In this document: positions 1 to 64,000 of the stretch, piece after piece | Layout: each line of letters starts with the position of its first letter | Position numbering within the stretch: the stretch's first letter is position 1 | Source of the DNA: Phycisphaerales bacterium | Lineage (GTDB): Bacteria > Planctomycetota > Phycisphaerae > Phycisphaerales > SM1A02 | NCBI GenBank assembly: GCA_022446965.1 | Contig: JAKVBV010000002.1 | Coordinates: 1 to 64,000 of the forward strand | Direction of reading: 5' to 3' | Length of the DNA: 64,000 bases | Notes under the pieces: model-generated | What the model saw: the letters and a program-made list of their open reading frames with translations, nothing else | Told to the model about the DNA's origin: nothing | Database searches by the model: none | Translations under genes and position numbers: made by a program

Positions 1-2
1 GT

Positions 3-980
3 GTGAAGATCCTGAGCAATCTGGACATCTCCGAGCGGCGTGTTCCACAAGACGGCGACTGCAACGTGATGATCGAGGGTCGTCCCATCGACCTGCGTGT
101 GTCCACCATGCCGGGCAAGTACGGCGAGAAGGTGGTCATCCGAATCATCGACAGTCGGAACGCACGTCTGGGTCTTGATCAGTTGGGTTTCGGCCCGCGA
201 ATGCTCGAGTCGTGGAAGCGTGTGGTGGAACAACCCAACGGCATCGCGTTGGTCACCGGTCCGACGGGCTCTGGTAAGTCGACCACGCTGTACTCGGTAC
301 TGCAGTCGATCAGCACCGACGAGATGAACATCTCCACGATCGAAGATCCGGTGGAGGCACGCATCCCCGGCATCAACCAGGCGCAGGTGAACACCAAGGC
401 GGGCTTCACGTTTGCCGGTGCACTGCGGGCCATGCTGCGTCAGGACCCCGACATCATGATGGTGGGCGAAGTGCGTGACGGCGAAACCGCGGGCATCGTG
501 ACGCAGGCGGCCCTCACGGGGCACCTCGTGTTCTCCACGCTGCACACCAATGATGCGCCAAGTGCCGTCACCCGAATGGTGAATCTCGGCGTGGAGCCGT
601 ACCTGGTGGCAGCCACGTTGCGCGGTGTACTTGCCCAACGGCTGGTGCGCAAGATCTGCCCGCATTGCAAAGCGCCGATGACCTGTGATGATCGCACCAC
701 GGCGCTCATCGCGGCGGCTGGTGGTGATCCCACCGATGTGCACGCGGGTGCCGGGTGCAGTCGCTGTCGCAACACCGGCTATGCCGGACGCCTTGGCATC
801 TTTGAATTGATGGTGCCCGAAGGTGAGGTGCTCGATGCGATCGCAGCTGGTGAACCGCTGCAGTCGATTCGTGCCCGACTGGATGCGTCCGGATTCTGCA
901 CGCTTCGCGAAGACGGTTGGGAAAAGGTCGCCCGCGGGCTGACCACACCAGACGAGGTGCTGTACGCCGCTGCGCAGTGA
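3..980 (+). CDS. Type II secretion / type IV pilus assembly ATPase, GspE/PilB family (5' partial)
   Basis: Cytoplasmic hexameric ATPase that powers pseudopilus or pilus assembly. About 325 C-terminal residues are visible. The window opens inside the conserved NLDISERRVPQDG segment that precedes Walker A in this family, so the true start lies upstream and the GTG at 3 is not the start. Walker A GPTGSGKST is at about 259-285. The Asp box and Walker B (DPDIMMVGEVRD) follow at about 445-480, and the His box is STLHTND. A tetracysteine zinc site (CPHC, then CSRC) characteristic of GspE/PilB lies at about 657-770. The gspF/pilC-like gene follows 7 nt downstream, so the two are an operon. Which system it serves (secretion or pilus) cannot be decided from this end. 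Confidence 0.93.
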   Translation: MKILSNLDISERRVPQDGDCNVMIEGRPIDLRVSTMPGKYGEKVVIRIIDSRNARLGLDQLGFGPRMLESWKRVVEQPNGIALVTGPTGSGKSTTLYSVLQSISTDEMNISTIEDPVEARIPGINQAQVNTKAGFTFAGALRAMLRQDPDIMMVGEVRDGETAGIVTQAALTGHLVFSTLHTNDAPSAVTRMVNLGVEPYLVAATLRGVLAQRLVRKICPHCKAPMTCDDRTTALIAAAGGDPTDVHAGAGCSRCRNTGYAGRLGIFELMVPEGEVLDAIAAGEPLQSIRARLDASGFCTLREDGWEKVARGLTTPDEVLYAAAQ

Positions 981-987
981 GTGACGA

Positions 988-2253
988 ATGACCACCTTTC
1001 CCATCGACCAATCCAGTACCACGCCCGGTAGTTCGTTCGCATGGCGAGCGCGCCGCAGCGATGGCGAAGTGGTCACCGGCACGCTCGTGGCGGCAGACCG
1101 CGAGGCGGTGGCGGATCAGCTTCGTCATGACGGATTGATCGTCACCGCAATCAAGCCAGCCGGTCTGCATGTGGATTTCGATCAGGAGGCCGTGCAGATT
1201 CGCGCCTCGGCTGGTGCCCGCCGGATCAAGACAGCCGACGTGGCCGTGATCTGTCAACAGATGGGTGTGATGCTCGACACCGGTGTGCCGCTGCCCGAGG
1301 CGCTCGAATCGATCGAGCGACAAGCTCGCAAGCCTGAGGTCAAGGCACTCGTGCGTGACCTGCACACTGAGGTATGTGGCGGCACGCCGCTGAGTCGGTC
1401 GATGGCCGCTCGCCCGAAGATTTTCCCGCCGGTGGTGGTGAGCCTGGTGAAGGCATCCGAGGCCAGTGGCACGATGGCATTGATGCTCGACCGCGTCGGG
1501 GAATACCTCACGCGCGAATTGCGGACCAAGCGGCAGGTGACCGGGGCGCTTACGTATCCCGGCTTCATGCTGGGGACGGCCTTCGCCGTGGTCGCGTTCA
1601 TGCTGGTCGTTATTCTGCCGCGATTCGCTCGCATCTATGAGATGAAGGCGGCCACACTGCCAACGCCCACCAAGATCATGATGGCCGCTGGCGACTTTAT
1701 GCGCGAAGACTGGATGTTCTGGGCGCCCGCGCTGGTGGGCGGACTGATCGCGCTGCTCGTGTGGCGTCGTTCAGAGGGCGGCCGTCGCATGCTCGATTGG
1801 ATGTGGTTGCGCCTGCCTGTGATCGGGCCGATGGTGGCGCTGCTCTACGTGGCTCGTACGACCCGCACGATGGCCACGCTTCTGGCTGGCGGCGTGGGGC
1901 TGCTCGATGTAATCCGAATCTGTCGTGGCATCACCAACAACCGTGCCTTCGACGCCCTCTGGGTGGACATGGAATCGCGTGTGCGCGACGGCAAGCCCAT
2001 GAGCGGCGCCTTCGCCGACTCGGTGCACATTCCGCCGGATGTCGCCTCCATGATCGCATCGGGCGAGCGCAGTGGGCGTCTGCCTGAGGTGATGGAGAAG
2101 GTCGCCTCCCGCAGTGACGACACACTTGAGGCGGGCATCAAGCGGGCGACGTCGATGATCGAGCCTGTGCTGATCGTGGTGATGGGCATCATCGTGGGCT
2201 CGGTGGCGATGGCCCTGCTGCTGCCGGTGTTCAAGATGAGCAGCGTGGTCTAA
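988..2253 (+). CDS. Type II secretion / type IV pilus inner-membrane protein, GspF/PilC family
   Basis: Polytopic inner-membrane platform protein that works with the GspE/PilB ATPase encoded just upstream. The 421 residues begin with the typical short N-terminal segment (WRARRSDGEVVTGTL). Two GspF domains follow, each about 120 residues, with the signature VCQQMGVMLDTGVPLPEAL-like helix at about 90-110 and its repeat (TRTMATLLAGGVGLLDVI) at about 290. Three hydrophobic helices are visible, at about 190-210, 250-265 and 395-417, as expected. ATG start 7 nt after the upstream stop. The stop is 18 nt from the convergent dus stop, with no clear terminator between. Confidence 0.93.
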   Translation: MTTFPIDQSSTTPGSSFAWRARRSDGEVVTGTLVAADREAVADQLRHDGLIVTAIKPAGLHVDFDQEAVQIRASAGARRIKTADVAVICQQMGVMLDTGVPLPEALESIERQARKPEVKALVRDLHTEVCGGTPLSRSMAARPKIFPPVVVSLVKASEASGTMALMLDRVGEYLTRELRTKRQVTGALTYPGFMLGTAFAVVAFMLVVILPRFARIYEMKAATLPTPTKIMMAAGDFMREDWMFWAPALVGGLIALLVWRRSEGGRRMLDWMWLRLPVIGPMVALLYVARTTRTMATLLAGGVGLLDVIRICRGITNNRAFDALWVDMESRVRDGKPMSGAFADSVHIPPDVASMIASGERSGRLPEVMEKVASRSDDTLEAGIKRATSMIEPVLIVVMGIIVGSVAMALLLPVFKMSSVV

Positions 2254-2271
2254 GGCGACACGCCCGCTGAT

Positions 2272-3330
2272 TCAGGCGGTCGTCAGATCACGCGTTCTGG
2301 CATCGGCGGCCTTGCCTTCCAAAATCGGGTTCGGTGTCCATCCATCGCACGCCTTGGCATGCCAGAATCGCAAGACGCGCTCGATCTCAGCGGACGAGTT
2401 GGCGGTTCGAATGCCTTCTTTGAGCGGCTTCACATGGCCCATGGTGCGGGCGAACTTGGCGATGCCGCTGCGCATGCGATGCAGCGCGTTCCGCTCATCC
2501 AGGTGCTCCATGATGAGCTCCAGATGACGCAGCAAGTACTCGACCTTGGTCTTGAATGTCGGCTCGGGCACAGCCACGCCTTCGGTCAACACACCGTGGA
2601 TCTGATGGAACACCCAAGGGCGCCGCAACGCACCACGGGCGATCATCACGCCGTCACAGCCTGTGACATCCATCATGTGTTGCGCGTCAGCGGCGACTTC
2701 GATGTCACCATTGCCGATCACGGGGATGGCGTCGACCGCGTCAACGACAGCCTTGATGCCCTGTAAACACGCGCGGCCCTTGAAGAACTGCTCGGTGGTG
2801 CGGCCGTGCACCGTGACAGCCGCGATGCCCACCTGCTCCAACGCACGGGCAAGCGGTGGTCCGACGATGCGATCGTCATCCCATCCGAGTCGAATCTTGG
2901 CCGTGACTGGTTTGCCGGTGGATGGCGTGATGGCCTCGACGATGCGTTCGGCCAGCCGCACGGTGGAGTCGACATCACACAGCAGCAGTGAACCACCGTG
3001 CTTCTTAGCGACTTTGTCGACGGGGCAGCCCATGTTGATGTCGATCACGTCGGCGCCGTTGTTCACCGCCCATCGTGCGGCGTCTGGCAATGGGTCATGT
3101 TCATTGCCGTAGAGCTGCATGCACAGTGGTTCGTCGCCAGGTGCAGTGGCGGCCAACGCCAGCGCCTTGGGTGAGCCACGCAGCAGGCTGTGCACATTGA
3201 GCAGATCCGTGCTGGCGAGGCCAACACCGCCAATCGACCGGCACAACAGGCGAAACGGCAGGTCAGTATGCCCCGCCATCGGCGCAAGTAGGGCAGGAGA
3301 GTCGAGTTGGATAGATCCAATCGTAAGCAT
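2272..3330 (-). CDS. dus: tRNA-dihydrouridine synthase
   Basis: FMN-dependent enzyme that reduces specific uridines in the tRNA D-loop. Visible family motifs in order: PMAGHTDLPFRLLCR at the N-terminus, MQLYGNE, DINMGCPVDKV (the Cys is the catalytic acid), KIRLGWDDD, TVHGRTTEQFFKG, IPVIGNGDI and GVMIARGALRRPW (FMN phosphate site). The start at 3330 (MLTIGSIQLDSP) puts the FMN-binding beta strand about 15 residues in, as in relatives; the open frame continues further 5' without homology. About 352 residues, normal for the family. The subtype (DusA/B/C) is not assigned. The 5' end lies close to a decayed gene fragment on the other strand. Confidence 0.93.
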   Translation of the reverse strand: MLTIGSIQLDSPALLAPMAGHTDLPFRLLCRSIGGVGLASTDLLNVHSLLRGSPKALALAATAPGDEPLCMQLYGNEHDPLPDAARWAVNNGADVIDINMGCPVDKVAKKHGGSLLLCDVDSTVRLAERIVEAITPSTGKPVTAKIRLGWDDDRIVGPPLARALEQVGIAAVTVHGRTTEQFFKGRACLQGIKAVVDAVDAIPVIGNGDIEVAADAQHMMDVTGCDGVMIARGALRRPWVFHQIHGVLTEGVAVPEPTFKTKVEYLLRHLELIMEHLDERNALHRMRSGIAKFARTMGHVKPLKEGIRTANSSAEIERVLRFWHAKACDGWTPNPILEGKAADARTRDLTTA

Positions 3331-3376
3331 GCAGTGCCTGTGATGGTCGCGTCGCCCGGCAAGGCGTGCAAGGGCC

Positions 3377-3601
3377 ATGGTTGATGATTGCGCAGCCACC
3401 AGCCAGCCCCATTTGCTGGCCACCACCGGCGTGGGCTTCGCCACGGATCATGTGACCAATCACGCCGATCCCGGGGTGATCTACATGGGTGAGGTGGTCT
3501 GGAGCTTCCTCGGCCCGGATCACATTCAAACCCACTGGTGGAGCTTCTAGGACGGCGTGAAGAGCGATCCACTGACCTTCGATCTGCACCGCGTGCCCTG
3601 A
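3377..3601 (+). pseudogene. Decayed C-terminal fragment resembling a DUF1579-type protein
   Basis: The frame starting at 3377 reads a protein-like stretch (VDDCAATSQPHLLATTGVGF, then MGEVVWSFLGPDHIQTHWW). A TAG at 3548-3550 interrupts it, and it resumes in the same frame as DGVKSDPLTFDLHRVP before a TGA at 3599-3601. The arrangement of a QP-hydrophobic strand, a D-H-I-(Q/R)-T-x-W strand, DGK/DGV and a closing E/DL-x-R-V strand is what I recall of the C-terminal beta strands of DUF1579-like (heme-binding/lipocalin-like fold) proteins. The N-terminal half and any start are missing. I infer a remnant left between dus and dnaK. The family name is from memory. Confidence 0.5.
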
Positions 3602-3687
3602 CGCTGCCGTTCTGGCAGTCTCCTGAGCCCATTTCGCCACTTCCGCGGGCAATTGTGTGCGGCAACTGTGCCATTGCCCGGGTGGGT

Positions 3688-3704
3688 TTGGCACGCTGAT
3701 TGCA
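3688..3704 (+). promoter_or_regulatory. Sigma-54 (RpoN) promoter of dnaK
   Basis: TTGGCACG at 3688-3695, four bases, then TTGCA at 3700-3704. This is a perfect match to the -24/-12 consensus TGGCACG-N4-TTGCA, with the invariant GG and GC at the right spacing. The predicted transcription start is near 3715, giving a leader of about 65 nt before the dnaK ATG, which has a strong ribosome site. Nothing else downstream could use it. I found no second match this good in the window. An enhancer-binding activator would be required. Confidence 0.8.
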
Positions 3705-3778
3705 ACAGGTGATACAGCGGGCACGGGCCTGTGACGGCCGATTCGGGCAGGAGTCCGGCGGCCAGAAGGAGGACACGA

Positions 3779-5680
3779 ATGTCCAAGATCATCGGTATCG
3801 ACCTTGGCACCACCAACAGCTGCGTTGCTGTGATGGAGGGCGATCAGCCCAAGGTGCTCATCAATGCTTCCGGGAACCGCACAACGCCGTCCGTCGTGGC
3901 GTTCACCGACAAGGGTGACCGCCTCGTGGGCGAGCCTGCACGTCACCAGCAGGTGACCAACCCCACCAACACACTCTTCTCCGTCAAGCGTTTCATGGGT
4001 CGTCGTCATGACGAAGTCCAGAGCGAAGAGAAGATGGTGCCCTACACGTTGTCTGGCGACGATCTCGTCACCATTGGTGTCGGGGACAAGAACTACACGC
4101 CGCCGGAAGTGTCGGCCATGGTGCTGCGTGAGCTCAAGCGGATCGCTGAGGAGTACCTCGGCGAGAGCGTGACTCGTGCCGTCATCACCGTGCCGGCCTA
4201 CTTCAACGACGCGCAGCGTCAGGCCACCAAGGATGCCGGCGAAATCGCCGGGCTCACGGTGGAACGCATCATCAACGAGCCTACGGCCGCCGCGCTGGCC
4301 TACGGTCTTGAGAAGAAGACCAACACCAAGATCGCCGTGTTTGACCTCGGCGGTGGCACGTTTGACGTGTCCGTACTGGACATCGGCGACGGGGTGTTTG
4401 AGGTGCTTGCTACGCATGGTGATACACACCTTGGTGGTGATGACTTTGACCAGGTGCTCATCGATCATCTCGCTGAGGAATTCCGCAAGACCGAGGGCAT
4501 CGACATCCGCACCGACGCGATGGCGCTACAGCGGCTCAAGGAAGCTGCCGAGAAGGCCAAGTGCGAACTGTCGCAGCAACTGGAAACCACGGTGAACCTG
4601 CCGTTCATCACGGCCGATCAGAATGGCCCCAAGCACCTGCAGGTGACCATCACTCGTGCCACCTTCGAGGCGCTGGCCAAGGATCTGCTCGACCGTCTCA
4701 TCAAGCCGTGCAAGACGGCCATGAGCGACGCAGGACTGAGAACCGGTCAGATCGGCGAAGTGGTGATGGTGGGTGGTTCCACTCGTATCCCCAAGGTGCA
4801 GGAGATCGCCAAGGAGATCTTCGGTACGGGTGAGTTGGACAAGTCCATCAATCCCGACGAGGTCGTGGCGGTTGGTGCCGCGATTCAGGGTGGTGTGCTG
4901 CAGGGTGACGTCAAGGACGTGCTGCTGCTGGATGTGACGCCACTGAGCCTGGGTGTGGAGACACTTGGTGGACTGATGACCAGCCTCATCGAGAAGAACA
5001 CCACGATCCCCACGTCGAAGAAGGAGACCTTCTCGACTGCGGCAGACAGCCAGACATCGGTCACGATTCATGTGCTCCAAGGTGAACGTGAGTTCGCCAA
5101 GGACAATCGCACGTTGGGCAAGTTCGACCTGACGGACATCCCGCCGGCGCCACGTGGCATGCCGCAGATCGAAGTGGAGTTCGCCCTTGATGCCAACGGC
5201 ATCCTCAAGGTGTCCGCCACAGACAAGGCCACAGGCAAGAGCCAGAACATCGAGATCACTGGTTCCTCGGGCATGTCTAAGGACGAGATTGAGAAAATGA
5301 AGGCTGACGCCGAGGCCCATGCCAGCGAAGACAAGGCGCGTCGTGAACTCATCGAGGTGCGCAACCAGGGCGAGCAGATCGCCTATCAGGTGCGCAAGCA
5401 ACTCGAAGAGCATGGCGACAAGGTTGATGCGTCCACGATGGGCACCATCGAGTCGGCCGTCTCCAATCTCGAGGAGAAGCTCAAGGGTGACGACAAGGCC
5501 GCCATCGAGGCCGCCATCAAGCAGGTCACCGATGCGGCACAAGAGCTGGGCAAGGCGGCCTACGAGGCTGCCGCCGCACAGCAGGGCGAAGGCGATGCCC
5601 CAGAGGCGACCGCCGAAGCCACCGCTGACGACGTCATCGACGCAGAGTATGAGGTGAAGGACGACCAGTCCGGATCCTGA
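3779..5680 (+). CDS. dnaK: Chaperone DnaK (Hsp70)
   Basis: ATP-dependent cytoplasmic chaperone. The protein starts [21 protein letters not shown], the canonical phosphate-1 loop, and has [18 protein letters not shown] and the [10 protein letters not shown] phosphate-2/adenosine motifs. The substrate-binding domain ([14 protein letters not shown]) starts near residue 390, and an acidic EEF-free tail ends in QSGS. The start at 3779 is preceded by AAGGAGG at about 3766-3772; upstream in-frame codons have no homology. 633 residues is normal. dnaJ and grpE are not adjacent. The sigma-54 promoter at 3688-3704 suggests regulation unlike the usual CIRCE/HrcA or sigma-32 control. A hairpin terminator follows at 5729-5759. 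Confidence 0.98.
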
Positions 5681-5728
5681 CGAGGCACACGCCGTCCTTC
5701 CTGGGACAGGAATGACGGAATCTCACGG

Positions 5729-5760
5729 AACGCCCCGGGCAGTGGTTGCACGGGGCGTTT
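5729..5760 (+). terminator. Rho-independent-like terminator after dnaK
   Basis: AACGCCCC (5729-5736) pairs with GGGGCGTT (5752-5759), an 8-bp GC-rich stem around a 15-nt loop, followed by a short T run. It lies about 50 nt after the dnaK stop. Confidence 0.65.
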
Positions 5761-5766
5761 CGTATG

Positions 5767-5787
5767 AAAAGGTGTCAGACACCTTTT
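5767..5787. repeat. GTCAGAC-centred palindrome, copy 1
   Basis: AAAAGGTGTC-A-GACACCTTTT, a perfect 10-bp inverted repeat about one base, between the dnaK terminator and the M14 peptidase gene. Related copies lie at 10029, 12538 and 14908. It could also fold as an 8-bp stem with a 5-nt loop and a T run, so a bidirectional terminator role is possible. Confidence 0.7.
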
Positions 5788-5856
5788 CTTGCTCCACTTC
5801 TTCAGCGACACTGAGGGGGAGCACCCTGTCCTGGGGAGGGCGAGAGGAGTCTCTTG

Positions 5857-8106
5857 ATGTTGCTGACCACGATTGCGCTGGCCCCGTGCCTCGTCGCTGA
5901 TGTCCCCATGCCTGATCCCGCCGACTACATCGGCAAGCGCATCGTGCAGGTGCAGATCGATGACCCCATGCAGGTGCGTGCCTTGATGGACGGCGGGCTG
6001 GATTGCCTCGCGTGCACGCCAAGCCCGGGCAGCCACCAGTGGGTGGTGGACGACATTGATCTGGCGACCCTTTCAACGATGGGGCTGCAGTGGACACCCG
6101 TGGTCGACGACCTGTCTCGGTACATGGAAGATCGGAACGCCGAACGCCGCGCCGCTCGAGCCGCTCGTGGCGATGCGTTCTACGACGACTACCGAACTCT
6201 TGATGAGTTCAATAGCCGAATGGACACCCTTGTAGAGCTTTATCCGAACATCGTCACACCTATCACCATTGGCCAGAGTCATGAGGGTCGCGACATCCGG
6301 GGCTTCATCCTGTCCGTGGGAGAGGCTCAAGACCGGCCGGCCATTCTGTTCAACGGGTGCCAGCATGCCCGTGAGTGGATCTCACCGATGACAGTCATGT
6401 ACATCGGCGAAGAACTCGCCAAGGGTGCCGGTGCAGACCCCACGATTACCGAGTTGCTCCAGCGATTGGAAGTGATCGTGATTCCGGTCGTCAATCCTGA
6501 TGGATTCGAGCACACCTATGCGGCTGGTGGCTACCGCTTCTGGCGCAAGAACCGCCGCGACAATGGCGGCTCATGCATGGGCGTGGATCTCAACCGCAAC
6601 TGGGGCATCGATTGGAATGGCGGTCAGAGCACCAGCGAAGATCCATGCAGTGACATCTATGTCGGCCCCGGGTCCATGAGTGAGCCCGAAGTGCAGGCGC
6701 TCGGCGACTACTGCCTGAATCATGGCAACATCGTGGCCCAGATCGATTACCACTCGCACGGCGACTTGATCCTAGAACCACTGGGATACTCGTCCACGCA
6801 GCCTCCGGATTGGGAGGAGATCCATGAGTTGGGCCTGGACATGCGGAGCGCCATCGGCGCCGTGCACGGGCGGTACTACACCACTGATACCCCTTGCAAC
6901 ATTCTGTACTGCGCCAGTGGCACGCTGATCGACTGGCCCCATGAGGTCTATGGGTCGATGGCCTACTGCATCGAGTTGCGTGGACCGGGCTTTGATGCGC
7001 CGCCATCGGAGATTCGCCCTTGTGCCGAAGAGAACCTGCAAGGTGCCATCGCAATGATGGCCCGCTTTGGTGAGTCAGTGTCCATCACATTGCCCGGCGG
7101 TGCGCCTGAGTATGTACACACCGAAGACGACACGACGTTTGCGGTCCGTCTGGAAGCGATCAATGAGTCTGTAGATACCGCTACGCTTCGCTGGCGTGGC
7201 GGCGATGGTGGGTTCATTCCCTCCGATCTGGTCTATGTCGACGGAGAAGATTGGGAGGCCACACTGCCACCATTCATCTGCGAGAGCGATCCTGAATTCT
7301 TCATCGCCGTTGATACGGTTGAGGGGTCATCCGTGTACCTGCCGGCCGAAGGCATGACGGCACCATTTGCAGCCGAGCCTATCTCAGATGCAGAAATCAG
7401 CTTTGAGCACAGTGGCGAAGATGACGCAGGCTGGACTAGTGCCGGCGACGCCATCGATGGCCAATGGGAAGTTGGCACGCCAGTTGGGGGTGGTTTGCGC
7501 GGTGATCCGCCGCAGGATGCAGATGGCAATGACCTCTGCTGGCTGACTGACAACGTTGAGGGCAACAGCGATGTGGACGGAGGCACTGCCACGCTCATCA
7601 CCCCGCCGCTGAACTACGGCGGGCTTGGCTTGGTGCTCCGGTACTCGCGTTGGTTCGACAACACATTCGGCGCCGCACCGGGCGAAGATTTCTTCCGCGT
7701 TGCGTGGACAGACGACCTCGCCTCGGGCAGTTGGAATCCAGTTGAAGTGGTCGGCCCCGATGGGGCAGGCACGACTGGGGGCTGGATCGATGTTGAAATC
7801 GATCTTGATGCCTTGGCGGTTCCGCAAGTCGGTCCCATCTGGCTGCGATTCAATGCAGAGGATCTCGGCGACGGTAGCGTGGTCGAAGCCGGCGTCGACG
7901 CCATCTCGCTCACTCGGGTCATCTGCGAAGACGACACCGAGCCGTGCGCGGGTGATGTCGATGGCGACGGCATGGTGGGTGTCAATGACATCCTTGCCGT
8001 GCTTGCCGCCTTTGGAAGTGACGATACATCAGGCGACGCCAACGGCGACGGATTCGTCGACGTGAACGACATTCTGACGGTGGTTGGTGCGTGGGGTGAT
8101 TGCTGA
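5857..8106 (+). CDS. Secreted M14 zinc carboxypeptidase with dockerin-like C-terminal tail
   Basis: Exported metallocarboxypeptidase that removes C-terminal residues from peptides. A short signal peptide (MLLTTIALAPCLVA) leads into a propeptide-like region. The M14 domain spans about residues 115-410, with zinc ligands H170 and E173 (CQHAREW), H299 (DYHSHGD), the substrate-binding NPDGFEHTY and DLNRNWG, and catalytic E373 (YCIELRG). A beta-rich region follows. The last ~50 residues hold two dockerin-type calcium loops (DVDGDGMVGVNDI and DANGDGFVDVNDI). ATG at 5857 was chosen because AGGAG lies 8 nt upstream; the TTG one codon earlier is less likely. The tail is typical of Phycisphaerae secreted proteins and probably serves sorting or anchoring; that role is inference. 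Confidence 0.92.
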   Translation: MLLTTIALAPCLVADVPMPDPADYIGKRIVQVQIDDPMQVRALMDGGLDCLACTPSPGSHQWVVDDIDLATLSTMGLQWTPVVDDLSRYMEDRNAERRAARAARGDAFYDDYRTLDEFNSRMDTLVELYPNIVTPITIGQSHEGRDIRGFILSVGEAQDRPAILFNGCQHAREWISPMTVMYIGEELAKGAGADPTITELLQRLEVIVIPVVNPDGFEHTYAAGGYRFWRKNRRDNGGSCMGVDLNRNWGIDWNGGQSTSEDPCSDIYVGPGSMSEPEVQALGDYCLNHGNIVAQIDYHSHGDLILEPLGYSSTQPPDWEEIHELGLDMRSAIGAVHGRYYTTDTPCNILYCASGTLIDWPHEVYGSMAYCIELRGPGFDAPPSEIRPCAEENLQGAIAMMARFGESVSITLPGGAPEYVHTEDDTTFAVRLEAINESVDTATLRWRGGDGGFIPSDLVYVDGEDWEATLPPFICESDPEFFIAVDTVEGSSVYLPAEGMTAPFAAEPISDAEISFEHSGEDDAGWTSAGDAIDGQWEVGTPVGGGLRGDPPQDADGNDLCWLTDNVEGNSDVDGGTATLITPPLNYGGLGLVLRYSRWFDNTFGAAPGEDFFRVAWTDDLASGSWNPVEVVGPDGAGTTGGWIDVEIDLDALAVPQVGPIWLRFNAEDLGDGSVVEAGVDAISLTRVICEDDTEPCAGDVDGDGMVGVNDILAVLAAFGSDDTSGDANGDGFVDVNDILTVVGAWGDC

Positions 8107-8108
8107 AC

Positions 8109-8129
8109 AGGGCGGCCCCAGTCCGCCCT
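8109..8129 (+). terminator. Hairpin after the M14 peptidase gene
   Basis: AGGGCGG (8109-8115) and CCGCCCT (8123-8129) form a 7-bp stem with a 7-nt loop, 3 nt after the stop. There is no U tract, so termination is likely but not certain. Confidence 0.4.
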
Positions 8130-8244
8130 CTGGTGCGGTGACCTGGGGCTCGTCGGGGAACGCGACAGCCCGGACATGGTGACGCAGAAGGCGACATGGT
8201 TGCAGAAAGTTTTCTCGGGCCTGAACCTCAAGAAGGATTGAGAT

Positions 8245-8553
8245 ATGAACCAGCCAAGGACATCCCGGGCCGCCTGGAACATCTTCCTCGTGTTCATACT
8301 CATCCTCGAGGTGATCGCAATGCTTGCATGGGCCATGGATTGGCCCATCAAGAAGTATGCCTTGGTTCCGAATGTCATCCTGGGAGCCTTGATCATCGGG
8401 TTTATCGTCGGCTGGGACTGGAGGCAGATGAAGCGGCGGGAGGCGCAGGGAGAACGCTTCTGGCTCTTCCAGTTCATCCTCGTGTTGATTCTCATTGCCC
8501 TGGCGGTGACCGTGGGCTGGATCATCCTCTCCGGTGGTGCACCCTGGTCCTGA
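8245..8553 (+). CDS. Small integral membrane protein, unknown function
   Basis: 102 residues with three hydrophobic stretches: about 12-32 (IFLVFILILEVIAMLAWAM), 40-58 (VPNVILGALIIGFIVGW) and 75-97 (FQFILVLILIALAVTVGWII). They are separated by a basic cytoplasmic-type loop (RQMKRREAQGER). A ribosome site AAGGAT lies 9 nt before the ATG. The gene stands alone between two larger same-strand genes. I do not recognise the family. An antisense frame across it looks artefactual because it lacks protein-like composition here. Confidence 0.65.
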   Translation: MNQPRTSRAAWNIFLVFILILEVIAMLAWAMDWPIKKYALVPNVILGALIIGFIVGWDWRQMKRREAQGERFWLFQFILVLILIALAVTVGWIILSGGAPWS

Positions 8554-8562
8554 GTCCAAGTG

Positions 8563-8720
8563 TCAGGCGTTGCAGGGACCCCGTCCATCGCCGTATGTAC
8601 CTTGGATGAAAAAGCCACGAAGGTCCAGGTGTCCTTGGGGCCTGCGCCAAATCGTTTGGCCTTGAATGTCATGTATTCCGGCAAGTCCTGTGCATAGTGC
8701 AGGCAGTAGGCTGAAGGCAT
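8563..8720 (-). pseudogene. Possible frameshifted small gene remnant
   Basis: Reading leftwards from ATG 8720, the frame gives MPSAYCLHYAQDLPEYMTFK then AKRFGAGP, which looks like real protein. If one base is added in the C run (G run 8637-8640 on the plus strand), the reading continues GHLDLRGFFIQGTYGDGRG and stops at 8563-8565. Without that base the frame runs on antisense through the neighbouring gene and loses protein character. I infer a ~52-codon gene or C-terminal fragment with a single-base deletion. It overlaps the start of the plus-strand Gfo/Idh gene by 2 bases. The family is not identified. Confidence 0.35.
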
Positions 8721-10041
8721 GACCAACCCATCAAGCCGTCCTAATCGCCGCCAAGTCGTCAAGGCCGCCGCCGTGAGTGCCGCATTCCCATGGGTGATGA
8801 CGCGGTCCGGACTGGCAGGAGCGTCGACACGAGCGAACAGCACATTGGGCATCGGTGTCATCGGCATCGGGATTCGTGGCAAGAACCTCATGCGCCCGTT
8901 GATGCAGCGTGATGACACACGCATCGTGGCTGTATGTGATGTGGCCGGCCCGCGGCTGATGCGTGGCATGCGCATGGTGGAAGAGATGGATGGCGAACCA
9001 TGCGCTGCATATCTTGACTTCCTCGACATGCTGCAGCGCGGTGATCTCGATGCCGTGGTCATCGCCACGCCGGATCATCAACACGCCTTCGAGGCTGTTC
9101 ATGCAGCTGATGCGGGCAAGCACATCTATTGCGAGAAGCCGCTCACACTGACCATTCCTGAAGGGCGTGCGATCTGCAATGCGGTCGAGCGCAATGGCGT
9201 GACGTTCCAAACCGGCTCCCAGCAACGCACCGAGTATGGCCGGAAGTTCGTCGATGCCTGTGAGCATGTTCGCTCAGGCCGCATCGGCACGCTGCAGCGC
9301 ATCGAAGTGGGTGTGGGTGATCCACCGTTGGTGTGCGACCTGCCCGCGGAAGACATGCCGGCAGGCTATGACTTCGATCGCTGGTTGGGGCAGGCGCCCG
9401 AGCGGGCATTCAACGCCGAGTTGTGCCCGGTGGGCGTGCACGGCCACTATCCCAAGTGGCGTGCATATCGCGAGTACTGCAATGGGTACTTCGCGGACAT
9501 GGGTGCGCACCATTACGACATCGCGCAGTGGGGCATGGATGCCGATCACACCGGCCCGGTGAAGGTCATCCCCCCGGCCCGTGCGGCGGATGGCACCATG
9601 CCCAAGCGGGGTCTGGTGCTCGAGTACGCCGACGGGGTGCAGGTGAGCCATGGCGGCCGAAGTGGCACGGCGTTCTACGGCACCGATGGGTGGATCTGGG
9701 TGGACCGAGGCGCTCTGGAAGCCAGCGACGAGGCCATCCTCAAGGACCCGCGAGGCGCAGACGAGGTGACGTTGCCTCGGCATGCCAATCACTTGGACAA
9801 CTGGATCAAGTGCCTGCGTGGTGAAGACAAGGCCAAGCCCATCTGCCACGAAGAGGTTGGTCATCGCACGGCCAGTGTGAACCAGTTGGCGGTGATCGGC
9901 TACGAAACGGGCAAGACCCTGCACTGGGATCCGCAGCGTGAGTTCTTCGTGGGCGATGATGCTCAGGTGGGCAATGACTCGCTTACCCGGCCGGTACGTG
10001 ATGGATGGCAACTGCCCGGCTGTGCGCGAAAAGGTGTATGA
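8719..10041 (+). CDS. Gfo/Idh/MocA-family oxidoreductase with Tat-type leader
   Basis: NAD(P)-dependent sugar or inositol-type dehydrogenase family. The N-terminus carries a twin-arginine-like leader (NRRQVVKAAAVSAAF), so the protein is probably exported folded, as for many planctomycete members. The Rossmann motif GVIGIGIRGK lies near residue 50, and the family signature DAVVIATPDHQHAFEAVHAA with CEKPLTLTIPEG near 125-145. The C-terminal alpha/beta domain includes GYFADMGAHHYDIAQWGMD. A TAGGCT box lies 6 nt before the ATG, suggesting a leaderless transcript. The last codons (RKGV-stop) are made by the palindrome at 10029-10048. The substrate cannot be read from sequence. Confidence 0.9.
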   Translation: MTNPSSRPNRRQVVKAAAVSAAFPWVMTRSGLAGASTRANSTLGIGVIGIGIRGKNLMRPLMQRDDTRIVAVCDVAGPRLMRGMRMVEEMDGEPCAAYLDFLDMLQRGDLDAVVIATPDHQHAFEAVHAADAGKHIYCEKPLTLTIPEGRAICNAVERNGVTFQTGSQQRTEYGRKFVDACEHVRSGRIGTLQRIEVGVGDPPLVCDLPAEDMPAGYDFDRWLGQAPERAFNAELCPVGVHGHYPKWRAYREYCNGYFADMGAHHYDIAQWGMDADHTGPVKVIPPARAADGTMPKRGLVLEYADGVQVSHGGRSGTAFYGTDGWIWVDRGALEASDEAILKDPRGADEVTLPRHANHLDNWIKCLRGEDKAKPICHEEVGHRTASVNQLAVIGYETGKTLHWDPQREFFVGDDAQVGNDSLTRPVRDGWQLPGCARKGV

Positions 10042-10049
10042 CACCTTTA
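10029..10049. repeat. GTCAGAC-type palindrome, copy 2, covering two stop codons
   Basis: AAAAGGTGT-ATG-ACACCTTTA, a variant of copy 1 with ATG in the centre. The TGA of the Gfo/Idh gene (10039-10041) and the TAA of the convergent UbiA-family gene (10047-10049) both fall inside it. It may double as a bidirectional terminator. Confidence 0.6.
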
Positions 10050-10949
10050 CAACAGCAGGTCCCACACTCCCGCGCCGCCGATGATGCAGCTCACCACGCC
10101 GTTGAGCGTGAAGAATGTCAAGGCCATCTTGCTCGTACCCCAGCGGTGCACCGTGGCGTGCTCCACGGCCAACAACACCGTGGCGATGATGCACGCAGCG
10201 AGAAACAGACCGCCCAAACGTGGCTCGAGCCACCACGTGAGCACCAACAAGGCCGCGACCGCCACGTGCAGCACACGGCTACACCACATCGCACCAGGTA
10301 CGCCCAGTCGTGACGGCATGGAATGCAGGCCATCGGCGACATCCGTCTCCACATCCTGCAGCGCGTAGATCACGTCGAACCCCGCCACCCAGCAGGCCAC
10401 CATGGCGGCGAGTGTCCAGATGGCTATCACGTGCACGATCGCGTCTGGGTCGATCGCCACTGCCGCGGCCGGCACGCTCAGCGCCAATGACGCGCCAAGC
10501 CACAGATGGCACGCCCAAGTGAATCGCTTGAACATGCCGTAGGCGCAGATCCAAGCCAGCACCGGTCCGCCCAGCAGTATGGGCCATGGGTTGTCGCGCC
10601 ACACCCAGAATCCAAGGCAGGCGGCGAGGAACACCACGCTCGCCAGTGTCAGGCCTGTCACGTACGTGCCGACCGACGCGGTGCCGGCCGCCAACGGTCG
10701 GCGTGCCGTGCGGGGGTTGCGAGCATCGATGTGTCGATCGAACAGCCGGTTGGCCAGCATCGCCGCCGTGCGGGCGCTCAACATTGCCACGAGGACTAGG
10801 CCCAAGGGCAGGATCAGCGTGTTGGTCGGCATGGACTGATCAGGCATGCCCCATGCGGCTAACCCCGCACCCAATGCCGCGAAGGGCAGGGCGAACACGC
10901 TGTGGGCGATCTTGATGTCACTCAGAAGTGCATTGACTTGACTGGCCAT
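10047..10949 (-). CDS. UbiA-family prenyltransferase
   Basis: Integral membrane enzyme that attaches a polyprenyl chain to an aromatic acid in quinone biosynthesis. The first Asp-rich motif is NRLFDRHIDARNPRTARRPL near residues 66-85. The second is DVIYALQDVETDVADGLHSMP near 190-210. Seven to nine hydrophobic helices cover the rest of the 300 residues. The close match to 4-hydroxybenzoate prenyltransferases could equally mean MqnP of the futalosine menaquinone route; no neighbouring quinone gene decides it. A TACGAT box lies 9 nt before the ATG. The stop codon sits in the palindrome shared with the upstream convergent gene. Confidence 0.88.
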   Translation of the reverse strand: MASQVNALLSDIKIAHSVFALPFAALGAGLAAWGMPDQSMPTNTLILPLGLVLVAMLSARTAAMLANRLFDRHIDARNPRTARRPLAAGTASVGTYVTGLTLASVVFLAACLGFWVWRDNPWPILLGGPVLAWICAYGMFKRFTWACHLWLGASLALSVPAAAVAIDPDAIVHVIAIWTLAAMVACWVAGFDVIYALQDVETDVADGLHSMPSRLGVPGAMWCSRVLHVAVAALLVLTWWLEPRLGGLFLAACIIATVLLAVEHATVHRWGTSKMALTFFTLNGVVSCIIGGAGVWDLLL

Positions 10950-10958
10950 GGGGGCCGC

Positions 10959-11005
10959 ATCGTATCGCTGTGGCCACGGCAGCCACGGACCGGTCGATCT
11001 ACAAT
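10959..11005. promoter_or_regulatory. Divergent -10 boxes of ubiA-like and proS genes
   Basis: Minus-strand TACGAT (10959-10964) ends 9 nt before the UbiA-family ATG. Plus-strand TACAAT (11000-11005) ends 9 nt before the proS ATG. Neither gene has a Shine-Dalgarno in the remaining space, so both transcripts are predicted to start at or within a few bases of the start codon. No convincing -35 boxes. Confidence 0.5.
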
Positions 11006-11014
11006 CCGCCCACC

Positions 11015-12532
11015 ATGGCCAAACCCAAGACCGCCATCACACCTACCCGCGCCGAGAACTACCCGGAGTGGTATCAGCAGGTCGTCCGCCGGGCCGACCT
11101 GGCGGAGACGTCACCCGTGCGTGGCTGCATGGTCATTAAGCCATGGGGGTGCTCGCTCTGGGAGAACATGCAGCGCGTGCTCGACGGCATGTTCAAGGCC
11201 ACTGGGCACCGGAATGCCTACTTCCCGCTGTTCATCCCCAAGAGGTTCCTTGAAAAGGAAGCCGAACACGTGGATGGCTTCGCCAAGGAATGCGCCGTCG
11301 TCACCCACCATCGGCTTGAGGCAGGCCCGGACGGTGGCCTGGTTCCCGCGGGCGAGTTGGAAGAACCACTCATCGTGCGCCCGACCAGTGAGACGATTAT
11401 CGGTGATGCGTTCAGCCGCTGGGTGGAGTCATATCGCGATCTCCCACTGCTCATCAATCAGTGGGCCAACGTGGTGCGTTGGGAAATGCGTACGCGGCTG
11501 TTTCTCCGGACCGCGGAGTTCCTGTGGCAAGAAGGCCACACGGCGCATGCGACGGCCGACGAGGCGATGGAACACACCCATCGAATGTTGGGCGTGTATC
11601 AAGAGTTCGCCGAGCAGTACATGGCGATGCCCGTACTGACCGGGTCCAAGACCGCCGGCGAGCGGTTCCCCGGTGCGGTGGAAACGCTCTGCATCGAAGC
11701 GATGATGCAGGACAAGAAGGCACTGCAGGCCGGGACAAGTCACTTCTTGGGCCAGAACTTCGCTACCGCGCAGGACATCACCTATCAAAGCGAAGCTGGC
11801 AAGTTGGAACACTGTTGGACAACCAGTTGGGGCGTGAGCACACGGCTCATCGGTGCGATGATCATGTCGCACGGCGACGACAACGGCATCATCTGTCCGC
11901 CGCGACTGGCCCCGGCGCACATCGTGATTCTGCCCATCACCGGTCGCAGCGAGCAGCCCGAGCTGATTCACAACTACTGCCGCAAGCTCGCAGATGATCT
12001 GCGTGTGATTCCGTATCACGGGCGGCATCTCGAAGTCGAAGTGGACAGCCGGGACATTCGTGGTGGCGAAAAGAACTGGCAGTGGGTGCGGCGTGGTGTG
12101 CCGATTCGTATCGAGATCGGGCCGAGGGACATGGAAGCAGACAGTGTGTTCATGGCGCGTCGCGACAAGCCCGCCAATGAAAAGGCTGGTGTGCCCCGCA
12201 CGGAGTTCCTCGACACCGTCACCAGCACGCTCGATGAGATTCAGCAGGGCCTGTACGACCGTGCCGTGGCGTTCCGTGAGGCGAACTCGCGAACCATCGA
12301 TGACGAGGGCGAGTTTCGCGAATTCTTCACGGCACCGGCCGGTGAGCCTACGCCGCCGCACGGTGGCTTCGCGTGGACACACTTCTGCGGTGATGAAGAC
12401 GTCGAGGCGAAGATCAGCGACGAACTGGGTGTCACCGTGCGGTGCATTCCCTTCGGTGATGACGAGCCCGGCACGTGTCCGTTTACCGGGAAGCCCAGTG
12501 CCAAGCGTGTGGTGTGGGCCAAGGCCTACTGA
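11015..12532 (+). CDS. proS: Prolyl-tRNA synthetase, archaeal/eukaryotic type
   Basis: Class II synthetase that charges tRNA-Pro. 505 residues, without the large editing insertion of the common bacterial form. The archaeal-type features are RGCMVIKPWGCSLWENMQ at the start, YFPLFIPKRFLEKE, the motif 2 region VVRWEMRTRLFLRTAEFLWQEGHTAH, motif 3 in the STRLIGAMIMSHGDD segment, and a C-terminal zinc-domain-like end finishing KRVVWAKAY with the typical terminal Tyr. The start at 11015 (MAKPKTAITPTRAENY) is 9 nt after a TACAAT box; earlier in-frame residues are not conserved. Confidence 0.95.
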   Translation: MAKPKTAITPTRAENYPEWYQQVVRRADLAETSPVRGCMVIKPWGCSLWENMQRVLDGMFKATGHRNAYFPLFIPKRFLEKEAEHVDGFAKECAVVTHHRLEAGPDGGLVPAGELEEPLIVRPTSETIIGDAFSRWVESYRDLPLLINQWANVVRWEMRTRLFLRTAEFLWQEGHTAHATADEAMEHTHRMLGVYQEFAEQYMAMPVLTGSKTAGERFPGAVETLCIEAMMQDKKALQAGTSHFLGQNFATAQDITYQSEAGKLEHCWTTSWGVSTRLIGAMIMSHGDDNGIICPPRLAPAHIVILPITGRSEQPELIHNYCRKLADDLRVIPYHGRHLEVEVDSRDIRGGEKNWQWVRRGVPIRIEIGPRDMEADSVFMARRDKPANEKAGVPRTEFLDTVTSTLDEIQQGLYDRAVAFREANSRTIDDEGEFREFFTAPAGEPTPPHGGFAWTHFCGDEDVEAKISDELGVTVRCIPFGDDEPGTCPFTGKPSAKRVVWAKAY

Positions 12533-12537
12533 GCACC

Positions 12538-12550
12538 GGTGTCAGACACC
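12538..12550. repeat. GTCAGAC palindrome, copy 3, supplying the manA stop codon
   Basis: GGTGTC-A-GACACC between convergent proS and manA. Its minus-strand GTCTGA provides the last Val codon and the TGA of manA (12542-12544). The proS stop lies 6 nt to the left. Confidence 0.6.
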
Positions 12551-13516
12551 TGTGCCTGGCTCAGCTCGCACCAGCACGGTGCCGGGCGTCATGCACACTT
12601 CCAGGGGACCAGCGCACGCCGGAATCAGGCCGGTGCGGCCGCGGCCAAGTGTGGTGTCGCCGACACACGCCTGGCCTTGAATGCACATCAGCACGGTTGG
12701 TGATGCGAGTTTGGGCCGTTGCCATGGCGCGCCTGCGGATGCGATGCGTGTCATGGTGAACCACGGCGTCTGTGACAAGGTGGTGTGCGAGACACCAGCC
12801 TCGGGAATAGGGGCAGGTGGCACACACGGCGGTCGAGCAGCGGGGTCGATACAGGCGAGCGCCTCGGCGATGTGCATGGTGCGATGGGTTCGACCCCAGT
12901 CGTACAGCCGAAACGTGGTGTCGCTTGTGGTCTGCACTTCCGCGACCAGCGTGCCCGCACCCAAGGCATGGCACGTGCCACTGACAAGCGTGTGGCAGTC
13001 GCCCGGGCGAGCCGGTGTCGACTGCATCAGACGCTCCGCCGTGCCGTTATTCACCGCGCGGGCGAGTTGAGCGGTGGTCACGCCGGGTTGTAAACCCGCA
13101 TGAATCTGCGCGCCTTCATCGGCGTCCAGGACAAGCCACGCCTCCGACTTCAGGTGGTCACCGCGGTGACTCGCGACCCAGGCTTCGTCTGGATGCACCT
13201 GCACACTGAGGTTGTCGCGGGCGTCGAGAAACTTGATGAGCAACGGAAACCGGCCCTGCGCATTGAGCGGCAGATCGCCCATGATGGCGGCGGCATCCTC
13301 TTCCAGAAGCGATCGCAGGGAGCGGCCCGAGAGCGGCCCGGCATCGACCACCGACGTGGGGCCGTCGCCGGGCATGTCTGCCAACTCCCACGATTCACCT
13401 GTTGGCTCGTCCGCAGGCAAAGACTTGCCCCACGCTGCGAGGCGGTGTCCACCCCACACCTTGGGCACCAGAATGGGGGCGAAGGTGAGGATCGATGTGT
13501 TTCGTATCGCTGCCAT
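12542..13516 (-). CDS. manA: Mannose-6-phosphate isomerase, class I (cupin)
   Basis: Zinc-dependent interconversion of fructose-6-phosphate and mannose-6-phosphate, feeding GDP-mannose synthesis. The N-terminus has the family opening APILVPKVWGGHRLA and ESWELAD. The metal site follows in FPLLIKFLDARDNLSVQVHP with DEAW, then KSEAWLVLDADEGAQIHAGL-like residues, and the LVSGTCHALGAGTLVAEVQ cupin signature. 324 residues matches the short Bacillus-type form. The start at 13516 is the likeliest but has no clear ribosome site. The protein ends GTGV; the last codons lie in palindrome copy 3. Confidence 0.9.
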   Translation of the reverse strand: MAAIRNTSILTFAPILVPKVWGGHRLAAWGKSLPADEPTGESWELADMPGDGPTSVVDAGPLSGRSLRSLLEEDAAAIMGDLPLNAQGRFPLLIKFLDARDNLSVQVHPDEAWVASHRGDHLKSEAWLVLDADEGAQIHAGLQPGVTTAQLARAVNNGTAERLMQSTPARPGDCHTLVSGTCHALGAGTLVAEVQTTSDTTFRLYDWGRTHRTMHIAEALACIDPAARPPCVPPAPIPEAGVSHTTLSQTPWFTMTRIASAGAPWQRPKLASPTVLMCIQGQACVGDTTLGRGRTGLIPACAGPLEVCMTPGTVLVRAEPGTGV

Positions 13517-13541
13517 GGGTCTGTCGGGCTACAGTGGCTGC

Positions 13542-13940
13542 ATGGTGAAGTGGCGCAGCATGATGTTCGGTGTGCTGGGACTCACGGCGACAGCCGCCGC
13601 TGATGTTGTCATCGACATGCCACCGCCTCCGACTGCCAAAACAGTTCCGGCAGATGGTGCCTCGGCATTGCAGCAGTTCGCACAGCGTGAACATGCGCAA
13701 GATGCAGCTGGCCGCCACCGTGGGGTGTACGTGCAGCGATCGATCGATCCGATGCGAATGTGGGATTGGTACGGTGGCTACGGTTGGGGATGGCCCGGAA
13801 TGTGGGCGGTGACGCCGGACTGTTTCGGAGGTGGATGGGTGCATCTACCGTGTGTGGGCACCGTGTTCAACGGCACATGGATGGGGTCGAGTGCGTCCGT
13901 CAATCTCAGACCGGGAACGTCGCAGCAGTTCTGCTGGTGA
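13542..13940 (+). CDS. Small secreted protein, unknown function
   Basis: 132 residues with an N-terminal signal peptide (MMFGVLGLTATAAADVV). A mature part rich in Gly, Trp and Tyr follows (WDWYGGYGWGWPGMW) with a few Cys near the C-terminus (PDCFGG, LPCVG, QQFCW). The start ATG at 13542 is 6 nt after TACAGT (13530-13535), suggesting a leaderless mRNA. The longer open frame upstream lies antisense to manA and is not protein-like. I do not recognise a domain. Confidence 0.6.
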   Translation: MVKWRSMMFGVLGLTATAAADVVIDMPPPPTAKTVPADGASALQQFAQREHAQDAAGRHRGVYVQRSIDPMRMWDWYGGYGWGWPGMWAVTPDCFGGGWVHLPCVGTVFNGTWMGSSASVNLRPGTSQQFCW

Positions 13941-13949
13941 ACCGCTGCA

Positions 13950-14459
13950 TCAGATGCGCATGCCTGTGCATTTGACCTCGAACACCATGCCGTCGTTGAG
14001 CCATCCTTGAGCTCGGCATGAGAAGCGGCGCCGCTGGAACTTCACCCTCTCACACACCAGCACGAGTTGATCACCTGGGACGACCTGGCCCCGAAACGTG
14101 CAGTCGTCCACCCGCGTGAATCCGAGGAAGCCTTCGTTCTCACGGCCCTCGGAGACGAGCTTGAACTGATACAGCACGCTGGCAATTTGCGCCGCGGCCT
14201 CGATCATGATCACACCCGGTAGCAAGGGGCGTCCTGGAATGTGCCCGGGCACCCAGAATTCGTCGTCACGGACATCTTTGATGCCCACGGCGAACGTGAT
14301 CGTGTCGTCAATCATGACGATGCGATCGAGTTGACGCATGTGCCCCGATTGCGGAAGCCACTCATTGAGGGCTTCGGCGTCGAATTGCGTGGAGTTCAGG
14401 TCCAGCGATGTGTAGTCGTACAGAGGATCAGGCATGGGAGGGGGGGCCTGCAGGCTCAT
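13950..14459 (-). CDS. FabZ-like 3-hydroxyacyl-ACP dehydratase
   Basis: Hotdog-fold dehydratase of the FabZ/FabA type (fatty-acid elongation), cytoplasmic. The active-site helix signature GHIPGRPLLPGVIMIEAAAQ is clear, with the catalytic His in PGHIPG and the catalytic acid as Glu in IEAAAQ. RVDDCTFRGQVVPGDQL forms the next strands. 169 residues, with an N-terminal extension of about 30 relative to FabZ. It could be a paralogue acting outside core fatty-acid synthesis. The gene starts just downstream of a strong hairpin (14467-14502). Confidence 0.85.
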   Translation of the reverse strand: MSLQAPPPMPDPLYDYTSLDLNSTQFDAEALNEWLPQSGHMRQLDRIVMIDDTITFAVGIKDVRDDEFWVPGHIPGRPLLPGVIMIEAAAQIASVLYQFKLVSEGRENEGFLGFTRVDDCTFRGQVVPGDQLVLVCERVKFQRRRFSCRAQGWLNDGMVFEVKCTGMRI

Positions 14460-14466
14460 GGCGCAA

Positions 14467-14502
14467 CAACGCCTGCGATCGTCGTGTCGATCGCAGGCGT
14501 TG
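14467..14502 (-). terminator. 15-bp perfect hairpin between the histone-like gene and the fabZ-like gene
   Basis: CAACGCCTGCGATCG (14467-14481) pairs exactly with 14488-14502 around a 6-nt loop. It may terminate the upstream 56-codon gene. A TATACC box at 14508-14513 (minus strand) would instead place it at the 5' end of the fabZ-like mRNA, 7 nt before its ATG. Confidence 0.55.
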
Positions 14503-14522
14503 TCGATGGTATAAATGTGGCG

Positions 14523-14693
14523 TCAGCCGTCACGCGTGGCCAGAACGGCCTTGCGTACTTCTTGTGCAGCATTCTTAATGTCCTGCATGCACTTTCGGAC
14601 CCGGGTACCAGCGGCCTTGTTGCCACCAGCACACTTGGCGACGTCGTCTTCACAAGAGGCGACCAGCGCCTTGAGTTGTTCGTATGACTCCAT
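14523..14693 (-). CDS. Histone H1-like (Hc1-type) DNA-binding protein
   Basis: A 56-residue protein, MESYEQLKALVASCEDDVAK, then the hallmark GNKAAGTRVRKCMQDIKNAA and a closing EVRKAVLATRDG. The G-N-K-A-A-x-x-R-V-R core followed by a basic amphipathic helix is the chlamydial Hc1 / bacterial H1-like signature. It probably compacts or bridges DNA. The basic Lys/Ala-rich C-terminal tail of chlamydial Hc1 is absent, leaving just the two-helix core. The ribosome site GGAGAT (14702-14707) lies about 9 nt before the ATG. A strong hairpin lies 20 nt downstream of its stop. Confidence 0.75.
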   Translation of the reverse strand: MESYEQLKALVASCEDDVAKCAGGNKAAGTRVRKCMQDIKNAAQEVRKAVLATRDG

Positions 14694-14907
14694 GTGCCTG
14701 ATCTCCAGTCGGAATTAGGGGCCCATTTTCGGACCCGGACATTTTCAGTATCGGCGTATGGGGCTGTTTCTGGCCCAAAAACGCCGTAAAAAAAGGCCTA
14801 CGGCAGGGTGGAATCGCGCTGCTGTCCGGTAATTCAGGGCATTTGAACGAGTTAGGCGCAACGGTGCCATGGCTGTTCAGGGGCGAAAAACAGGCTTTCG
14901 TGGCAGG

Positions 14908-14935
14908 GGGGTCAGACCCCGCCGGGGTCAGACCC
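14908..14935. repeat. Two tandem GTCAGAC palindromes, copy 4, supplying the purB stop
   Basis: GGGGTCAGACCCC (14908-14920) and GGGGTCAGACCC (14924-14935), 3 nt apart. The minus-strand GTCTGA of the second gives the last Val codon and the TGA stop (14928-14930) of purB. The rest of the 230-nt gap to the histone-like gene shows no gene. Confidence 0.65.
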
Positions 14936-16352
14936 GCAGTTGGGCGGCCTTGCCGATGGCCTGGGCGTAGCGGCTGCGGACGGGCTCGACGACCTGATCG
15001 AGGAAGGTGTCCACCTGCTCCGGGGCTCGGCCCACGTAGCGGCTGGCCTCGAGCAGGCCGCTCAGATCGATGCCCTTGAAGTCGGCCTCATCTTGCAGCC
15101 GAGCCAGCAGATCATTGGGGCCGCCGGACTTCACCGAGGCTGCTGCAGCCATGGAGTGCGTGCGAATTACTTCGTGAGCGTCCTGGCGATCGGCGCCGTT
15201 GCGGACAGCTTCCATGAGCATGTCTTCGGTCGCCATGAAGGGCAGCTCGGCATCGAGCCGGGCCTTCACCACGGCTTCGTTCACGATCAGCCCTTCGCAC
15301 ACGTTTCGCATGATGTCGAGCACGCCATCGAGGGCAAGGAACGCCTCGGGCAGGACGAGCCTTCGATTGGCGGAGTCATCAAGTGTTCGTTCCATCCACT
15401 GCACGGCGGCCGTCTGCAGGGCATTGGGCAGCAGGTTCATCACGAAGCGTGTCATGCCGCAGGCACGTTCACATCGCATCGGATTGCGTTTGTACGCCAT
15501 GGCGGACGACCCGATCTGCGTGGATTCGAACGGCTCTTCGATCTCGCGGAGATTTGAAAGCAACCGGATGTCCGTGGCGCACTTGTGAATCGCCGCGGCG
15601 ATGCTTGCCAGTGGTGCAAGGATCTGGGCGTCAAGCACGCGGGGGTACGTTTGCCCGGTGACCGGGAATCGTTCTTCGGCGGGCCAGCCCATGAACTCGG
15701 TCACGAGCCGATCCAGTTCAGCGACCTTCTCGGCGTCGTTGTCGAACAAGGCCATGAACGACGCCTGCGTGCCGGTGGCACCGCGAATGCCGCGAAAGCG
15801 AAGCACTTCGCGTTGGCGTTCGAGTTGTTCAAGGCTCAGCCACAGGTCTTGGGCCCACAACGTGGCCCGCTTGCCCACGGTCACGGGCTGGGCGGGTTGG
15901 TAGTGCGTGAATCCCAGCGTGGGCAAGTCGCGCCACTGGTGGGCAAACGTGCCTAGGGCCGAAATCACCGCGGCCGTCTTTGCTGCGATCATCTCCATCG
16001 CATCACGCAACAGGATGAGCTCGGTGTTGCAGTTGACGAACTGGCTCGTCGCCCCCAGATGGATGATCGGTGCGGCTTCGGGCGCCAGGTCTGCGAGTGC
16101 GTGGACATGTGCCATCACGTCATGGCGAAGTCGCTTTTCATGCACCTTGGCGGCGTCGAAATCGATGTCGTCGAGGTGCGATTCGAGCGCCTCGATCTGT
16201 GCATCGGTGATGGGAAGGTCCAGCTGCTGTTGTGCTCTGGCCAACGCCAGCCACAGACGACGCCACGTTCCGATTCGTCGCTGATCGGACCACAGCGACT
16301 GCATGGCGGCGGAGGCATACCGGGTTTCCAGCGGTGATCGGTAGGTATCCAA
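14928..16352 (-). CDS. purB: Adenylosuccinate lyase
   Basis: Fumarase-superfamily enzyme acting twice in purine synthesis (SAICAR to AICAR; adenylosuccinate to AMP). The protein opens YRSPLETRYASAAM and RTWRRLWLALARAQQ, as in animal-type and planctomycete PurB. It has HLGATSQFVNCNTE, GFTHYQPAQPVTVGKRA and the flexible catalytic loop signature GSSAMAYKRNPMRCE. I place the start at the TTG at 16352 (giving MDTYRSPL), because it follows a TACAAT box by 6 nt, the same spacing seen before many first genes here. The ATG codons at 16391 and 16412 would run into the divergent neighbour's promoter. About 474 residues. It ends QLRV, the Val and stop coming from palindrome copy 4. Confidence 0.93.
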   Translation of the reverse strand: MDTYRSPLETRYASAAMQSLWSDQRRIGTWRRLWLALARAQQQLDLPITDAQIEALESHLDDIDFDAAKVHEKRLRHDVMAHVHALADLAPEAAPIIHLGATSQFVNCNTELILLRDAMEMIAAKTAAVISALGTFAHQWRDLPTLGFTHYQPAQPVTVGKRATLWAQDLWLSLEQLERQREVLRFRGIRGATGTQASFMALFDNDAEKVAELDRLVTEFMGWPAEERFPVTGQTYPRVLDAQILAPLASIAAAIHKCATDIRLLSNLREIEEPFESTQIGSSAMAYKRNPMRCERACGMTRFVMNLLPNALQTAAVQWMERTLDDSANRRLVLPEAFLALDGVLDIMRNVCEGLIVNEAVVKARLDAELPFMATEDMLMEAVRNGADRQDAHEVIRTHSMAAAASVKSGGPNDLLARLQDEADFKGIDLSGLLEASRYVGRAPEQVDTFLDQVVEPVRSRYAQAIGKAAQLRV

Positions 16353-16358
16353 GGCGGC

Positions 16359-16383
16359 ATTGTACCCGCCACCGCTCCATACT
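16359..16383. promoter_or_regulatory. Divergent -10 boxes of purB and the UbiA-like gene
   Basis: Minus-strand TACAAT (16359-16364) ends 6 nt before the TTG start of purB. Plus-strand CATACT (16378-16383) ends 6 nt before the ATG of the gene at 16390. Both predict leaderless transcripts. Confidence 0.45.
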
Positions 16384-16389
16384 GGACAC

Positions 16390-17205
16390 ATGCTCGCCCC
16401 GCTTCGCCACATGGCCGTGTTTGCAGCGCTCTACGTGGGGGCGCAGGTGGTCGCGGTCGCCGTGCTCAGCGGCACATCCGTGCCGTGGCTGGCCGTCGCA
16501 GTGGCAACGCTCACAGGATGGGGCACGTATCTCGTAGACCGCATCGGCCCCACGCCTGGCCCGCCTGATCGCGGGGACATGCGATCCACACCAGATCGCG
16601 TGCGCTTTCTGTGGCGATTCGACACACCAGCCCGTGTGCTGGCCGTGCTCGCACTGGGCGGGGCGTTCATGCTGGCCTTGCCATGGGGCGGGTGGGCATC
16701 ATTGGTGCCGTTGTCGGTGATCGGTGTGTTGATCTACGCGCGGTGGGCGCCTCCGGGGCGACGCATCAAGGATAGGCTGTGGCTCAAGACATTGGCGATC
16801 GCAGCGAGTATCACCGTGTTCGCATTGGCGTTGGTTCACGTTGCGGTTGATGTTCCACTTCGCCTGCTCGCCATCGCTGGAGCGGTCGTCTTCTTTCGAG
16901 TCATGGCCGACGCCATGCGCTGCGACATTGAAGATGCCGTTTCGGACGCCCGCGTCGGCACGCGGACAATCGCCAATGTCTTCTCGCCCACGACAGCATG
17001 GCGATGCGCACTGTTTCTGGATTGTGTCGCTGTCGGTATCGCCGTCACCGCGGTGCCGATGGTCGGCATGCCGGCGCTTGCCGTGGGGGTCATCCCATGT
17101 GTCGCGAGCATGGTGCTCATGTACACGCGGCCGGCGGCGGTGCGAGATTGGGTCGACTTCCTCGGTGCGACGAGTGTGGCGGTTGCTTGGGCAGTGTCAG
17201 CCTGA
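16390..17205 (+). CDS. UbiA-like polytopic membrane protein
   Basis: About 271 residues and seven or more hydrophobic helices. TYLVDRIGPTPGPPDRGD near residue 50 and DAMRCDIEDAVSDARVGTRT near 175 resemble the two Asp-rich motifs of UbiA-superfamily prenyltransferases. The first lacks the usual N-x-x-x-D spacing, so activity and substrate are uncertain. ATG at 16390 is preceded by CATACT at 6 nt. The 3' end overlaps the convergent plsY gene by 9 bases. A diverged prenyltransferase is my best reading. Confidence 0.65.
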   Translation: MLAPLRHMAVFAALYVGAQVVAVAVLSGTSVPWLAVAVATLTGWGTYLVDRIGPTPGPPDRGDMRSTPDRVRFLWRFDTPARVLAVLALGGAFMLALPWGGWASLVPLSVIGVLIYARWAPPGRRIKDRLWLKTLAIAASITVFALALVHVAVDVPLRLLAIAGAVVFFRVMADAMRCDIEDAVSDARVGTRTIANVFSPTTAWRCALFLDCVAVGIAVTAVPMVGMPALAVGVIPCVASMVLMYTRPAAVRDWVDFLGATSVAVAWAVSA

Positions 17206-17877
17206 CGGGCCCACGCGATGTTCATCGCCCTTGAGCAAGCGCGCGATGTTGCTGCGGTGCCGCACCAGTACGAGGGCGGCGACGAGCAGCGTGATCGTCA
17301 TGGGCGGGGCGCACCGTGACAGCATGCCCTCGTCGGACAGGTCGACACGCATCCACAGCCCGATGGCGGTGGCGACGGGCACCATGCACGCGGCGGTCAT
17401 GCTCGCCAGTGAAACCGTGCGTGCCACGGCCATCACCGCCAGCCACACACCAAAGGCGATCAACGCCGGCACACCCAGCGTGGGCCACACGCCCAGCAGC
17501 ACGCCAAATGCAGTGGCCACGCCCTTGCCGCCCTTGAACCGGAGATACACCGGAAAGACATGGCCCAGCAATGCGGCGACGCCCACGGCCAGCCACATCC
17601 ACGATGTGCTCGGCTCGATCATCGCCATCGATGTGCCGAGGAATCCACCGCACCATGCAAAGCCCAGCGTGGGCACGAGGCCCTTGCCCAGATCGAGTAC
17701 GAAGCAGATCACGCTCGCTCGTTTACCACAGGTGCGACCGAGGTTCGTCGCACCGATGTTGCCCGAACCGTGCTCGCGGATGTCGACACCATGGACCTTG
17801 CCGATCAACAGGCCAAAGGGCACGCTGCCCAGCAGGTAGGCCCCGAGTATCCACAACATCCAGATCATCGCGTCCAC
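17197..17877 (-). CDS. plsY: Glycerol-3-phosphate acyltransferase PlsY
   Basis: Membrane acyltransferase using acyl-phosphate to make lysophosphatidic acid, the first step of phospholipid synthesis. It shows the conserved loops AYLLGSVPFGLLIGK, HGSGNIGATN, DLGKGLVPTL and RFKGGKGVATAFGVLLG in order, with five or so hydrophobic helices. The GTG start at 17877 is 6 nt after TAGGCT (17884-17889), a likely leaderless start; an internal ATG three codons later is the alternative. The upstream SDR stop codon (17887-17889) overlaps that box. Confidence 0.95.
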   Translation of the reverse strand: MDAMIWMLWILGAYLLGSVPFGLLIGKVHGVDIREHGSGNIGATNLGRTCGKRASVICFVLDLGKGLVPTLGFAWCGGFLGTSMAMIEPSTSWMWLAVGVAALLGHVFPVYLRFKGGKGVATAFGVLLGVWPTLGVPALIAFGVWLAVMAVARTVSLASMTAACMVPVATAIGLWMRVDLSDEGMLSRCAPPMTITLLVAALVLVRHRSNIARLLKGDEHRVGPSG

Positions 17878-17886
17878 GAGCGCAGC

Positions 17887-18630
17887 CTATCGAACCATGC
17901 CCGTAGGGCGAATCACCAGTTCATTGATGGAGACATGTGCCGGGCGGTGCATGGCCCAGGCGACCGCGTCGGCAACATCGTCGGCACTGAGAACATGGGT
18001 CATGCCCTCGTAGTACGCCTCGGTGCCTGCACGGGTGGCGTCGTCGCGGATGGATGCGGGGAGTTCGGTATCCACGGCGCCGGGCAGAACGGTGATGACG
18101 CGAATGGCCGGCCCACCATGCTTCATGGCCGCGGCCGTTTCGGCGCGAAGCGCTTCGGCGAAGCTGTTGATCGCCGCCTTGGTGGCGCCGTACACACTGG
18201 CAGCAGGGAAGGCCCCTCGCCCGGCAACGGACGACATCAACACCACATCTCCGCCATCGGGCATCGCAGTCAACGCGCCATGCACAATGTTCAGCGTGCC
18301 TTCGAGATTCACGCGGACTGTGTCGTGCCAATGCTCCAGCGCAGCCGTCTGCGCCGGCGCGATCGGCATGGTGCCGGCGTTGGCGATCACGCCACGGAGT
18401 GCATCACCTGCGGCATCGACACACTTCATGCTCACGGCTGGATCGGCGATGTCGCCGGCCACGGTGGCATGGTCGCCCGGCAGCGTGTCGCACAGTGCCT
18501 GCAACTGGTCTTCCCGGCGAGCGGTCAGCACAAGACGGGCCGATGGCGCCAGGCGGTGGGCCAAGGCGTGGCCGATGCCGCTGCTGGAGCCAGTGATGAT
18601 GATCGTGCCGTGAGGTGCGGTCGAATCCAT
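17887..18630 (-). CDS. Short-chain dehydrogenase/reductase
   Basis: NAD(P)-binding Rossmann oxidoreductase of the classical SDR type, about 247 residues. The cofactor motif TGSSSGIGHAL is at the N-terminus and ANAGTMP near residue 85. The catalytic Ser is in VVLMSSVAGRG and the Tyr/Lys in ASVYGATKAAINSFAEAL; PGAVDTELP follows. The start at 18630 lies 9 nt after TACGAT (18640-18645). The gene is divergent from lysS, with 20 bp between start codons. The substrate is unknown. Confidence 0.9.
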   Translation of the reverse strand: MDSTAPHGTIIITGSSSGIGHALAHRLAPSARLVLTARREDQLQALCDTLPGDHATVAGDIADPAVSMKCVDAAGDALRGVIANAGTMPIAPAQTAALEHWHDTVRVNLEGTLNIVHGALTAMPDGGDVVLMSSVAGRGAFPAASVYGATKAAINSFAEALRAETAAAMKHGGPAIRVITVLPGAVDTELPASIRDDATRAGTEAYYEGMTHVLSADDVADAVAWAMHRPAHVSINELVIRPTGMVR

Positions 18631-18638
18631 GGCACGGG

Positions 18639-18645
18639 TATCGTA
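18639..18645. promoter_or_regulatory. Symmetric -10 box shared by the SDR gene and lysS
   Basis: TATCGTA reads TATCGT on the plus strand (6 nt before the lysS ATG at 18651) and TACGAT on the minus strand (9 nt before the SDR ATG at 18630). One near-palindromic element could open DNA for both directions. Confidence 0.5.
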
Positions 18646-18650
18646 TGAGG

Positions 18651-20203
<1,553 letters not shown>

Positions 20204-20204
<1 letters not shown>

Positions 20205-21640
20205 TGGCGATTCGCCTGTTCAGCATTGGGCTCGTGCTCGCGCTGGCCGCAGTTGCCCTGGGCCAGGAGGCGCGGTGGTACGCACTCACACTCGGCGACG
20301 TCCCGGCAGGGTGGCGGTCCGATGTGGAAGAAACGACGGATGACAGGTTGATCTGGACCACCACCGAATTCCTCCGCATCAATCGAGGTGGCCAACAGGT
20401 GGAGATCGAGGCGGCCACCACGTGGGTGACGGATCCACAAGGTCGTCCGATCGAGATTCGCACGCGACAGGTGCTCAGCGGCGCACCCAATGAGACGACA
20501 TGGCGCTTTACCAAGGACGCCATCGAGATCACAGCCGCTCAAGGTGGCACGACCAACACGATTCGCGTGCCATTGCCCACGACACCATGGCTCACGCCAC
20601 AAGCGGCCCGGCAGCTGATCGCCCAGCGCGGTGACGCTGGTGCCACCACCATCACGTACACGACGATCGCGCCCGAGCTGGGAGTGGATGTGGTGCAACA
20701 GTCGATGGAACGCATCGGCGACACTACGGTGCATTGGCAGGGTCGCGATGTGAAGTGCACGCGATGGTCGACCAAGACGCAAGGCCTGCCGTTTGAAAGC
20801 GAAGCGACGTTGTCCACAGATTGGCGTCCAGTGGCCGGAGCGATGCACCTGCCCTTCGGTGAACTTCGGTACGTCCTTGCCGGACCGCAGGTCACGTCCC
20901 TTGCCGGTGACGCGCCGGAACTGTTCACCTCACTCTTCGTGGAACCGATCACAGCCCTCAGTCGTGTGCATCAGCGCGACCAACTGTTGCTGCAACTGAC
21001 CACGAAGAATGGCGACGACATCGATCTGGCATCCAGCGGCGCCCAGTCCATTGCCGGTCGCGGCCCTGGTCGCATCACGGTGCTCGTGGATCCCTCTGCG
21101 CCGCTGCCGGTGAAGGGGGGCGATGTGGATGATCCGGACTACCGCACGTCGTCCACGCTCATTGATTCGGCCCACCCGGATGTCTTGGCGCTGGTGCACA
21201 AGGCCGTGCCGGAGCGGGATGCCAACTGGCCTCGTCGCGCTGAAGCCATGCGAGACTTCGTGCGACGGTGGGTGCGGTCCAAGGGATTGTCCACGGCGTT
21301 CGCATCGGCATCCGAGACAGCACGGAGTCGTGAAGGCGACTGCAGCGAACACGCCGTCTTGTTGGCAGCCATGCTGCGAGCCGACGGCATTCCATCCCGA
21401 GTGGCCACAGGCCTTGTGTGGATCGACTGGGCCAATGCATTTGGTTGGCACATGTGGACACAGGCGATGCTTGATGGCCGATGGGTCGACCTCGACGCCA
21501 CCTTGCCGATGGCCTACTCGCCGGGGCACGTGCTCGTGAGCACGTCTGCGCTGGCTGATGGCGACGGGCAGGGTGAGCTCGTGGGCTTGCTGGGTCTGCT
21601 TGGCAATGTGGACATCGACGTGGTGGAGCCCGGCCCGTGA
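20204..21640 (+). CDS. Secreted transglutaminase-like (cysteine peptidase fold) protein
   Basis: About 478 residues with a signal peptide (LFSIGLVLALAAVALGQ). The C-terminal third is a transglutaminase-core domain with the triad visible: Cys in EGDCSEHAVLLAAMLRADGI, His in FGWHMWTQAM and Asp in WVDLDATL. The N-terminal two thirds are beta-rich and unrecognised. The start ATG (20204) overlaps the lysS stop. The stop overlaps the next GTG by 4 bases. It could be a peptidase or a peptidoglycan/protein cross-linking enzyme; the sequence does not say which. Confidence 0.82.
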
Positions 21641-22509
21641 CAGCACCGGTCGAGGGTCTGCCTCCTCGTCCAGCCGCGGGACACAAGGGTGACTTCGGCA
21701 CGATGGCCATCGTGGGGGGCTGCCACTCCACCGATGCAGTGATGCTCGGTGCACCTGTGCTTGCGGCGCGTGCAGCATTGCGTACAGGGTGCGGCGGTGC
21801 GCACATGCATCTGCCCGGCCCCTTGGCGGTGGACGCGCTCATGCAGTTGTGTGAAGCGACATTCGTGCCGCGGCCTGACGACATCATCGAAGCGAGAGAC
21901 CGCCTTGCAGCAGCCACGTGCGATGCCATGGTGATCGGGCCGGGCTTGGGGACCGGTGACGACGAAGGTGCTCTTGTGGAAGGCGTGCTGGCCAACGCCG
22001 GCCCACCAACCGTGGTGGATGCAGATGCGCTCAACGCGCTGGCAGCCAGTTGCACATGGCAATGGCCCGCGTCCCGAGCGGTGGTGCTCACGCCGCACCC
22101 AGGCGAATACGCACGGCTGGCAGTGCGACTTGCTCTGCCGTCGGCGGGCGATTCGTCACGGTCACGATTGGCTGCAGCAGTGGCGCTGGCTCAGAGTACG
22201 CACGCGGTCGTGGTGCTCAAAGGGTATGGCACGGTGGTGGCGGCACCGGATCGACAGCCATGGGTGTGCGATCGCGGCGGTCCGGAGTTGGCTGTGCCCG
22301 GCAGCGGGGACGTGCTCGCAGGCATCTTAGCTGCGGTGATCGCACTGCGAGCCAAGGCTGGCCTGGACGACCTTTTTGAAGCGTCGAAGACTGCAGTTTG
22401 GCTGCATGCACTGGCGGGCGAGCGTCATGCACGCGACAATGGGCCGTGCGGCATGTTGGCCAGCGAGTTGGCGGATCAGGTGCCACATGTCTTGAAAGCA
22501 CTGCAGTGA
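21637..22509 (+). CDS. nnrD: ADP-dependent NAD(P)H-hydrate dehydratase (single domain)
   Basis: Metabolite-repair enzyme that converts (S)-NADHX back to NADH using ADP. The ribokinase-like fold shows GHKGDFGTMAIVGG, MVIGPGLGTGDD, VVDADALNAL, VVLTPHPGEYARL, VVLKGYGTVVA and the catalytic PGSGDVLAGILAAV (usually PGTGD). 290 residues with GTG start overlapping the previous stop by 4 bases. The epimerase half (NnrE), often fused at the N-terminus, is absent here and not nearby. Confidence 0.92.
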   Translation: MTAPVEGLPPRPAAGHKGDFGTMAIVGGCHSTDAVMLGAPVLAARAALRTGCGGAHMHLPGPLAVDALMQLCEATFVPRPDDIIEARDRLAAATCDAMVIGPGLGTGDDEGALVEGVLANAGPPTVVDADALNALAASCTWQWPASRAVVLTPHPGEYARLAVRLALPSAGDSSRSRLAAAVALAQSTHAVVVLKGYGTVVAAPDRQPWVCDRGGPELAVPGSGDVLAGILAAVIALRAKAGLDDLFEASKTAVWLHALAGERHARDNGPCGMLASELADQVPHVLKALQ

Positions 22510-23483
22510 CGAACACGATCAACATGTTGGAGCCCGGAACCACGCTGGAAGGCGGGGTCTATCTGCTCATCAACCCGCAGGCAGGCACCAAGGGCAACGG
22601 CGATCCCTACCTGCGGTGCATGCTTCGCGATGCCACAGGCGAGGTGGCTGGCCGCCGATGGACGTTTGACCCCGGCACGCTGTCAACGCTCGAACGAGCC
22701 AGCGTGGTCGAAGTGAACGGAGAGGTGGTGCGGTTCCAAGGGAAGAACCAGATCAACATCCACGACCTCACGCCGCTTGACGCCACGCCTGCGTTGCTGT
22801 CGTCACTCATGCCCGTGTCTAGTCGTGACATCGAAGAGATGTTCGGCGAGGTCGTCGCGGTGCTGCGCACCATCGGTGATGCATCGTTGCGTGGGCTGGC
22901 CGAGGCGGTGCTTGACGACGAGCCTCTCGTCAATGCATTCAAGTCTGCCCCAGCTGCCATGAGCATGCACCATGCCTTCATCGGTGGGCTACTTGAGCAC
23001 ACCAACCAGATGCTGCGGATCGCCGATGCCACGGTGGGCCTGTATGCCCATGCCGGCATTGCACTTGACCGCGATCTCGTGTTATTGGGCGTGCTCTTTC
23101 ACGATCTGGCCAAGACGACCGAGCTGCAATGGACAGATAGATTCGGCTACACGGTGCGAGGCAATCTGATCGGGCACATCGTCGATGGCGCCGCCATGGT
23201 GGAAGCCAAAGCTGCCGAGGCCGAACTCAATGGCGCCCCGAGTGTGCCTGAGCACACGCTCACGGCGCTGCAGAACATCGTGCTGTCGCACCACGGCAGC
23301 GCCGAGCATGGCGCGGCCCGTCCGGCCATGACACCCGAGGCCGTGCTCGTGGCGCGCATCGATGCGCTTGAAGCGCACACCCGCATGGCAGTCGATGCGT
23401 GCGACGGTCGCGAAGCGGGCATGACCGACATCATTCGTGGCCTGGGGCATCGTCTGTATGTGCGTCCGCGAGACGAGGCCTGA
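22506..23483 (+). CDS. OB-fold plus HD-domain nuclease, YhaM-like
   Basis: About 325 residues. The N-terminal OB-fold nucleic-acid-binding region (GGVYLLINPQAGTKGNGDPY, VVEVNGEVVRFQGKNQINI) is followed by a metal-dependent HD domain: H in SMHHAFIGGLLEHTNQM, HD in GVLFHDLAKTTEL, H in NLIGHIVDGA and LSHHGSAEHGA. This layout matches the 3'-5' exoribonuclease YhaM family. GTG start at 22506 overlaps the nnrD stop by 4 bases, so it is translationally coupled. RNA or DNA substrate is inferred from the family only. Confidence 0.85.
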   Translation: MTNTINMLEPGTTLEGGVYLLINPQAGTKGNGDPYLRCMLRDATGEVAGRRWTFDPGTLSTLERASVVEVNGEVVRFQGKNQINIHDLTPLDATPALLSSLMPVSSRDIEEMFGEVVAVLRTIGDASLRGLAEAVLDDEPLVNAFKSAPAAMSMHHAFIGGLLEHTNQMLRIADATVGLYAHAGIALDRDLVLLGVLFHDLAKTTELQWTDRFGYTVRGNLIGHIVDGAAMVEAKAAEAELNGAPSVPEHTLTALQNIVLSHHGSAEHGAARPAMTPEAVLVARIDALEAHTRMAVDACDGREAGMTDIIRGLGHRLYVRPRDEA

Positions 23484-23498
23484 CTACACTGGTGGGCC

Positions 23499-24239
23499 AT
23501 GATCCGCACCCTCGTCGGCATTCCGGTCTACAACGAAGCACGGCACGTCGAAGGCGTGCTGCAGGCCGTCCGGCAATGGACCACCGATGTGCTCGTGATC
23601 GATGACGGATCCACCGACGACACACCGATGGAGTTGGCCAAGCAGGATGTCGAGGTCATTCGGCACGCCCGCAATCGCGGTTATGGCCGAGCCATGCAGG
23701 AACTGCTCCGTCGCGCCGCATTCGATGGCTACGACTGGCTCATTACGATGGACTGCGATTTTCAGCATGAGCCCGCGGCCCTGCCGATGTTCCACGAGGC
23801 GATCGCGAGAAACGACGCCGACGTGATCTCTGGCAGCCGCTACATGGCTGATCTGGGCACGCAGGGGTCGGTGCCGGCGGATCGTCGCTCCATCAATCAT
23901 TCGATCACGCAGGTGCTCAATGCCCGGCTCGATCTGCAGCTGACCGACGCCTTCTGTGGCTTCAAGGCGTACCGCACGCTGTCGTGTTCCAACCTGCCGC
24001 TGGATGTGGATGGCTACGACTTCCCCATGCAGTTCTGGGTGCAGGCAGTTGCATACGGTCTGCGCATCAAGGAAGTGCCGGTGCGGTTGATCTACAACGA
24101 CCCGTCGCGATCGTTCGGTGGCCCGCTTGACGACGCCGACAACCGCCGCCGCGTGTATGACGCCACACTCGATCATGCCTGCGCTCGCTGGGCACATCGT
24201 TTGCCGATGCCGGCATCGTGCATGTGTACGACATCGTGA
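23499..24239 (+). CDS. Family 2 glycosyltransferase (dolichyl-phosphate mannose synthase-like)
   Basis: GT-A fold transferase, 246 residues. It shows IPVYNEARHVEGVL, VIDDGSTDDTP, RNRGYGRAMQELL and the metal-binding DxD-type MDCDFQHEP, then SGSRY. A late helix FPMQFWVQAVAYGLRIKEVPV fits enzymes that use a polyprenyl-phosphate acceptor. There are no C-terminal membrane helices. TACACT (23485-23490) lies 8 nt before the ATG, so it may have its own leaderless promoter although it is only 15 nt after the previous gene. The sugar and acceptor are unknown. Confidence 0.88.
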   Translation: MIRTLVGIPVYNEARHVEGVLQAVRQWTTDVLVIDDGSTDDTPMELAKQDVEVIRHARNRGYGRAMQELLRRAAFDGYDWLITMDCDFQHEPAALPMFHEAIARNDADVISGSRYMADLGTQGSVPADRRSINHSITQVLNARLDLQLTDAFCGFKAYRTLSCSNLPLDVDGYDFPMQFWVQAVAYGLRIKEVPVRLIYNDPSRSFGGPLDDADNRRRVYDATLDHACARWAHRLPMPASCMCTTS

Positions 24240-25318
24240 TCACGCATCGGGGTCTCGATCGAGACATCACGGTCGGTGCTGACGCGGCGACACGGCGCCA
24301 TCTTGGCCTTCCCACAGATCGACCAGTGATCGCCGCCGGGCATCAGCCGGGCTTGCAGCATGGCGGCATTCTTGCCAAGGACATGGCCGTGGCCGCCTTG
24401 GCCCATCGTGCTGGCGGTGTGGGCGTCCATCTGCTGCTCGACACCGTGGACGGCCTGCCGGCCACCGTCGACGTGCCTGTGCACAGTGAAGGGCGATGGG
24501 CGGTCGAGCATCGGTCGCGTCTTGATGACAAGAACGACGCCGATTGCATGCAACACCAGTTCGATGCCTTGGGCATCGCGCCGACCGTGATTCGATCAAG
24601 CAGCCTGCTCGGCACGCCCGGTGCGGTGTCGTTGCTTGATCGCATGCGAGCCGATGCCGCCGCGTGCACAGCGGCGCTGCAACACGCGGTGGATGCCGTG
24701 CCCGGCAGTGGTGTGCGACGTCCGGCCGACGGCGAACTGCCCATGTGGGTGCACGCTGACGGCGGCCGACGCATCGCTACCGCTGATGACCTGCACACGC
24801 CCCAAGCCCTCGCGCCCCGAGCCGTGCTGACGACGGCCATCATGCGACTGTTTGTGTGCGATCTGTTCGTGCACGGCACCGGGGGATCGCACTACGACAA
24901 GGTCACCGATCTGTGGTTGACCACCTGGCGGGGACAAACACCACCGCCAAGGGCCATGGTCACCGCCGACGTGTACCCGGATGCGGCAGCCCGAAGCGCC
25001 GCGATGACGACGTTGGCCGAAGTCCACGCACGACACCGTGCCGCCACGCATGCCACGACTGATCCAGCGGCCAAGCAGGCGTTGCTCGATCGCATCGATG
25101 CGGCTCCACGAGGCAGTGCCGAGCGTCGAGACGCCTTTGCGGCGTTGACAGCATTGCGCCAGCAACGAGCACCCGTGGACATCGATGTCCAGATCGAGGA
25201 CATCCAGCAGCAGCTGGCCGTGCTGGATCGCCGTGACTATCCCTTGTTGGCATTGCCCGAATCGGCCCGGAGGGCATTCATCAGCGCATGCATCGAGGCC
25301 TTTGGCCCCGTCACCTGA
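24218..25318 (+). CDS. Conserved-looking protein of unknown function
   Basis: 366 residues, no signal peptide or membrane helix. Notable segments are VIAAGHQPGLQHGGILAKDM near residue 40, LLLDTVDG near 78, RLFVCDLFVHGTGGSHYDKV near 210-230 and a Gln/Asp-rich helix near 325-345. The HQPG and HGTGGSHYD segments look like active-site loops. They vaguely recall the BshC-type (bacillithiol) fold, but I am not confident. GTG start; it overlaps the 3' end of the glycosyltransferase gene by 22 bases, so it is co-transcribed with it. Confidence 0.7.
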   Translation: MHVYDIVITHRGLDRDITVGADAATRRHLGLPTDRPVIAAGHQPGLQHGGILAKDMAVAALAHRAGGVGVHLLLDTVDGLPATVDVPVHSEGRWAVEHRSRLDDKNDADCMQHQFDALGIAPTVIRSSSLLGTPGAVSLLDRMRADAAACTAALQHAVDAVPGSGVRRPADGELPMWVHADGGRRIATADDLHTPQALAPRAVLTTAIMRLFVCDLFVHGTGGSHYDKVTDLWLTTWRGQTPPPRAMVTADVYPDAAARSAAMTTLAEVHARHRAATHATTDPAAKQALLDRIDAAPRGSAERRDAFAALTALRQQRAPVDIDVQIEDIQQQLAVLDRRDYPLLALPESARRAFISACIEAFGPVT

Positions 25319-25324
25319 GGACGC

Positions 25325-26716
25325 TCAGTTGAGCTTGAGTCCAGCGGACTGCCAGAGGTCGGCGATCCGTTGATCATCGACGACTTCAATCCGCGTGCCG
25401 TCGGGACGATCGATGAACACCGCGCCATTGCGAGTGACACGCGCGATCGACGGCAGCGCATCCATGCCTTGCCAGGTGCGCACGATCCACGTGCCATCGG
25501 GCACGGGGGACCACTGATCTCGTCGCATCAGCACTCGGGGCACGCCGCTGGCTGGATCCCACGCCGCCCAGACGTATTCGGTGGACTCGGCGGGATCGAT
25601 GATGTCCATCAGGAGCCACTCCAGCGGTCTGGGCAACCATCCTTCGTGCACCGGATTCTCGAAGGGGGACCGTTCGCCCGTGCTGCTTTGGCGAATCACA
25701 GTCAGGGTGGGGCGGGGCGCACCCGCCGACGCGGCTTCCCGAATACCCAGTTCTGTTTCGGCGGCCTGGCGGCCATGCTGCTTGCGGGTGGCATTGAGGT
25801 ACCACTGTTCGCTCGACCCATCGAACGCCAGCCACATGCGCATGACCTGATCGAGGTATCGATCGGCGGCCGGGTCGACGGCATAGCGCAGATGCACGGT
25901 GACGATCAGACCCTCGTGTTGATCATCACCGATGGTGGCGGCGGTGAGGTCAGGCCGAATGGCACTGGCCGTGCCGATGGCGGCCTCCAGCACCCCGTAG
26001 GCGAGCTCGCGTCCACCCCCGCGCGGGTCGGGCTGCCAGATGCGAAACACCCGGCGAAGGCCATCGAGGCGGCGGAGTTTATCTTCAAGGCCGTCCTTGA
26101 GCAGGCTTTCAGACTTCGCAAGACCAATGCTGCCAAGTAGTTGCGATTCTGATGTGTCCACCGGACGCACCGATGCAAAGATCCGTTCGATCTCGGGCCG
26201 AGCCTGCGGGAGCATCGCCGGTGTGGTGATGGCCGTCAGGAGCATCACCTGGCCGTCGCTGCGTGGGAGGGCTAGCCATCCATAGGCGACAGAAGTCCCG
26301 GAGGCGTCTTCTTCTCGGACCCAGGCGGTATGGGCATGGCGGTCGCCCACCTTGAGTGTGCCCTCATGCAATACGGACTGGGGATCTGCTTTCGCCAGGA
26401 CCGCATTACCGTGCAGCACGGCCATGGCTGGGCCCGTGGCACCCGCTGGAGGTGGCACCGCTTCTGCCCGCAGGCTCCACGCTGGCGAGTCGTCGCCGTC
26501 ACGCAGCAGTAGATGCGGCTGATTGGAGGTGGGCCGATGCATGAGCCGGGTGCCTGCAGGCACTTGGAACCACACGCCCAAGGGGTCCAGAAGCACCCAT
26601 TCCAGCCCGGGAGCAGGGGTGGGGACGGTCATCGGGGCGTTGTGCGTGGGATCGATCTGTGCCACGGCGGGCCAGGTCACCACGGCCGCGGCGAGAATCG
26701 GGCAAAGACAGCGCAT
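25325..26716 (-). CDS. Secreted protein of unknown function
   Basis: 463 residues with a signal peptide (MRCLCPILAAAVVTWPAVAQ). The body is mixed alpha/beta, with Trp-rich stretches such as LEWLLMDIIDPAESTEYVWA and SVLHEGTLKVGDRHAHTAW. I see no catalytic motif or membrane segment. TAAGCT (26723-26728) lies 6 nt before the ATG. It ends 6 nt from the convergent unknown gene on the plus strand and is divergent from the ribosomal operon. Confidence 0.7.
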   Translation of the reverse strand: MRCLCPILAAAVVTWPAVAQIDPTHNAPMTVPTPAPGLEWVLLDPLGVWFQVPAGTRLMHRPTSNQPHLLLRDGDDSPAWSLRAEAVPPPAGATGPAMAVLHGNAVLAKADPQSVLHEGTLKVGDRHAHTAWVREEDASGTSVAYGWLALPRSDGQVMLLTAITTPAMLPQARPEIERIFASVRPVDTSESQLLGSIGLAKSESLLKDGLEDKLRRLDGLRRVFRIWQPDPRGGGRELAYGVLEAAIGTASAIRPDLTAATIGDDQHEGLIVTVHLRYAVDPAADRYLDQVMRMWLAFDGSSEQWYLNATRKQHGRQAAETELGIREAASAGAPRPTLTVIRQSSTGERSPFENPVHEGWLPRPLEWLLMDIIDPAESTEYVWAAWDPASGVPRVLMRRDQWSPVPDGTWIVRTWQGMDALPSIARVTRNGAVFIDRPDGTRIEVVDDQRIADLWQSAGLKLN

Positions 26717-26770
26717 CTCCGAAGCTTACCGAAACCTGTCTTCCTTGGGTGAGAAACCCCCTTGGTGCGG

Positions 26771-26798
26771 TTGACACTTGCGTTGGGGTGACTAGAAT
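26771..26798 (+). promoter_or_regulatory. Sigma-70-type promoter of the ribosomal-protein operon
   Basis: TTGACA (26771-26776), 16-bp spacer, TAGAAT (26793-26798). The transcription start would be near 26805, leaving a leader of about 100 nt before rpsJ. Unlike most first genes in the window, this transcript is not leaderless. Confidence 0.75.
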
Positions 26799-26906
26799 CC
26801 CCGGTTCGCGCCCTGTTTTGTGACAGGGCTTGGCATGTCGAGGAGATGGTTCGCGAACGCCCCACGTGAGGGGCTGCATGCGGCCGGCAAGAGAGTTCGA
26901 AGCACG

Positions 26907-27206
26907 ATGAAGATTCGTATCCGAATGGAAGCCTATGACCACCAGGCGCTGGATGCGTCGGCGAAGGAAATCGTCGATCACGCCAAGCGCACCGGTGCGA
27001 AGGTCGCCGGCCCCGTGCCGCTGCCCACGCGTAGAGAGATCTACACCGTGAACCGCTCCACGTTCGTCAACAAGAAGTCGCGTGAGCAGTTCGAGATTCG
27101 TACGCACAAGCGAATCATCGACATCTCCGAACCCAACGCCCGCACCGTCGAGTCGCTCAACCGCCTCGTCGTTCCCGCGGGCGTCTTCGTGAAGATCAAG
27201 GCCTGA
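26907..27206 (+). CDS. rpsJ: 30S ribosomal protein S10
   Basis: First gene of the S10-spc-alpha operon; also the transcription factor NusE. 99 residues: [40 protein letters not shown] and [17 protein letters not shown] are diagnostic. The start at 26907 is set by homology; the upstream frame to 26820 is not conserved. It is followed after 7 nt by rplC. Confidence 0.98.
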
Positions 27207-27213
27207 TACCGCC

Positions 27214-27888
27214 ATGTTGAACGCACTCATTGGACGAAAGATCGGCATGACTCGGTTCTTCACCGAGTCGGGCGAGAACGTGCCCGTGACGGTGATTCAG
27301 GCTGGCCCGTGTGTTGTCACGCAGGTCAAGACTGAAGACACCGACGGCTACAGCGCCGTGCAACTTGGTTTCGAAGAGGTCAAGGCTCGTCGCAGCACCA
27401 TGCCCGTGATTGGTCATGATCATCGCGCTAACAGCGCACCGCTTGGTGTGCACCGCGAGTTCCGCGTTGACGATGCCGATGTCGAACTCGGTGATCGCCT
27501 TGATGTCTCCGTCTTTGAAGACACCAAGTTTGTGGACGTGGTCGGCACCAGCAAGGGCAAGGGCTTCCAGGGCGGCATGAAGCGCCACAACTTCCGCGGC
27601 CTCGAGGCCTCGCACGGTGTGAAGCGCAAGCATCGCCATCCGGGTTCGATTGGTGGACACAGCTCCAACCTCGGTACCGGTCCCAAGATCAAGAAGGGCA
27701 AGCGAATGGCTGGCCACATGGGACACGAGCGGGTCACCGTTCGGTCGCTCGAAGTGATCAGCATCGATCCCGAAAAGAACCTGATTCTCGTGAAGGGGCC
27801 GGTTCCCGGTCCCGCAGATGGCATCGTGATGGTCCGCGGTGCCGTGCGTCTCTACAAGACCAAGGCGAGGATCGCAAAGGCCGGATGA
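27214..27888 (+). CDS. rplC: 50S ribosomal protein L3
   Basis: Early 23S rRNA-binding protein near the peptidyl-transferase centre. 224 residues: LIGRKIGMTRFF, the extended-loop region KGFQGGMKRHNFRG and GSIGGHSSNLGTGPKIKKGK, and a KRMAGHMGHERVTV end. It is followed by an unusually long 127-nt gap before rplD. Confidence 0.98.
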   Translation: MLNALIGRKIGMTRFFTESGENVPVTVIQAGPCVVTQVKTEDTDGYSAVQLGFEEVKARRSTMPVIGHDHRANSAPLGVHREFRVDDADVELGDRLDVSVFEDTKFVDVVGTSKGKGFQGGMKRHNFRGLEASHGVKRKHRHPGSIGGHSSNLGTGPKIKKGKRMAGHMGHERVTVRSLEVISIDPEKNLILVKGPVPGPADGIVMVRGAVRLYKTKARIAKAG

Positions 27889-28015
27889 CTGCACGGGTGC
27901 TCCCCGTGACAACCAGACGACGCCGAGTCGAGGTGTTGCCGAATTTCGCTGCGAGCGAACGGAACATCAGGCGAAAGCAGGGTCCCGTCGGCGGTGGCCC
28001 ATCAGGTGTACTCCC
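27889..28015 (+). promoter_or_regulatory. 127-nt gap inside the operon with two small hairpins
   Basis: Between rplC and rplD, which are usually adjacent. CACGGG/CCCGTG (27892-27908, 5-nt loop) and TTCGCT/AGCGAA (27945-27959, 3-nt loop) could fold. There is no clear promoter. It may be an attenuator or an L4-responsive leader; that is speculation. Confidence 0.35.
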
Positions 28016-28672
28016 ATGATTGAACTCCCAGTTCTGGACAACTCGGGCAAGAAGGTCGATGCCCTCAGCATTGACGAGGCGCAGCTTGGCGGTGAGGTTC
28101 GCCCCGCACTGCTCAAGCAGGCCTACGTCATGTTCCACGCCAACCGGCGTCAGGGTTCGGCCCGTACCAAGAGCCGCGGCATGGTCGAAGGCTCGACCCG
28201 CAAGCTGTATCGCCAAAAGGGCACGGGCAACGCTCGTGCCGGCACCGTCCGCACGCCCATCCGCAAGGGTGGTGGTGTGACGTTCGCCAAGGATGCCGAT
28301 ACGGGCAAGTGGCGTCAGCGCATGCCGCGCAAGATGCGACGTCTGGCCAATCGCAATGCGTTGCTGGCCAAGCTCGTGGACGGCGAAGTGAAGTGCATCG
28401 ACTCACTCGATCTCGACACCCCGCGCACGAAGGACATGAAGAAGGTGCTTGAGGCCTGTGGCGTGGATCGCACCTGCCTCATCGCCCTTGCGACGGACCA
28501 GCGTGGTGCGGCCCTCAGTGCTCGCAACATCGACAACGTCCGCACGATTCGGATTGACCAGCTCAACGCATTCGAGCTGCTCAACCACCGCTACCTGGTG
28601 GTCGACAAGGCCACGCTGGAGTCCTTCCTGGACGGCAGCGCGTTCAGCACCGATGGAAAGGACGTCGCCTGA
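28016..28672 (+). CDS. rplD: 50S ribosomal protein L4
   Basis: Tunnel-lining protein, and in many bacteria the autoregulator of the S10 operon. 218 residues: SARTKSRGMVEGSTRKLYRQ and KGTGNARAGTVRTPIRKGGG form the loop at the exit tunnel. The globular part ends LLNHRYLVVDKATLE. The start at 28016 is chosen by homology. The stop overlaps the rplW ATG by one base (TGATG). Confidence 0.97.
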   Translation: MIELPVLDNSGKKVDALSIDEAQLGGEVRPALLKQAYVMFHANRRQGSARTKSRGMVEGSTRKLYRQKGTGNARAGTVRTPIRKGGGVTFAKDADTGKWRQRMPRKMRRLANRNALLAKLVDGEVKCIDSLDLDTPRTKDMKKVLEACGVDRTCLIALATDQRGAALSARNIDNVRTIRIDQLNAFELLNHRYLVVDKATLESFLDGSAFSTDGKDVA

Positions 28673-28950
28673 TGCTCGCTACCGAAGTCATTCGCAAGCC
28701 GCTCGTGACCGAGAAGACCGCCTGGGCCTCCTCGGCGTTCAACCGGTACGCCTTCGAGGTGGATTCCCGTGCACGCAAGCCTGATGTGCGTCGTGCAGTG
28801 GAATCGCTCTACGGCGTGCGGGTCGTTGATGTCGCCATTCAGAACCGCAAGGGCCGTATGCGTCGCAATCGCAACGGTACGTGGCAGACCCGCGACGTCA
28901 AGCGAGCCATCGTCAAGGTTCATGCAGAGGATCGAATCGAACTCTTCTGA
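28672..28950 (+). CDS. rplW: 50S ribosomal protein L23
   Basis: Exit-tunnel rim protein that docks trigger factor and SRP. 92 residues: VIRKPLVTEKT, YAFEVDSRARKPDVRRAVE and NRKGRMRRNRNGTWQ. Translationally coupled to rplD by a one-base overlap. Confidence 0.96.
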   Translation: MLATEVIRKPLVTEKTAWASSAFNRYAFEVDSRARKPDVRRAVESLYGVRVVDVAIQNRKGRMRRNRNGTWQTRDVKRAIVKVHAEDRIELF

Positions 28951-28969
28951 GTTCTGAAGGACACACGGC

Positions 28970-29824
28970 ATGCCCATTCGTCAATACAAGCCGACAACGC
29001 CTGGACGCCGCGGCGCATCGGTCAACCTCCACGCCGAGGTGACCAAGAAGACGCCCGAGAAGTCGTTGCTCAAGCCGCTCAAGAAGAACGGTGGCCGCAA
29101 CAATCAAGGCAAGATCACCGTGCAAGGTCGCGGTGGTGGACACAAGCGTCGGTATCGCGTCATCGACTTCCGTCGCACCAAGCTGGATGTGAAGGCCACC
29201 GTCGTCGGGATCGAATACGACCCCAACCGCAGTGCCCATATCGCCCTTCTGCAGTACGAGGATGGCGACAAGCGATACATCCTCGCCCCCAAGGGCCTCG
29301 AGGTTGGTGCCACCATCGTGTCGACCAACGAGGTCGTCGACCCCGTGCCGGGTGTGTGCATGCCGCTGAGCAGCATTCCCACCGGCCAAACGGTGCACAA
29401 CATTGAGTTCGAGCCAGGCAAGGGCGGCAAGCTCTGCCGCAGTGCTGGTTCCGGTGCCCGCCTGACCAACAAGGAAGGCCGTTGGGCCACACTGGTGCTG
29501 CCTTCGGGCGAGATTCGCCAGGTGTCCATCGACTGCCGTGCCACCATCGGTGCCATTGGCAACTCCGACCACGGTTTGGTGAAGTTGGGCAAGGCTGGTC
29601 GCAACCGTTGGCTGGGCCGTCGTCCCAAGACGCGTGGTGTGGCCAAGAACCATAACGATCACCCCCTGGGCGGTGGTGACGGTAAGTCCAAGGGTGGACG
29701 TGAGCCGGCCAGTGCCTCGGGCACCAAGTCCAAGGGCGGTCGTACGCGTCAACGAAACAAGTGGTCCAACGACCGCATTCTCCGTCGTCGCCGCAGCAAG
29801 CGCTACGGCCAACTGAAGCTCTGA
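28970..29824 (+). CDS. rplB: 50S ribosomal protein L2
   Basis: Largest core 23S-binding protein, needed for subunit association and peptidyl transfer. 284 residues: [27 protein letters not shown], the central SH3-like barrel, and the diagnostic [20 protein letters not shown] followed by a basic tail. GAAGGA lies about 10 nt before the ATG. Confidence 0.98.
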
Positions 29825-29842
29825 CCGGGAAGGATCTGACAG

Positions 29843-30124
29843 ATGTCACGCTCACTCAAGAAGGGCCCCTACGTCGACGAGAAGCTGTACCGCAAGGTGA
29901 TGGCGCAGGAAGAGGCCGGCTCACGCAAGCCGATCAAGACCTGGGCTCGATCCTGCACGATCGTGCCCGAATTCGTCGGTCATACGTTCCAGGTGCACAA
30001 CGGTCGTCAGTTCCCCGAGGTCTTCGTGACCGAGGACATGGTCGGGCACAAGCTCGGCGAGTTCTCCATCACGCGGACCTTCCGCGGCCACACGAACAAG
30101 AAGGAGGGCCTCAAGTCGGGCTGA
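29843..30124 (+). CDS. rpsS: 30S ribosomal protein S19
   Basis: Binds 16S rRNA in the 30S head with S13. 93 residues: [56 protein letters not shown] and [21 protein letters not shown] ribosome site. 20 nt before rplV. Confidence 0.98.
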
Positions 30125-30144
30125 TGCCCACGAGGTGATCCACC

Positions 30145-30477
30145 ATGTCCTTTGAAGCTTCACACAAGTTTGCACGCATCTCGGCACGCAAGGCGCGCCT
30201 CGTGGCGGACCTCATTCGAGGCCTCCGCGTGGACGACGCGCTGAACGAGCTCGAGTTCTCGAAGAAGCGTGCCGCCTGGTACCTGAAGGCCGTCCTCAAG
30301 AGCGCCGTGGCGAACGCGGAAGAGCGGGAGGCCGATGTCTCCACGCTGTTCGTGTCACGCACGTGGGTCGATGAAGGCCCGGTCATGAAGCGGTTCCATC
30401 CCAAGGATCGCGGTCGCGCGCATCCCATTCGCAAGCCAAGCAGCCACCTGCACGTGGTGCTCGAGGAGAAGGGCTGA
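30145..30477 (+). CDS. rplV: 50S ribosomal protein L22
   Basis: Exit-tunnel constriction protein. 110 residues: ASHKFARISARKARLVADLI, AAWYLKAVLKSAVANAEE, and the beta-hairpin loop region KRFHPKDRGRAHPIRKPSSH. A 4-nt gap separates it from rpsC. Confidence 0.97.
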   Translation: MSFEASHKFARISARKARLVADLIRGLRVDDALNELEFSKKRAAWYLKAVLKSAVANAEEREADVSTLFVSRTWVDEGPVMKRFHPKDRGRAHPIRKPSSHLHVVLEEKG

Positions 30478-30481
30478 ACTT

Positions 30482-31186
30482 ATGGGTCAGAAAGTCCATC
30501 CATTCGGCTTCCGTGTCGGCGTCACCGAGGCGCACAAGTCTCGCTGGTACGCCCCCAAAGCCCTCTTCGCCGAGTTGCTCGTCGAGGATTACCGCATTCG
30601 CCAGTACGTGGATAAGCGGCTCAACCGCACGCCCCCGTTCGCGGCCGTTGCTGACATCCACATCGAGCGTACGCGTGAAGAGCTCACGGTGATCGTGAAG
30701 ACCGCCCGTCCGGGCCTGGTCATCGGTCCCAAGGGCACGGAGATCGAGAAGCTCACCAACGACCTGCAGGCCCTCACCGGTCGAAAGGTTGCCGTGCAGA
30801 TCCTCGAGATTCGCAGTCCTGACACGTGTGCCGTGCTCGTGGGCGAGTCGATCGCCGAGCAGATGAAGAAGCGTGGCAACTTCCGCCGCATGCTCAAGCA
30901 GCGTTGCGAAGCCGCCATGCAGGCAGGTGCCAAGGGCATCCGCATTCAGGTGTCCGGCCGTCTGGGCGGCGCCGAAATGTCGCGGAAGTTCGTCACCCGT
31001 GAGGGTTCGATTCCGCTGTCCACGCTGCAGGCGAACGTTGACTACGCCTGTGTCGAGAGCAACACGACCTACGGCGTCATTGGCGTCAAGGTCTGGATCT
31101 ACAAGGGCATGTACACCGATGCCGACGAGGATCCGGCAACCACGCGAGCAGCTGGTGGTCGGGCCCGTGCGCGAGGACGCCGTTGA
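30482..31186 (+). CDS. rpsC: 30S ribosomal protein S3
   Basis: mRNA entry-channel protein with helicase-like activity. 234 residues: MGQKVHPFGFRVGV, the KH domain LVIGPKGTEIEKLT, and the C-terminal RMLKQRCEAAMQAGAKGIR and SGRLGGAEMSRK. An Arg/Ala-rich tail closes the protein (TTRAAGGRARARGRR). Confidence 0.98.
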   Translation: MGQKVHPFGFRVGVTEAHKSRWYAPKALFAELLVEDYRIRQYVDKRLNRTPPFAAVADIHIERTREELTVIVKTARPGLVIGPKGTEIEKLTNDLQALTGRKVAVQILEIRSPDTCAVLVGESIAEQMKKRGNFRRMLKQRCEAAMQAGAKGIRIQVSGRLGGAEMSRKFVTREGSIPLSTLQANVDYACVESNTTYGVIGVKVWIYKGMYTDADEDPATTRAAGGRARARGRR

Positions 31187-31212
31187 GTCGCGTCGCGACA
31201 GGAGACTGATCG

Positions 31213-31632
31213 ATGCCCCGTATGCCTAAACGAGTCAAGTTCCGCAAGCAGATGCGTGGTCGCCTTCGCGAACGCGCAACGCGCGGGAACTACGTGGCCT
31301 TCGGCGATTACGGCCTGCAGGCGCTTGAACCACATTGGATCAGCGCCCGTCAGATCGAAGCCGGCCGTATTGCGGCGCAGCACTTCCTGCGTCGTGAAGG
31401 CAAGGTCACCATTCGCATCTTCCCCGACAAGCCCATCTCCAAGAAGCCCTTGGAAACACGAATGGGTAAGGGCAAGGCTGACGTGGACTACTGGGCAGCA
31501 CGCGTGCGTGCCGGCACGGTCTTGTTCGAAATCTCCGGCGTGCCGGAGGATCTGGCCCGCGAGGCGATGGCACGTATCGCCCGCAAGATGCCCATCCGCT
31601 GCCGTTTCGTCGGCAAGAGGCTTTCGGTCTGA
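31213..31632 (+). CDS. rplP: 50S ribosomal protein L16
   Basis: Helps position tRNA at the A site. 139 residues: [60 protein letters not shown] and [19 protein letters not shown] are all canonical. Confidence 0.98.
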
Positions 31633-31652
31633 GACCGATTGGAGATCCGACA

Positions 31653-31856
31653 ATGGACATGCGAGAGATCAGAAAGCTGGGCACGGACGAGATCGACATC
31701 GAAGTCGGTCGACTGCGCCGTCGCCTGTTCGATCTTCGTTCCCAGCAGGTGACGGAGAAGATTCAGCAAACCACGCAGTTCGGTGAGGCCAAGAAGACCA
31801 TCGCCCGACTGTTGACCGAGAAGCGAGCCCGTGAGATGGCCGCTGCGGCGGAATGA
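31653..31856 (+). CDS. rpmC: 50S ribosomal protein L29
   Basis: Small two-helix protein at the tunnel exit. 67 residues, MDMREIRKLGTDEIDIEVGR with RRRLFDLRSQQVTEKIQQT. Canonical place between rplP and rpsQ. Confidence 0.93.
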   Translation: MDMREIRKLGTDEIDIEVGRLRRRLFDLRSQQVTEKIQQTTQFGEAKKTIARLLTEKRAREMAAAAE

Positions 31857-31871
31857 TTCGGAGTTGATGAC

Positions 31872-32150
31872 GTGGCGCATCTGAAAGATATCGTGATCCC
31901 CGACGCTTCACCGCGAAAGACCGGTGTGGTGACCTCCGACAAGCGCGACAAGTCGTGCAAGGTGGAGATCAACTACCTGGTGAAGCATGACAAGTACGGC
32001 AAGTACGTTCGTCGCCGCACGGTTCTGCACGTGCATGACGAAGAGAACGCCGCCCGCCTTGGTGACACCGTCGAGGTGGCCGAGTGCCGTCCCATTTCCA
32101 AGACGAAGTCCTGGGTGCTCACCCGGGTCGTCGAGAAGGCCAACGACTGA
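31872..32150 (+). CDS. rpsQ: 30S ribosomal protein S17
   Basis: OB-fold 16S-binding protein. 92 residues with GTG start: [40 protein letters not shown] and [19 protein letters not shown]. Canonical position. Confidence 0.96.
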
Positions 32151-32175
32151 GCCGGTTGATCCGGAGAGTGATCCC

Positions 32176-32559
32176 ATGATCCAGAAGGAATCAAGACTCG
32201 AGGTCGCGGATAACAGCGGCGCCAAGACCGTTCAGGTCATCGGCGTGGTTGGTGGCTCCACGGCCCGTGCCCGCAAGACGCGACGTACCGCCGGTATCGG
32301 CGACACCATCGTGTGTTCGGTCAAGAAGGCACTTCCGAACTCGGCCGTCAAGCCTGGTGACATCGTGCGTGCCGTCATCGTTCGCACGAAGTACCCCACG
32401 CGTCGCAGTGACGGTTCGTACGTGCGTTTCGATTCGAACGCCTGCGTGCTGTTGAAGGAAGGCAACCCCCAGGGCACCCGCATCTTTGGCGCGGTCGCCC
32501 GTGAACTGCGCGAGCGCAACTACATGAAGATCGTGTCGCTCGCATCGGAGGTGATCTGA
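32176..32559 (+). CDS. rplN: 50S ribosomal protein L14
   Basis: Intersubunit-face protein. 127 residues, a few longer than the usual 122: [60 protein letters not shown] and [20 protein letters not shown]. The start at 32176 is by homology. The stop overlaps the rplX ATG by one base. Confidence 0.98.
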
Positions 32560-32891
32560 TGGCCAGTCACGTACGCAAGGGTGACACGGTGATCGTGACC
32601 GCGGGCAATGACCGCGGCATCATTGGTGAAGTGCTTCGCGTGATCCCCAAGGACGATCGCGTCGTGGTGCAGGGTGTCAACATCCGCACCAAGCACGTCA
32701 AGCCCACGCAGCAGAACCCGCAGGGTGGCCTGCTCCGTCAGGAGATGCCCATCCACATCAGCAACGTCAGCCCCGCCGTGGATGGCAAGGCGACCCGTGT
32801 CCGCTTCGAAACGAAGAAGGACGGGTCCAAGGTCCGCGTCGCGGTGCGCAATGGTGAGGAGCTCGGCGTCGTCCGCGGACCCCGCGGTTGA
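32559..32891 (+). CDS. rplX: 50S ribosomal protein L24
   Basis: Assembly initiator with a KOW motif (VRKGDTVIVTAGNDRGIIGE). 110 residues, with the typical RVVVQGVNIRTKHVKPTQQN and GLLRQEMPIHISNV. Coupled to rplN by a one-base overlap. Confidence 0.97.
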   Translation: MASHVRKGDTVIVTAGNDRGIIGEVLRVIPKDDRVVVQGVNIRTKHVKPTQQNPQGGLLRQEMPIHISNVSPAVDGKATRVRFETKKDGSKVRVAVRNGEELGVVRGPRG

Positions 32892-32913
32892 GTGACGTCA
32901 AAGGAACAGCGCC

Positions 32914-33501
32914 ATGGTGACTCAAACCAAATCCCGACTCGAGCAGCGTTACACCGAAGAGGTACTGCCCAAGCTCCGTGAGGAGTTCGGGCTGACCAAC
33001 GTGAACACCTGCCCTCGCGTCAGCAAGATCATCATCAATGTCGGTGTGGGCCGCTTCCTGGAGAATCAGAAGCTCAAGCCAGATATCCGCGACACGGTGA
33101 TCGACACCCTCACCACCATCTCCGGCCAGAAGCCCATTCAGATTCTGGCCAAGAAGTCGGTGGCGAACTTCAAGGTGCGTGAAGGCGCTCCGTCCGCCTT
33201 CATGGTCACGCTTCGCCGTGATCGCATGTGGCACTTCCTCGATCGCCTGATGAACCTGGCGATGCCTCGTATCAAGGACTTCCGTGGCGTGAAGCGCACC
33301 GCATTCGATGGTGCCGGCAACTACGCCATGGGCCTGAACGAGCAGGCCGTGTGGCCCGAGATCAACATGGCCGCAGTGTCGTTCAACCACGGCATGAACA
33401 TCAACATCTGCTTTGAGCAGTCCAACCCCGAAATGAGCCTCTTCGCGCTCAAGGAACTCGGCATGCCCTTCGCCCGCGAGGACGAAGGCGCCCGTCGCTG
33501 A
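32914..33501 (+). CDS. rplE: 50S ribosomal protein L5
   Basis: 5S rRNA-binding protein of the central protuberance. 195 residues: [74 protein letters not shown] and the long [12 protein letters not shown] region. It is slightly longer than E. coli L5 because of its C-terminal end. Confidence 0.98.
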
Positions 33502-33514
33502 AAAGGAAGTCCCG

Positions 33515-33700
33515 ATGGCCAGCAAGCGAGTCTTTGCACGAATGAAGCGGGAGCCCAAGTTCTCCACGCGCAAGAAGAACCGATGCCAGCTCACCGGCCG
33601 TGGCCGTGGCGTCTATCGCAAGTTCGGCATCAGCCGCATCATGCTTCGCGAGCTCGCGCTCGAAGGCAAGATCCCCGGCATGCGGAAGGCCAGTTGGTGA
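33515..33700 (+). CDS. rpsN: 30S ribosomal protein S14, short type without the zinc knuckle
   Basis: 61 residues, the length of the zinc-type S14: [18 protein letters not shown] and [20 protein letters not shown]. Of the four Cys in the canonical C-x2-C...C-x2-C site only C24 remains; the others read Thr, Ile and Met. It is therefore a zinc-free variant on the short scaffold. Canonical place between rplE and rpsH. Confidence 0.93.
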
Positions 33701-33730
33701 ATCGAGGGCGAGTTCGCCCGGAGTAAGACC

Positions 33731-34129
33731 ATGTCTCAGCAAGACCTCACATCCGACATGCTCACGCGAATCCGCAACGCGGTTCGCAACCACGCCGAAG
33801 ACGTGCTGTGCCTCGACAACCGCCTCAATCGCGGCGTTGCCGAAGTCCTCAAGACCGAGGGGTACATCAACGACTTCGATGTCGAGGCCACAGGCAACAA
33901 GTCTTCACTGCGTGTGAAGCTCAAGTACGGCCCGCACGGTGAGCAGATCATTCGTTCGATCAAGCGTGTTTCCAAGCCCGGCTGCCGCGTCTACGCGACG
34001 GCCTCAGATGTCCCCCGCCCGTTGCAGGGTCTGGGTACGGCGATCGTGTCCACCAGCAAGGGTGTCATGAGCGGACGCCAGGCCCGCGCCGAGCACATCG
34101 GTGGCGAAATCGTGGCCACGGTCCACTGA
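33731..34129 (+). CDS. rpsH: 30S ribosomal protein S8
   Basis: Central-domain 16S-binding protein, and in many bacteria the spc operon regulator. 132 residues: SDMLTRIRNAVRNHAEDV, VLKTEGYINDF, SKPGCRVYATASDVPRPLQG and GTAIVSTSKGVMSGRQAR. Confidence 0.97.
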   Translation: MSQQDLTSDMLTRIRNAVRNHAEDVLCLDNRLNRGVAEVLKTEGYINDFDVEATGNKSSLRVKLKYGPHGEQIIRSIKRVSKPGCRVYATASDVPRPLQGLGTAIVSTSKGVMSGRQARAEHIGGEIVATVH

Positions 34130-34139
34130 GGAGTTCGAG

Positions 34140-34691
34140 ATGTCTCGTATTGGAAAGACCCCGATCAAGGTTCCCGGCTCCGTCACGGTCAACGTGAACG
34201 CGGGCGCGCGTCGTATCGACGTGAAGGGTCCCAAGGGCGACCTGTCGTACGACTGGCACCAGACGGTGAATGTCGTCCACGAGGGCGACACCATCACTGC
34301 CTCGATCAACGAGGATCACGCCGACGACCGTACGGCCAAGGCCCACTGGGGCACCGTGCGCAGCCGCATCAACAACATGGTGATCGGTGTGACCGAAGGC
34401 TTCACCAAGAAGCTGCAGATCATCGGTGTGGGTTGGAACGCCAAGCCCATGGGCAAGAACCTGCAGTTGAACATCGGCTTCTGCCACCCCGTCGACCTCA
34501 CCCCGCCCGCGGGTGTTGAGTTCGCCATCGACAACAACCGCATCACGATCACGGGCCCGGACAAGCACCTCGTCGGTCAGTTCGCCGCCAACGTGCGATC
34601 GAAGCGGCTGCCTGAGCCGTACAACGGCAAGGGCATCATGTACGACGGTGAAGAAATCATCCGCAAGCAGGGCAAGGCCTTCGGCGCCTGA
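34140..34691 (+). CDS. rplF: 50S ribosomal protein L6
   Basis: Binds near the sarcin-ricin loop. 183 residues: [33 protein letters not shown], the second domain [20 protein letters not shown] and [20 protein letters not shown] with [14 protein letters not shown]. The start at 34140 is by homology. Confidence 0.97.
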
Positions 34692-34705
34692 TCTGGAGCA
34701 GACTC

Positions 34706-35068
34706 ATGAACCGCGTTCTCTCACGCAAATCTCGACGCCTTCGCCGCAAGAAGGGCATCCGCAATGGGCTGCTCGGCGGTCCCGATCGCCCGCGGCTGAC
34801 GGTGTTCCGTTCAAGCAAGCACATCTACGCCCAGATCATCGACGATCTGACCGGCCGCACGCTGTTGTCCGCCTCCACCACCGAGAAGGAAAGCAGTGGC
34901 AGCACCGGTGGCAACGTCGCTGCTGCCGCCACGGTCGGCACGCGTCTGGCCGAGCGAGCCTCCAAGGCTGGTGTGAAGAAGGTCGTCTTCGACCGCAATG
35001 GTTTCCGTTTCCATGGCCGCGTGAAGTCGCTGGCCGATGCCGCCCGTGAGGGCGGATTGGAGTTCTGA
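34706..35068 (+). CDS. rplR: 50S ribosomal protein L18
   Basis: 5S rRNA-binding protein. 120 residues: [40 protein letters not shown], and [20 protein letters not shown] with [10 protein letters not shown] Gly/Ser-rich insertion ([15 protein letters not shown]) is usual in this group. The rpsE ATG follows after 4 nt. Confidence 0.96.
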
Positions 35069-35072
35069 CCCA

Positions 35073-35642
35073 ATGGCTGAGTACATCGACGAATCAGGCG
35101 GCATCGAATCCACCACGGTGGGCGTGTTCCGCACAGCCGCAACGGTCAAGGGTGGCCGACGGTTCTCCTTCTCCTCCCTCGTCGTCGTGGGTGACCGCAA
35201 TGGTCGCGTCGGCGCCGGGTATGGCAAGGCCAACCAGGTGCCCAACGCCATCGAGAAGGCCCAGAAGTCCGCACGTCGCGCCATGAAGGTGTATCCCATG
35301 CAGGGCCGCACGATCACGCACGAAGTCGAAGGCCGATTTGGTGCTTCCCGTGTGCGTCTCATTCCCGCCTCGCCCGGTACCGGTGTCATCGCTGGCGCCG
35401 CGGTCCGCAGTGTGCTGGAAATGATGGGTCTGCAGGACTGCCTGACCAAGTCATTCGGATCGAACAACCCCAAGAACCTCGTGAAGGCCGTCATCGACGG
35501 GCTCTCCCAGCTTCGCAGCAAGGAAGAAGTCCAGGCCCTGCGTGGGTTGGACGTGGGCCAGACCGATGTCGAAGCCATGGTAGGCGCCGGCGCTGCTGCC
35601 GCACCCACGGAAGAAGCTGTCACCGAGGACGCGTCGGCCTGA
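35073..35642 (+). CDS. rpsE: 30S ribosomal protein S5
   Basis: Decoding-fidelity protein. 189 residues: VVVGDRNGRVGAGYGKANQV, RVRLIPASPGTGVIAGAAVR and SNNPKNLVKAVIDGLSQL. An Ala/Glu-rich acidic tail (AAAAPTEEAVTEDASA) extends past the normal C-terminus; similar tails occur on L15 and L17 here. The start at 35073 is by homology. rplO follows directly; the rpmD (L30) gene usually found between them is absent. Confidence 0.97.
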   Translation: MAEYIDESGGIESTTVGVFRTAATVKGGRRFSFSSLVVVGDRNGRVGAGYGKANQVPNAIEKAQKSARRAMKVYPMQGRTITHEVEGRFGASRVRLIPASPGTGVIAGAAVRSVLEMMGLQDCLTKSFGSNNPKNLVKAVIDGLSQLRSKEEVQALRGLDVGQTDVEAMVGAGAAAAPTEEAVTEDASA

Positions 35643-35673
35643 TCAGGCCACAGTCGTTGAAGGATCAATCGCC

Positions 35674-36261
35674 ATGATGATTCATGAAATCACCTGCACG
35701 GTCGGCCGCTTCAAGTCGCGCAAGCGCGTCGGTCGCGGACCTGGCTCGGGCAACGGCAAGACCTCTGGTCGCGGGCACAAGGGTGCCGGCTCTCGCAGTG
35801 GTCACCGCCATCGCGCCTACTACGAAGGTGGCCAGATGACGTGGACGCGTCGTCTGCCTAAGCGTGGGTTCACCAACGCGCCCTTCAAGACCCGCTTCCA
35901 CGTGGTCAACCTGCGTGACCTCGAAGCACGGTTCGACGCTGGCGCCACGATCGACGTGGCTGCCCTCGCCGAAGCGGGCCTCGTGCGGAACACCAAGCTG
36001 CCCCTCAAGGTGCTCGGTGAAGGCACGGTCACCAAGAAGTACACCGTGACTGCGGCGAAGTTCTCCAAGTCGGCCAAGGCCGCCATCGAAGCCGCTGGCG
36101 GCACGGTGGAGGAGAAGCCCCTCACCAAGTGGATGCGTGACCGCACCAAGCCCACCAAGAAGCAGCTGCGTGCTGCCGAAGGTGGCGCTGCTGCTGTCGA
36201 AGCACCGGCTGCGGCCGCCGAACCGCCTGCCGAGGCAACTGAGGAAACCACCGAGGACTGA
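35674..36261 (+). CDS. rplO: 50S ribosomal protein L15
   Basis: Late-assembly protein. 195 residues against about 145 in E. coli: KRVGRGPGSGNGKTSGRGHK, GGQMTWTRRLPKRGFTN and VVNLRDLEARFDAGATIDVA. The extra length is a basic stretch followed by a 30-residue Ala/Glu tail (VEAPAAAAEPPAEATEETTE). Two ATG codons at 35674 and 35677 are both possible starts. Confidence 0.96.
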   Translation: MMIHEITCTVGRFKSRKRVGRGPGSGNGKTSGRGHKGAGSRSGHRHRAYYEGGQMTWTRRLPKRGFTNAPFKTRFHVVNLRDLEARFDAGATIDVAALAEAGLVRNTKLPLKVLGEGTVTKKYTVTAAKFSKSAKAAIEAAGGTVEEKPLTKWMRDRTKPTKKQLRAAEGGAAAVEAPAAAAEPPAEATEETTED

Positions 36262-36284
36262 GGTTCACGCCTCACTGCGTCGCC

Positions 36285-37688
36285 ATGATCAAGGCCATCA
36301 TCAACATCTTCCGGATCCCCGAGCTGCGCAACCGTGTGTTGTTCACACTGGGCATGATCGCGATCTATCGGATCGGGTTCTGGATTCCGCTCGTGGGCGT
36401 TGATCAAGGTTCCCTGGTGGATCTTGCCCGTCAGTCGCAGGAGTCCGGAAGTGGCTTCGGCAAGTTGCTGACCTACGTGTCCGTCTTCTCTGGCGGTTCG
36501 TTCCAACAGTCGACGATCTTCGGCCTGGGCATCATGCCCTACATCACGGCGGCGATCATCTTCCAGTTGCTCCAGTCGGCCGTGCCGCGGCTGCAGGAGC
36601 TCAAGAAGGAAGGCGCCTCCGGCCAGCAGAAGATCACCGAGTGGACGCGGTATGCCACGGTGGCCATGTGCCTGATTCAGGGCTTCATGTGGCTGAAGTT
36701 CATGCAGAGCCAGGGCATCGTGATGCCCCAGTTCCGTTCGCCCGCGGGCACCATGATCTTCTTCTTCGCGGGCGTGTCGGCCCTCACGGCTGGCTCCGTC
36801 TTCCTGATGTGGCTCGGTGAGCAGATTGACAAGTTCGGCATCGGCAACGGTGTGTCGCTCATCCTGACCGCCGGCATCGTGGCCCAGATGCCCGCTGCCA
36901 TCGAGTGGCTGCGCTCGAACACCAGCTTCTCGCTGCAAAGTGGCGGCGAGTCGTCGGTGGGGGTGCTTGGGCTCGTCTTCCTGATCGTCGCGTTCGTCGT
37001 GGTGGTGGCCGGATCGATCCTGATCACGGTCGCGCAGCGACGTATCCCGATCCAGCAGGCCCGCCACACCCGTGGTCGCAAGACCTTCGGTGGCGGTCGG
37101 CACTATCTGCCGCTGCGTGTGAACCACGCCGGTGTGATGCCGATCATTTTCGCGTCGAGCCTGTTGATCTTCCCGGCATCGGTGCTGGGTTACTGGGCCT
37201 CGTCGATGACGCCCGATTCGCCCGCATGGCTGGCGGATTCGGTGTTCTTCCTCAATCGCAACTTCGAGTTCGGTGAGTATCCCTACATCGTCCTCGAGAT
37301 CATCCTGATCTACTTCTTCAGTTACTTCTGGACCACGGTGGTGTTCAGCCCCGAAGACATGGCCCAGCAACTGCGTGAGAACGGTTCGTTCATTCCGGGA
37401 CTGCGTCCTGGCCCACGCACGGCCGAGTATCTGGAGACCGTCGTCGGGCGCATCACCTATGTCGGTGCGGGCTTCCTTGCCCTCATCGCCGTGATCCCGG
37501 CACTCGTCGCCCGCTACATGGGCATTCCCTTCTTCGTCTCGAGCTTCCTTGGAGGCACCGGCCTGCTCATCGTGGTGAGCGTCGGTCTGGACCTGGTCCA
37601 GCGTGTCGAAGCCAACCTGCTCATGCGCAACTACGAAGGCCTGCTGACCAGCGGCGATGCACAGCGTCGTCCCGGCAGGGGTTCCTGA
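36285..37688 (+). CDS. secY: Protein translocase subunit SecY
   Basis: Ten-helix channel of the Sec translocon in the inner membrane. 467 residues: ELRNRVLFTLGMIAIYRIGF, the plug region, GLGIMPYITAAIIFQLLQ, GIGNGVSLILTAGIVA, QRRIPIQQARHTRGRKTFGG and NHAGVMPIIFASSLL. The cytoplasmic C5 loop and RVEANLLMRNYEGLL end are typical. It is followed directly by infA; adk and map, usually between them, are missing. Confidence 0.98.
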   Translation: MIKAIINIFRIPELRNRVLFTLGMIAIYRIGFWIPLVGVDQGSLVDLARQSQESGSGFGKLLTYVSVFSGGSFQQSTIFGLGIMPYITAAIIFQLLQSAVPRLQELKKEGASGQQKITEWTRYATVAMCLIQGFMWLKFMQSQGIVMPQFRSPAGTMIFFFAGVSALTAGSVFLMWLGEQIDKFGIGNGVSLILTAGIVAQMPAAIEWLRSNTSFSLQSGGESSVGVLGLVFLIVAFVVVVAGSILITVAQRRIPIQQARHTRGRKTFGGGRHYLPLRVNHAGVMPIIFASSLLIFPASVLGYWASSMTPDSPAWLADSVFFLNRNFEFGEYPYIVLEIILIYFFSYFWTTVVFSPEDMAQQLRENGSFIPGLRPGPRTAEYLETVVGRITYVGAGFLALIAVIPALVARYMGIPFFVSSFLGGTGLLIVVSVGLDLVQRVEANLLMRNYEGLLTSGDAQRRPGRGS

Positions 37689-37715
37689 CCGTCAACGGAG
37701 GCATCGATCTGCCCA

Positions 37716-37931
37716 ATGGCCAAAGAGGAAAAGATCACGCTCGAAGCCACCGTCACGGAGGCTCTTCCCGACACCCGCTTCAAGGTGAAGCTGGAAAACG
37801 GGCAGGAGATCCTGGCGTACATCAGCGGCCGCATGCGGAAGTTCTACATCCGCATTCTGCCCGGCGACCGGGTTCGGGTGGAGATCAGCCCTTACGACAT
37901 GACCAAAGGACGCATCGTCTACCGCCAGTGA
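37716..37931 (+). CDS. infA: Translation initiation factor IF-1
   Basis: S1-like OB-fold factor that blocks the A site during initiation. 71 residues: [40 protein letters not shown] and [20 protein letters not shown], ending [10 protein letters not shown]. Full length and canonical. Confidence 0.98.
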
Positions 37932-37948
37932 GGCGGAGGTAAAGCACT

Positions 37949-38065
37949 ATGAAAGTTCGAAGCAGCATCAAGCGTCGTACCAAGGATTGCCAGATTGTGA
38001 TTCGCAAAGGCAAGCGGTACGTGATCAACAAGAAGAACCCGCGACTCAAGGCCCGCCAGGGCTGA
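37949..38065 (+). CDS. rpmJ: 50S ribosomal protein L36, zinc-free type
   Basis: 38 residues, [20 protein letters not shown] then [18 protein letters not shown]. The zinc form carries C11, C14, C27 and H32; here only C14 remains, with Thr and Asn at the others, so this is the Cys-minus form. The gene is short and sits in its canonical place between infA and rpsM. GGAGG ribosome site about 11 nt upstream. Confidence 0.95.
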
Positions 38066-38096
38066 CACGGGCGATTCGCCCTTCGGAGAGATACAG

Positions 38097-38474
38097 ATGC
38101 CCCGTATTGCAGGTATCGACATCCCAGAGCGCAAGCAAGTTCGCATTGCGCTTCGCTACATCCACGGGATCGGCCCCAAGTTCGCCGATTCGATCCTCGA
38201 GGAGGCTGGCGTTGACCCAGCCAAGAAGGCCGGTGAACTGACAGACCAAGAGGTCGGTCAGATCGCGTCGATCATCGACAACGGCTACATCGTCGAGGGT
38301 GCCCTGCGTCGTCAGGTGCAGCAGAACGTGCAGCGACTTCGCGACATCCGCAGTTACCGCGGTGATCGTCATCGTCGTGGCCTGCCAACCCGTGGCCAGC
38401 GCACCAAGTGCAACGCACGTACCCGTAAGGGCCGCAAGAAGACCGTGGCCGGCAAGAAGGGCGTCAAGGGCTGA
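38097..38474 (+). CDS. rpsM: 30S ribosomal protein S13
   Basis: Head protein contacting the 50S subunit and P-site tRNA. 125 residues: MPRIAGIDIPERKQVRIALR, YIHGIGPKFADSILEEAGVD, RSYRGDRHRRGLPTRGQRTK and NARTRKGRKKTVAGKKG. Confidence 0.98.
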   Translation: MPRIAGIDIPERKQVRIALRYIHGIGPKFADSILEEAGVDPAKKAGELTDQEVGQIASIIDNGYIVEGALRRQVQQNVQRLRDIRSYRGDRHRRGLPTRGQRTKCNARTRKGRKKTVAGKKGVKG

Positions 38475-38500
38475 TCGTTCAGCACTGAGGAACCAGACTC

Positions 38501-38872
38501 ATGGCAAAGAAGAAGATTCGCAGAAACGTTGTCCGTGCCATCGTGCACGTCAAGGCGACGTTCAACAACACGATCGTCACCTTCACCGACGTCAACGGCG
38601 AGACCCTCTGCTGGGATTCTGCCGGCACCGTGGGCTTCAAGGGCGCCCGCAAGGCCACGCCCTTCGCCGCGAGCCGTGCGGCCGAACGCAGTGCGTCTAA
38701 GGCCAAGCGCATGGGTGTGAAGGAAGTCGAAGTTCGCGTGAAGGGCCCCGGTGGTGGACGCGAAAGCGCCGTCACCGCCCTGAGCCACGCCGGACTGGAA
38801 GTGGTGGCCGTCGAGGATCGCACGCCGATCCCACACAACGGTTGCCGTCCCCGAAAGCAGCGTCGCTGCTGA
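38501..38872 (+). CDS. rpsK: 30S ribosomal protein S11
   Basis: Platform protein. 123 residues: [59 protein letters not shown] and [18 protein letters not shown]. rpsD (S4), usually next, is absent here; 122 nt without a gene precede rpoA. Confidence 0.98.
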
Positions 38873-38994
38873 GGTGAACCATACCCCCCGTGGGGATCGC
38901 GGCAGAAGGCAGGTCACGCCCTCGACGGAGCGTGGCCCTCGCCGCCAACCCGGTCCTCTTCCACACTTTGGAACCATCCGTCGGAGTTTGAATC

Positions 38995-40020
38995 ATGGCT
39001 ATGCATGTCCGTTGGCGGGGCCTCGAGCTGCCCGCCCAAGTCAAGATTGACGAGTCCTCGAGCACCGAGACCTTTGCCCGCTTCATCGTCGAGCCGCTCG
39101 AGCGCGGTTTCGGCACCACGGTCGGCAATTCGCTGCGTCGCATTCTGCTGAGCAGCATCGAAGGCGCCTCCATCACCAATGTCCGCATTGGTGGTGTGGA
39201 CCACGAATTCAGCACCATCCCGGGTGTGAAGGAAGACGTCACCGACATCCTCCTGAACCTCCGCGGTCTGGTGATCAGCGTGGACAGCGACGAAGAGCGT
39301 GACTGGAGCATGAAGCTGCTGGCCAAGGGCCCCGGGGATGTCACCGGTGAGCTCATCGAAGCCGATCCCGCCATTCGTATTCACAACCCCGATCACGTGA
39401 TCGCCACGTTGACCGACGAAGTCGATCTGAACATCGAAATCACCGTGAACCGTGGTCGTGGCTACACGCCCGCCAACGAGCGTCACCAGCGTGGTGCTGA
39501 AGATCAGATCGTCGGCGACATTCCTGTGGACAGCGTCTACAGCCCCGTGCTGCGTGTGCGGTACCGCGTTGAAGACACCCGCGTAGGTCAGAAGACCAAC
39601 TTCGACCGCCTCGTGATCGATGTGTGGACGGACGGCACCCAGTCACCGGAGATGGTGCTGGTCGAGGCCGCCAAGATTCTCCGCAAGCACCTCAACCCCT
39701 TCGTGCAGATGGGTGAGGTCGGTGCCGTGCGTGTGTCCGAAGAAGCTGCTGCAGTGGCCGCCGTCGATGACACGCTCACTCGCAAGTTGGACATGTCGGT
39801 GACCGAACTGGACCTCACCGTGCGTGCCAACAACTGTCTTGAGACCGCACAGGTCCGAACTGTCGCCGAACTTGTGAGCAAGACCGAGCAGGATCTGCTC
39901 AGTGTGCGGAGCTTTGGCAAGACGTCGCTGCGTGAAGTGAAGAAGCGACTGGAAGAAATGGATCTTGGCCTGGGCATGCAACTGCCCGAGGGCTACACCA
40001 TGCCGGGGACGGCTGGCTGA
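38995..40020 (+). CDS. rpoA: RNA polymerase alpha subunit
   Basis: Assembly platform of RNA polymerase and target of activators. 341 residues. The N-terminal domain shows FARFIVEPLERGFGTTVGNS, LRRILLSSIEGASITNVRI and VNRGRGYTPANERH. A linker leads to the C-terminal domain with TELDLTVRANNCLETAQVRT and SFGKTSLREVKKRLEEM. Normal length. A short Gly/Pro tail ends PEGYTMPGTAG. Confidence 0.98.
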   Translation: MAMHVRWRGLELPAQVKIDESSSTETFARFIVEPLERGFGTTVGNSLRRILLSSIEGASITNVRIGGVDHEFSTIPGVKEDVTDILLNLRGLVISVDSDEERDWSMKLLAKGPGDVTGELIEADPAIRIHNPDHVIATLTDEVDLNIEITVNRGRGYTPANERHQRGAEDQIVGDIPVDSVYSPVLRVRYRVEDTRVGQKTNFDRLVIDVWTDGTQSPEMVLVEAAKILRKHLNPFVQMGEVGAVRVSEEAAAVAAVDDTLTRKLDMSVTELDLTVRANNCLETAQVRTVAELVSKTEQDLLSVRSFGKTSLREVKKRLEEMDLGLGMQLPEGYTMPGTAG

Positions 40021-40072
40021 GCCCGTGCCCGTTGCGTCGCCGGACGGCACCGTGACGGGAAGGAGTTGAACG

Positions 40073-40822
40073 ATGCGAAATCGAATTCAAGGCAAGCAGC
40101 TCGGGCGTGACAGCGAACATCGTCGCGCCATGCTCCGCAATCTCGCGGCCGGGCTGTTCGAGCACGGCTCGATCGAGACAACGGGCCCCAAGGCCCGTGC
40201 AGTGCAGCCCTTCGTCGAGCGGATCATCACGATCGCTCGTCGTGGTGGGCTCAACGCTCGTCGTCAGATCGAAGCTCGTGTGAATGATCGGTTCATCCAC
40301 GCATGGGTTGCCGATCCCAACGTGCCTGACAGCCGCAAGACCAACGTCTACTTCGATCTGCCGGATCCTTCGGAGATCGAGTTCAACCGCTACGGCGAGG
40401 TCCGCAAGGCGCCGCGTCTGGTGCAGCACATCATGACTACGGTGGCCGATCGCTTCCGTGATCGCGATGGTGGCTACACCCGCGTGGTGAGCACGGGTCG
40501 CAATCGCCTCGGCGATGGCACCGACATCGTGGTGCTGCAGTTCGTCGGTGAAGAAGACGGTCCCAACATCGGTGGTGGCCAGTCTGGCCGTCGTCGTCAG
40601 GCGGATCGTCGCAGTGCCTTTGCCGCATCCCTCCGCAAGGACGCCGCGGTAGAAGAGGCACCGGCCGAAGAGGCTCCGATTGAAGAGGCTGAAGCTGAGG
40701 CACCGGTCGAAGAGGCTGCCGTCGAGGCGGTGCCCGAAGCCGAGGCTCCAGTGGAAGAGGCCGCGGCAGAGGCTGACGAGGCTGCCGATGAGGCTGAGGA
40801 CAAGGACGCCGATCAAGGCTGA
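40073..40822 (+). CDS. rplQ: 50S ribosomal protein L17 with an insertion and a long acidic tail
   Basis: Last gene of the operon. The core is clear: NRIQGKQLGRDSEHRRAMLR, NLAAGLFEHGSIETTGPKAR and DRDGGYTRVVSTGRNRLGDG with TDIVVLQFV. At 249 residues it is about twice the usual size. About 35 residues are inserted in the middle (around HAWVADPNVPDSRKTNVYF). An 80-residue tail follows, with repeated EEAP, EEAEAEAP and EEAAVEA units, strongly acidic. The tail is unusual for an rRNA-binding protein. Confidence 0.96.
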   Translation: MRNRIQGKQLGRDSEHRRAMLRNLAAGLFEHGSIETTGPKARAVQPFVERIITIARRGGLNARRQIEARVNDRFIHAWVADPNVPDSRKTNVYFDLPDPSEIEFNRYGEVRKAPRLVQHIMTTVADRFRDRDGGYTRVVSTGRNRLGDGTDIVVLQFVGEEDGPNIGGGQSGRRRQADRRSAFAASLRKDAAVEEAPAEEAPIEEAEAEAPVEEAAVEAVPEAEAPVEEAAAEADEAADEAEDKDADQG

Positions 40823-40847
40823 GCCTGGTCCATCCATTGACCTTTCA

Positions 40848-40879
40848 CAGCGACCGGTCGCCACAGCGACCGGTCGCTG
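40848..40879 (+). terminator. Tandem-palindrome hairpin after rplQ
   Basis: CAGCGACCGGTCG (40848-40860) pairs with 40867-40879 around a 6-nt loop. Each half is itself a GCGACCGGTCGC palindrome, so the element is also a direct repeat. There is no U tract. The likely operon terminator, directly before the pheS promoter. Confidence 0.55.
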
Positions 40880-40888
40880 TCGTTGAAG

Positions 40889-40894
40889 TACCAT
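40889..40894 (+). promoter_or_regulatory. -10 box of pheS
   Basis: TACCAT ending 7 nt before the pheS ATG, with no ribosome site between; predicted leaderless start. Confidence 0.45.
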
Positions 40895-40901
40895 CCGCTC
40901 C

Positions 40902-41873
40902 ATGGTCGAGTTGCAGACTGAACAAGATCAGGCCCTCGAGGCCCTCGCCGCAGCCGGTGACGCCGATGCGCTCGAGGCGTGGCGTATCGCGTGGCTGGGA
41001 TCCAAGGGCAGGCTCAAGGGCCTCATGGGCAAGATCAAGGATGTCGCCCCTGAGGACCGTGCGGCATTCGGGCAGGGCATGAACGCCCTCAAGACCACAT
41101 TGGAATCGGCCTGGGCTGATCGCCAGCAGGACGGCGAGCCCGACGTGGCGCCGCTCGATGTAACTGAGCCCGGCACAGCGGCACAGGCCGGCTGCCGGCA
41201 CGTCATCACCAAGACGATCGAGGACATGCTCGATGTCTTTGGCCGCATGGGATTCACGCCCGTCACCGGGCCTGAGCTCGAGGACGAACGCCACAACTTC
41301 ACGGCGCTCAATATTCCGGATGCTCATCCCGCACGGGAGCCAATCGACAATTTCTACCTCGGCGATGGACGCATGCTGCGCAGTCAGACGAGCACCGTGC
41401 AGATTCGGGTGCTCGATGACACGCCGCCGCCGGTGCGCATCGTGGCTGCGGGTCGCGTGTACCGACCCGACACGCACGACGCGACGCACTACAGCATGTT
41501 CCACCAGGTGGAAGGGCTGTACGTGGATCGCAATGTGACCATCGTTGATTTGAAATCCACACTGCTTGCCTTCGCGCACGCCTTCTTCGGTGAAGAGGCC
41601 GAGGTGCGCATGCGGCCGAGTTTCTTCCCCTTCACTGAGCCATCCGCCGAGGTGGACATGAAGATGAAGATCAAGGGCCAGTGGCAGTGGGTCGAGCTTG
41701 GCGGGTGCGGCATGGTCGATCCAAACGTGCTTCGCGAAGTCGGAATCGATCCCGAAGAATGGACTGGATTCGCCTTCGGCCTAGGCGTGGAGCGCATCGC
41801 CATGCGAAAGCACGGCATCGCCGACATTCGCTGGCTGTACGAAAATGACGAGCGCTTCTTGCGCCGCTTCTGA
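40902..41873 (+). CDS. pheS: Phenylalanyl-tRNA synthetase alpha subunit
   Basis: Catalytic subunit of the heterotetrameric class II enzyme. 323 residues: the N-terminal coiled coil with RIAWLGSKGRLKGLMGKIK, RVYRPDTHDATHYSMFHQVE (motif 2), SFFPFTEPSAEVDM and GFAFGLGVERIAMRKHGI (motif 3). The pheT gene that normally follows is not in this window; a small membrane protein and tyrS come next. TACCAT lies 7 nt before the ATG. Confidence 0.96.
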   Translation: MVELQTEQDQALEALAAAGDADALEAWRIAWLGSKGRLKGLMGKIKDVAPEDRAAFGQGMNALKTTLESAWADRQQDGEPDVAPLDVTEPGTAAQAGCRHVITKTIEDMLDVFGRMGFTPVTGPELEDERHNFTALNIPDAHPAREPIDNFYLGDGRMLRSQTSTVQIRVLDDTPPPVRIVAAGRVYRPDTHDATHYSMFHQVEGLYVDRNVTIVDLKSTLLAFAHAFFGEEAEVRMRPSFFPFTEPSAEVDMKMKIKGQWQWVELGGCGMVDPNVLREVGIDPEEWTGFAFGLGVERIAMRKHGIADIRWLYENDERFLRRF

Positions 41874-41887
41874 GGAGTGCTGACACC

Positions 41888-42460
41888 ATGACCCAACCCA
41901 CCATGTCACCAATGCACGATCAGCCGCCGGTGCTGTCCGCGATGCCACCGATGGCCAATTGGATCGCGATCTGTTCGATCATCTTCGGTGTGTTGGGGCT
42001 GCTGTGCTGGGGTGGCCAAGGGGCGACATCGATCGTCACCGATCCAGCCGAGATGGGAATCGAGATCAGCGAGTTCTATCGGGTTGCGGGCCTGGTCGGC
42101 TACGTGGTGAACTTTGCCTTGGCTGTGATGCTGCTCATCGCGGGCGTCAAAGGGCTGGGTGGTGCAGGCGGTTCGCTGATGCGGCTGTGGGCTTGGCTCA
42201 AGATCGTCTCCGTGGTGCTGGCTGTGGTGACGTCGATCATCTTCTTCGACGAGATCCTCAAGATGATGTCCGTCGAGTTCGACAAGAGCATGGAAGACAT
42301 GGCGGCCCAGGGCGGGGGCGATCAGGCGGACATGGATTCGGAGGCGATGAAGGCCATGGTGGGCCCGATGGCCGTCGGGGTGCTGGTCGTGCAGAACATC
42401 ATTCAGCTGATTTGGCCGCTCGTGGTGCTCATTGCAGTCAAACGTGACGCACGGGCATGA
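41888..42460 (+). CDS. Membrane protein of unknown function
   Basis: 190 residues. Four hydrophobic segments at about 25-45 (WIAICSIIFGVLGLLCWGG), 65-85 (VAGLVGYVVNFALAVMLLIA), 100-118 (WLKIVSVVLAVVTSIIFF) and 160-180 (AVGVLVVQNIIQLIWPLVVL). An acidic Met-rich loop (MEDMAAQGGGDQADMDSEAM) lies between the last two. It overlaps the tyrS start by 4 bases, so it is translated together with it. No family recognised. Confidence 0.75.
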   Translation: MTQPTMSPMHDQPPVLSAMPPMANWIAICSIIFGVLGLLCWGGQGATSIVTDPAEMGIEISEFYRVAGLVGYVVNFALAVMLLIAGVKGLGGAGGSLMRLWAWLKIVSVVLAVVTSIIFFDEILKMMSVEFDKSMEDMAAQGGGDQADMDSEAMKAMVGPMAVGVLVVQNIIQLIWPLVVLIAVKRDARA

Positions 42461-43764
42461 CCACCGTGCTCGACGAACTTGCCTGGCGTGGACTGCTGCA
42501 CCAGACCACGGCCGACGAGGCCTTGCCGGAGTTTCTGGCGACGCCCGGACGAGTGGCCTACTGCGGCTTCGACCCGACCGCTGACAGTCTCACGATCGGC
42601 AACTACATCGCGATCAGCCTGCTGGCGCACTGGCAGCGGGCCGGGCACACGCCCATCGTGCTGGTGGGTGGCGGCACCGGATTGATCGGTGATCCCAGCG
42701 GCAAGGATGCCGAGCGACAATTGCTCACGCGCGACCAGGTCGACGCCAACATCGCCGGCCAGCGCCGCATCTTTGAACGCGTGCTCGACTTCGACGGCCC
42801 CAACGCCGCCGTTGTCGTGAACAATGCCGACTGGCTCTGTGATCTGGGCTACATCGATGTGCTGCGTGATGTGGGCAAGCACTTCAGTGTGAACGCCATG
42901 ATCCAGAAGGAGTCGGTCAAGGAACGTCTGCACAACCGCGAGCAGGGCATTTCGTACACCGAGTTCTCCTACATGCTGCTGCAGGCCTACGACTTCCTGC
43001 ACCTGCGCCGCACCATGGACTGCACCGTGCAGCTTGCTGGCAGTGATCAGTACGGCAACATCGTGTCGGGGATCGATCTCATTCGCCGCGACATGCAGGG
43101 TACCGATGACGGTCAACCGCGCGGCTACGGCATCACGTCACCGCTGGTGACCAAGGCCGATGGCGGAAAGATCGGCAAGACCGAATCCGGCGCCATCTGG
43201 TTGACGGCCGATCGAACCAGCCCGTGGGCGATGTATCAGTTCTTCCTGAACACCGCCGACGACGACACCGCCAACTTCCTCCGGTGGTACACCTTCCGCG
43301 ATCAAGCCGCGATCGAAGCGATCGAGGCCGACCACGCAGCGGCGCCGCATCAGCGGGCCGCCCAGCGGGCTATTGCCCGCGACATGACCGCGCTCATGCA
43401 CGGCGACGGGGCCGTGGCGAGCGTGGAGCGGGCCGCCGAAGCACTCTTTGGTGGCGATGTCCGCGGTATCGATGCGGACATGCTCGACGACGTGTTTGCC
43501 GACGTGCCTGCCTCGACCCATGCATCCGCGTTGCTCGACGGCGATGGGGCGTCTCTGGTGGAGTTGCTGCCCGATACGTCACTGGCCGGATCCAAGCGAG
43601 AAGCTCGCGAGTTCCTTCGCAATGGGTCGATCGCCGTCAATGGCGAGAAGGTGCAGGGCGATCAGGCGGAGGCCCGAGCGCTGACCCGCGATGACCTGTT
43701 GCACGGCGGCACCATCCTGCTCAAGCGAGGCAAGAAGGCCTGGCACGCCACCCGGTGGGGGTGA
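42457..43764 (+). CDS. tyrS: Tyrosyl-tRNA synthetase
   Basis: Class I synthetase, 435 residues. The HIGH-type motif is degenerate (PTADSLTIGNYIA) and followed by GGGTGLIGDPSGKDAER. The Tyr-binding segment is YTEFSYMLLQAYDFLHL and QLAGSDQYGNIVSGIDLIRR. The KMSKS loop reads KIGKTESGAIWL, as in TyrRS. A C-terminal S4 domain (SKREAREFLRNGSIAVNGEK) binds tRNA. ATG overlaps the upstream stop (ATGA). Confidence 0.97.
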   Translation: MTTVLDELAWRGLLHQTTADEALPEFLATPGRVAYCGFDPTADSLTIGNYIAISLLAHWQRAGHTPIVLVGGGTGLIGDPSGKDAERQLLTRDQVDANIAGQRRIFERVLDFDGPNAAVVVNNADWLCDLGYIDVLRDVGKHFSVNAMIQKESVKERLHNREQGISYTEFSYMLLQAYDFLHLRRTMDCTVQLAGSDQYGNIVSGIDLIRRDMQGTDDGQPRGYGITSPLVTKADGGKIGKTESGAIWLTADRTSPWAMYQFFLNTADDDTANFLRWYTFRDQAAIEAIEADHAAAPHQRAAQRAIARDMTALMHGDGAVASVERAAEALFGGDVRGIDADMLDDVFADVPASTHASALLDGDGASLVELLPDTSLAGSKREAREFLRNGSIAVNGEKVQGDQAEARALTRDDLLHGGTILLKRGKKAWHATRWG

Positions 43765-43767
43765 TGC

Positions 43768-44781
43768 TCACTCGTCGCGGGGGGCCGGTTCGATGGTCAG
43801 GTCGATCGTCGGCAGAGGTCCCACGATCTGCACCGGCTGTCCGGTGGAATCACCCTTGACCGCCAACAGTGTGGCCGCCTGCTTCGACTCGATGCGCTTT
43901 TCCATGTCGTCGCGGGTGAGGTAGACCACCGCAAACACGAATCGCTCGCCCGATTCGATCAGATCGATCGTCTCGGGCACGGCTTCGATCTGCACATCCT
44001 GCAAGCGGGGATTGCCAACCGTCACCACGAAGTCGCCGACATCTTCCGGGGCAGTGACCACGACCACCCGCACCGAATCCACGGTCATCTGGCGAAGCGC
44101 ACCGAGCAGTTTGAAGTGCACTTGTGCCGACGGTGGATCGATGGACGCCGAAGTCGACAGGGCACTGTCACCAGTGAGCCGCAACGTGGCGTTGACCGAG
44201 TGCACCTTGCCAGGCTCCAGGGAAGTGAGATCGTCCGGGTCGACCACGGCTTCGACCACCGGTGCTTCGGGCAGTGACCGAAGATCAGGGCGAAGCACGT
44301 AGATCGTGACGTTTTTGGGGTCCACCGAGAGGTCTTCCACCCGCGATTCGGCCGGCATCACCGGTCGAACAGTGGCGGTGTGGGGGACGCGTTCTTCGAT
44401 GTTGAGCACCTGATACTCGGGGTCCACCGTGGTCACGCTCACGCCCAGTTCACGGATCGCGGGCAGGGCATTGATGGCCGCGGTGAGGCCGGTCACTTCA
44501 CGCGGGCCGTGTTCGGCCGGAATCTCCACCGGCAACGACTCTCGCCGCAGCAGCTCACGCGCATTGCGGATCGACGACGCGGGCCCGGCCACCTGGACGG
44601 TGACGGGAATCGCCGATGGCGTGACGGAGAAGTTGGCCGAGCCGTCGCCGGCAGCGACCACGAATTCCACGCGACCGGGGAACGTCTCCGAAGACCGGGT
44701 GCGGCTCTCGGCCACCAGCCAGATCAGCAACGTGACGATGCTCACGATCGAGATGGTCAGGATTCGACGCCAGGGAATCAT
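43768..44781 (-). CDS. YbbR-domain protein, CdaR-like
   Basis: 337 residues: one N-terminal membrane helix (ILTISIVSIVTLLIWLVAES) and an extracytoplasmic part made of YbbR-type beta repeats (e.g. FSVTPSAIPVTVQVAGPAS, RVEDLSVDPKNVTIYVLRP). CdaR proteins of this build regulate the diadenylate cyclase CdaA, encoded directly upstream with a 4-base overlap. That makes a regulatory partner of c-di-AMP synthesis the most likely role. The C-terminal tail is short and Asp/Arg-rich. Confidence 0.82.
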   Translation of the reverse strand: MIPWRRILTISIVSIVTLLIWLVAESRTRSSETFPGRVEFVVAAGDGSANFSVTPSAIPVTVQVAGPASSIRNARELLRRESLPVEIPAEHGPREVTGLTAAINALPAIRELGVSVTTVDPEYQVLNIEERVPHTATVRPVMPAESRVEDLSVDPKNVTIYVLRPDLRSLPEAPVVEAVVDPDDLTSLEPGKVHSVNATLRLTGDSALSTSASIDPPSAQVHFKLLGALRQMTVDSVRVVVVTAPEDVGDFVVTVGNPRLQDVQIEAVPETIDLIESGERFVFAVVYLTRDDMEKRIESKQAATLLAVKGDSTGQPVQIVGPLPTIDLTIEPAPRDE

Positions 44782-45611
44782 GTCGAGGCCTTTCCAGCAT
44801 CACTCGCGTCGGCCGAACCGGCGTCAGCGTCGTCGCCTGCAGTGGCGGCGCCGAGATGGTGCATCAAGCGATCGGCCAGATTGGCCACGGGCACAGGGCG
44901 TTCGAGTCGGCCTTCTACAGCCAAGGACACGGTGCCGGTTTCTTCACTCACGACCACCACAATCGCGTCAGTTTCCGCCGACAGTCCGATGGCGGCGCGG
45001 TGACGAGAGCCCAGGCCCGAGGGCACCGTGCCTTCTTCGGCGAGGGGAAACTGCACGCCCGCGGCAACAATGCGGTCGCCGCGAATCACCACGCCCAAGT
45101 CATGCAGCGGGCTGTTGGGCCAGAAGATCGACTGCAGCAGCGGGGCGGACAGACGCGCATCAAGCAACTGGCCCACTTCCACCAGTCCACCAAGTCGGAC
45201 GGTGCGCTCGATGGCGATGATGGCACCGAATTGACCGCGGGCCAGCAGATCGACAGCGTCGGACACGGCCTCCACGCCGGTGGCCAATTCGCGATTGGTG
45301 CGGCGGAAGAACGGGGCTTGGCCAAGTCGAATCGCGGCTTGGCGCAATTCCGGTTGGAAGATCACCACCAACATGATGGCCACGAGGCTCACGAACGACT
45401 CGACGAGGTAGTCCAGTCGGGCGAATCGTTCGGTGCTCAGGCCCACCAGCTGCAACAGAATCAGCAGGACCAACAGCACGGCGAAGCCACGCAGCACACC
45501 GGCGCCGCGGGTGCCACGCAAGAATCGATAGGCCACGTAGACGACGATCCAGATGATCGCCAACTCCACGAGGAGTTCTAATAGATCGATGCTCTGCAGG
45601 GCTTGTGGCAT
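44778..45611 (-). CDS. cdaA: Diadenylate cyclase CdaA (DisA_N domain), altered DGA motif
   Basis: Makes cyclic di-AMP from two ATP. 277 residues. Three N-terminal membrane helices (LVELAIIWIVVYVAYRFLR and following) precede the DisA_N domain at about 95-250. The second catalytic motif is intact (GLGSRHRAAIGLSAETDAI), but the first reads PLHDLGVVI where PLHDGAVII is usual; the Asp is kept, Gly-Ala is Leu-Gly. The start at 45611 is by homology (MPQALQSIDLLELL). The C-terminus is Ala/Asp-rich. Operon with the YbbR-domain gene. Confidence 0.88.
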   Translation of the reverse strand: MPQALQSIDLLELLVELAIIWIVVYVAYRFLRGTRGAGVLRGFAVLLVLLILLQLVGLSTERFARLDYLVESFVSLVAIMLVVIFQPELRQAAIRLGQAPFFRRTNRELATGVEAVSDAVDLLARGQFGAIIAIERTVRLGGLVEVGQLLDARLSAPLLQSIFWPNSPLHDLGVVIRGDRIVAAGVQFPLAEEGTVPSGLGSRHRAAIGLSAETDAIVVVVSEETGTVSLAVEGRLERPVPVANLADRLMHHLGAATAGDDADAGSADASDAGKAST

Positions 45612-45656
45612 GAGAGAAGGAAGGCTGGGGTCACCACCGGGTGATTCCCTTGCCTG

Positions 45657-45664
45657 AGTATACT
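45657..45664. promoter_or_regulatory. Palindromic -10 box shared by cdaA and the divergent gene
   Basis: AGTATACT reads TATACT, a near-perfect -10, on both strands. It is placed about 45 nt before each start codon (cdaA at 45611, hypothetical at 45705). Confidence 0.5.
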
Positions 45665-45667
45665 TGG

Positions 45668-45692
45668 CCTGCCGCCGACCTTTGGCGGCAGG
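45668..45692 (+). repeat. Hairpin in the 5' leader of the gene at 45705
   Basis: CCTGCCGCC (45668-45676) and GGCGGCAGG (45684-45692), a 9-bp GC stem with a 7-nt loop. It starts 4 nt after the -10 box and ends 12 nt before the ATG, just before an AGGAAG ribosome site. Possible mRNA stabiliser or translation control. Confidence 0.45.
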
Positions 45693-45704
45693 CAGGAAGA
45701 CCAC

Positions 45705-46217
45705 ATGGCGATCGATGAATACAGCGTCGGCAAGATCACTCGTACCTGCGGCCGTTCAGGCCGAGCATTGGAGCCCGATGAGGTCTGTATCGCCACCCTG
45801 TGCGAGAACGCCGAGGGCCAGTTGGAGCGTGTGGACTTCGCCGAGGAGGCCTGGTCAGACGACGATCGCCCTGAGGGCTTCTTCAGCAAGTGGAAGACCA
45901 CCGTGCCAGCCGACGACGGCCCGCGACGGGCATTCGTGGATGACGCGGCCTTGTTGGACATCTTCGCTCGACTCGACGGCGATGAGCGTCGTGACCGCAT
46001 GGCCTTCCGGTACGTGTTGGCACTGGTACTGCTCCGCAAGCGGCTGCTGAAGTTCGAAGGCCGTTGCGATTCGGACGAGGGCGACGTGTGGCTGCTGCGA
46101 CCAAGAGGTGAAGACGCCGGCCCACCCATGGAAGTGGTTGATCCGGGCCTCGATGACGAGGCCATCGTGGCGGTGAATGAACAGCTCGGCGAGATTCTTC
46201 ATGGCTCGCTGGGTTGA
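45705..46217 (+). CDS. Protein of unknown function, small and acidic
   Basis: 170 residues, no signal or membrane helix. The opening (ITRTCGRSGRALEPDEVCIA) carries a pair of Cys that could belong to a small zinc or treble-clef element, with a third Cys in TLCENAEG. The middle contains FFSKWKTTVPADDGPRRAF and DRMAFRYVLALVLLRKRLLK. I have an impression of a conserved planctomycete hypothetical family but no function. It overlaps the following lipoprotein gene by 17 bases. Confidence 0.7.
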   Translation: MAIDEYSVGKITRTCGRSGRALEPDEVCIATLCENAEGQLERVDFAEEAWSDDDRPEGFFSKWKTTVPADDGPRRAFVDDAALLDIFARLDGDERRDRMAFRYVLALVLLRKRLLKFEGRCDSDEGDVWLLRPRGEDAGPPMEVVDPGLDDEAIVAVNEQLGEILHGSLG

Positions 46218-46977
46218 AGCCGGGTGTGTCGCATTCGGCGTCATGGTGACCGGCTGCACGAGCACACAGCCCGTCAACACGCCAGGTGATGCGGTGACAG
46301 GGATGGCCTCGGCCACGTCCGCGGCGTCGATCGATCGTCTGCATCTTGAAGGCCTCGTTGAGCTGCACTGGACCGACGAGGATGGGGCGCACCGCGAGCA
46401 GGGCGATTTGGAAGTGTGGATGGACGGACATGATCGAGTGTCCATGCGCGTCACCAAGTTCGGGGATGTCTACCTGTGGATGGGCGTGACGCCGGATACG
46501 GGCTTCTTTCTCTTTGACCTCACCAGCGAAGACACGGTGCTTGTCACAGGGACACCCACAGACGGCCCGGTGTGGATGCGCACCCCCAATCTGCTGCGCC
46601 GCATGCTGGGCATGGCTCCAGTGCCTGAAGCCGCCACCGTGGAGGCCATCGACAATGCGGTCACGATCACATGTCCCCGTGAAACAGGGGGCGAAGATGT
46701 GCTCACGCTCGATCAGACTGGTCGTCATCTGACCGCACTGCAGTTGAGCCTCGACGATGGCACGCCGGTGCAGGTGCGACATCGCGACCACGGCAACGGT
46801 GTGGATCTGGGCGTGATCCAGCTGGCCCGTTTCGTGGATGTCCAAGTGGACGGCGATCTTGTGCGGCTTCGCTTCGCCCATGGCACGGCCAATGGCGAGC
46901 TTCCGCTGGCCGTGTTCAATCTCAAGCGTCTGACACAGGCGATGCGACCCGATCGCGTCGAACGGCTGCGAAACTGA
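46201..46977 (+). CDS. Outer-membrane lipoprotein-like protein
   Basis: 258 residues with a lipoprotein signal (FGVMVTGCTST, lipobox V-T-G-C). The body resembles the open beta-barrel of LolB/LolA-like proteins (LEGLVELHWTDEDGAHREQG, VSMRVTKFGDVYLWMGVTP, LTALQLSLDDGTPVQVRH). It could take part in lipoprotein or lipid handling at the outer membrane; this rests on fold impression only. The start at 46201 (MARWVEAG) lies inside the end of the previous gene. Confidence 0.7.
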   Translation: MARWVEAGCVAFGVMVTGCTSTQPVNTPGDAVTGMASATSAASIDRLHLEGLVELHWTDEDGAHREQGDLEVWMDGHDRVSMRVTKFGDVYLWMGVTPDTGFFLFDLTSEDTVLVTGTPTDGPVWMRTPNLLRRMLGMAPVPEAATVEAIDNAVTITCPRETGGEDVLTLDQTGRHLTALQLSLDDGTPVQVRHRDHGNGVDLGVIQLARFVDVQVDGDLVRLRFAHGTANGELPLAVFNLKRLTQAMRPDRVERLRN

Positions 46978-47012
46978 TCTCCGATCCCTCGGTGTGTCGA
47001 TGACAAGAGTGG

Positions 47013-48167
47013 ATGTTCAAGGGGAACGACACATCGCCGCTGCGCATCGCCTTGCTGGGGCCACCTCCGGCCGGGCTGGCGACCTCGACGGTGGACGTGG
47101 ACCACTGTGACGCCCCCGGTGGACTGGCGGCGCTGGCCCGTCGTGGCCGAGTGGACGTCGTGCTGGTGGCCACAGGCGCATGGCCTGAGGCCGAGCGTGA
47201 GCTTGCCGCCATCGATCCTGCCCTCAATGTGCTGCGGCACGTGCCCGGCGAAACCATGCCGCTGTGCATGCTTGAACACGCCGCGGGGCTGCGTCGACAG
47301 GAAGACGAATTGGCCCGGGCACGGCTGACGCCCACCACTCAGTGGACATTGACAGGCGACTCTGATGCCATGGCTGGTCTGCGGGGAAGAATTCGCCAGG
47401 TGGCCGACAGTCCCTCGCCCGTGATCGTGGCCGGTGCAACAGGGACACCGCTCGAGGCGGCCGCGGCACTCCTGCATGCCCATGCCGGGGGCGGCCCATT
47501 GCTCACGGTCGATCTTCGCAGGCCTGATGCGGCCACCGTGCTGTGCGGATGTTCAGGCTCATCTGCCGCCGTGGCACTGGCCGCCGGAGGCTCGCTGCTG
47601 GTGCAGCATGTAGACGCGGCCGATGAGGTCGTGGCGGCCATGCTTACAGCCTTGTCCCAAGGCAGATGGCAACGTGCAGGCGATCTGGTCGATCGTCCTG
47701 TGTCGTGCCGACTCATCGGCACGGTGCAGCGTGATCCAGCCCTCCCCGGCACCGTCTCGGCCGCGGCCGGCTTGCCCGAAGGGTGGGCCGCCAAGGTGAT
47801 TCGCGTGCCCACCTTGCTCGAGCGAGCGGACGACATCCCCATGCTCACGGCCCAACACATGGCGGGTGAAGACGTGATGGCCGATCCTGGCGTGGCCCAC
47901 GATTACCCGTGGCCAGGCAATGACCAGGAACTCACCTTGCGGTGCACGTTGGCGGCGCTCTCGCAGCAGGCACCATCGGCGGGGGCACTCGTGTGCGATG
48001 GCGACAGCACGCTGGCAGACTTGGAGCGGCAGGCCGTGCTGGCCACTCTGCGGGCACAAGGTGGCCATCGGCGACGCACGGCGGCGGCGTTGGGCATTGG
48101 CTTGCGCACCTTGGGGGTGAAACTTTCACAGTGGCGCAAGGCGCAACTGCTGCCCCCGGGCATCTGA
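47013..48167 (+). CDS. Degenerate NtrC-family regulator, ATPase motifs lost, Fis-type HTH kept
   Basis: 384 residues arranged as receiver-like region (about 1-95), linker, AAA+-like domain (about 110-320) and Fis-type helix-turn-helix (LERQAVLATLRAQGGHRRRT, AAALGIGLRTLGVKLSQWR). The AAA+ part aligns by shape: Walker A position reads VAGATGTPLEAA instead of GESGTGKE, Walker B position reads GGSLLVQHVD instead of GGTLFLDEI, and the GAFTGA loop that contacts sigma-54 is absent. The later LIGTVQRD and IRVPTLLERADDIPML segments keep the family pattern. It probably binds DNA without ATP hydrolysis or sigma-54 activation. The start at 47013 lacks a clear ribosome site. Confidence 0.78.
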   Translation: MFKGNDTSPLRIALLGPPPAGLATSTVDVDHCDAPGGLAALARRGRVDVVLVATGAWPEAERELAAIDPALNVLRHVPGETMPLCMLEHAAGLRRQEDELARARLTPTTQWTLTGDSDAMAGLRGRIRQVADSPSPVIVAGATGTPLEAAAALLHAHAGGGPLLTVDLRRPDAATVLCGCSGSSAAVALAAGGSLLVQHVDAADEVVAAMLTALSQGRWQRAGDLVDRPVSCRLIGTVQRDPALPGTVSAAAGLPEGWAAKVIRVPTLLERADDIPMLTAQHMAGEDVMADPGVAHDYPWPGNDQELTLRCTLAALSQQAPSAGALVCDGDSTLADLERQAVLATLRAQGGHRRRTAAALGIGLRTLGVKLSQWRKAQLLPPGI

Positions 48168-48168
48168 A

Positions 48169-49230
48169 TCACGCTTCGCGTTTGAACGTCGACCGCTGCA
48201 CCATCAGCTCGAGCGTTTGGGCGACGAGGTGCGCCGTGCTGTCATCAAGCCTACCGTGCAGCGGCAGTGCGATGAGGCGGGGGGCCAGCGCCGCCGCCAG
48301 CGAACAGGTGTCGGTCGCTTGAGATGGCAGTGATGACGCTGGGGCAATCTCAATCTCGTGTCGACCCATCCCCGCAATGATCTCGTCGCGTTCATCGTCG
48401 GCAAGGGCATCATCGAGTCGAACGATGAATCGGGCCCAGTGTTGATGCTGCAATGTTGGCAAGGTGATGTCCTTGGCACCTGCGAGCGCTCGCACGTAGG
48501 ACTCTGCAGCCCGGCGACACGCGTCCATGGTGTCGTCGATGCGTTCGAGTCGTCCCATGGCCTGCACGGCCTGCGCAGGAGACATCGCGGCAGGCATGGG
48601 GCCGTCGACGCTGCTGCACATCGAGCGACAGGCCGCGGCAAGGGTGTCGTCACTGGTGACGACGCCGCCGCCACGTTCGATGCCCCACGGCGTCGCCCGC
48701 CCAACATCGACCAGCGCCGCACGGCCGCGGGCACCCGCCGTCGATGTTTCGGTCTGTATGCCGGCCCATGGACCGACGACTTCCACGAAGGCGACTTCAT
48801 GTCGAACACAGGCGGCAGCCACGGTGTCCACCATGGCCATCGATCCATCGATGGGGCCGGCGAACACAGCTCTCGTGTCTCGAGTCAGGGCGGCGTCGAG
48901 GGCGTCCGCGGAAGGCCCAAGATGCATGGGGTCCACATCGACACACACCAGACTGGCACCCACGAGAGCGACGGCTCCAGCAAGCCTCGGATCGATCAAT
49001 CCACCGGAGAGCACTTCGCATCCGGGCCCCACGCCGGTGGCCTGCAGCAGCAGGACGGCAGCGTCTTCATAGGTCGCGGTGGTGACGGCGTCGGTTTGTT
49101 GGCACCGCGCGGCCAGCGCTGTTTCGAAGCGGGGTACCGCGTCAGGGGTTCGGCCCAGGAGCGCCGCTGTGACAGCAGCACACTCATCTGGCGCGATGGC
49201 AGGTTCAACCAGGTGGATGGAGTCGGGCAC
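48169..49230 (-). CDS. DegT/DnrJ-like PLP-fold protein lacking the catalytic lysine
   Basis: 353 residues with the pattern of sugar aminotransferases of the DegT family: VEPAIAPDECAAVTAALLG, the small-domain start RFETALAARCQQTDAVTTA, SLVCVDVDPMHLGPSADALD and the helix AQAVQAMGRLERIDDTMDAC. Where the family has the Lys that binds pyridoxal phosphate (S-F-x-x-x-K-x-x-x-x-x-G-E-G-G) this protein reads VDVGRATPWGIERGGGV: no Lys. It is therefore likely to be non-catalytic as an aminotransferase, or to act like the rare PLP-dependent dehydratases that lack this Lys. GTG start. It ends 1 bp from the convergent NtrC-like gene. Confidence 0.72.
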   Translation of the reverse strand: MPDSIHLVEPAIAPDECAAVTAALLGRTPDAVPRFETALAARCQQTDAVTTATYEDAAVLLLQATGVGPGCEVLSGGLIDPRLAGAVALVGASLVCVDVDPMHLGPSADALDAALTRDTRAVFAGPIDGSMAMVDTVAAACVRHEVAFVEVVGPWAGIQTETSTAGARGRAALVDVGRATPWGIERGGGVVTSDDTLAAACRSMCSSVDGPMPAAMSPAQAVQAMGRLERIDDTMDACRRAAESYVRALAGAKDITLPTLQHQHWARFIVRLDDALADDERDEIIAGMGRHEIEIAPASSLPSQATDTCSLAAALAPRLIALPLHGRLDDSTAHLVAQTLELMVQRSTFKREA

Positions 49231-49280
49231 GGTGACGGTGGCTCAGCACAGGGGGAGGGATGAGAACGCGACGGACGAAG

Positions 49281-50759
49281 TCACTGCCCATGCGCAATGG
49301 TGGGCATCTGTCGCATGAAATCGTCCAGATGGCCCGTGTGCTTGAGCATCAACCACGCGGCCTGTGTCTGTAGGGGGTGTGACAATCGCCCGCCATCGAC
49401 GGCCAGCGCGAGGCGGTCGATGTCGGTGGGATTCAAGGTGGGGGCCCAGCGTGCTCGCAGCAGCAGCGTCATCGTGTCGTTGGGGCTCAGGCCGATCTGG
49501 CGAATCTGCTGTGCCGTGTGCAGCAGCGCCTGATCCGACACCTGCAAGGCGGCCAACAAGAGCGCCTGTTGGCGGGGGCCTTCGTCGGGTGCATCCGCCA
49601 GCAATCGGCGCATGCGATCAGGTGCGATGCGGTGCAGCGCCACGGCGGCCCGCTGGCCCCGGTCGGCCGTGGTCAGTCGGGCCGACCCGGTGCCGGGCAC
49701 ATGTTCAATCAGACGCTCCAGCGCAGGTTGCACCAGGGTTGGTGGCAGGTCGTCACATGCTTGCAGGAGCCACTCGGTGCTTCGGCCATGGTGCTGGTCG
49801 ACCAGCGCGACCAGCGCCGCGGGGTCACCCGATGTAGCGACGGCTGTCGACGCTGTGGCGATTGTGTCGAGCAGTTTGTCGTCCCCCATGGCCGCACGCA
49901 TGTCGGCCGTGAATGGCGACTGGGTCATCAAGCGAAGCAGGGCCAGATCAACTCGAACTCGATGGCGATCCGCAGCCTGCATGGCTTCGAGCCACCGTTG
50001 ATCACCCACGGTGCGATCCGCTGCTAGCACGGCCAGCAGGGCGTAGCGACGCGGGCCGGGCCGCGATTCGGCTTCGAGCAACGCATCTGCCCACCGTACG
50101 CCCTGGTCAGAGGGGTGGTCCTGCAGGGTGTCCAAAGCGGCAAAGATGGCTTCCAATTGACGAGGGTCTTCCCACATCATGATGCGTCCGTCGAGCCGGG
50201 GAAGCGCCGTCGCGTCGTTATGCGCCGCAAGCACCATCGCAGCGGTTCCCACGGCGTGAGGGTCTGTCGAGTCGAGCAATACCTCAAGCCGTTGGATGTG
50301 CGCCTGCGTGTGGGTGTCGATCGACTCCCGCAGCAGCACGGTGACCAGATGGTCCTGCAGTGTGTCGTCGGTGAGCAGTGCGTCGCGACTCGCTTCGGGC
50401 AGCAGGTCATACTGCATGGCGACGAGCAGCGTTTGCGTCTGCGCCATGGGCGCGGCTTGTTGCAACAAGTCGACCGAGAGCCCGTGGTCGTCCAGTTCGG
50501 CCAGACCGAGCAAGGCATGCACCTGTATCGGCCACTGCGTGGCGTCGGCCAACTCGAGGAACACCGGGCGAAGCGACGCATCCTTGAGCGTGCGCAAGGC
50601 CGCCATGCGGGCGAGGTGGGAGTTGTCCTGTTGGGGCTGCAGACTGTGCCGCATCACTCGATGGGCTGCGGCAAGATCCTGTGCGGAGGTCTCCGCGGTG
50701 GCAGGCGCGCAGAGTGCCTGTAGACACAGGAAAAAGCAGCTGCCAGTGCGCCATCGCAT
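49281..50759 (-). CDS. Secreted HEAT-repeat-like protein, unknown function
   Basis: 492 residues with a signal peptide (FFLCLQALCAPATAE). The mature part is almost entirely helical, with repeated ALRTLKDASLRPVFLELA-, HALLGLAELDDHGLSVDLL- and GTAAMVLAAHNDATALPRLD-like units of about 30-40 residues, the look of HEAT or armadillo repeats. No catalytic motif. TACACT (50767-50772) lies 7 nt before the ATG. Located just downstream of dnaA on the same strand, but with its own promoter-like box. Confidence 0.72.
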   Translation of the reverse strand: MRWRTGSCFFLCLQALCAPATAETSAQDLAAAHRVMRHSLQPQQDNSHLARMAALRTLKDASLRPVFLELADATQWPIQVHALLGLAELDDHGLSVDLLQQAAPMAQTQTLLVAMQYDLLPEASRDALLTDDTLQDHLVTVLLRESIDTHTQAHIQRLEVLLDSTDPHAVGTAAMVLAAHNDATALPRLDGRIMMWEDPRQLEAIFAALDTLQDHPSDQGVRWADALLEAESRPGPRRYALLAVLAADRTVGDQRWLEAMQAADRHRVRVDLALLRLMTQSPFTADMRAAMGDDKLLDTIATASTAVATSGDPAALVALVDQHHGRSTEWLLQACDDLPPTLVQPALERLIEHVPGTGSARLTTADRGQRAAVALHRIAPDRMRRLLADAPDEGPRQQALLLAALQVSDQALLHTAQQIRQIGLSPNDTMTLLLRARWAPTLNPTDIDRLALAVDGGRLSHPLQTQAAWLMLKHTGHLDDFMRQMPTIAHGQ

Positions 50760-50819
50760 GCCTGCGAGTGTACTTTCCTCGGCGATCTCAGGTGGGTTCG
50801 GTCAGGCCGGGGCGGCCGG

Positions 50820-52226
50820 TCAAGGTTGAGCCTGACGGCGAACCCGTTGCAGCAGATCGCCCAGCGGAACCTCAGACTGACCCATGGGCACGCGGATGCC
50901 TGATTTGAGGTCGTCGTCGATTCGACGTTGGCCGGCGATGGCCGAGGAGTGGGATCGACGCTTGAGCGCTTCGGCGATCTCCGGGAAGGAGGCCCCGGTG
51001 CAATCCCGAGCCAGCCATGCCACCATGGCTCGTCCAAGCACCACCCGTGCCGTCCTGGCGTTGCCAGTGAGCGATCCCACGGTGAGGCCCAGGACGTCTG
51101 CTGTGGCCGTGACCAGATCATTCAACCGGATCGGGGCGCGCAAACTGCCACAGTTCAGGGCGGCGCGGACCTCCGAGCAGGTGACGGCACCATCGCCGGG
51201 CGTCAGCATGCGCGCGGCGGCAACGCGAGTGAGCAGGCCTTCCATGGCGCGGACTTCATCACCGGCTTCTGCGGCAACTAGGTCGGTTGCGGCATCGTCT
51301 AGTGCGAGGCCCCGAACCGCGGCGAGTCGACAGGCGAGCGCGCGGCACGTCTGCGGATCCGGCGGTTCAATGCCCACCACGTTGCCGCCACGGCAGCGGC
51401 TGACCAATCCGCGCTGGAAGCGACGGATCTGATCCGGGGCGGCGTCCGACGCCAGGACGACGCGGGCACCGCTGAGGTTGATGGCGTCGATCGTGTGCAG
51501 CAGTTCTTCCTGCGTCCGCTGTTTGCCTGCGACGAAATGCACGTCATCGATGGCCAGCAGCTTCAACCGGCGCAAGCTGCGGCGGAATCGTTCGATGCGT
51601 TTGCTTCGCACGGCCGAGATGTACTCGTTGGTGAACTGCTCACCGGTGACATAGCGCAAGCCTGACCAGCCGTCGCGTTCACCGATGCTGCGGCAGAGGC
51701 CCTGCAGCAAGTGTGTCTTCCCCACACCGCATGGGCCGTGAATGAAAAGCGGCGCCAGTGGTGCCGAACCATCCACAATGCCACTCGTGGCAGCCCAGGC
51801 GAGGCGATTGCTTGGTCCCACGACAAACTCTGACAGGCTCAGCAACCGGCGTCGGGGCGCTGCGGCACGCTGCGCGGTGGGGGCCACCGGTGGGGCCGGG
51901 TCACGGCGCGGTGGGGGTGCATCGCGGGTGACGATCTGCACGCTCGCGTCGTCACCGAGTGTGTGCGCTGCAGCGGCGTCCAGATCACGGCCAAATCGAC
52001 GTGCGATCCAGTCCGCTTCGAACGACGAGCCTGTTTCAATGCGCAACTGGCCGTCTTCGACGGAGAGCGCGGCGCTGCCGAACCACATTTGGAACGGCTT
52101 GGGGCCGATGCGGCGAACAATTTCATCAGCGACAGCGCTGTCGGTGCCTGCAGCGGGCATATGGGTGTCCGCTGCTGGGTCGTCGCCGTCGGATGCGTGT
52201 TGTGATTCGATGGTGTCCACGAGCAT
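50820..52226 (-). CDS. dnaA: Chromosomal replication initiator DnaA
   Basis: AAA+ origin-binding protein. 468 residues: N-terminal domain I (PKPFQMWFGSAALSVEDGQ), a variable Ala/Pro linker, and the AAA+ domain with Walker A (GPCGVGKTHLLQGL), Walker B (KLLAIDDVHFVAGKQRTQEE) and sensor 1 (ARVVLASDAAPDQI). The C-terminal DNA-binding domain includes the helix pair ending RRSHSSAIAGQRRIDDD, where most DnaA proteins have (G/K)RDHTTV. Weak AGGA ribosome site 5 nt before the ATG. The long gene-free DNA upstream (52227-53314) is a candidate oriC. Confidence 0.95.
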   Translation of the reverse strand: MLVDTIESQHASDGDDPAADTHMPAAGTDSAVADEIVRRIGPKPFQMWFGSAALSVEDGQLRIETGSSFEADWIARRFGRDLDAAAAHTLGDDASVQIVTRDAPPPRRDPAPPVAPTAQRAAAPRRRLLSLSEFVVGPSNRLAWAATSGIVDGSAPLAPLFIHGPCGVGKTHLLQGLCRSIGERDGWSGLRYVTGEQFTNEYISAVRSKRIERFRRSLRRLKLLAIDDVHFVAGKQRTQEELLHTIDAINLSGARVVLASDAAPDQIRRFQRGLVSRCRGGNVVGIEPPDPQTCRALACRLAAVRGLALDDAATDLVAAEAGDEVRAMEGLLTRVAAARMLTPGDGAVTCSEVRAALNCGSLRAPIRLNDLVTATADVLGLTVGSLTGNARTARVVLGRAMVAWLARDCTGASFPEIAEALKRRSHSSAIAGQRRIDDDLKSGIRVPMGQSEVPLGDLLQRVRRQAQP

Positions 52227-53314
52227 CGGAATCCTGAAAGGTCTGAACCAAGTCCCTACTCAATGCCCAGCGCACACACGCCCACCTTGGGCGACGACAC
52301 GGTGTCGTCATGTGCGTGCTGAACGCTTCCTACATCAGCCGCAGACGGCACGATGCCGAACCCGTGCTGGCGTTGGCCAGCGGCCGATGAAGATCGGCGG
52401 GGCACGACATCGTGGCCGTCGTTGGCCGTCCCAGCTGCGCTGGCGGTCGTCCGTGTCATCGTGGCCGGATCCGCAGGGGATCCTCGTCGGTGGCGGCCGC
52501 AGACTTGGCTCAAGGCGAGACGCCCAGGCCGTGCGGCATGCCGTGGATCTTCAGGCCAGGCCCGCGTGATGCATGCACGTGGTGTGCATGTGGGTACGCA
52601 AGGCACGCCCCTGCGGTCCTCGGCGGTGGCATCCATCTGCGGGCAGGGCAGGCCTGCGGGCATGATGGCTAGTGCACCGGGGAGCACCGACGATCCCGAC
52701 GACCGGATCGAAGAACACACGAGTGCATTCTTGGCTCCGTGCCCGAGATCCCGGTCGCACCGCAGCGGTGTTCATGACGGCCGTTCGTCCGCTGGCGAGC
52801 TCAGTGGGGTGCGTGCAGGGGAAGGACGAGACGTCCAGCAGCACGATCCACCGGCCTGGCCCTGTCACCATCAGAACTGATGGGCAGCGCCGAGCCATCC
52901 CGTCATCGCGGCAGGGCCACGGTGACCGAAGCCGGTCGGTGGCCAGGCCGTCCCGATTCGGGGCGGAGGCACGCCCGTTGAGTCATCCCGAAGGCGAACT
53001 CAGCGGGCAAGAACGGGGTCGGAACACGTTCGTTGGCGTCGACGAGGGTCGAGCGTGGAACTCGTTTCGATCCGTGGCAACTCCGTTCACATCCGACTGC
53101 ATTCAGGCAGTGGCGTCCTTCCTTGGACATGGAGCAACGTATGGCCGGGTGAGATGCTGCTCAAGGGGCTCAAGGCCATCCACCGTTGCCGCCAGCGGCG
53201 CAAGTGCCCTGCTGGCAAGCACCGCCCGGCTCGAAAAAAGGTTCATCCACAGGTGTTGTCCACACCTTGACGAAGACAGGGTGGACAAGTGATATTTGCG
53301 CCCATGAGTTGCAC
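52227..53314. other. Gene-free 1.1 kb next to dnaA with DnaA-box-like cluster (candidate oriC)
   Basis: The longest non-coding stretch in the window. The open frames across it lack protein character, and no RNase P, SRP RNA or tmRNA signature is visible. At its distal end, within 50 bp, are TCATCCACA (53243-53251), TTGTCCACA (53256-53264) and, on the other strand, TTGTCCACC (53280-53288), each one to a few mismatches from TTATCCACA. An AT-richer GTGATATTTG follows at 53290. Location beside dnaA and box clustering fit an origin, although three boxes is few. Confidence 0.5.
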
Positions 53315-54226
53315 TCACTGCGGTGTGGCGATAAGCGCACGCGATGCTGCGGTGCGTTGCAGCCCGTGACGTCGATATAACTGCAGGGCCGGGGCGTTTT
53401 GAGCATCCACACAGAGTCGAATGCGACTGGCCCCATGTGTGTGGAGCCGGTGCAGCATGGCCTGCATCAGCCAGTGGCCAATGCCTTTGCCTCGCCATGC
53501 CGGTGTCAACCCGGTGTAGACAAGGTCGGCCGACGCGCCGTGTTCGGCCACCAACAGCACGCCGACATCCTCGCCCTGGGCATGCACGAGGCACCACGCC
53601 GCGTCGATCGGCGTGCCGCTTGAACGATGGCCATGCAACGTGTCTTGGGCAGTGCGCAACCCACGAAGGCCTGGGCAGTCGGCGGTGCCCTCGTAGGTCG
53701 CCTCGAGCACGGTGGCCACGCGATCGTCGGGGAGCTGCAGACAGGGGATCAGCGTGATCTTGTCGTGTGAAGGCGGCGGGGGCACGCGACGAGGCAGTGT
53801 GCGTTCAAGGGTGTACAGCGTGGCGAGATCGCGCAGGCCTGCCCGCCGCAGGATGGCCTGCCCGAGCGCGTCATCGGGGGATACGAGTGCCTGCACCAAT
53901 TGGAGACCGTGCGCAAAGGCGGCAGCGGTGGCGGCCTGCGCCACGGCCGCGGCATCGGGCGCATCCGATTGCGACTGCATGGGCGATCGCATCAACATCC
54001 CCACCCGCCCTGGGCTGGGCACGACTAGACTGCTGAGCAGGCGGCCACGAGCCGTGTGCGTGATGTACAGGGCGTTCTGCGGGCAGCCACGCTCGGCCAA
54101 CAGGGCCTCGAATCGGGCGATCGACTCCGGGCCGGCGGTGCCTAGCAGCAGGGCGTGCAGGGCGGCCTGCCGCTGGGATGCAGAAGCAGGCGGATGCGGG
54201 GCGCTCGCTGGTGACGAATCGGCCAT
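53315..54226 (-). CDS. GNAT-family N-acetyltransferase
   Basis: 303 residues. The C-terminal half is a GNAT domain with the acetyl-CoA loop VYTGLTPAWRGKGIGHWLMQ and a closing LCVDAQNAPALQLYRRHGLQ. The N-terminal half looks like a second, degenerate GNAT unit (LYITHTARGRLLSSLVVP, AILRRAGLRDLATLYTLERT). The tandem arrangement occurs in mycothiol-synthase-like enzymes, but the substrate is unknown. TATGCT (54235-54240) lies 8 nt before the ATG. Confidence 0.85.
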   Translation of the reverse strand: MADSSPASAPHPPASASQRQAALHALLLGTAGPESIARFEALLAERGCPQNALYITHTARGRLLSSLVVPSPGRVGMLMRSPMQSQSDAPDAAAVAQAATAAAFAHGLQLVQALVSPDDALGQAILRRAGLRDLATLYTLERTLPRRVPPPPSHDKITLIPCLQLPDDRVATVLEATYEGTADCPGLRGLRTAQDTLHGHRSSGTPIDAAWCLVHAQGEDVGVLLVAEHGASADLVYTGLTPAWRGKGIGHWLMQAMLHRLHTHGASRIRLCVDAQNAPALQLYRRHGLQRTAASRALIATPQ

Positions 54227-54233
54227 TGCTCTG

Positions 54234-54240
54234 TAGCATA
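54234..54240. promoter_or_regulatory. Symmetric -10 box between the GNAT gene and the gene at 54269
   Basis: TAGCATA gives TAGCAT on the plus strand and TATGCT on the minus strand. The minus-strand transcript would start at about the GNAT ATG; the plus-strand transcript would have a ~20-nt leader with an AAAGGA ribosome site. Confidence 0.45.
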
Positions 54241-54268
54241 TGGGCCTCTCAAAGGATCACCCATACCC

Positions 54269-54880
54269 ATGCGAGTGTGCTTCCAATTCGTGACGATTGC
54301 GCTGGCCCTGTTGCTCACTGCAACTGCTTTGGGCTACCCCAAGCCGGCGCCCGTGCCGATTCGTCCTGAGCTGACCATGCGGCCGGGCCCGCTGCGCATG
54401 CTGCAGGCGGCTGATGGGCAGTGGTACTGGTACTTCACGTACGACGTGGTCAACCGCACAGGTCGTGACACCATGTGGGCCCCCTCGCTGGTGCTCTTTA
54501 CGGATCGCGGCGAGATTCTCTCGGCCGATCAAGACGTGCCTCGCATGGTGATCAACGAGATTCGTGAGTACGTGGGCGATCCCTTGCTGGAAACGCGAAC
54601 CGAGATCGTGGGCACCGTGCGGCAGGGCGAAGGCCATGCCCGCAGCGGTCTGGCGGTCTGGCCGGCCAAGCGGACCGACGTGAACGCCCTGCGATTGTTC
54701 ATCCGCGGTCTGAGCCCTGAGAAGACGGTGATCGATCATCCCGTGACCGGCGACGACGTCACACTGCGGAAGACGTTGCAGTTGATGTACCTCGTGCCAG
54801 GCGACGCCACGGCCCGTGGTGATGCCCCGATTCCGGAGCATCCCGAAGCCAACAGCGAGGATCGCTGGATCTTCCGGTGA
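54269..54880 (+). CDS. Secreted protein of unknown function
   Basis: 203 residues with a signal peptide ([19 protein letters not shown]). A single beta-rich domain follows: [39 protein letters not shown], and [20 protein letters not shown], rather like an immunoglobulin-type or DUF of envelope proteins. It ends [13 protein letters not shown] and a charged tail. AAAGGA lies about 11 nt before the ATG. No function suggested. Confidence 0.72.
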
Positions 54881-54940
54881 ATCCGTCGGGCTGAGACCCG
54901 CTCACAGGCTGCAATCAGCGGTTTTCGCCGCCGAGGTGTC

Positions 54941-54969
54941 TTGGCAGCCCGGTCGGCATGACCTATACT
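54941..54969 (+). promoter_or_regulatory. Sigma-70-type promoter of rpmA
   Basis: TTGGCA (54941-54946), 17-bp spacer, TATACT (54964-54969), about 35 nt before the rpmA ATG. The leader carries an AGAGGA ribosome site. Confidence 0.7.
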
Positions 54970-55004
54970 GCGGGACTTCCCCAGACCCAGAGAGGACTGT
55001 TGCG

Positions 55005-55286
55005 ATGGCACATAAGAAGGGCCAAGGCTCATCCAAGAACGGACGCGACTCCAACCCGCAGTATCGCGGTGTGAAGTTGTACGGCGGTCAGTTCGCCAAG
55101 GCGGGCTCGATCATCGTTCGTCAGTGCGGGACGCACTTCCATCCGGGCTATCTGGTGGGACGCGGCAAGGACGACACGCTCTTTGCGCTGGAGTCGGGCA
55201 CGGTTCGCTTCCGTGGCCGCAAGGTCGACGTGCTGCCCGCCGACCCGGCTGTGCCGCAGTACGAGGCCGTTGAAAAACGCGCCTGA
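55005..55286 (+). CDS. rpmA: 50S ribosomal protein L27
   Basis: Assists tRNA placement at the peptidyl-transferase centre. 93 residues: [60 protein letters not shown] and LESGTVRFR. The start at 55005 gives the standard mature N-terminus (AHKKG). rplU (L21), usually just upstream, is absent; obgE follows as in most bacteria. Confidence 0.98.
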
Positions 55287-55323
55287 TCAGATCCGCTGAT
55301 CGATCCAACGACGTAGTCTGACG

Positions 55324-55347
55324 CGGGCGAGGCCACCACCTCGCCCG
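55324..55347 (+). terminator. Hairpin between rpmA and obgE
   Basis: CGGGCGAGG (55324-55332) and CCTCGCCCG (55339-55347), a 9-bp stem with a 6-nt loop, followed by a T-rich stretch (TGTTCGTTCCTT). It probably ends or attenuates the rpmA transcript before obgE. Confidence 0.6.
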
Positions 55348-55375
55348 TGTTCGTTCCTTCTCCCCACGGTGCACC

Positions 55376-56401
55376 ATGCTCATCGACCAAGCCACAATCT
55401 TCGTGCGGTCCGGGAAGGGTGGCAATGGATGCTGCTCCTTCTTGCGCGAGAAGTACCGTCCCAAGGGCGGTCCGGACGGCGGCAATGGCGGCCGTGGTGG
55501 CGATGTGGTGCTGGTGGGCGACGACGCATTGACCACGTTGCTGTCCCTCACGCCGCGGCCGCACTATCGGGCTCGCCATGGCGGCGACGGACAAGGCAAG
55601 AGCAAGTTCGGGGCCGACGCCGACGACCTGCTGATTCCCGTGCCGCTGGGGACGGTTGTGCGAGATCGCGATTCCGGCGAGGTGGTCTGTGACATCTCCG
55701 CCAAGGATGAACGCGTCATCGTGGCTCGAGGTGGGGCCGGTGGTCGCGGCAACGAGTCATTCAAATCGGCCACCAATCAGACGCCGCGTGAGGTGGAACC
55801 GGGCGAAGCCTGGCAGGAACGCACGCTCGATCTGGAACTCAAGCTCATCGCCGACGTTGGTCTCGTGGGCCTGCCCAATGCGGGCAAGTCCACGTTCATC
55901 GGCTGTGTGACGGCCGCCCGCCCCAAGGTGGCGAGTTATCCGTTCACCACGCTTGAGCCGAGTCTGGGCATTTGTGAACTTGGGGTCGACCGTCGGTTGT
56001 TGATCGCGGACATTCCCGGGTTGATCGAGGGCGCATCACAAGGTGCCGGGCTCGGGCACGACTTCCTTCGTCACATTGAGCGCACCAGTGTGTTCCTACA
56101 TCTGGTTGATGCAGCCCCCATCGACGGCAGTGATCCGGTGGAGAATTGGCGCACCATTCGAGGCGAACTGGCTCAGCACGAAGTGGACCTGTCCACGCGG
56201 CCAGAGATCGTGCTGCTCAACAAGGCGGATCTTCTGCCTGCAGATCAGCTTGATGACATTGCCACGCAGTTGCGATCTGCCGGCGCCGGTCACGTGCTGA
56301 TTGGATCAGGGGCCACTCGAGCGGGCATCGATCAGGTGCTGGATATTCTGTGGTCGGTCACGCGGGGCGAAGCGGTGGATCGCCGCCAATCCAAGTGGTG
56401 A
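55376..56401 (+). CDS. obgE: Ribosome-associated GTPase Obg
   Basis: GTPase of 50S assembly and stress signalling. 341 residues: the Gly-rich Obg fold (FVRSGKGGNGCCSFLREKY, GGPDGGNGGRGGDVVLVGD), then the G domain with G1 LVGLPNAGKSTFIG, G2/G3 YPFTTLEPSLG and IADIPGLIEGASQGAGLGHD, and G4 LLNKADLL. The optional C-terminal OCT domain is absent. It follows rpmA as usual. Confidence 0.97.
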   Translation: MLIDQATIFVRSGKGGNGCCSFLREKYRPKGGPDGGNGGRGGDVVLVGDDALTTLLSLTPRPHYRARHGGDGQGKSKFGADADDLLIPVPLGTVVRDRDSGEVVCDISAKDERVIVARGGAGGRGNESFKSATNQTPREVEPGEAWQERTLDLELKLIADVGLVGLPNAGKSTFIGCVTAARPKVASYPFTTLEPSLGICELGVDRRLLIADIPGLIEGASQGAGLGHDFLRHIERTSVFLHLVDAAPIDGSDPVENWRTIRGELAQHEVDLSTRPEIVLLNKADLLPADQLDDIATQLRSAGAGHVLIGSGATRAGIDQVLDILWSVTRGEAVDRRQSKW

Positions 56402-56977
56402 TCAATCGCCGTGGCGTTGCCGCAGCCGCGTGCTGAGTCGCAACAGCCACTGCACACGTTCCACTTCGTCGAGCACTTCCTGTAACACCGTGCGGACTGG
56501 ATCCGCGGGTGCCTCGGCGTGCACGTTGCTGTCCGGGCCCAAGGCCTTGCGGGCCATCGATCGGTACCGGCTCAACGTTCGATCTCCGAACCGAGCAGCG
56601 GGGGCGCCATCTTCAGCCAGCAGCCAGGTGACGGGCACGCGCGTGCCGGCGTTCACCATGCTGGCGACGACGAGTTCGGCCGTGTCTTCGCTGCGTTCGA
56701 CAAACCGCAGGTCGATCAGGCCGTTCGATGCCTGAGCAATTCGGCCCAGCGCCGCGCCCTGCAGCGCGCAGTCGCCACACCAGCGACCGGTCAGGCACAG
56801 GATGCCCATCTTGCGTTCGAAGCGGCCAACAACCGAGAGTTGCTCGGCGTTCAATTCCAGCACCCCATGGCGTTGGTGCCAGGCCTGCTGGTGCATGAGA
56901 TCGGCGCCGGCGACGAACGTTTCATACGGCTGTCCACGCTCGAACCACGGTGCCAGGATGTCACGGCTCAACAGCAT
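56402..56977 (-). CDS. Thioredoxin-family protein (copy 2 of a tandem pair)
   Basis: About 191 residues, no signal peptide. The thioredoxin-like core has the active-site CxxC as WCGDCALQGAALGRIA and the cis-Pro segment GTRVPVTWLLAEDG. The DRTLSRYR segment and the last helix (VERVQWLLRLSTRLRQRHGD) match the neighbouring copy, so the two arose by duplication. It starts 1 nt after the stop of its paralogue. The WCGDC variant suggests a reductase of DUF/thioredoxin-like type. Target unknown. Third gene of the mutS run. Confidence 0.82.
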   Translation of the reverse strand: MLLSRDILAPWFERGQPYETFVAGADLMHQQAWHQRHGVLELNAEQLSVVGRFERKMGILCLTGRWCGDCALQGAALGRIAQASNGLIDLRFVERSEDTAELVVASMVNAGTRVPVTWLLAEDGAPAARFGDRTLSRYRSMARKALGPDSNVHAEAPADPVRTVLQEVLDEVERVQWLLRLSTRLRQRHGD

Positions 56978-56978
56978 T

Positions 56979-57590
56979 TCAGTCTCCGTGCACCTTGCGG
57001 AGACGGCCGGACAATCGCAGAAGCAGATGGACACGCTCGAACTCGTCCAGCCAGTCCTGCACCACAGCGTGCTGCACGTCTTCAGGCAGGCCGGCGCCCG
57101 GAACCGGGCAGTTGGCCCCTTGCAGTTGTGCCATCAAATGCCGGTAGTACGACAGTGTCCGATCGCCGAGCACGGACACGGGTTCAAAGTCCTCGGCCAT
57201 GAATGCCGTCACTGGGACTCGGGCCCCCTCGTTGATCTGCAGGGCAGCCACGGGCGACTCGGGGTGATCGCGATCAATGAACCGCAGGTCGATGCATGGG
57301 TTGGTCGCTGCGATGGCCTGCGCAATGGGGCCTTGCCGGACACAATCACCACACCAGATGCCCGACACCATCAGCACGCGAATCGTGCGGCTGAAGCCGC
57401 TGGTGAGCGTGCGTTGTGCATCGGACAACGTGATCTGCTCGAGCGTTCGCGTCCACGGCTCGGCCTTGTAGTGCCTTACCTGTCCGTCCTGTCCAACTGG
57501 TGAAGCCGCGAGATAGTCGGCCCACGGCGAGGCAGCCGCAAAGGCACGGGAAAGATCGGCGGCGCGGAGTCCCGTAGGCATGTGCCCCAT
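56979..57590 (-). CDS. Thioredoxin-family protein (copy 1 of a tandem pair)
   Basis: 203 residues, paralogue of the gene directly downstream. CxxC in VSGIWCGDCVRQGPIAQAIA, cis-Pro segment GARVPVTAFMAEDFEPV, then DRTLSYYRHLMAQ and the closing LDEFERVHLLLRLSGRLRKV. It starts 5 nt after the mutS stop, so it is co-transcribed with mutS. Alternative start at the fourth codon (ATG). Cytoplasmic by absence of a signal; function unknown. Confidence 0.82.
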   Translation of the reverse strand: MGHMPTGLRAADLSRAFAAASPWADYLAASPVGQDGQVRHYKAEPWTRTLEQITLSDAQRTLTSGFSRTIRVLMVSGIWCGDCVRQGPIAQAIAATNPCIDLRFIDRDHPESPVAALQINEGARVPVTAFMAEDFEPVSVLGDRTLSYYRHLMAQLQGANCPVPGAGLPEDVQHAVVQDWLDEFERVHLLLRLSGRLRKVHGD

Positions 57591-57595
57591 GGTAC

Positions 57596-60220
57596 TCAGG
57601 TGTCGGTTGCTTCGCGGATCAGATCGCGCAGCGTGTCGAACGCCTGCAGCGGTGTCATCGCATTGAGGTCAAGTGAGCGGAGCGTGTCCAGCGCTCGATG
57701 CGAGACGGGTGCGGCGAACAGCCCCAGTTGGTGCTGGGGGGCATCGCTCGCTGGTGGTACGTCATCCGTGGCATGGTGCACTTCCAATGAATCCAGAACG
57801 CACTTGGCGCGTTGGATGACGTCTTCGGGCAACCCGGCCAGGCGGCCCACGTGCACGCCGTACGACCGATCAGTGCATCCGTGCTCGATGCGATGCAGGA
57901 ACACCACGCGGTCCTGCCATTCCTGCACGGCCACGTGCCGATTGCCGATGGCATCGATGCGGTCAGCCAGATCGGTGAGCTCGTGATAGTGCGTGGCGAA
58001 CAGCGTTCGGCACCCTCGGTTGGCCAGCGTCTCGGTGATGGCCCATGCCAGGGCTAGGCCGTCGAGCGTGCTCGTGCCGCGGCCGATCTCATCGAGAATG
58101 ACCAGCGATCGATCCGTGGCGTTGTGGATGATGTTGGCCGTTTCGGTCATCTCCACCATGAAGGTGGACATGCCCATGTGCAGCTCATCGCTGGCGCCGA
58201 TGCGTGCAAAGATGCGGTCGGTCACACCGAGACGCGCGGCTTGGGCCGGAACGAAGCACCCCGCCTGGGCCATCAGGGTGGAGAGTGCGACCTGCCGGAT
58301 CCACGTGCTCTTGCCCGCCATGTTGGGGCCGGTGATGAGCAGCAGTGACTGCGCCGAGCCATCGGCCGACTGCATCGTGCAGTCGTTGGGCACGAAGTCG
58401 CCGCCGAGCAGTTCGTCCAGCACGGGGTGACGGCCGGCAGTGAACTCAAGGGCGTGTTCGTCGGTCATCTCCGGGCGAGTCCATCGACGACGAGCGGCCA
58501 GATCGGCGAAGCACAACAGCACGTCGAGCGTGGCGATGGCATCTGCAAGGTCAACCAATGTGCCTGTACATGCGGCAATCTGCTGCACAAGATCATCGAA
58601 GAGCGACTGCTCTCGGTCGATCGCCTTGGCATCGGCGCTGAGGACCTTGTCTTCGTAGGTCTTGAGTTCGTCGGTGATGTACCGCTCTGCATTCTTGAGC
58701 GTCTGCTTGCGCACGAACTGCGGGGGCACGGCATCAGTGTGGGCGTGTGTGACCTCGATGTAGTAGCCGAACACCTTGTTGAAGCCGACTTTCAAACTGC
58801 CGATACCCGTTTCAGCAGCCAGTCGTTCTTGATACGCGGTCAGCCACGAGGCGCCGTCGCGTTGCAACGACCGTGCTTCGTCGAGTTGGGTATCGACACC
58901 GTCACGGAACAGCCCGCCTTGTCGGAGGTGGGCAGGTGGGGCTTCAACACACGATGAGCGGATGGTCTCGCCCAGCGCGCTCGTGGCCGTGTGGGCACAG
59001 TGCAGGCGGCTGGCAAGGGCGTGCGCCGCGGGAACCATGTCCAAACGTTCCAGCAGCGACGGCAAGAGGCCCAAGCTGCGGCCCAGGGCGGCCACATCGC
59101 GGGGTGTGGTTCGGTCCATCGCTGCTCGAGCACCGATGCGGGCCACATCTTGCACGTTCTTGAGTGCTTCGCGCAGATCGAGCCGTAGGCCATCATCGGC
59201 ATGGAATGCACTCACATGGTCGTGCCGCGACTCGATGCGTTCACGATCGGTGAGGGGGAAGCACAGCCAGTCACGCAGGGCGCGGCGTCCCATGGGCGTG
59301 ACGCACGACTGCATTATGGCGAGCAGTGACCCCTCGGTGCCTCCAGTCCGCAAGGTGCGTTCCACTTCGAGTGAACGAAGCGTGGACGCGTCGATGCCCA
59401 TGATGCCATCGCGTGCGCGCACCCGCGGTGGCTGCAGATGCCGGAGCCCATCGTGATGGGTGCTGGCTGGCTGTGTCTCGCGCAGGAAGGTGAGCAGTGC
59501 CCCTGCGGCGCCGGCGACCGGGTCGTCGTCGGTGATGCCCCAGCCCTGCATCGATGCCGTCTCGAAGTGCTCGCACAGCAGACGAGCGCCTTCGGTGGTG
59601 TGGAATGTCCAGCTGGCCCGGCGTGCGATCGCGCAGTGGGCGACCGCTTCGAGGCGGTCGGTCTGTGCATCGTCGAAGGTGTCGGGCACCAGCAGCTCGG
59701 CCGGCCCGATTCGAGTGACCATGTCGGCAAGTGTGTCGGCGGGGCATGAGCACACGTCGAAGCGACCCGTGGACAGTTCCGCCGTGGCCACGTGGGCCGT
59801 GTCGGTAGCGTCCACATGGATCGCCGTCACAAGATTGGCACGCGCTGGATCGAGGAGGTTGTCATCAACCAACGTGCCTGGCGTGAGCACACGGGTCACG
59901 GCGCGCTCCACGACACCTTTGGCCTCGGCAGCGTCTTGCACCTGTTCACACACGGCCACGCGATGGCCGGCGTCCATCATGCGCCGCAGGTAGCCCTCGA
60001 CAGCATGAAACGGCACGCCCGCCATGGGCAAGCCCTTGGTCCGTTCCGTCAGTGTGATGCCCAGTGTTTGATGGGCGACATGGGCGTCGTCGTCGAACAT
60101 TTCGTAGAAGTCGCCCATGCGGAAAAAGAGGACGCAGTCGGGATGCTCAGCCTTGAATGCGCGGTATTGGCGCATGGCGGGCGTGTCCCGTGGGTCCTTC
60201 GTCTTCCGTGTGGTGGCCAT
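57596..60220 (-). CDS. mutS: DNA mismatch repair protein MutS
   Basis: Recognises mismatches and loops. 874 residues: the mismatch-binding Phe-x-Glu motif is present (FFRMGDFYEMFDDDAHVAHQ), then GVVERAVTRVLTPGTL, the lever and clamp, and the ATPase with LLLITGPNMAGKSTWIRQVA (Walker A), VILDEIGRGTSTLDGLALAW (Walker B and signature) and LFATHYHELTDL. The start at 60220 (MATTRKTKDPRD) follows TACCAT by 8 nt. It heads an operon with two thioredoxin-like genes; mutL is not here. Confidence 0.97.
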   Translation of the reverse strand: MATTRKTKDPRDTPAMRQYRAFKAEHPDCVLFFRMGDFYEMFDDDAHVAHQTLGITLTERTKGLPMAGVPFHAVEGYLRRMMDAGHRVAVCEQVQDAAEAKGVVERAVTRVLTPGTLVDDNLLDPARANLVTAIHVDATDTAHVATAELSTGRFDVCSCPADTLADMVTRIGPAELLVPDTFDDAQTDRLEAVAHCAIARRASWTFHTTEGARLLCEHFETASMQGWGITDDDPVAGAAGALLTFLRETQPASTHHDGLRHLQPPRVRARDGIMGIDASTLRSLEVERTLRTGGTEGSLLAIMQSCVTPMGRRALRDWLCFPLTDRERIESRHDHVSAFHADDGLRLDLREALKNVQDVARIGARAAMDRTTPRDVAALGRSLGLLPSLLERLDMVPAAHALASRLHCAHTATSALGETIRSSCVEAPPAHLRQGGLFRDGVDTQLDEARSLQRDGASWLTAYQERLAAETGIGSLKVGFNKVFGYYIEVTHAHTDAVPPQFVRKQTLKNAERYITDELKTYEDKVLSADAKAIDREQSLFDDLVQQIAACTGTLVDLADAIATLDVLLCFADLAARRRWTRPEMTDEHALEFTAGRHPVLDELLGGDFVPNDCTMQSADGSAQSLLLITGPNMAGKSTWIRQVALSTLMAQAGCFVPAQAARLGVTDRIFARIGASDELHMGMSTFMVEMTETANIIHNATDRSLVILDEIGRGTSTLDGLALAWAITETLANRGCRTLFATHYHELTDLADRIDAIGNRHVAVQEWQDRVVFLHRIEHGCTDRSYGVHVGRLAGLPEDVIQRAKCVLDSLEVHHATDDVPPASDAPQHQLGLFAAPVSHRALDTLRSLDLNAMTPLQAFDTLRDLIREATDT

Positions 60221-60228
60221 GTGTGGCA

Positions 60229-60275
60229 ATGGTACAGGCCAACTTCCGGGCCTTGAAGGGGCAGCGTGGTAGACT
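60229..60275. promoter_or_regulatory. Divergent -10 boxes of mutS and the outer-membrane barrel gene
   Basis: Minus-strand TACCAT (60229-60234) ends 8 nt before the mutS ATG. Plus-strand TAGACT (60270-60275) ends 9 nt before the TTG start at 60285. Both predict near-leaderless transcripts. Confidence 0.45.
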
Positions 60276-60284
60276 CGAGCCGCC

Positions 60285-61436
60285 TTGCTTTCGACCACGA
60301 TCATCCTGCTCGCCATGACCGCGACGGACGTGCCGACAGGGTCGGCACCGCTCATGCTGCCGTCCCTAGCCGCTGTGGTGCAGAACGCCGACGACAACAC
60401 GACCGCGATCGACGCCGCCGCCATAGGGGCGCCGCTTGACGCTCCGATGCAGGCCGTTCAGCCACTGGGCGACCCGTTCCCGGTGGGTTTCGAACTGGAC
60501 TGGCTCGGGTCGTTCGCCGACAACCTCCGTCTGACGATCGATGTGTCGGGCCGGGTGCAATACAACAGCGCGAGCGAGCAGTGGTCCACCACGCAGTTCT
60601 ACGGATTCGATCTCTACAAGGTGTTCTCCGGCCCACGGGGAGACATCGCCACGATGGTGCTGCAAGGCTTCGCCACCCGGCTTGGCAATGCGGGCCAGCC
60701 GCCGTACTTCTTTGACGGCCCAACGGATTGGCAGTGGATCTGGCGGATGTTCTTCGTGAACTGGCGGCTCGATCCTCGTGGCACATTGAACGTAAAGACG
60801 GGTCACTTCGAAATGCCTTTCGGGCTGGAAGCCCTGCTCGACACCAACGGCACGTTGCGGCAGGTTGATACTGCCCGCAACCTGGGGATCAAGGCGGACT
60901 GGGGTGTCACCCTCAACGGTGTGACGCAGGACTTCGAGTACGAAGTGGGTGTAGGCCGGGGCAGTGGCAATGAGTGGCGCAGCGATGGTGATCCGTACCT
61001 GGTGACCGGCCGAATCGGCACCGCTCGTGAGGCCGACGCCTGGGTTGGGGTGTCGGGATTCTCTGGTCACCTGTGGCGGCCTGGTGGGGCACAGGTGCGT
61101 CGTCAGCGTGTGGGTGTCGATACCGGCACGCACTGTGGCCCGTGGACCTTGATGGGGCAGGCGTCATTTGGCACCAACGACGACGTCGATACGCGGCACT
61201 ATCTGGCCGAGCTTGATTGGCAAGGCCCCGATGATGCCTGGCTGGTCTACGGACAGGTGAACGCGCTGCAACAGAACACCGGCGGCTGGCAAGACGCCGT
61301 CAAGGCCGTGGTGGGGATGGAGTGGGCGTGGGACAAGCACACGGTGTTCAGCGTGCAGTTGATCCGAGACGTGACCACGATGAATGATGCGCCGCATGCG
61401 ACGGTTGTCCAGATGCAGTTGAGGTACCGCTTCTGA
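60285..61436 (+). CDS. Putative outer-membrane beta-barrel protein
   Basis: 383 residues, TTG start chosen from its position 9 nt after TAGACT. An ATG at 60315 is the alternative. A signal-like N-terminus precedes many alternating amphipathic strands (NLRLTIDVSGRVQYNSASEQ, WTLMGQASFGTNDDVDTRHY, TVFSVQLIRDVTTM). The last residues TVVQMQLRYRF end in Phe, the classic outer-membrane barrel C-terminus. Resembles porins or phosphate-selective OprO-like barrels in build (FGLEALLDTNGTLR). First gene of a three-gene run with overlapping ends. Confidence 0.72.
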   Translation: MLSTTIILLAMTATDVPTGSAPLMLPSLAAVVQNADDNTTAIDAAAIGAPLDAPMQAVQPLGDPFPVGFELDWLGSFADNLRLTIDVSGRVQYNSASEQWSTTQFYGFDLYKVFSGPRGDIATMVLQGFATRLGNAGQPPYFFDGPTDWQWIWRMFFVNWRLDPRGTLNVKTGHFEMPFGLEALLDTNGTLRQVDTARNLGIKADWGVTLNGVTQDFEYEVGVGRGSGNEWRSDGDPYLVTGRIGTAREADAWVGVSGFSGHLWRPGGAQVRRQRVGVDTGTHCGPWTLMGQASFGTNDDVDTRHYLAELDWQGPDDAWLVYGQVNALQQNTGGWQDAVKAVVGMEWAWDKHTVFSVQLIRDVTTMNDAPHATVVQMQLRYRF

Positions 61437-62371
61437 TGCGAGTGATGCTGGCCATGATCGTGTGGGTTGGTGCCCTTGCCGTGGATGTGCACGGGCAGGC
61501 CTTCTGCGCCATGCGCGATCCGGTCAGTGGCATCTTCAAGACATTCCCCGAAGCGCACGGATACAGCTCGATCACCCGTACAGTCCGTCCCGATTTGCGA
61601 ATGCGTATCGCAGAGCGCCTGCCGTTCACCTTGCACTTCAATGAACTGGGGCGGCACACGGTGTATCTGCCCCTGCAGGATGAGACACCCATCGGCGTGC
61701 TTCATGTGCGGTCCGAGCGGGGACGGTACGGCCTCGTGGAGATCGGCTGGGCACTCGATCTGGGGGCTGATGTCCACACCGTGTACTTCCAGCGGTGTCG
61801 CGACGGTGACGCCAAGGCCGCGATGGAACGACTGCGACCAAACCTCGAGGGCGCCTCGTTGAGCGACCTGTTGGACTTGCATGCGCAGACCAGCGACCCG
61901 AGCGAGCGCATGGTGTTGGAAAGTGGAATCAAGACCATCGTGGTGACCAAGGATGCCTGGGGCGACGCGCTCCAGCCTTGGCAAGCCAAGCACATTGCCG
62001 CCTCGCAGTTCGGTGCAGGTGCCACAGTGGAGCCGATGACAATCGATCTGAGCACTCTGGGGCCTGAATACCGCCTGCACACGGATGCAGCTGTCGCGTG
62101 GTCGGTATCCGATGCCCAAGGCAAACCTGCCGGCACGATCGTGCGCCTCGATTGGACGCTGTTCACGCATCCGCTGGACCTCTGGTGGGTGATCGACGAT
62201 CAGCGCCGCATGCAGGCCTTGGTGCGGTCCACGGGCAAGTCGGACAAGTGGTGCGTCATGCTCTTCGACATGCTCGAGGGCAAGGGTGTGGGTGAGCTGG
62301 AAGCGTGCGCCACGGCGTCGGGTGTGATCGCATTCGAAGTGATTCAGGCCACAACGCCACCGACGCCATGA
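61436..62371 (+). CDS. Secreted protein of unknown function
   Basis: 311 residues with a signal peptide (MLAMIVWVGALAVDVHGQ). The first ~130 residues (FCAMRDPVSGIFKTFPEAHG, FTLHFNELGRHTVYLPLQDE, WALDLGADVHTVYFQRCRD) look like a domain that binds a cofactor or senses a ligand; an FMN-binding-like fold is one possibility. The ATG overlaps the upstream barrel stop by one base and the stop overlaps the kinase ATG (ATGA), so the three are translated together. Confidence 0.7.
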   Translation: MRVMLAMIVWVGALAVDVHGQAFCAMRDPVSGIFKTFPEAHGYSSITRTVRPDLRMRIAERLPFTLHFNELGRHTVYLPLQDETPIGVLHVRSERGRYGLVEIGWALDLGADVHTVYFQRCRDGDAKAAMERLRPNLEGASLSDLLDLHAQTSDPSERMVLESGIKTIVVTKDAWGDALQPWQAKHIAASQFGAGATVEPMTIDLSTLGPEYRLHTDAAVAWSVSDAQGKPAGTIVRLDWTLFTHPLDLWWVIDDQRRMQALVRSTGKSDKWCVMLFDMLEGKGVGELEACATASGVIAFEVIQATTPPTP

Positions 62372-63741
62372 AGCAGTCCGCGTCGAGTGGTGGGGGCATG
62401 CGAACGCAGGCGGCCGTCGGCCTGACCGTGTTGATCTGTGCATTGGGCGGCCTGCTGTTGGCAGCCGGCTTGGCCACCGGGTTCACCGCACTGGAGCGAC
62501 GAGCCATCGAAGTGGCCGGTGAGTCGGGCTTGGTGCGAGATCTGGATCGTCTGGAAGCGGACTTGAGCCAGTGGCTCACGTCGTTGGATCTGGTGTTGGC
62601 TTCCGGGCAAACGCACTTTGCACAGGACGCCGTGGCGCAGGGCCGCCGCTTGCAGCGGTTGTTGTCGAGGATCGATGCCGAAGCAATCGTGCGGGCCGAG
62701 GGCGTGTTGCACGGCATGATCGAGCAGGAGGTGAAGCTCGTCAGCGACGTTGCATCAGGACTGGGGCCAGCGGAGGTGCTGGAGACGTCTGACGCGCTGC
62801 TCGAAGACATGGTCGGCGTGATCGACAGCGCCGTGGCCGAGGTGCGGCTCGATGTGGAGACACGGCGCAATGTGCTGCGTCGCTTGCGCACATTGCTCAC
62901 ACTCATGGCGTGGGTGGCGGGCCTGAGTTATCTGCTGATCGTGATTCTCACCTGGCGCTGGGTGACGTCGTTCTTCGTCAAACCGCTGAGTGAACTGGCC
63001 CACAGCGCCGAAGAAGCGTTGCAGTCGGGACAGCCGTTCACGCCGGTGCGCCGAGGCCCGCATGAAGTGCAGCAATTGGCCGGGTCCCTGGAGGCCTTCG
63101 CCGGCAATCTCGAACAGCAGGTGCAGGATCGCACGGCGCAGTTGCGCACGATGTTGTCCGAACTCGATCACCGGGTGAAAAACAATCTCGCCACTGTGAT
63201 CGCACTGTGCGAACAGACCGGCCGCGGAACGCCGGACCATGAGACCTTTGAGCGGGCCTTCATCGGCCGACTTCGAGCCATGGCCAGTGCGCATGAGTTG
63301 CTGGCCGGTCGAGACGGTCGGGCGCTGCAGTTGCGCAAGGCGGTGGACGGCATTCTCGATGCCTGGGTGAGAAGTGACTCTGGCCGTGTGCGTTTGATTG
63401 GTGATGACCTGAAGCTGCCCTCCGAAGCCGCCACGCCAATATGCCTCGTCCTCAACGAATTGGCGACCAATGCGGCCAAGTACGGCGCATTCAGCACTGA
63501 CGCGGGCACGCTGGAGCTGTCATGGGCGATGGAGGAGGGCAACGTGCGTGTGACGTGGATGGAGACCGGAGGGCCGCCGATCAGCGGTCCGCCTGAGACC
63601 AGCGGTCTGGGCCTCGATCTCATCGAAGGTCTGATTCAGCATCAACTCCGCGGCACGGTGACGTGGTCGTGGGTCGACACCGGCATGCAGTGCGAGATCG
63701 CCATTCCTGGAGCGCCGTCAGAGCAGGCACGAAGGGGCTGA
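62368..63741 (+). CDS. Membrane sensor histidine kinase, HisKA_2/HWE type
   Basis: 457 residues. An N-terminal helix (VGLTVLICALGGLLLAAGLA), a periplasmic four-helix-like sensor of about 140 residues, a second helix (MAWVAGLSYLLIVILTW) and a HAMP-like linker precede the kinase core. The phosphoacceptor is H268 in ELDHRVKNNLATVIALCEQT, the HisKA_2/HWE pattern, and the N box is CLVLNELATNAAKYGAFS. G-box GLGLDLIEGLI follows. No response regulator is in the window, as usual for orphan HWE-type kinases. Likely senses the product or ligand of the two upstream envelope proteins (inference). Confidence 0.88.
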   Translation: MKQSASSGGGMRTQAAVGLTVLICALGGLLLAAGLATGFTALERRAIEVAGESGLVRDLDRLEADLSQWLTSLDLVLASGQTHFAQDAVAQGRRLQRLLSRIDAEAIVRAEGVLHGMIEQEVKLVSDVASGLGPAEVLETSDALLEDMVGVIDSAVAEVRLDVETRRNVLRRLRTLLTLMAWVAGLSYLLIVILTWRWVTSFFVKPLSELAHSAEEALQSGQPFTPVRRGPHEVQQLAGSLEAFAGNLEQQVQDRTAQLRTMLSELDHRVKNNLATVIALCEQTGRGTPDHETFERAFIGRLRAMASAHELLAGRDGRALQLRKAVDGILDAWVRSDSGRVRLIGDDLKLPSEAATPICLVLNELATNAAKYGAFSTDAGTLELSWAMEEGNVRVTWMETGGPPISGPPETSGLGLDLIEGLIQHQLRGTVTWSWVDTGMQCEIAIPGAPSEQARRG

Positions 63742-63764
63742 TGCCGACACTGCAGCGGGGGACA

Positions 63765-63837
63765 TGGAGCAGATGGGACTCGAACCCACAACCTCCTCGA
63801 TGCGACCGAGGCGCTCTCCCAATTGAGCTACTGCCCC
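63765..63837 (-). tRNA. tRNA-Ala, anticodon CGC
   Basis: Read on the minus strand it folds as a full cloverleaf: acceptor GGGGCAG/CTGCTCC, D stem GCTC/GAGC, anticodon stem CCTCG/CGAGG with loop GTCGCAT (anticodon CGC, reads GCG), and T arm with TTCGAGT. The acceptor carries the G3-U70 pair, the identity mark of tRNA-Ala. The 3' CCA is not encoded. Confidence 0.93.
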
Positions 63838-63892
63838 GCGGAACGACGCAGGATAGCGGGCATCCGCGGCCTCCGCTACGCTGCCACATCTC

Positions 63893-64000
63893 ATGACCCC
63901 GCTCGTTTCCATGGTTGTCGCGTTCGCAAGCCTCACGGTTGCATCTCTTGTCGGCGGTTGGTGTGCTGGTTCCAAGGGCCTGTCCCACCGCACCATGCAG
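63893..64000 (+). CDS. Start of a membrane or secreted protein gene (3' partial)
   Basis: Open from ATG 63893 to the window end, 36 codons: MTPLVSMVVAFASLTVASLV then GGWCAGSKGLSHRTMQ. The hydrophobic stretch followed by GWCAGS could be a membrane anchor. Too short to identify. Confidence 0.5.
   Translation, partial: MTPLVSMVVAFASLTVASLVGGWCAGSKGLSHRTMQ

Follow-up and report, generated by a model that had tools for sequence, protein, structure and literature searches.

A sigma-54 promoter and candidate enhancer upstream of dnaK in a planctomycete, and evidence for a chaperone regulon with a single activator

The region 3604-3704 of the window, by which we mean the whole stretch of 64,000 nucleotides analysed from a Phycisphaerales bacterium (contig JAKVBV010000002.1), very probably combines an enhancer with a sigma-54 promoter and, judged from sequence, would place dnaK in an RpoN-dependent proteostasis regulon with one activator that replaces control by RpoH or HrcA. 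Rather than being peculiar to dnaK, the element is part of a regulon that takes in the chaperones in general and apparently extends over the phylum. The features of the locus are as follows.

2272-3444, minus strand: dusB (tRNA-dihydrouridine synthase), divergent upstream neighbour (TIGR00737, 304.2 bits, above cut-off)
3604-3618, no strand assigned: palindrome CTGCCGTTCTGGCAG, a candidate enhancer (upstream activating sequence) that begins 85 nt before TGGCAC
3688-3708, plus strand: -24/-12 sigma-54 promoter in its extended form TTGGCACGCTGATTGCAACAG, the core of which is conserved at dnaK in Planctomycetota
3715, plus strand: predicted transcription start, placed by spacing only, 12 nt downstream of the -12 C (3703)
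3766-3772, plus strand: Shine-Dalgarno sequence AAGGAGG upstream of the dnaK ATG
3779-5680, plus strand: dnaK, 633 aa (TIGR02350, 935.5 bits, cut-off 822.55)

An exact -24/-12 element upstream of dnaK was the core of the original prediction and was recovered as TTGGCACG-CTGA-TTGCA at 3688-3704 on the plus strand (window sequence gtttGGCACGctgaTTGCaacagg; TTGGCACG at 3688-3695, TTGCA at 3700-3704), with exact GG-N10-GC spacing and its end 74 nt before the ATG at 3779. The exact form TGGCAC-N5-TTGC occurs a single time within the window. Since dusB lies on the opposite strand, the interval between both genes is taken as promoter region; the true start of dusB is to be sought nearer to 3321, because the match to the family model starts at residue 42. 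A consensus scan of 3320-3800 revealed no sigma-70 promoter. Just before the candidate enhancer, at 3360-3600 (plus strand), lies a coding-like stretch (reading TDHVTNHADPGVIYMGEVVWSFLGPDHIQTHWWSF, stop, DGVKSDPLTFDLHRVP, stop) that is interrupted by an in-frame TAG, has no Pfam match and is possibly a gene remnant. Directly 3' of dnaK, a 750-aa protein is predicted at 5854-8106 (plus strand), with a C-terminal GC-type dockerin-like domain scoring below the curated cut-off.

Taken by itself, the core of the element is modestly above chance in the window, as 14 sites with no or one mismatch were observed against 8.3 expected (about 1.7-fold), a figure that would suit a fortuitous resemblance of GC-rich DNA to the sigma-54 consensus. 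Counts across the host genome speak against such a coincidence. The assembly (2.24 Mb, 97% complete) has Phycisphaerae affinity, and the closest relative of its dnaK belongs to a Phycisphaerae MAG (82%). Exact TGGCACGNNNNTTGC was found at eight sites versus one for the reversed pattern; four of these lie between genes or where a gene begins. The other four fall within other coding frames (those of an RseP-like gene, a HAM1-like gene and two further ORFs) and were discounted as fortuitous. The extended form TTGGCACGNNNNTTGCAACAG, with up to two mismatches, yielded four sites versus none in the control, and all four precede chaperone operons:

this window, plus strand: dnaK (site 1)
C43:7624: groEL, a second groEL, dnaJ, an FmdB-like zinc-ribbon ORF and grpE (site 2)
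C58:68590, minus strand: a 167-aa receiver-like protein, groES and groEL (site 3)
C69:23222, minus strand: clpB (site 4)

Together, these sites cover the DnaK, GroE and ClpB machines. Gene order suggests that the genes of each group share one transcript; groEL of the C58 operon, which has no score of its own, was identified solely from its place behind groES and from its antisense frame. As a lineage-wide signature the -12 extension TTGCAACAG was discarded, since with up to two mismatches its counts in most genomes from the order are close to those of the control; it is thus a feature of the host genome, and only the -24/-12 core and the enhancer travel. For clpB and the receiver gene, no more than 1-3 nt separate the predicted sigma-54 start from the annotated start codon, which implies near-leaderless mRNAs or different starts, whereas dnaK and groEL possess a leader and a Shine-Dalgarno sequence. 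The receiver gene leading the host groESL (L037:5075-5578, minus strand, the clpB locus being L036) is degenerate and lacks the acidic pair, Thr and Lys. In four loci of other planctomycete families (L269, L272, L273 and L275) an intact receiver-only protein is the first ORF after the -12 element in groESL operons, and in L272 and L273 an additional small ORF (MSDR..KVLMIQTPQGV.KI), without Pfam match in L272, lies between the receiver gene and groES. A role of the host receiver protein as phosphate sink is weakened by its missing residues, while the copies of relatives look intact.

The presence of rpoN and of enhancer-binding proteins had been named as a check on sigma-54 control, and a lack of rpoN as grounds for refuting it; the genome was found to contain rpoN and an enhancer-binding protein. 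One RpoN DNA-binding domain was detected (PF04552, 192 bits, C13:45108). Three proteins match Sigma54_activat, one strongly (233.6 bits) and two weakly (30 and 23 bits), of which one is the clpB gene product and the other presumed to be Clp-type, so that one activator is counted, although a second could be missing from an assembly that is 97% complete. The strong match (C58:41796-43178) has the architecture REC-AAA+-Fis, includes GARGAFTGA with the GAFTGA motif of AAA+ sigma-54 activators, and carries an intact receiver (PF00072) in which the acidic pair, Asp, Thr and Lys are visible.

The classical alternatives, of which heat-shock sigma factors and HrcA/CIRCE had been noted as invisible at dnaK in the original prediction, were likewise not found. 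No PF01628 match for HrcA exists in the host genome, where positive controls were detected, and both the CIRCE operator and, for the HspR system at operator level, HAIR gave matches at shuffle level only. Among 12 Sigma70_r2 proteins, four non-RpoD candidates were scanned for RpoH (two RpoS/RpoD-like group-2 factors and two FliA/WhiG-like factors, the rest looking like RpoD or ECF by eye), and none exceeded the cut-off (best 143.6 versus 323.1). Control of the host chaperones by HrcA/CIRCE, HspR/HAIR or RpoH is therefore unsupported.

A search for activator sites at 3400-3690 had been proposed, and a predicted one was located there: the palindrome at 3604-3618, the only exact CTGCC-N5-GGCAG in the window, is likely, on sequence grounds, to be bound by the activator. 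Corresponding palindromes begin upstream of TGGCAC by 85 nt at dnaK and 115 nt at groEL (both exact), and by 104 nt at groESL and 44 nt at clpB (one mismatch each), which amounts to 10, 10, 9 and 9 of 10 matching bases at the four host operons. Spacing was assessed in 22 regions, of which 18 lie before dnaK genes of other organisms. With a spacing of 5, at least 9/10 bases matched in 15/22 regions and at least 8/10 in 20/22; other spacings reached these levels in 0-2 and 3-11 regions, and shuffled regions in at most 2 and at most 7, respectively. As the motif had first been spotted by eye in some of the same 22 regions, the independent test is the gene-blind search described below. The exact palindrome was rejected as a stand-alone signature, because it is not enriched genome-wide (seven sites versus eight for the reversed control); its weight comes from position, two of the seven lying within the 4 x 200 bp upstream of the chaperone sigma-54 sites (P about 3e-6).

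Conservation in relatives was evaluated in a non-exhaustive sample of 80 named dnaK loci picked via conserved peptides, taking the best -24/-12 score within 300 nt with weights hand-set from the consensus and a threshold of at least 22/26. It was reached before dnaK in 17/17 Planctomycetota (Phycisphaerae, Pirellulales, Kuenenia and others), 1/1 Lentisphaerae and 1/2 Gemmatimonadota, and in none of the 60 other loci (Acidobacteriota, Bacteroidota, Proteobacteria and others); outside Planctomycetota and Lentisphaerae, 1/62 loci thus bears the element. The two -24/-12-like elements beyond the Planctomycetota belong to Gemmatimonadetes bin94 (L074) and Lentisphaeria UBA2565 (L123), and at dnaK of the latter the enhancer palindrome was not found.

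In the gene-blind search, 294 genomes of Planctomycetota were screened for TGCC-N5-GGCA-N66-96-TGGCA-N6-TTGC while genes were ignored. It returned 66 matches, two in the host genome and 64 elsewhere, versus seven for the reversed control. Chaperone genes follow 52 of the 64 (DnaK 19, GroEL/GroES 25, ClpB/ClpC 6, one of which sits behind an hsp20, and Hsp20 2); these matches are partly non-independent, since some genomes are congeners. One further match precedes secA and one a receiver-only gene, and about ten, mostly located within other genes or impossible to classify, resemble chance matches, near the number predicted by the control. The strict pattern matches only 57/294 genomes, so the absence of a match says little. 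The enhancer and sigma-54 element before the SecA-like gene (L253, genome G469) were identified by eye, and this gene, with its link to protein export, may belong to the regulon. The chaperone sigma-54 regulon apparently spans the phylum Planctomycetota. With all four extended host sites before chaperone operons, the core at every planctomycete dnaK sampled and the outcome of the gene-blind search, a chance match was rejected and retains next to no probability, conservation upstream of dnaK in relatives being what excludes it.

The same data bear on the idea that dnaK is mainly transcribed from an unrecognised promoter of the sigma-70 family, for instance by a group-2 sigma factor, with the sigma-54 element in a minor part. 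Planctomycete sigma-70 promoters may differ from the scanned consensus, and dnaK is generally needed at a basal level, while a sigma-54 promoter gives no transcription unless its activator is active. Across the phylum, however, element and enhancer are both conserved, which shows selection for sigma-54 use at chaperone genes, and we regard this idea as improbable.

The best matches of the host activator, within the same order, are 63-64% identical. Outside the order the strongest matches reach 43-50%, versus about 40% for other activators, and most strong matches share the recognition helix G(I/M)GERTLYRK; by identity and helix, compared without a tree, they are probable orthologues. A histidine kinase adjoins the activator in 16 of the 22 top loci. 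Fourteen of these kinases have no obvious extra domain, and two with longer N-termini (L199, L201) may belong to paralogues. Among the 14, a possible Met start lies 19-32 residues before the H-box in 12 and the start is ambiguous in two, and no transmembrane segments are apparent. The two kinases that were profile-scanned consist of HisKA and HATPase only, without recognisable sensor domain. No kinase stands beside the activator in the host genome or in two others of its order, and about 310 kb of host sequence (overlaps included) contained no match to the partner kinase.

A kinase of this build names no signal by its sequence, which leaves room for a reading in which the sigma-54 promoter is real and responds to growth state, development or nutrition, basal and heat-induced dnaK coming from another promoter. 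The two group-2 sigma factors of the host would suit it, as would Chlamydia, in which tandem sigma-66/sigma-54 promoters precede hrcA-grpE(-dnaK) and the sigma-54 regulon is mid-late developmental (PMC7482065, PMC8762339). Against it stand the almost pure chaperone content of the gene-blind regulon, from which a proteostasis signal fits best (52/64), and the lack of a visible sigma-70 consensus promoter at dnaK; it appears unlikely to us, if less so than a hidden sigma-70-type promoter.

Activator-dependent control of dnaK, as originally predicted, is thus favoured by rpoN, one activator, the palindrome and conservation, and proteostasis control might operate as follows. The NtrC-type activator would bind CTGCCA-N3-TGGCAG-like palindromes upstream of dnaK, groEL-dnaJ-grpE, REC-groES-groEL and clpB, an assignment that is forced in the host only if its activator is truly single, and would loop to the closed sigma-54 polymerase complex and remodel it, so that the four operons would form one proteostasis regulon substituting for control by RpoH or HrcA. 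The activator is probably switched on by phosphorylation of its receiver, because its nearest relatives adjoin a short, cytoplasmic, sensor-less kinase in most of the phylum. The lack of a sensor also suggests a cytoplasmic protein as partner, free chaperone being the favoured candidate, and the most likely signal would be proteotoxic stress, sensed when kinase or activator interacts with free chaperone. Sites, genes and their conservation are observed, and we infer binding, start site, phosphorylation and signal from them. Far more tentatively, and with some doubt, the heat shock response of Planctomycetota, possibly already of the PVC ancestor, may be pictured as a two-component sigma-54 circuit, in which a soluble, transmitter-only kinase gated by free DnaK/GroEL would phosphorylate one NtrC-type activator, dnaK, groESL, dnaJ-grpE, clpB and hsp20 would be turned on via the shared CTGCCA-N3-TGGCAG enhancer, and the receiver-only protein cotranscribed with groESL would feed back on kinase or activator.

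Enhancer-binding proteins of Pirellula were reportedly treated by Studholme and Dixon in 2004. In the freely readable literature, neither the enhancer nor the activator/kinase pair turned up, and the same holds for receiver-led groESL operons, for the regulon with a single activator and for a genome with all of its strict sigma-54 sites at chaperones. Predicted sigma-54 promoters are known to be enriched at the GroEL, GroES, GrpE, DnaJ, DnaK and IbpA groups in Planctomycetota, mostly Planctomycetia and fewer in Phycisphaerae, and in Bacteroidota (PMC12316311, PLoS One 2025). The parts of that study available to us state that the specificity between enhancer-binding protein and promoter is not available for all organisms, and name neither an enhancer sequence nor an activator or kinase for chaperone genes; here, in contrast, a genome with a single activator, a palindrome and a conserved activator/kinase pair were identified, while none of 12 Bacteroidota dnaK loci reached our threshold. 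Sigma-54 enrichment at planctomycete chaperones and the Chlamydia promoter were hence already known, whereas the enhancer, the activator/kinase pair and the regulon with a single activator appear new.

In Rhodopirellula, heat shock induced chaperones and left rpoH, rpoE and rpoN unchanged, for which a significantly different response cascade was suggested (PMC2754498). With no induction of rpoN, this pattern agrees with activator control without demonstrating it, and it would be explained by a sigma-54 regulon that is gated by an activator and has a defined enhancer. The induction of planctomycete chaperones had been left open before, and a sigma-54 switch makes their control directly testable; the small host genome, with its one RpoN, one activator and four chaperone operons, offers a clean system for doing so.

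Among known systems, CtcB-CtcC/sigma-54 of Chlamydia trachomatis, from the same superphylum, resembles the present one in its NtrC-type regulator with sensor kinase and in a sigma-54 promoter upstream of hrcA-grpE. Chlamydia, however, keeps HrcA/CIRCE and a sigma-66 promoter, and its regulon comprises mostly late developmental and secretion genes, whereas the host has no HrcA and all its strict sigma-54 sites belong to chaperones. With NtrB-NtrC-type systems the host shares REC-AAA+-Fis architecture, GAFTGA and a palindrome starting 85-115 nt upstream at three of four elements, but here the chaperone set is targeted, and in other members of the phylum the paired kinase is HisKA-HATPase alone. 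RpoH (sigma-32) and HrcA/CIRCE have the same targets (dnaK, groESL, dnaJ, grpE and clpB), yet the host possesses neither RpoH over the cut-off nor HrcA or CIRCE, and a sigma-54 heat-shock regulon would represent a distinct mode, under positive control and off without its activator, compared with sigma-32 or a repressor.
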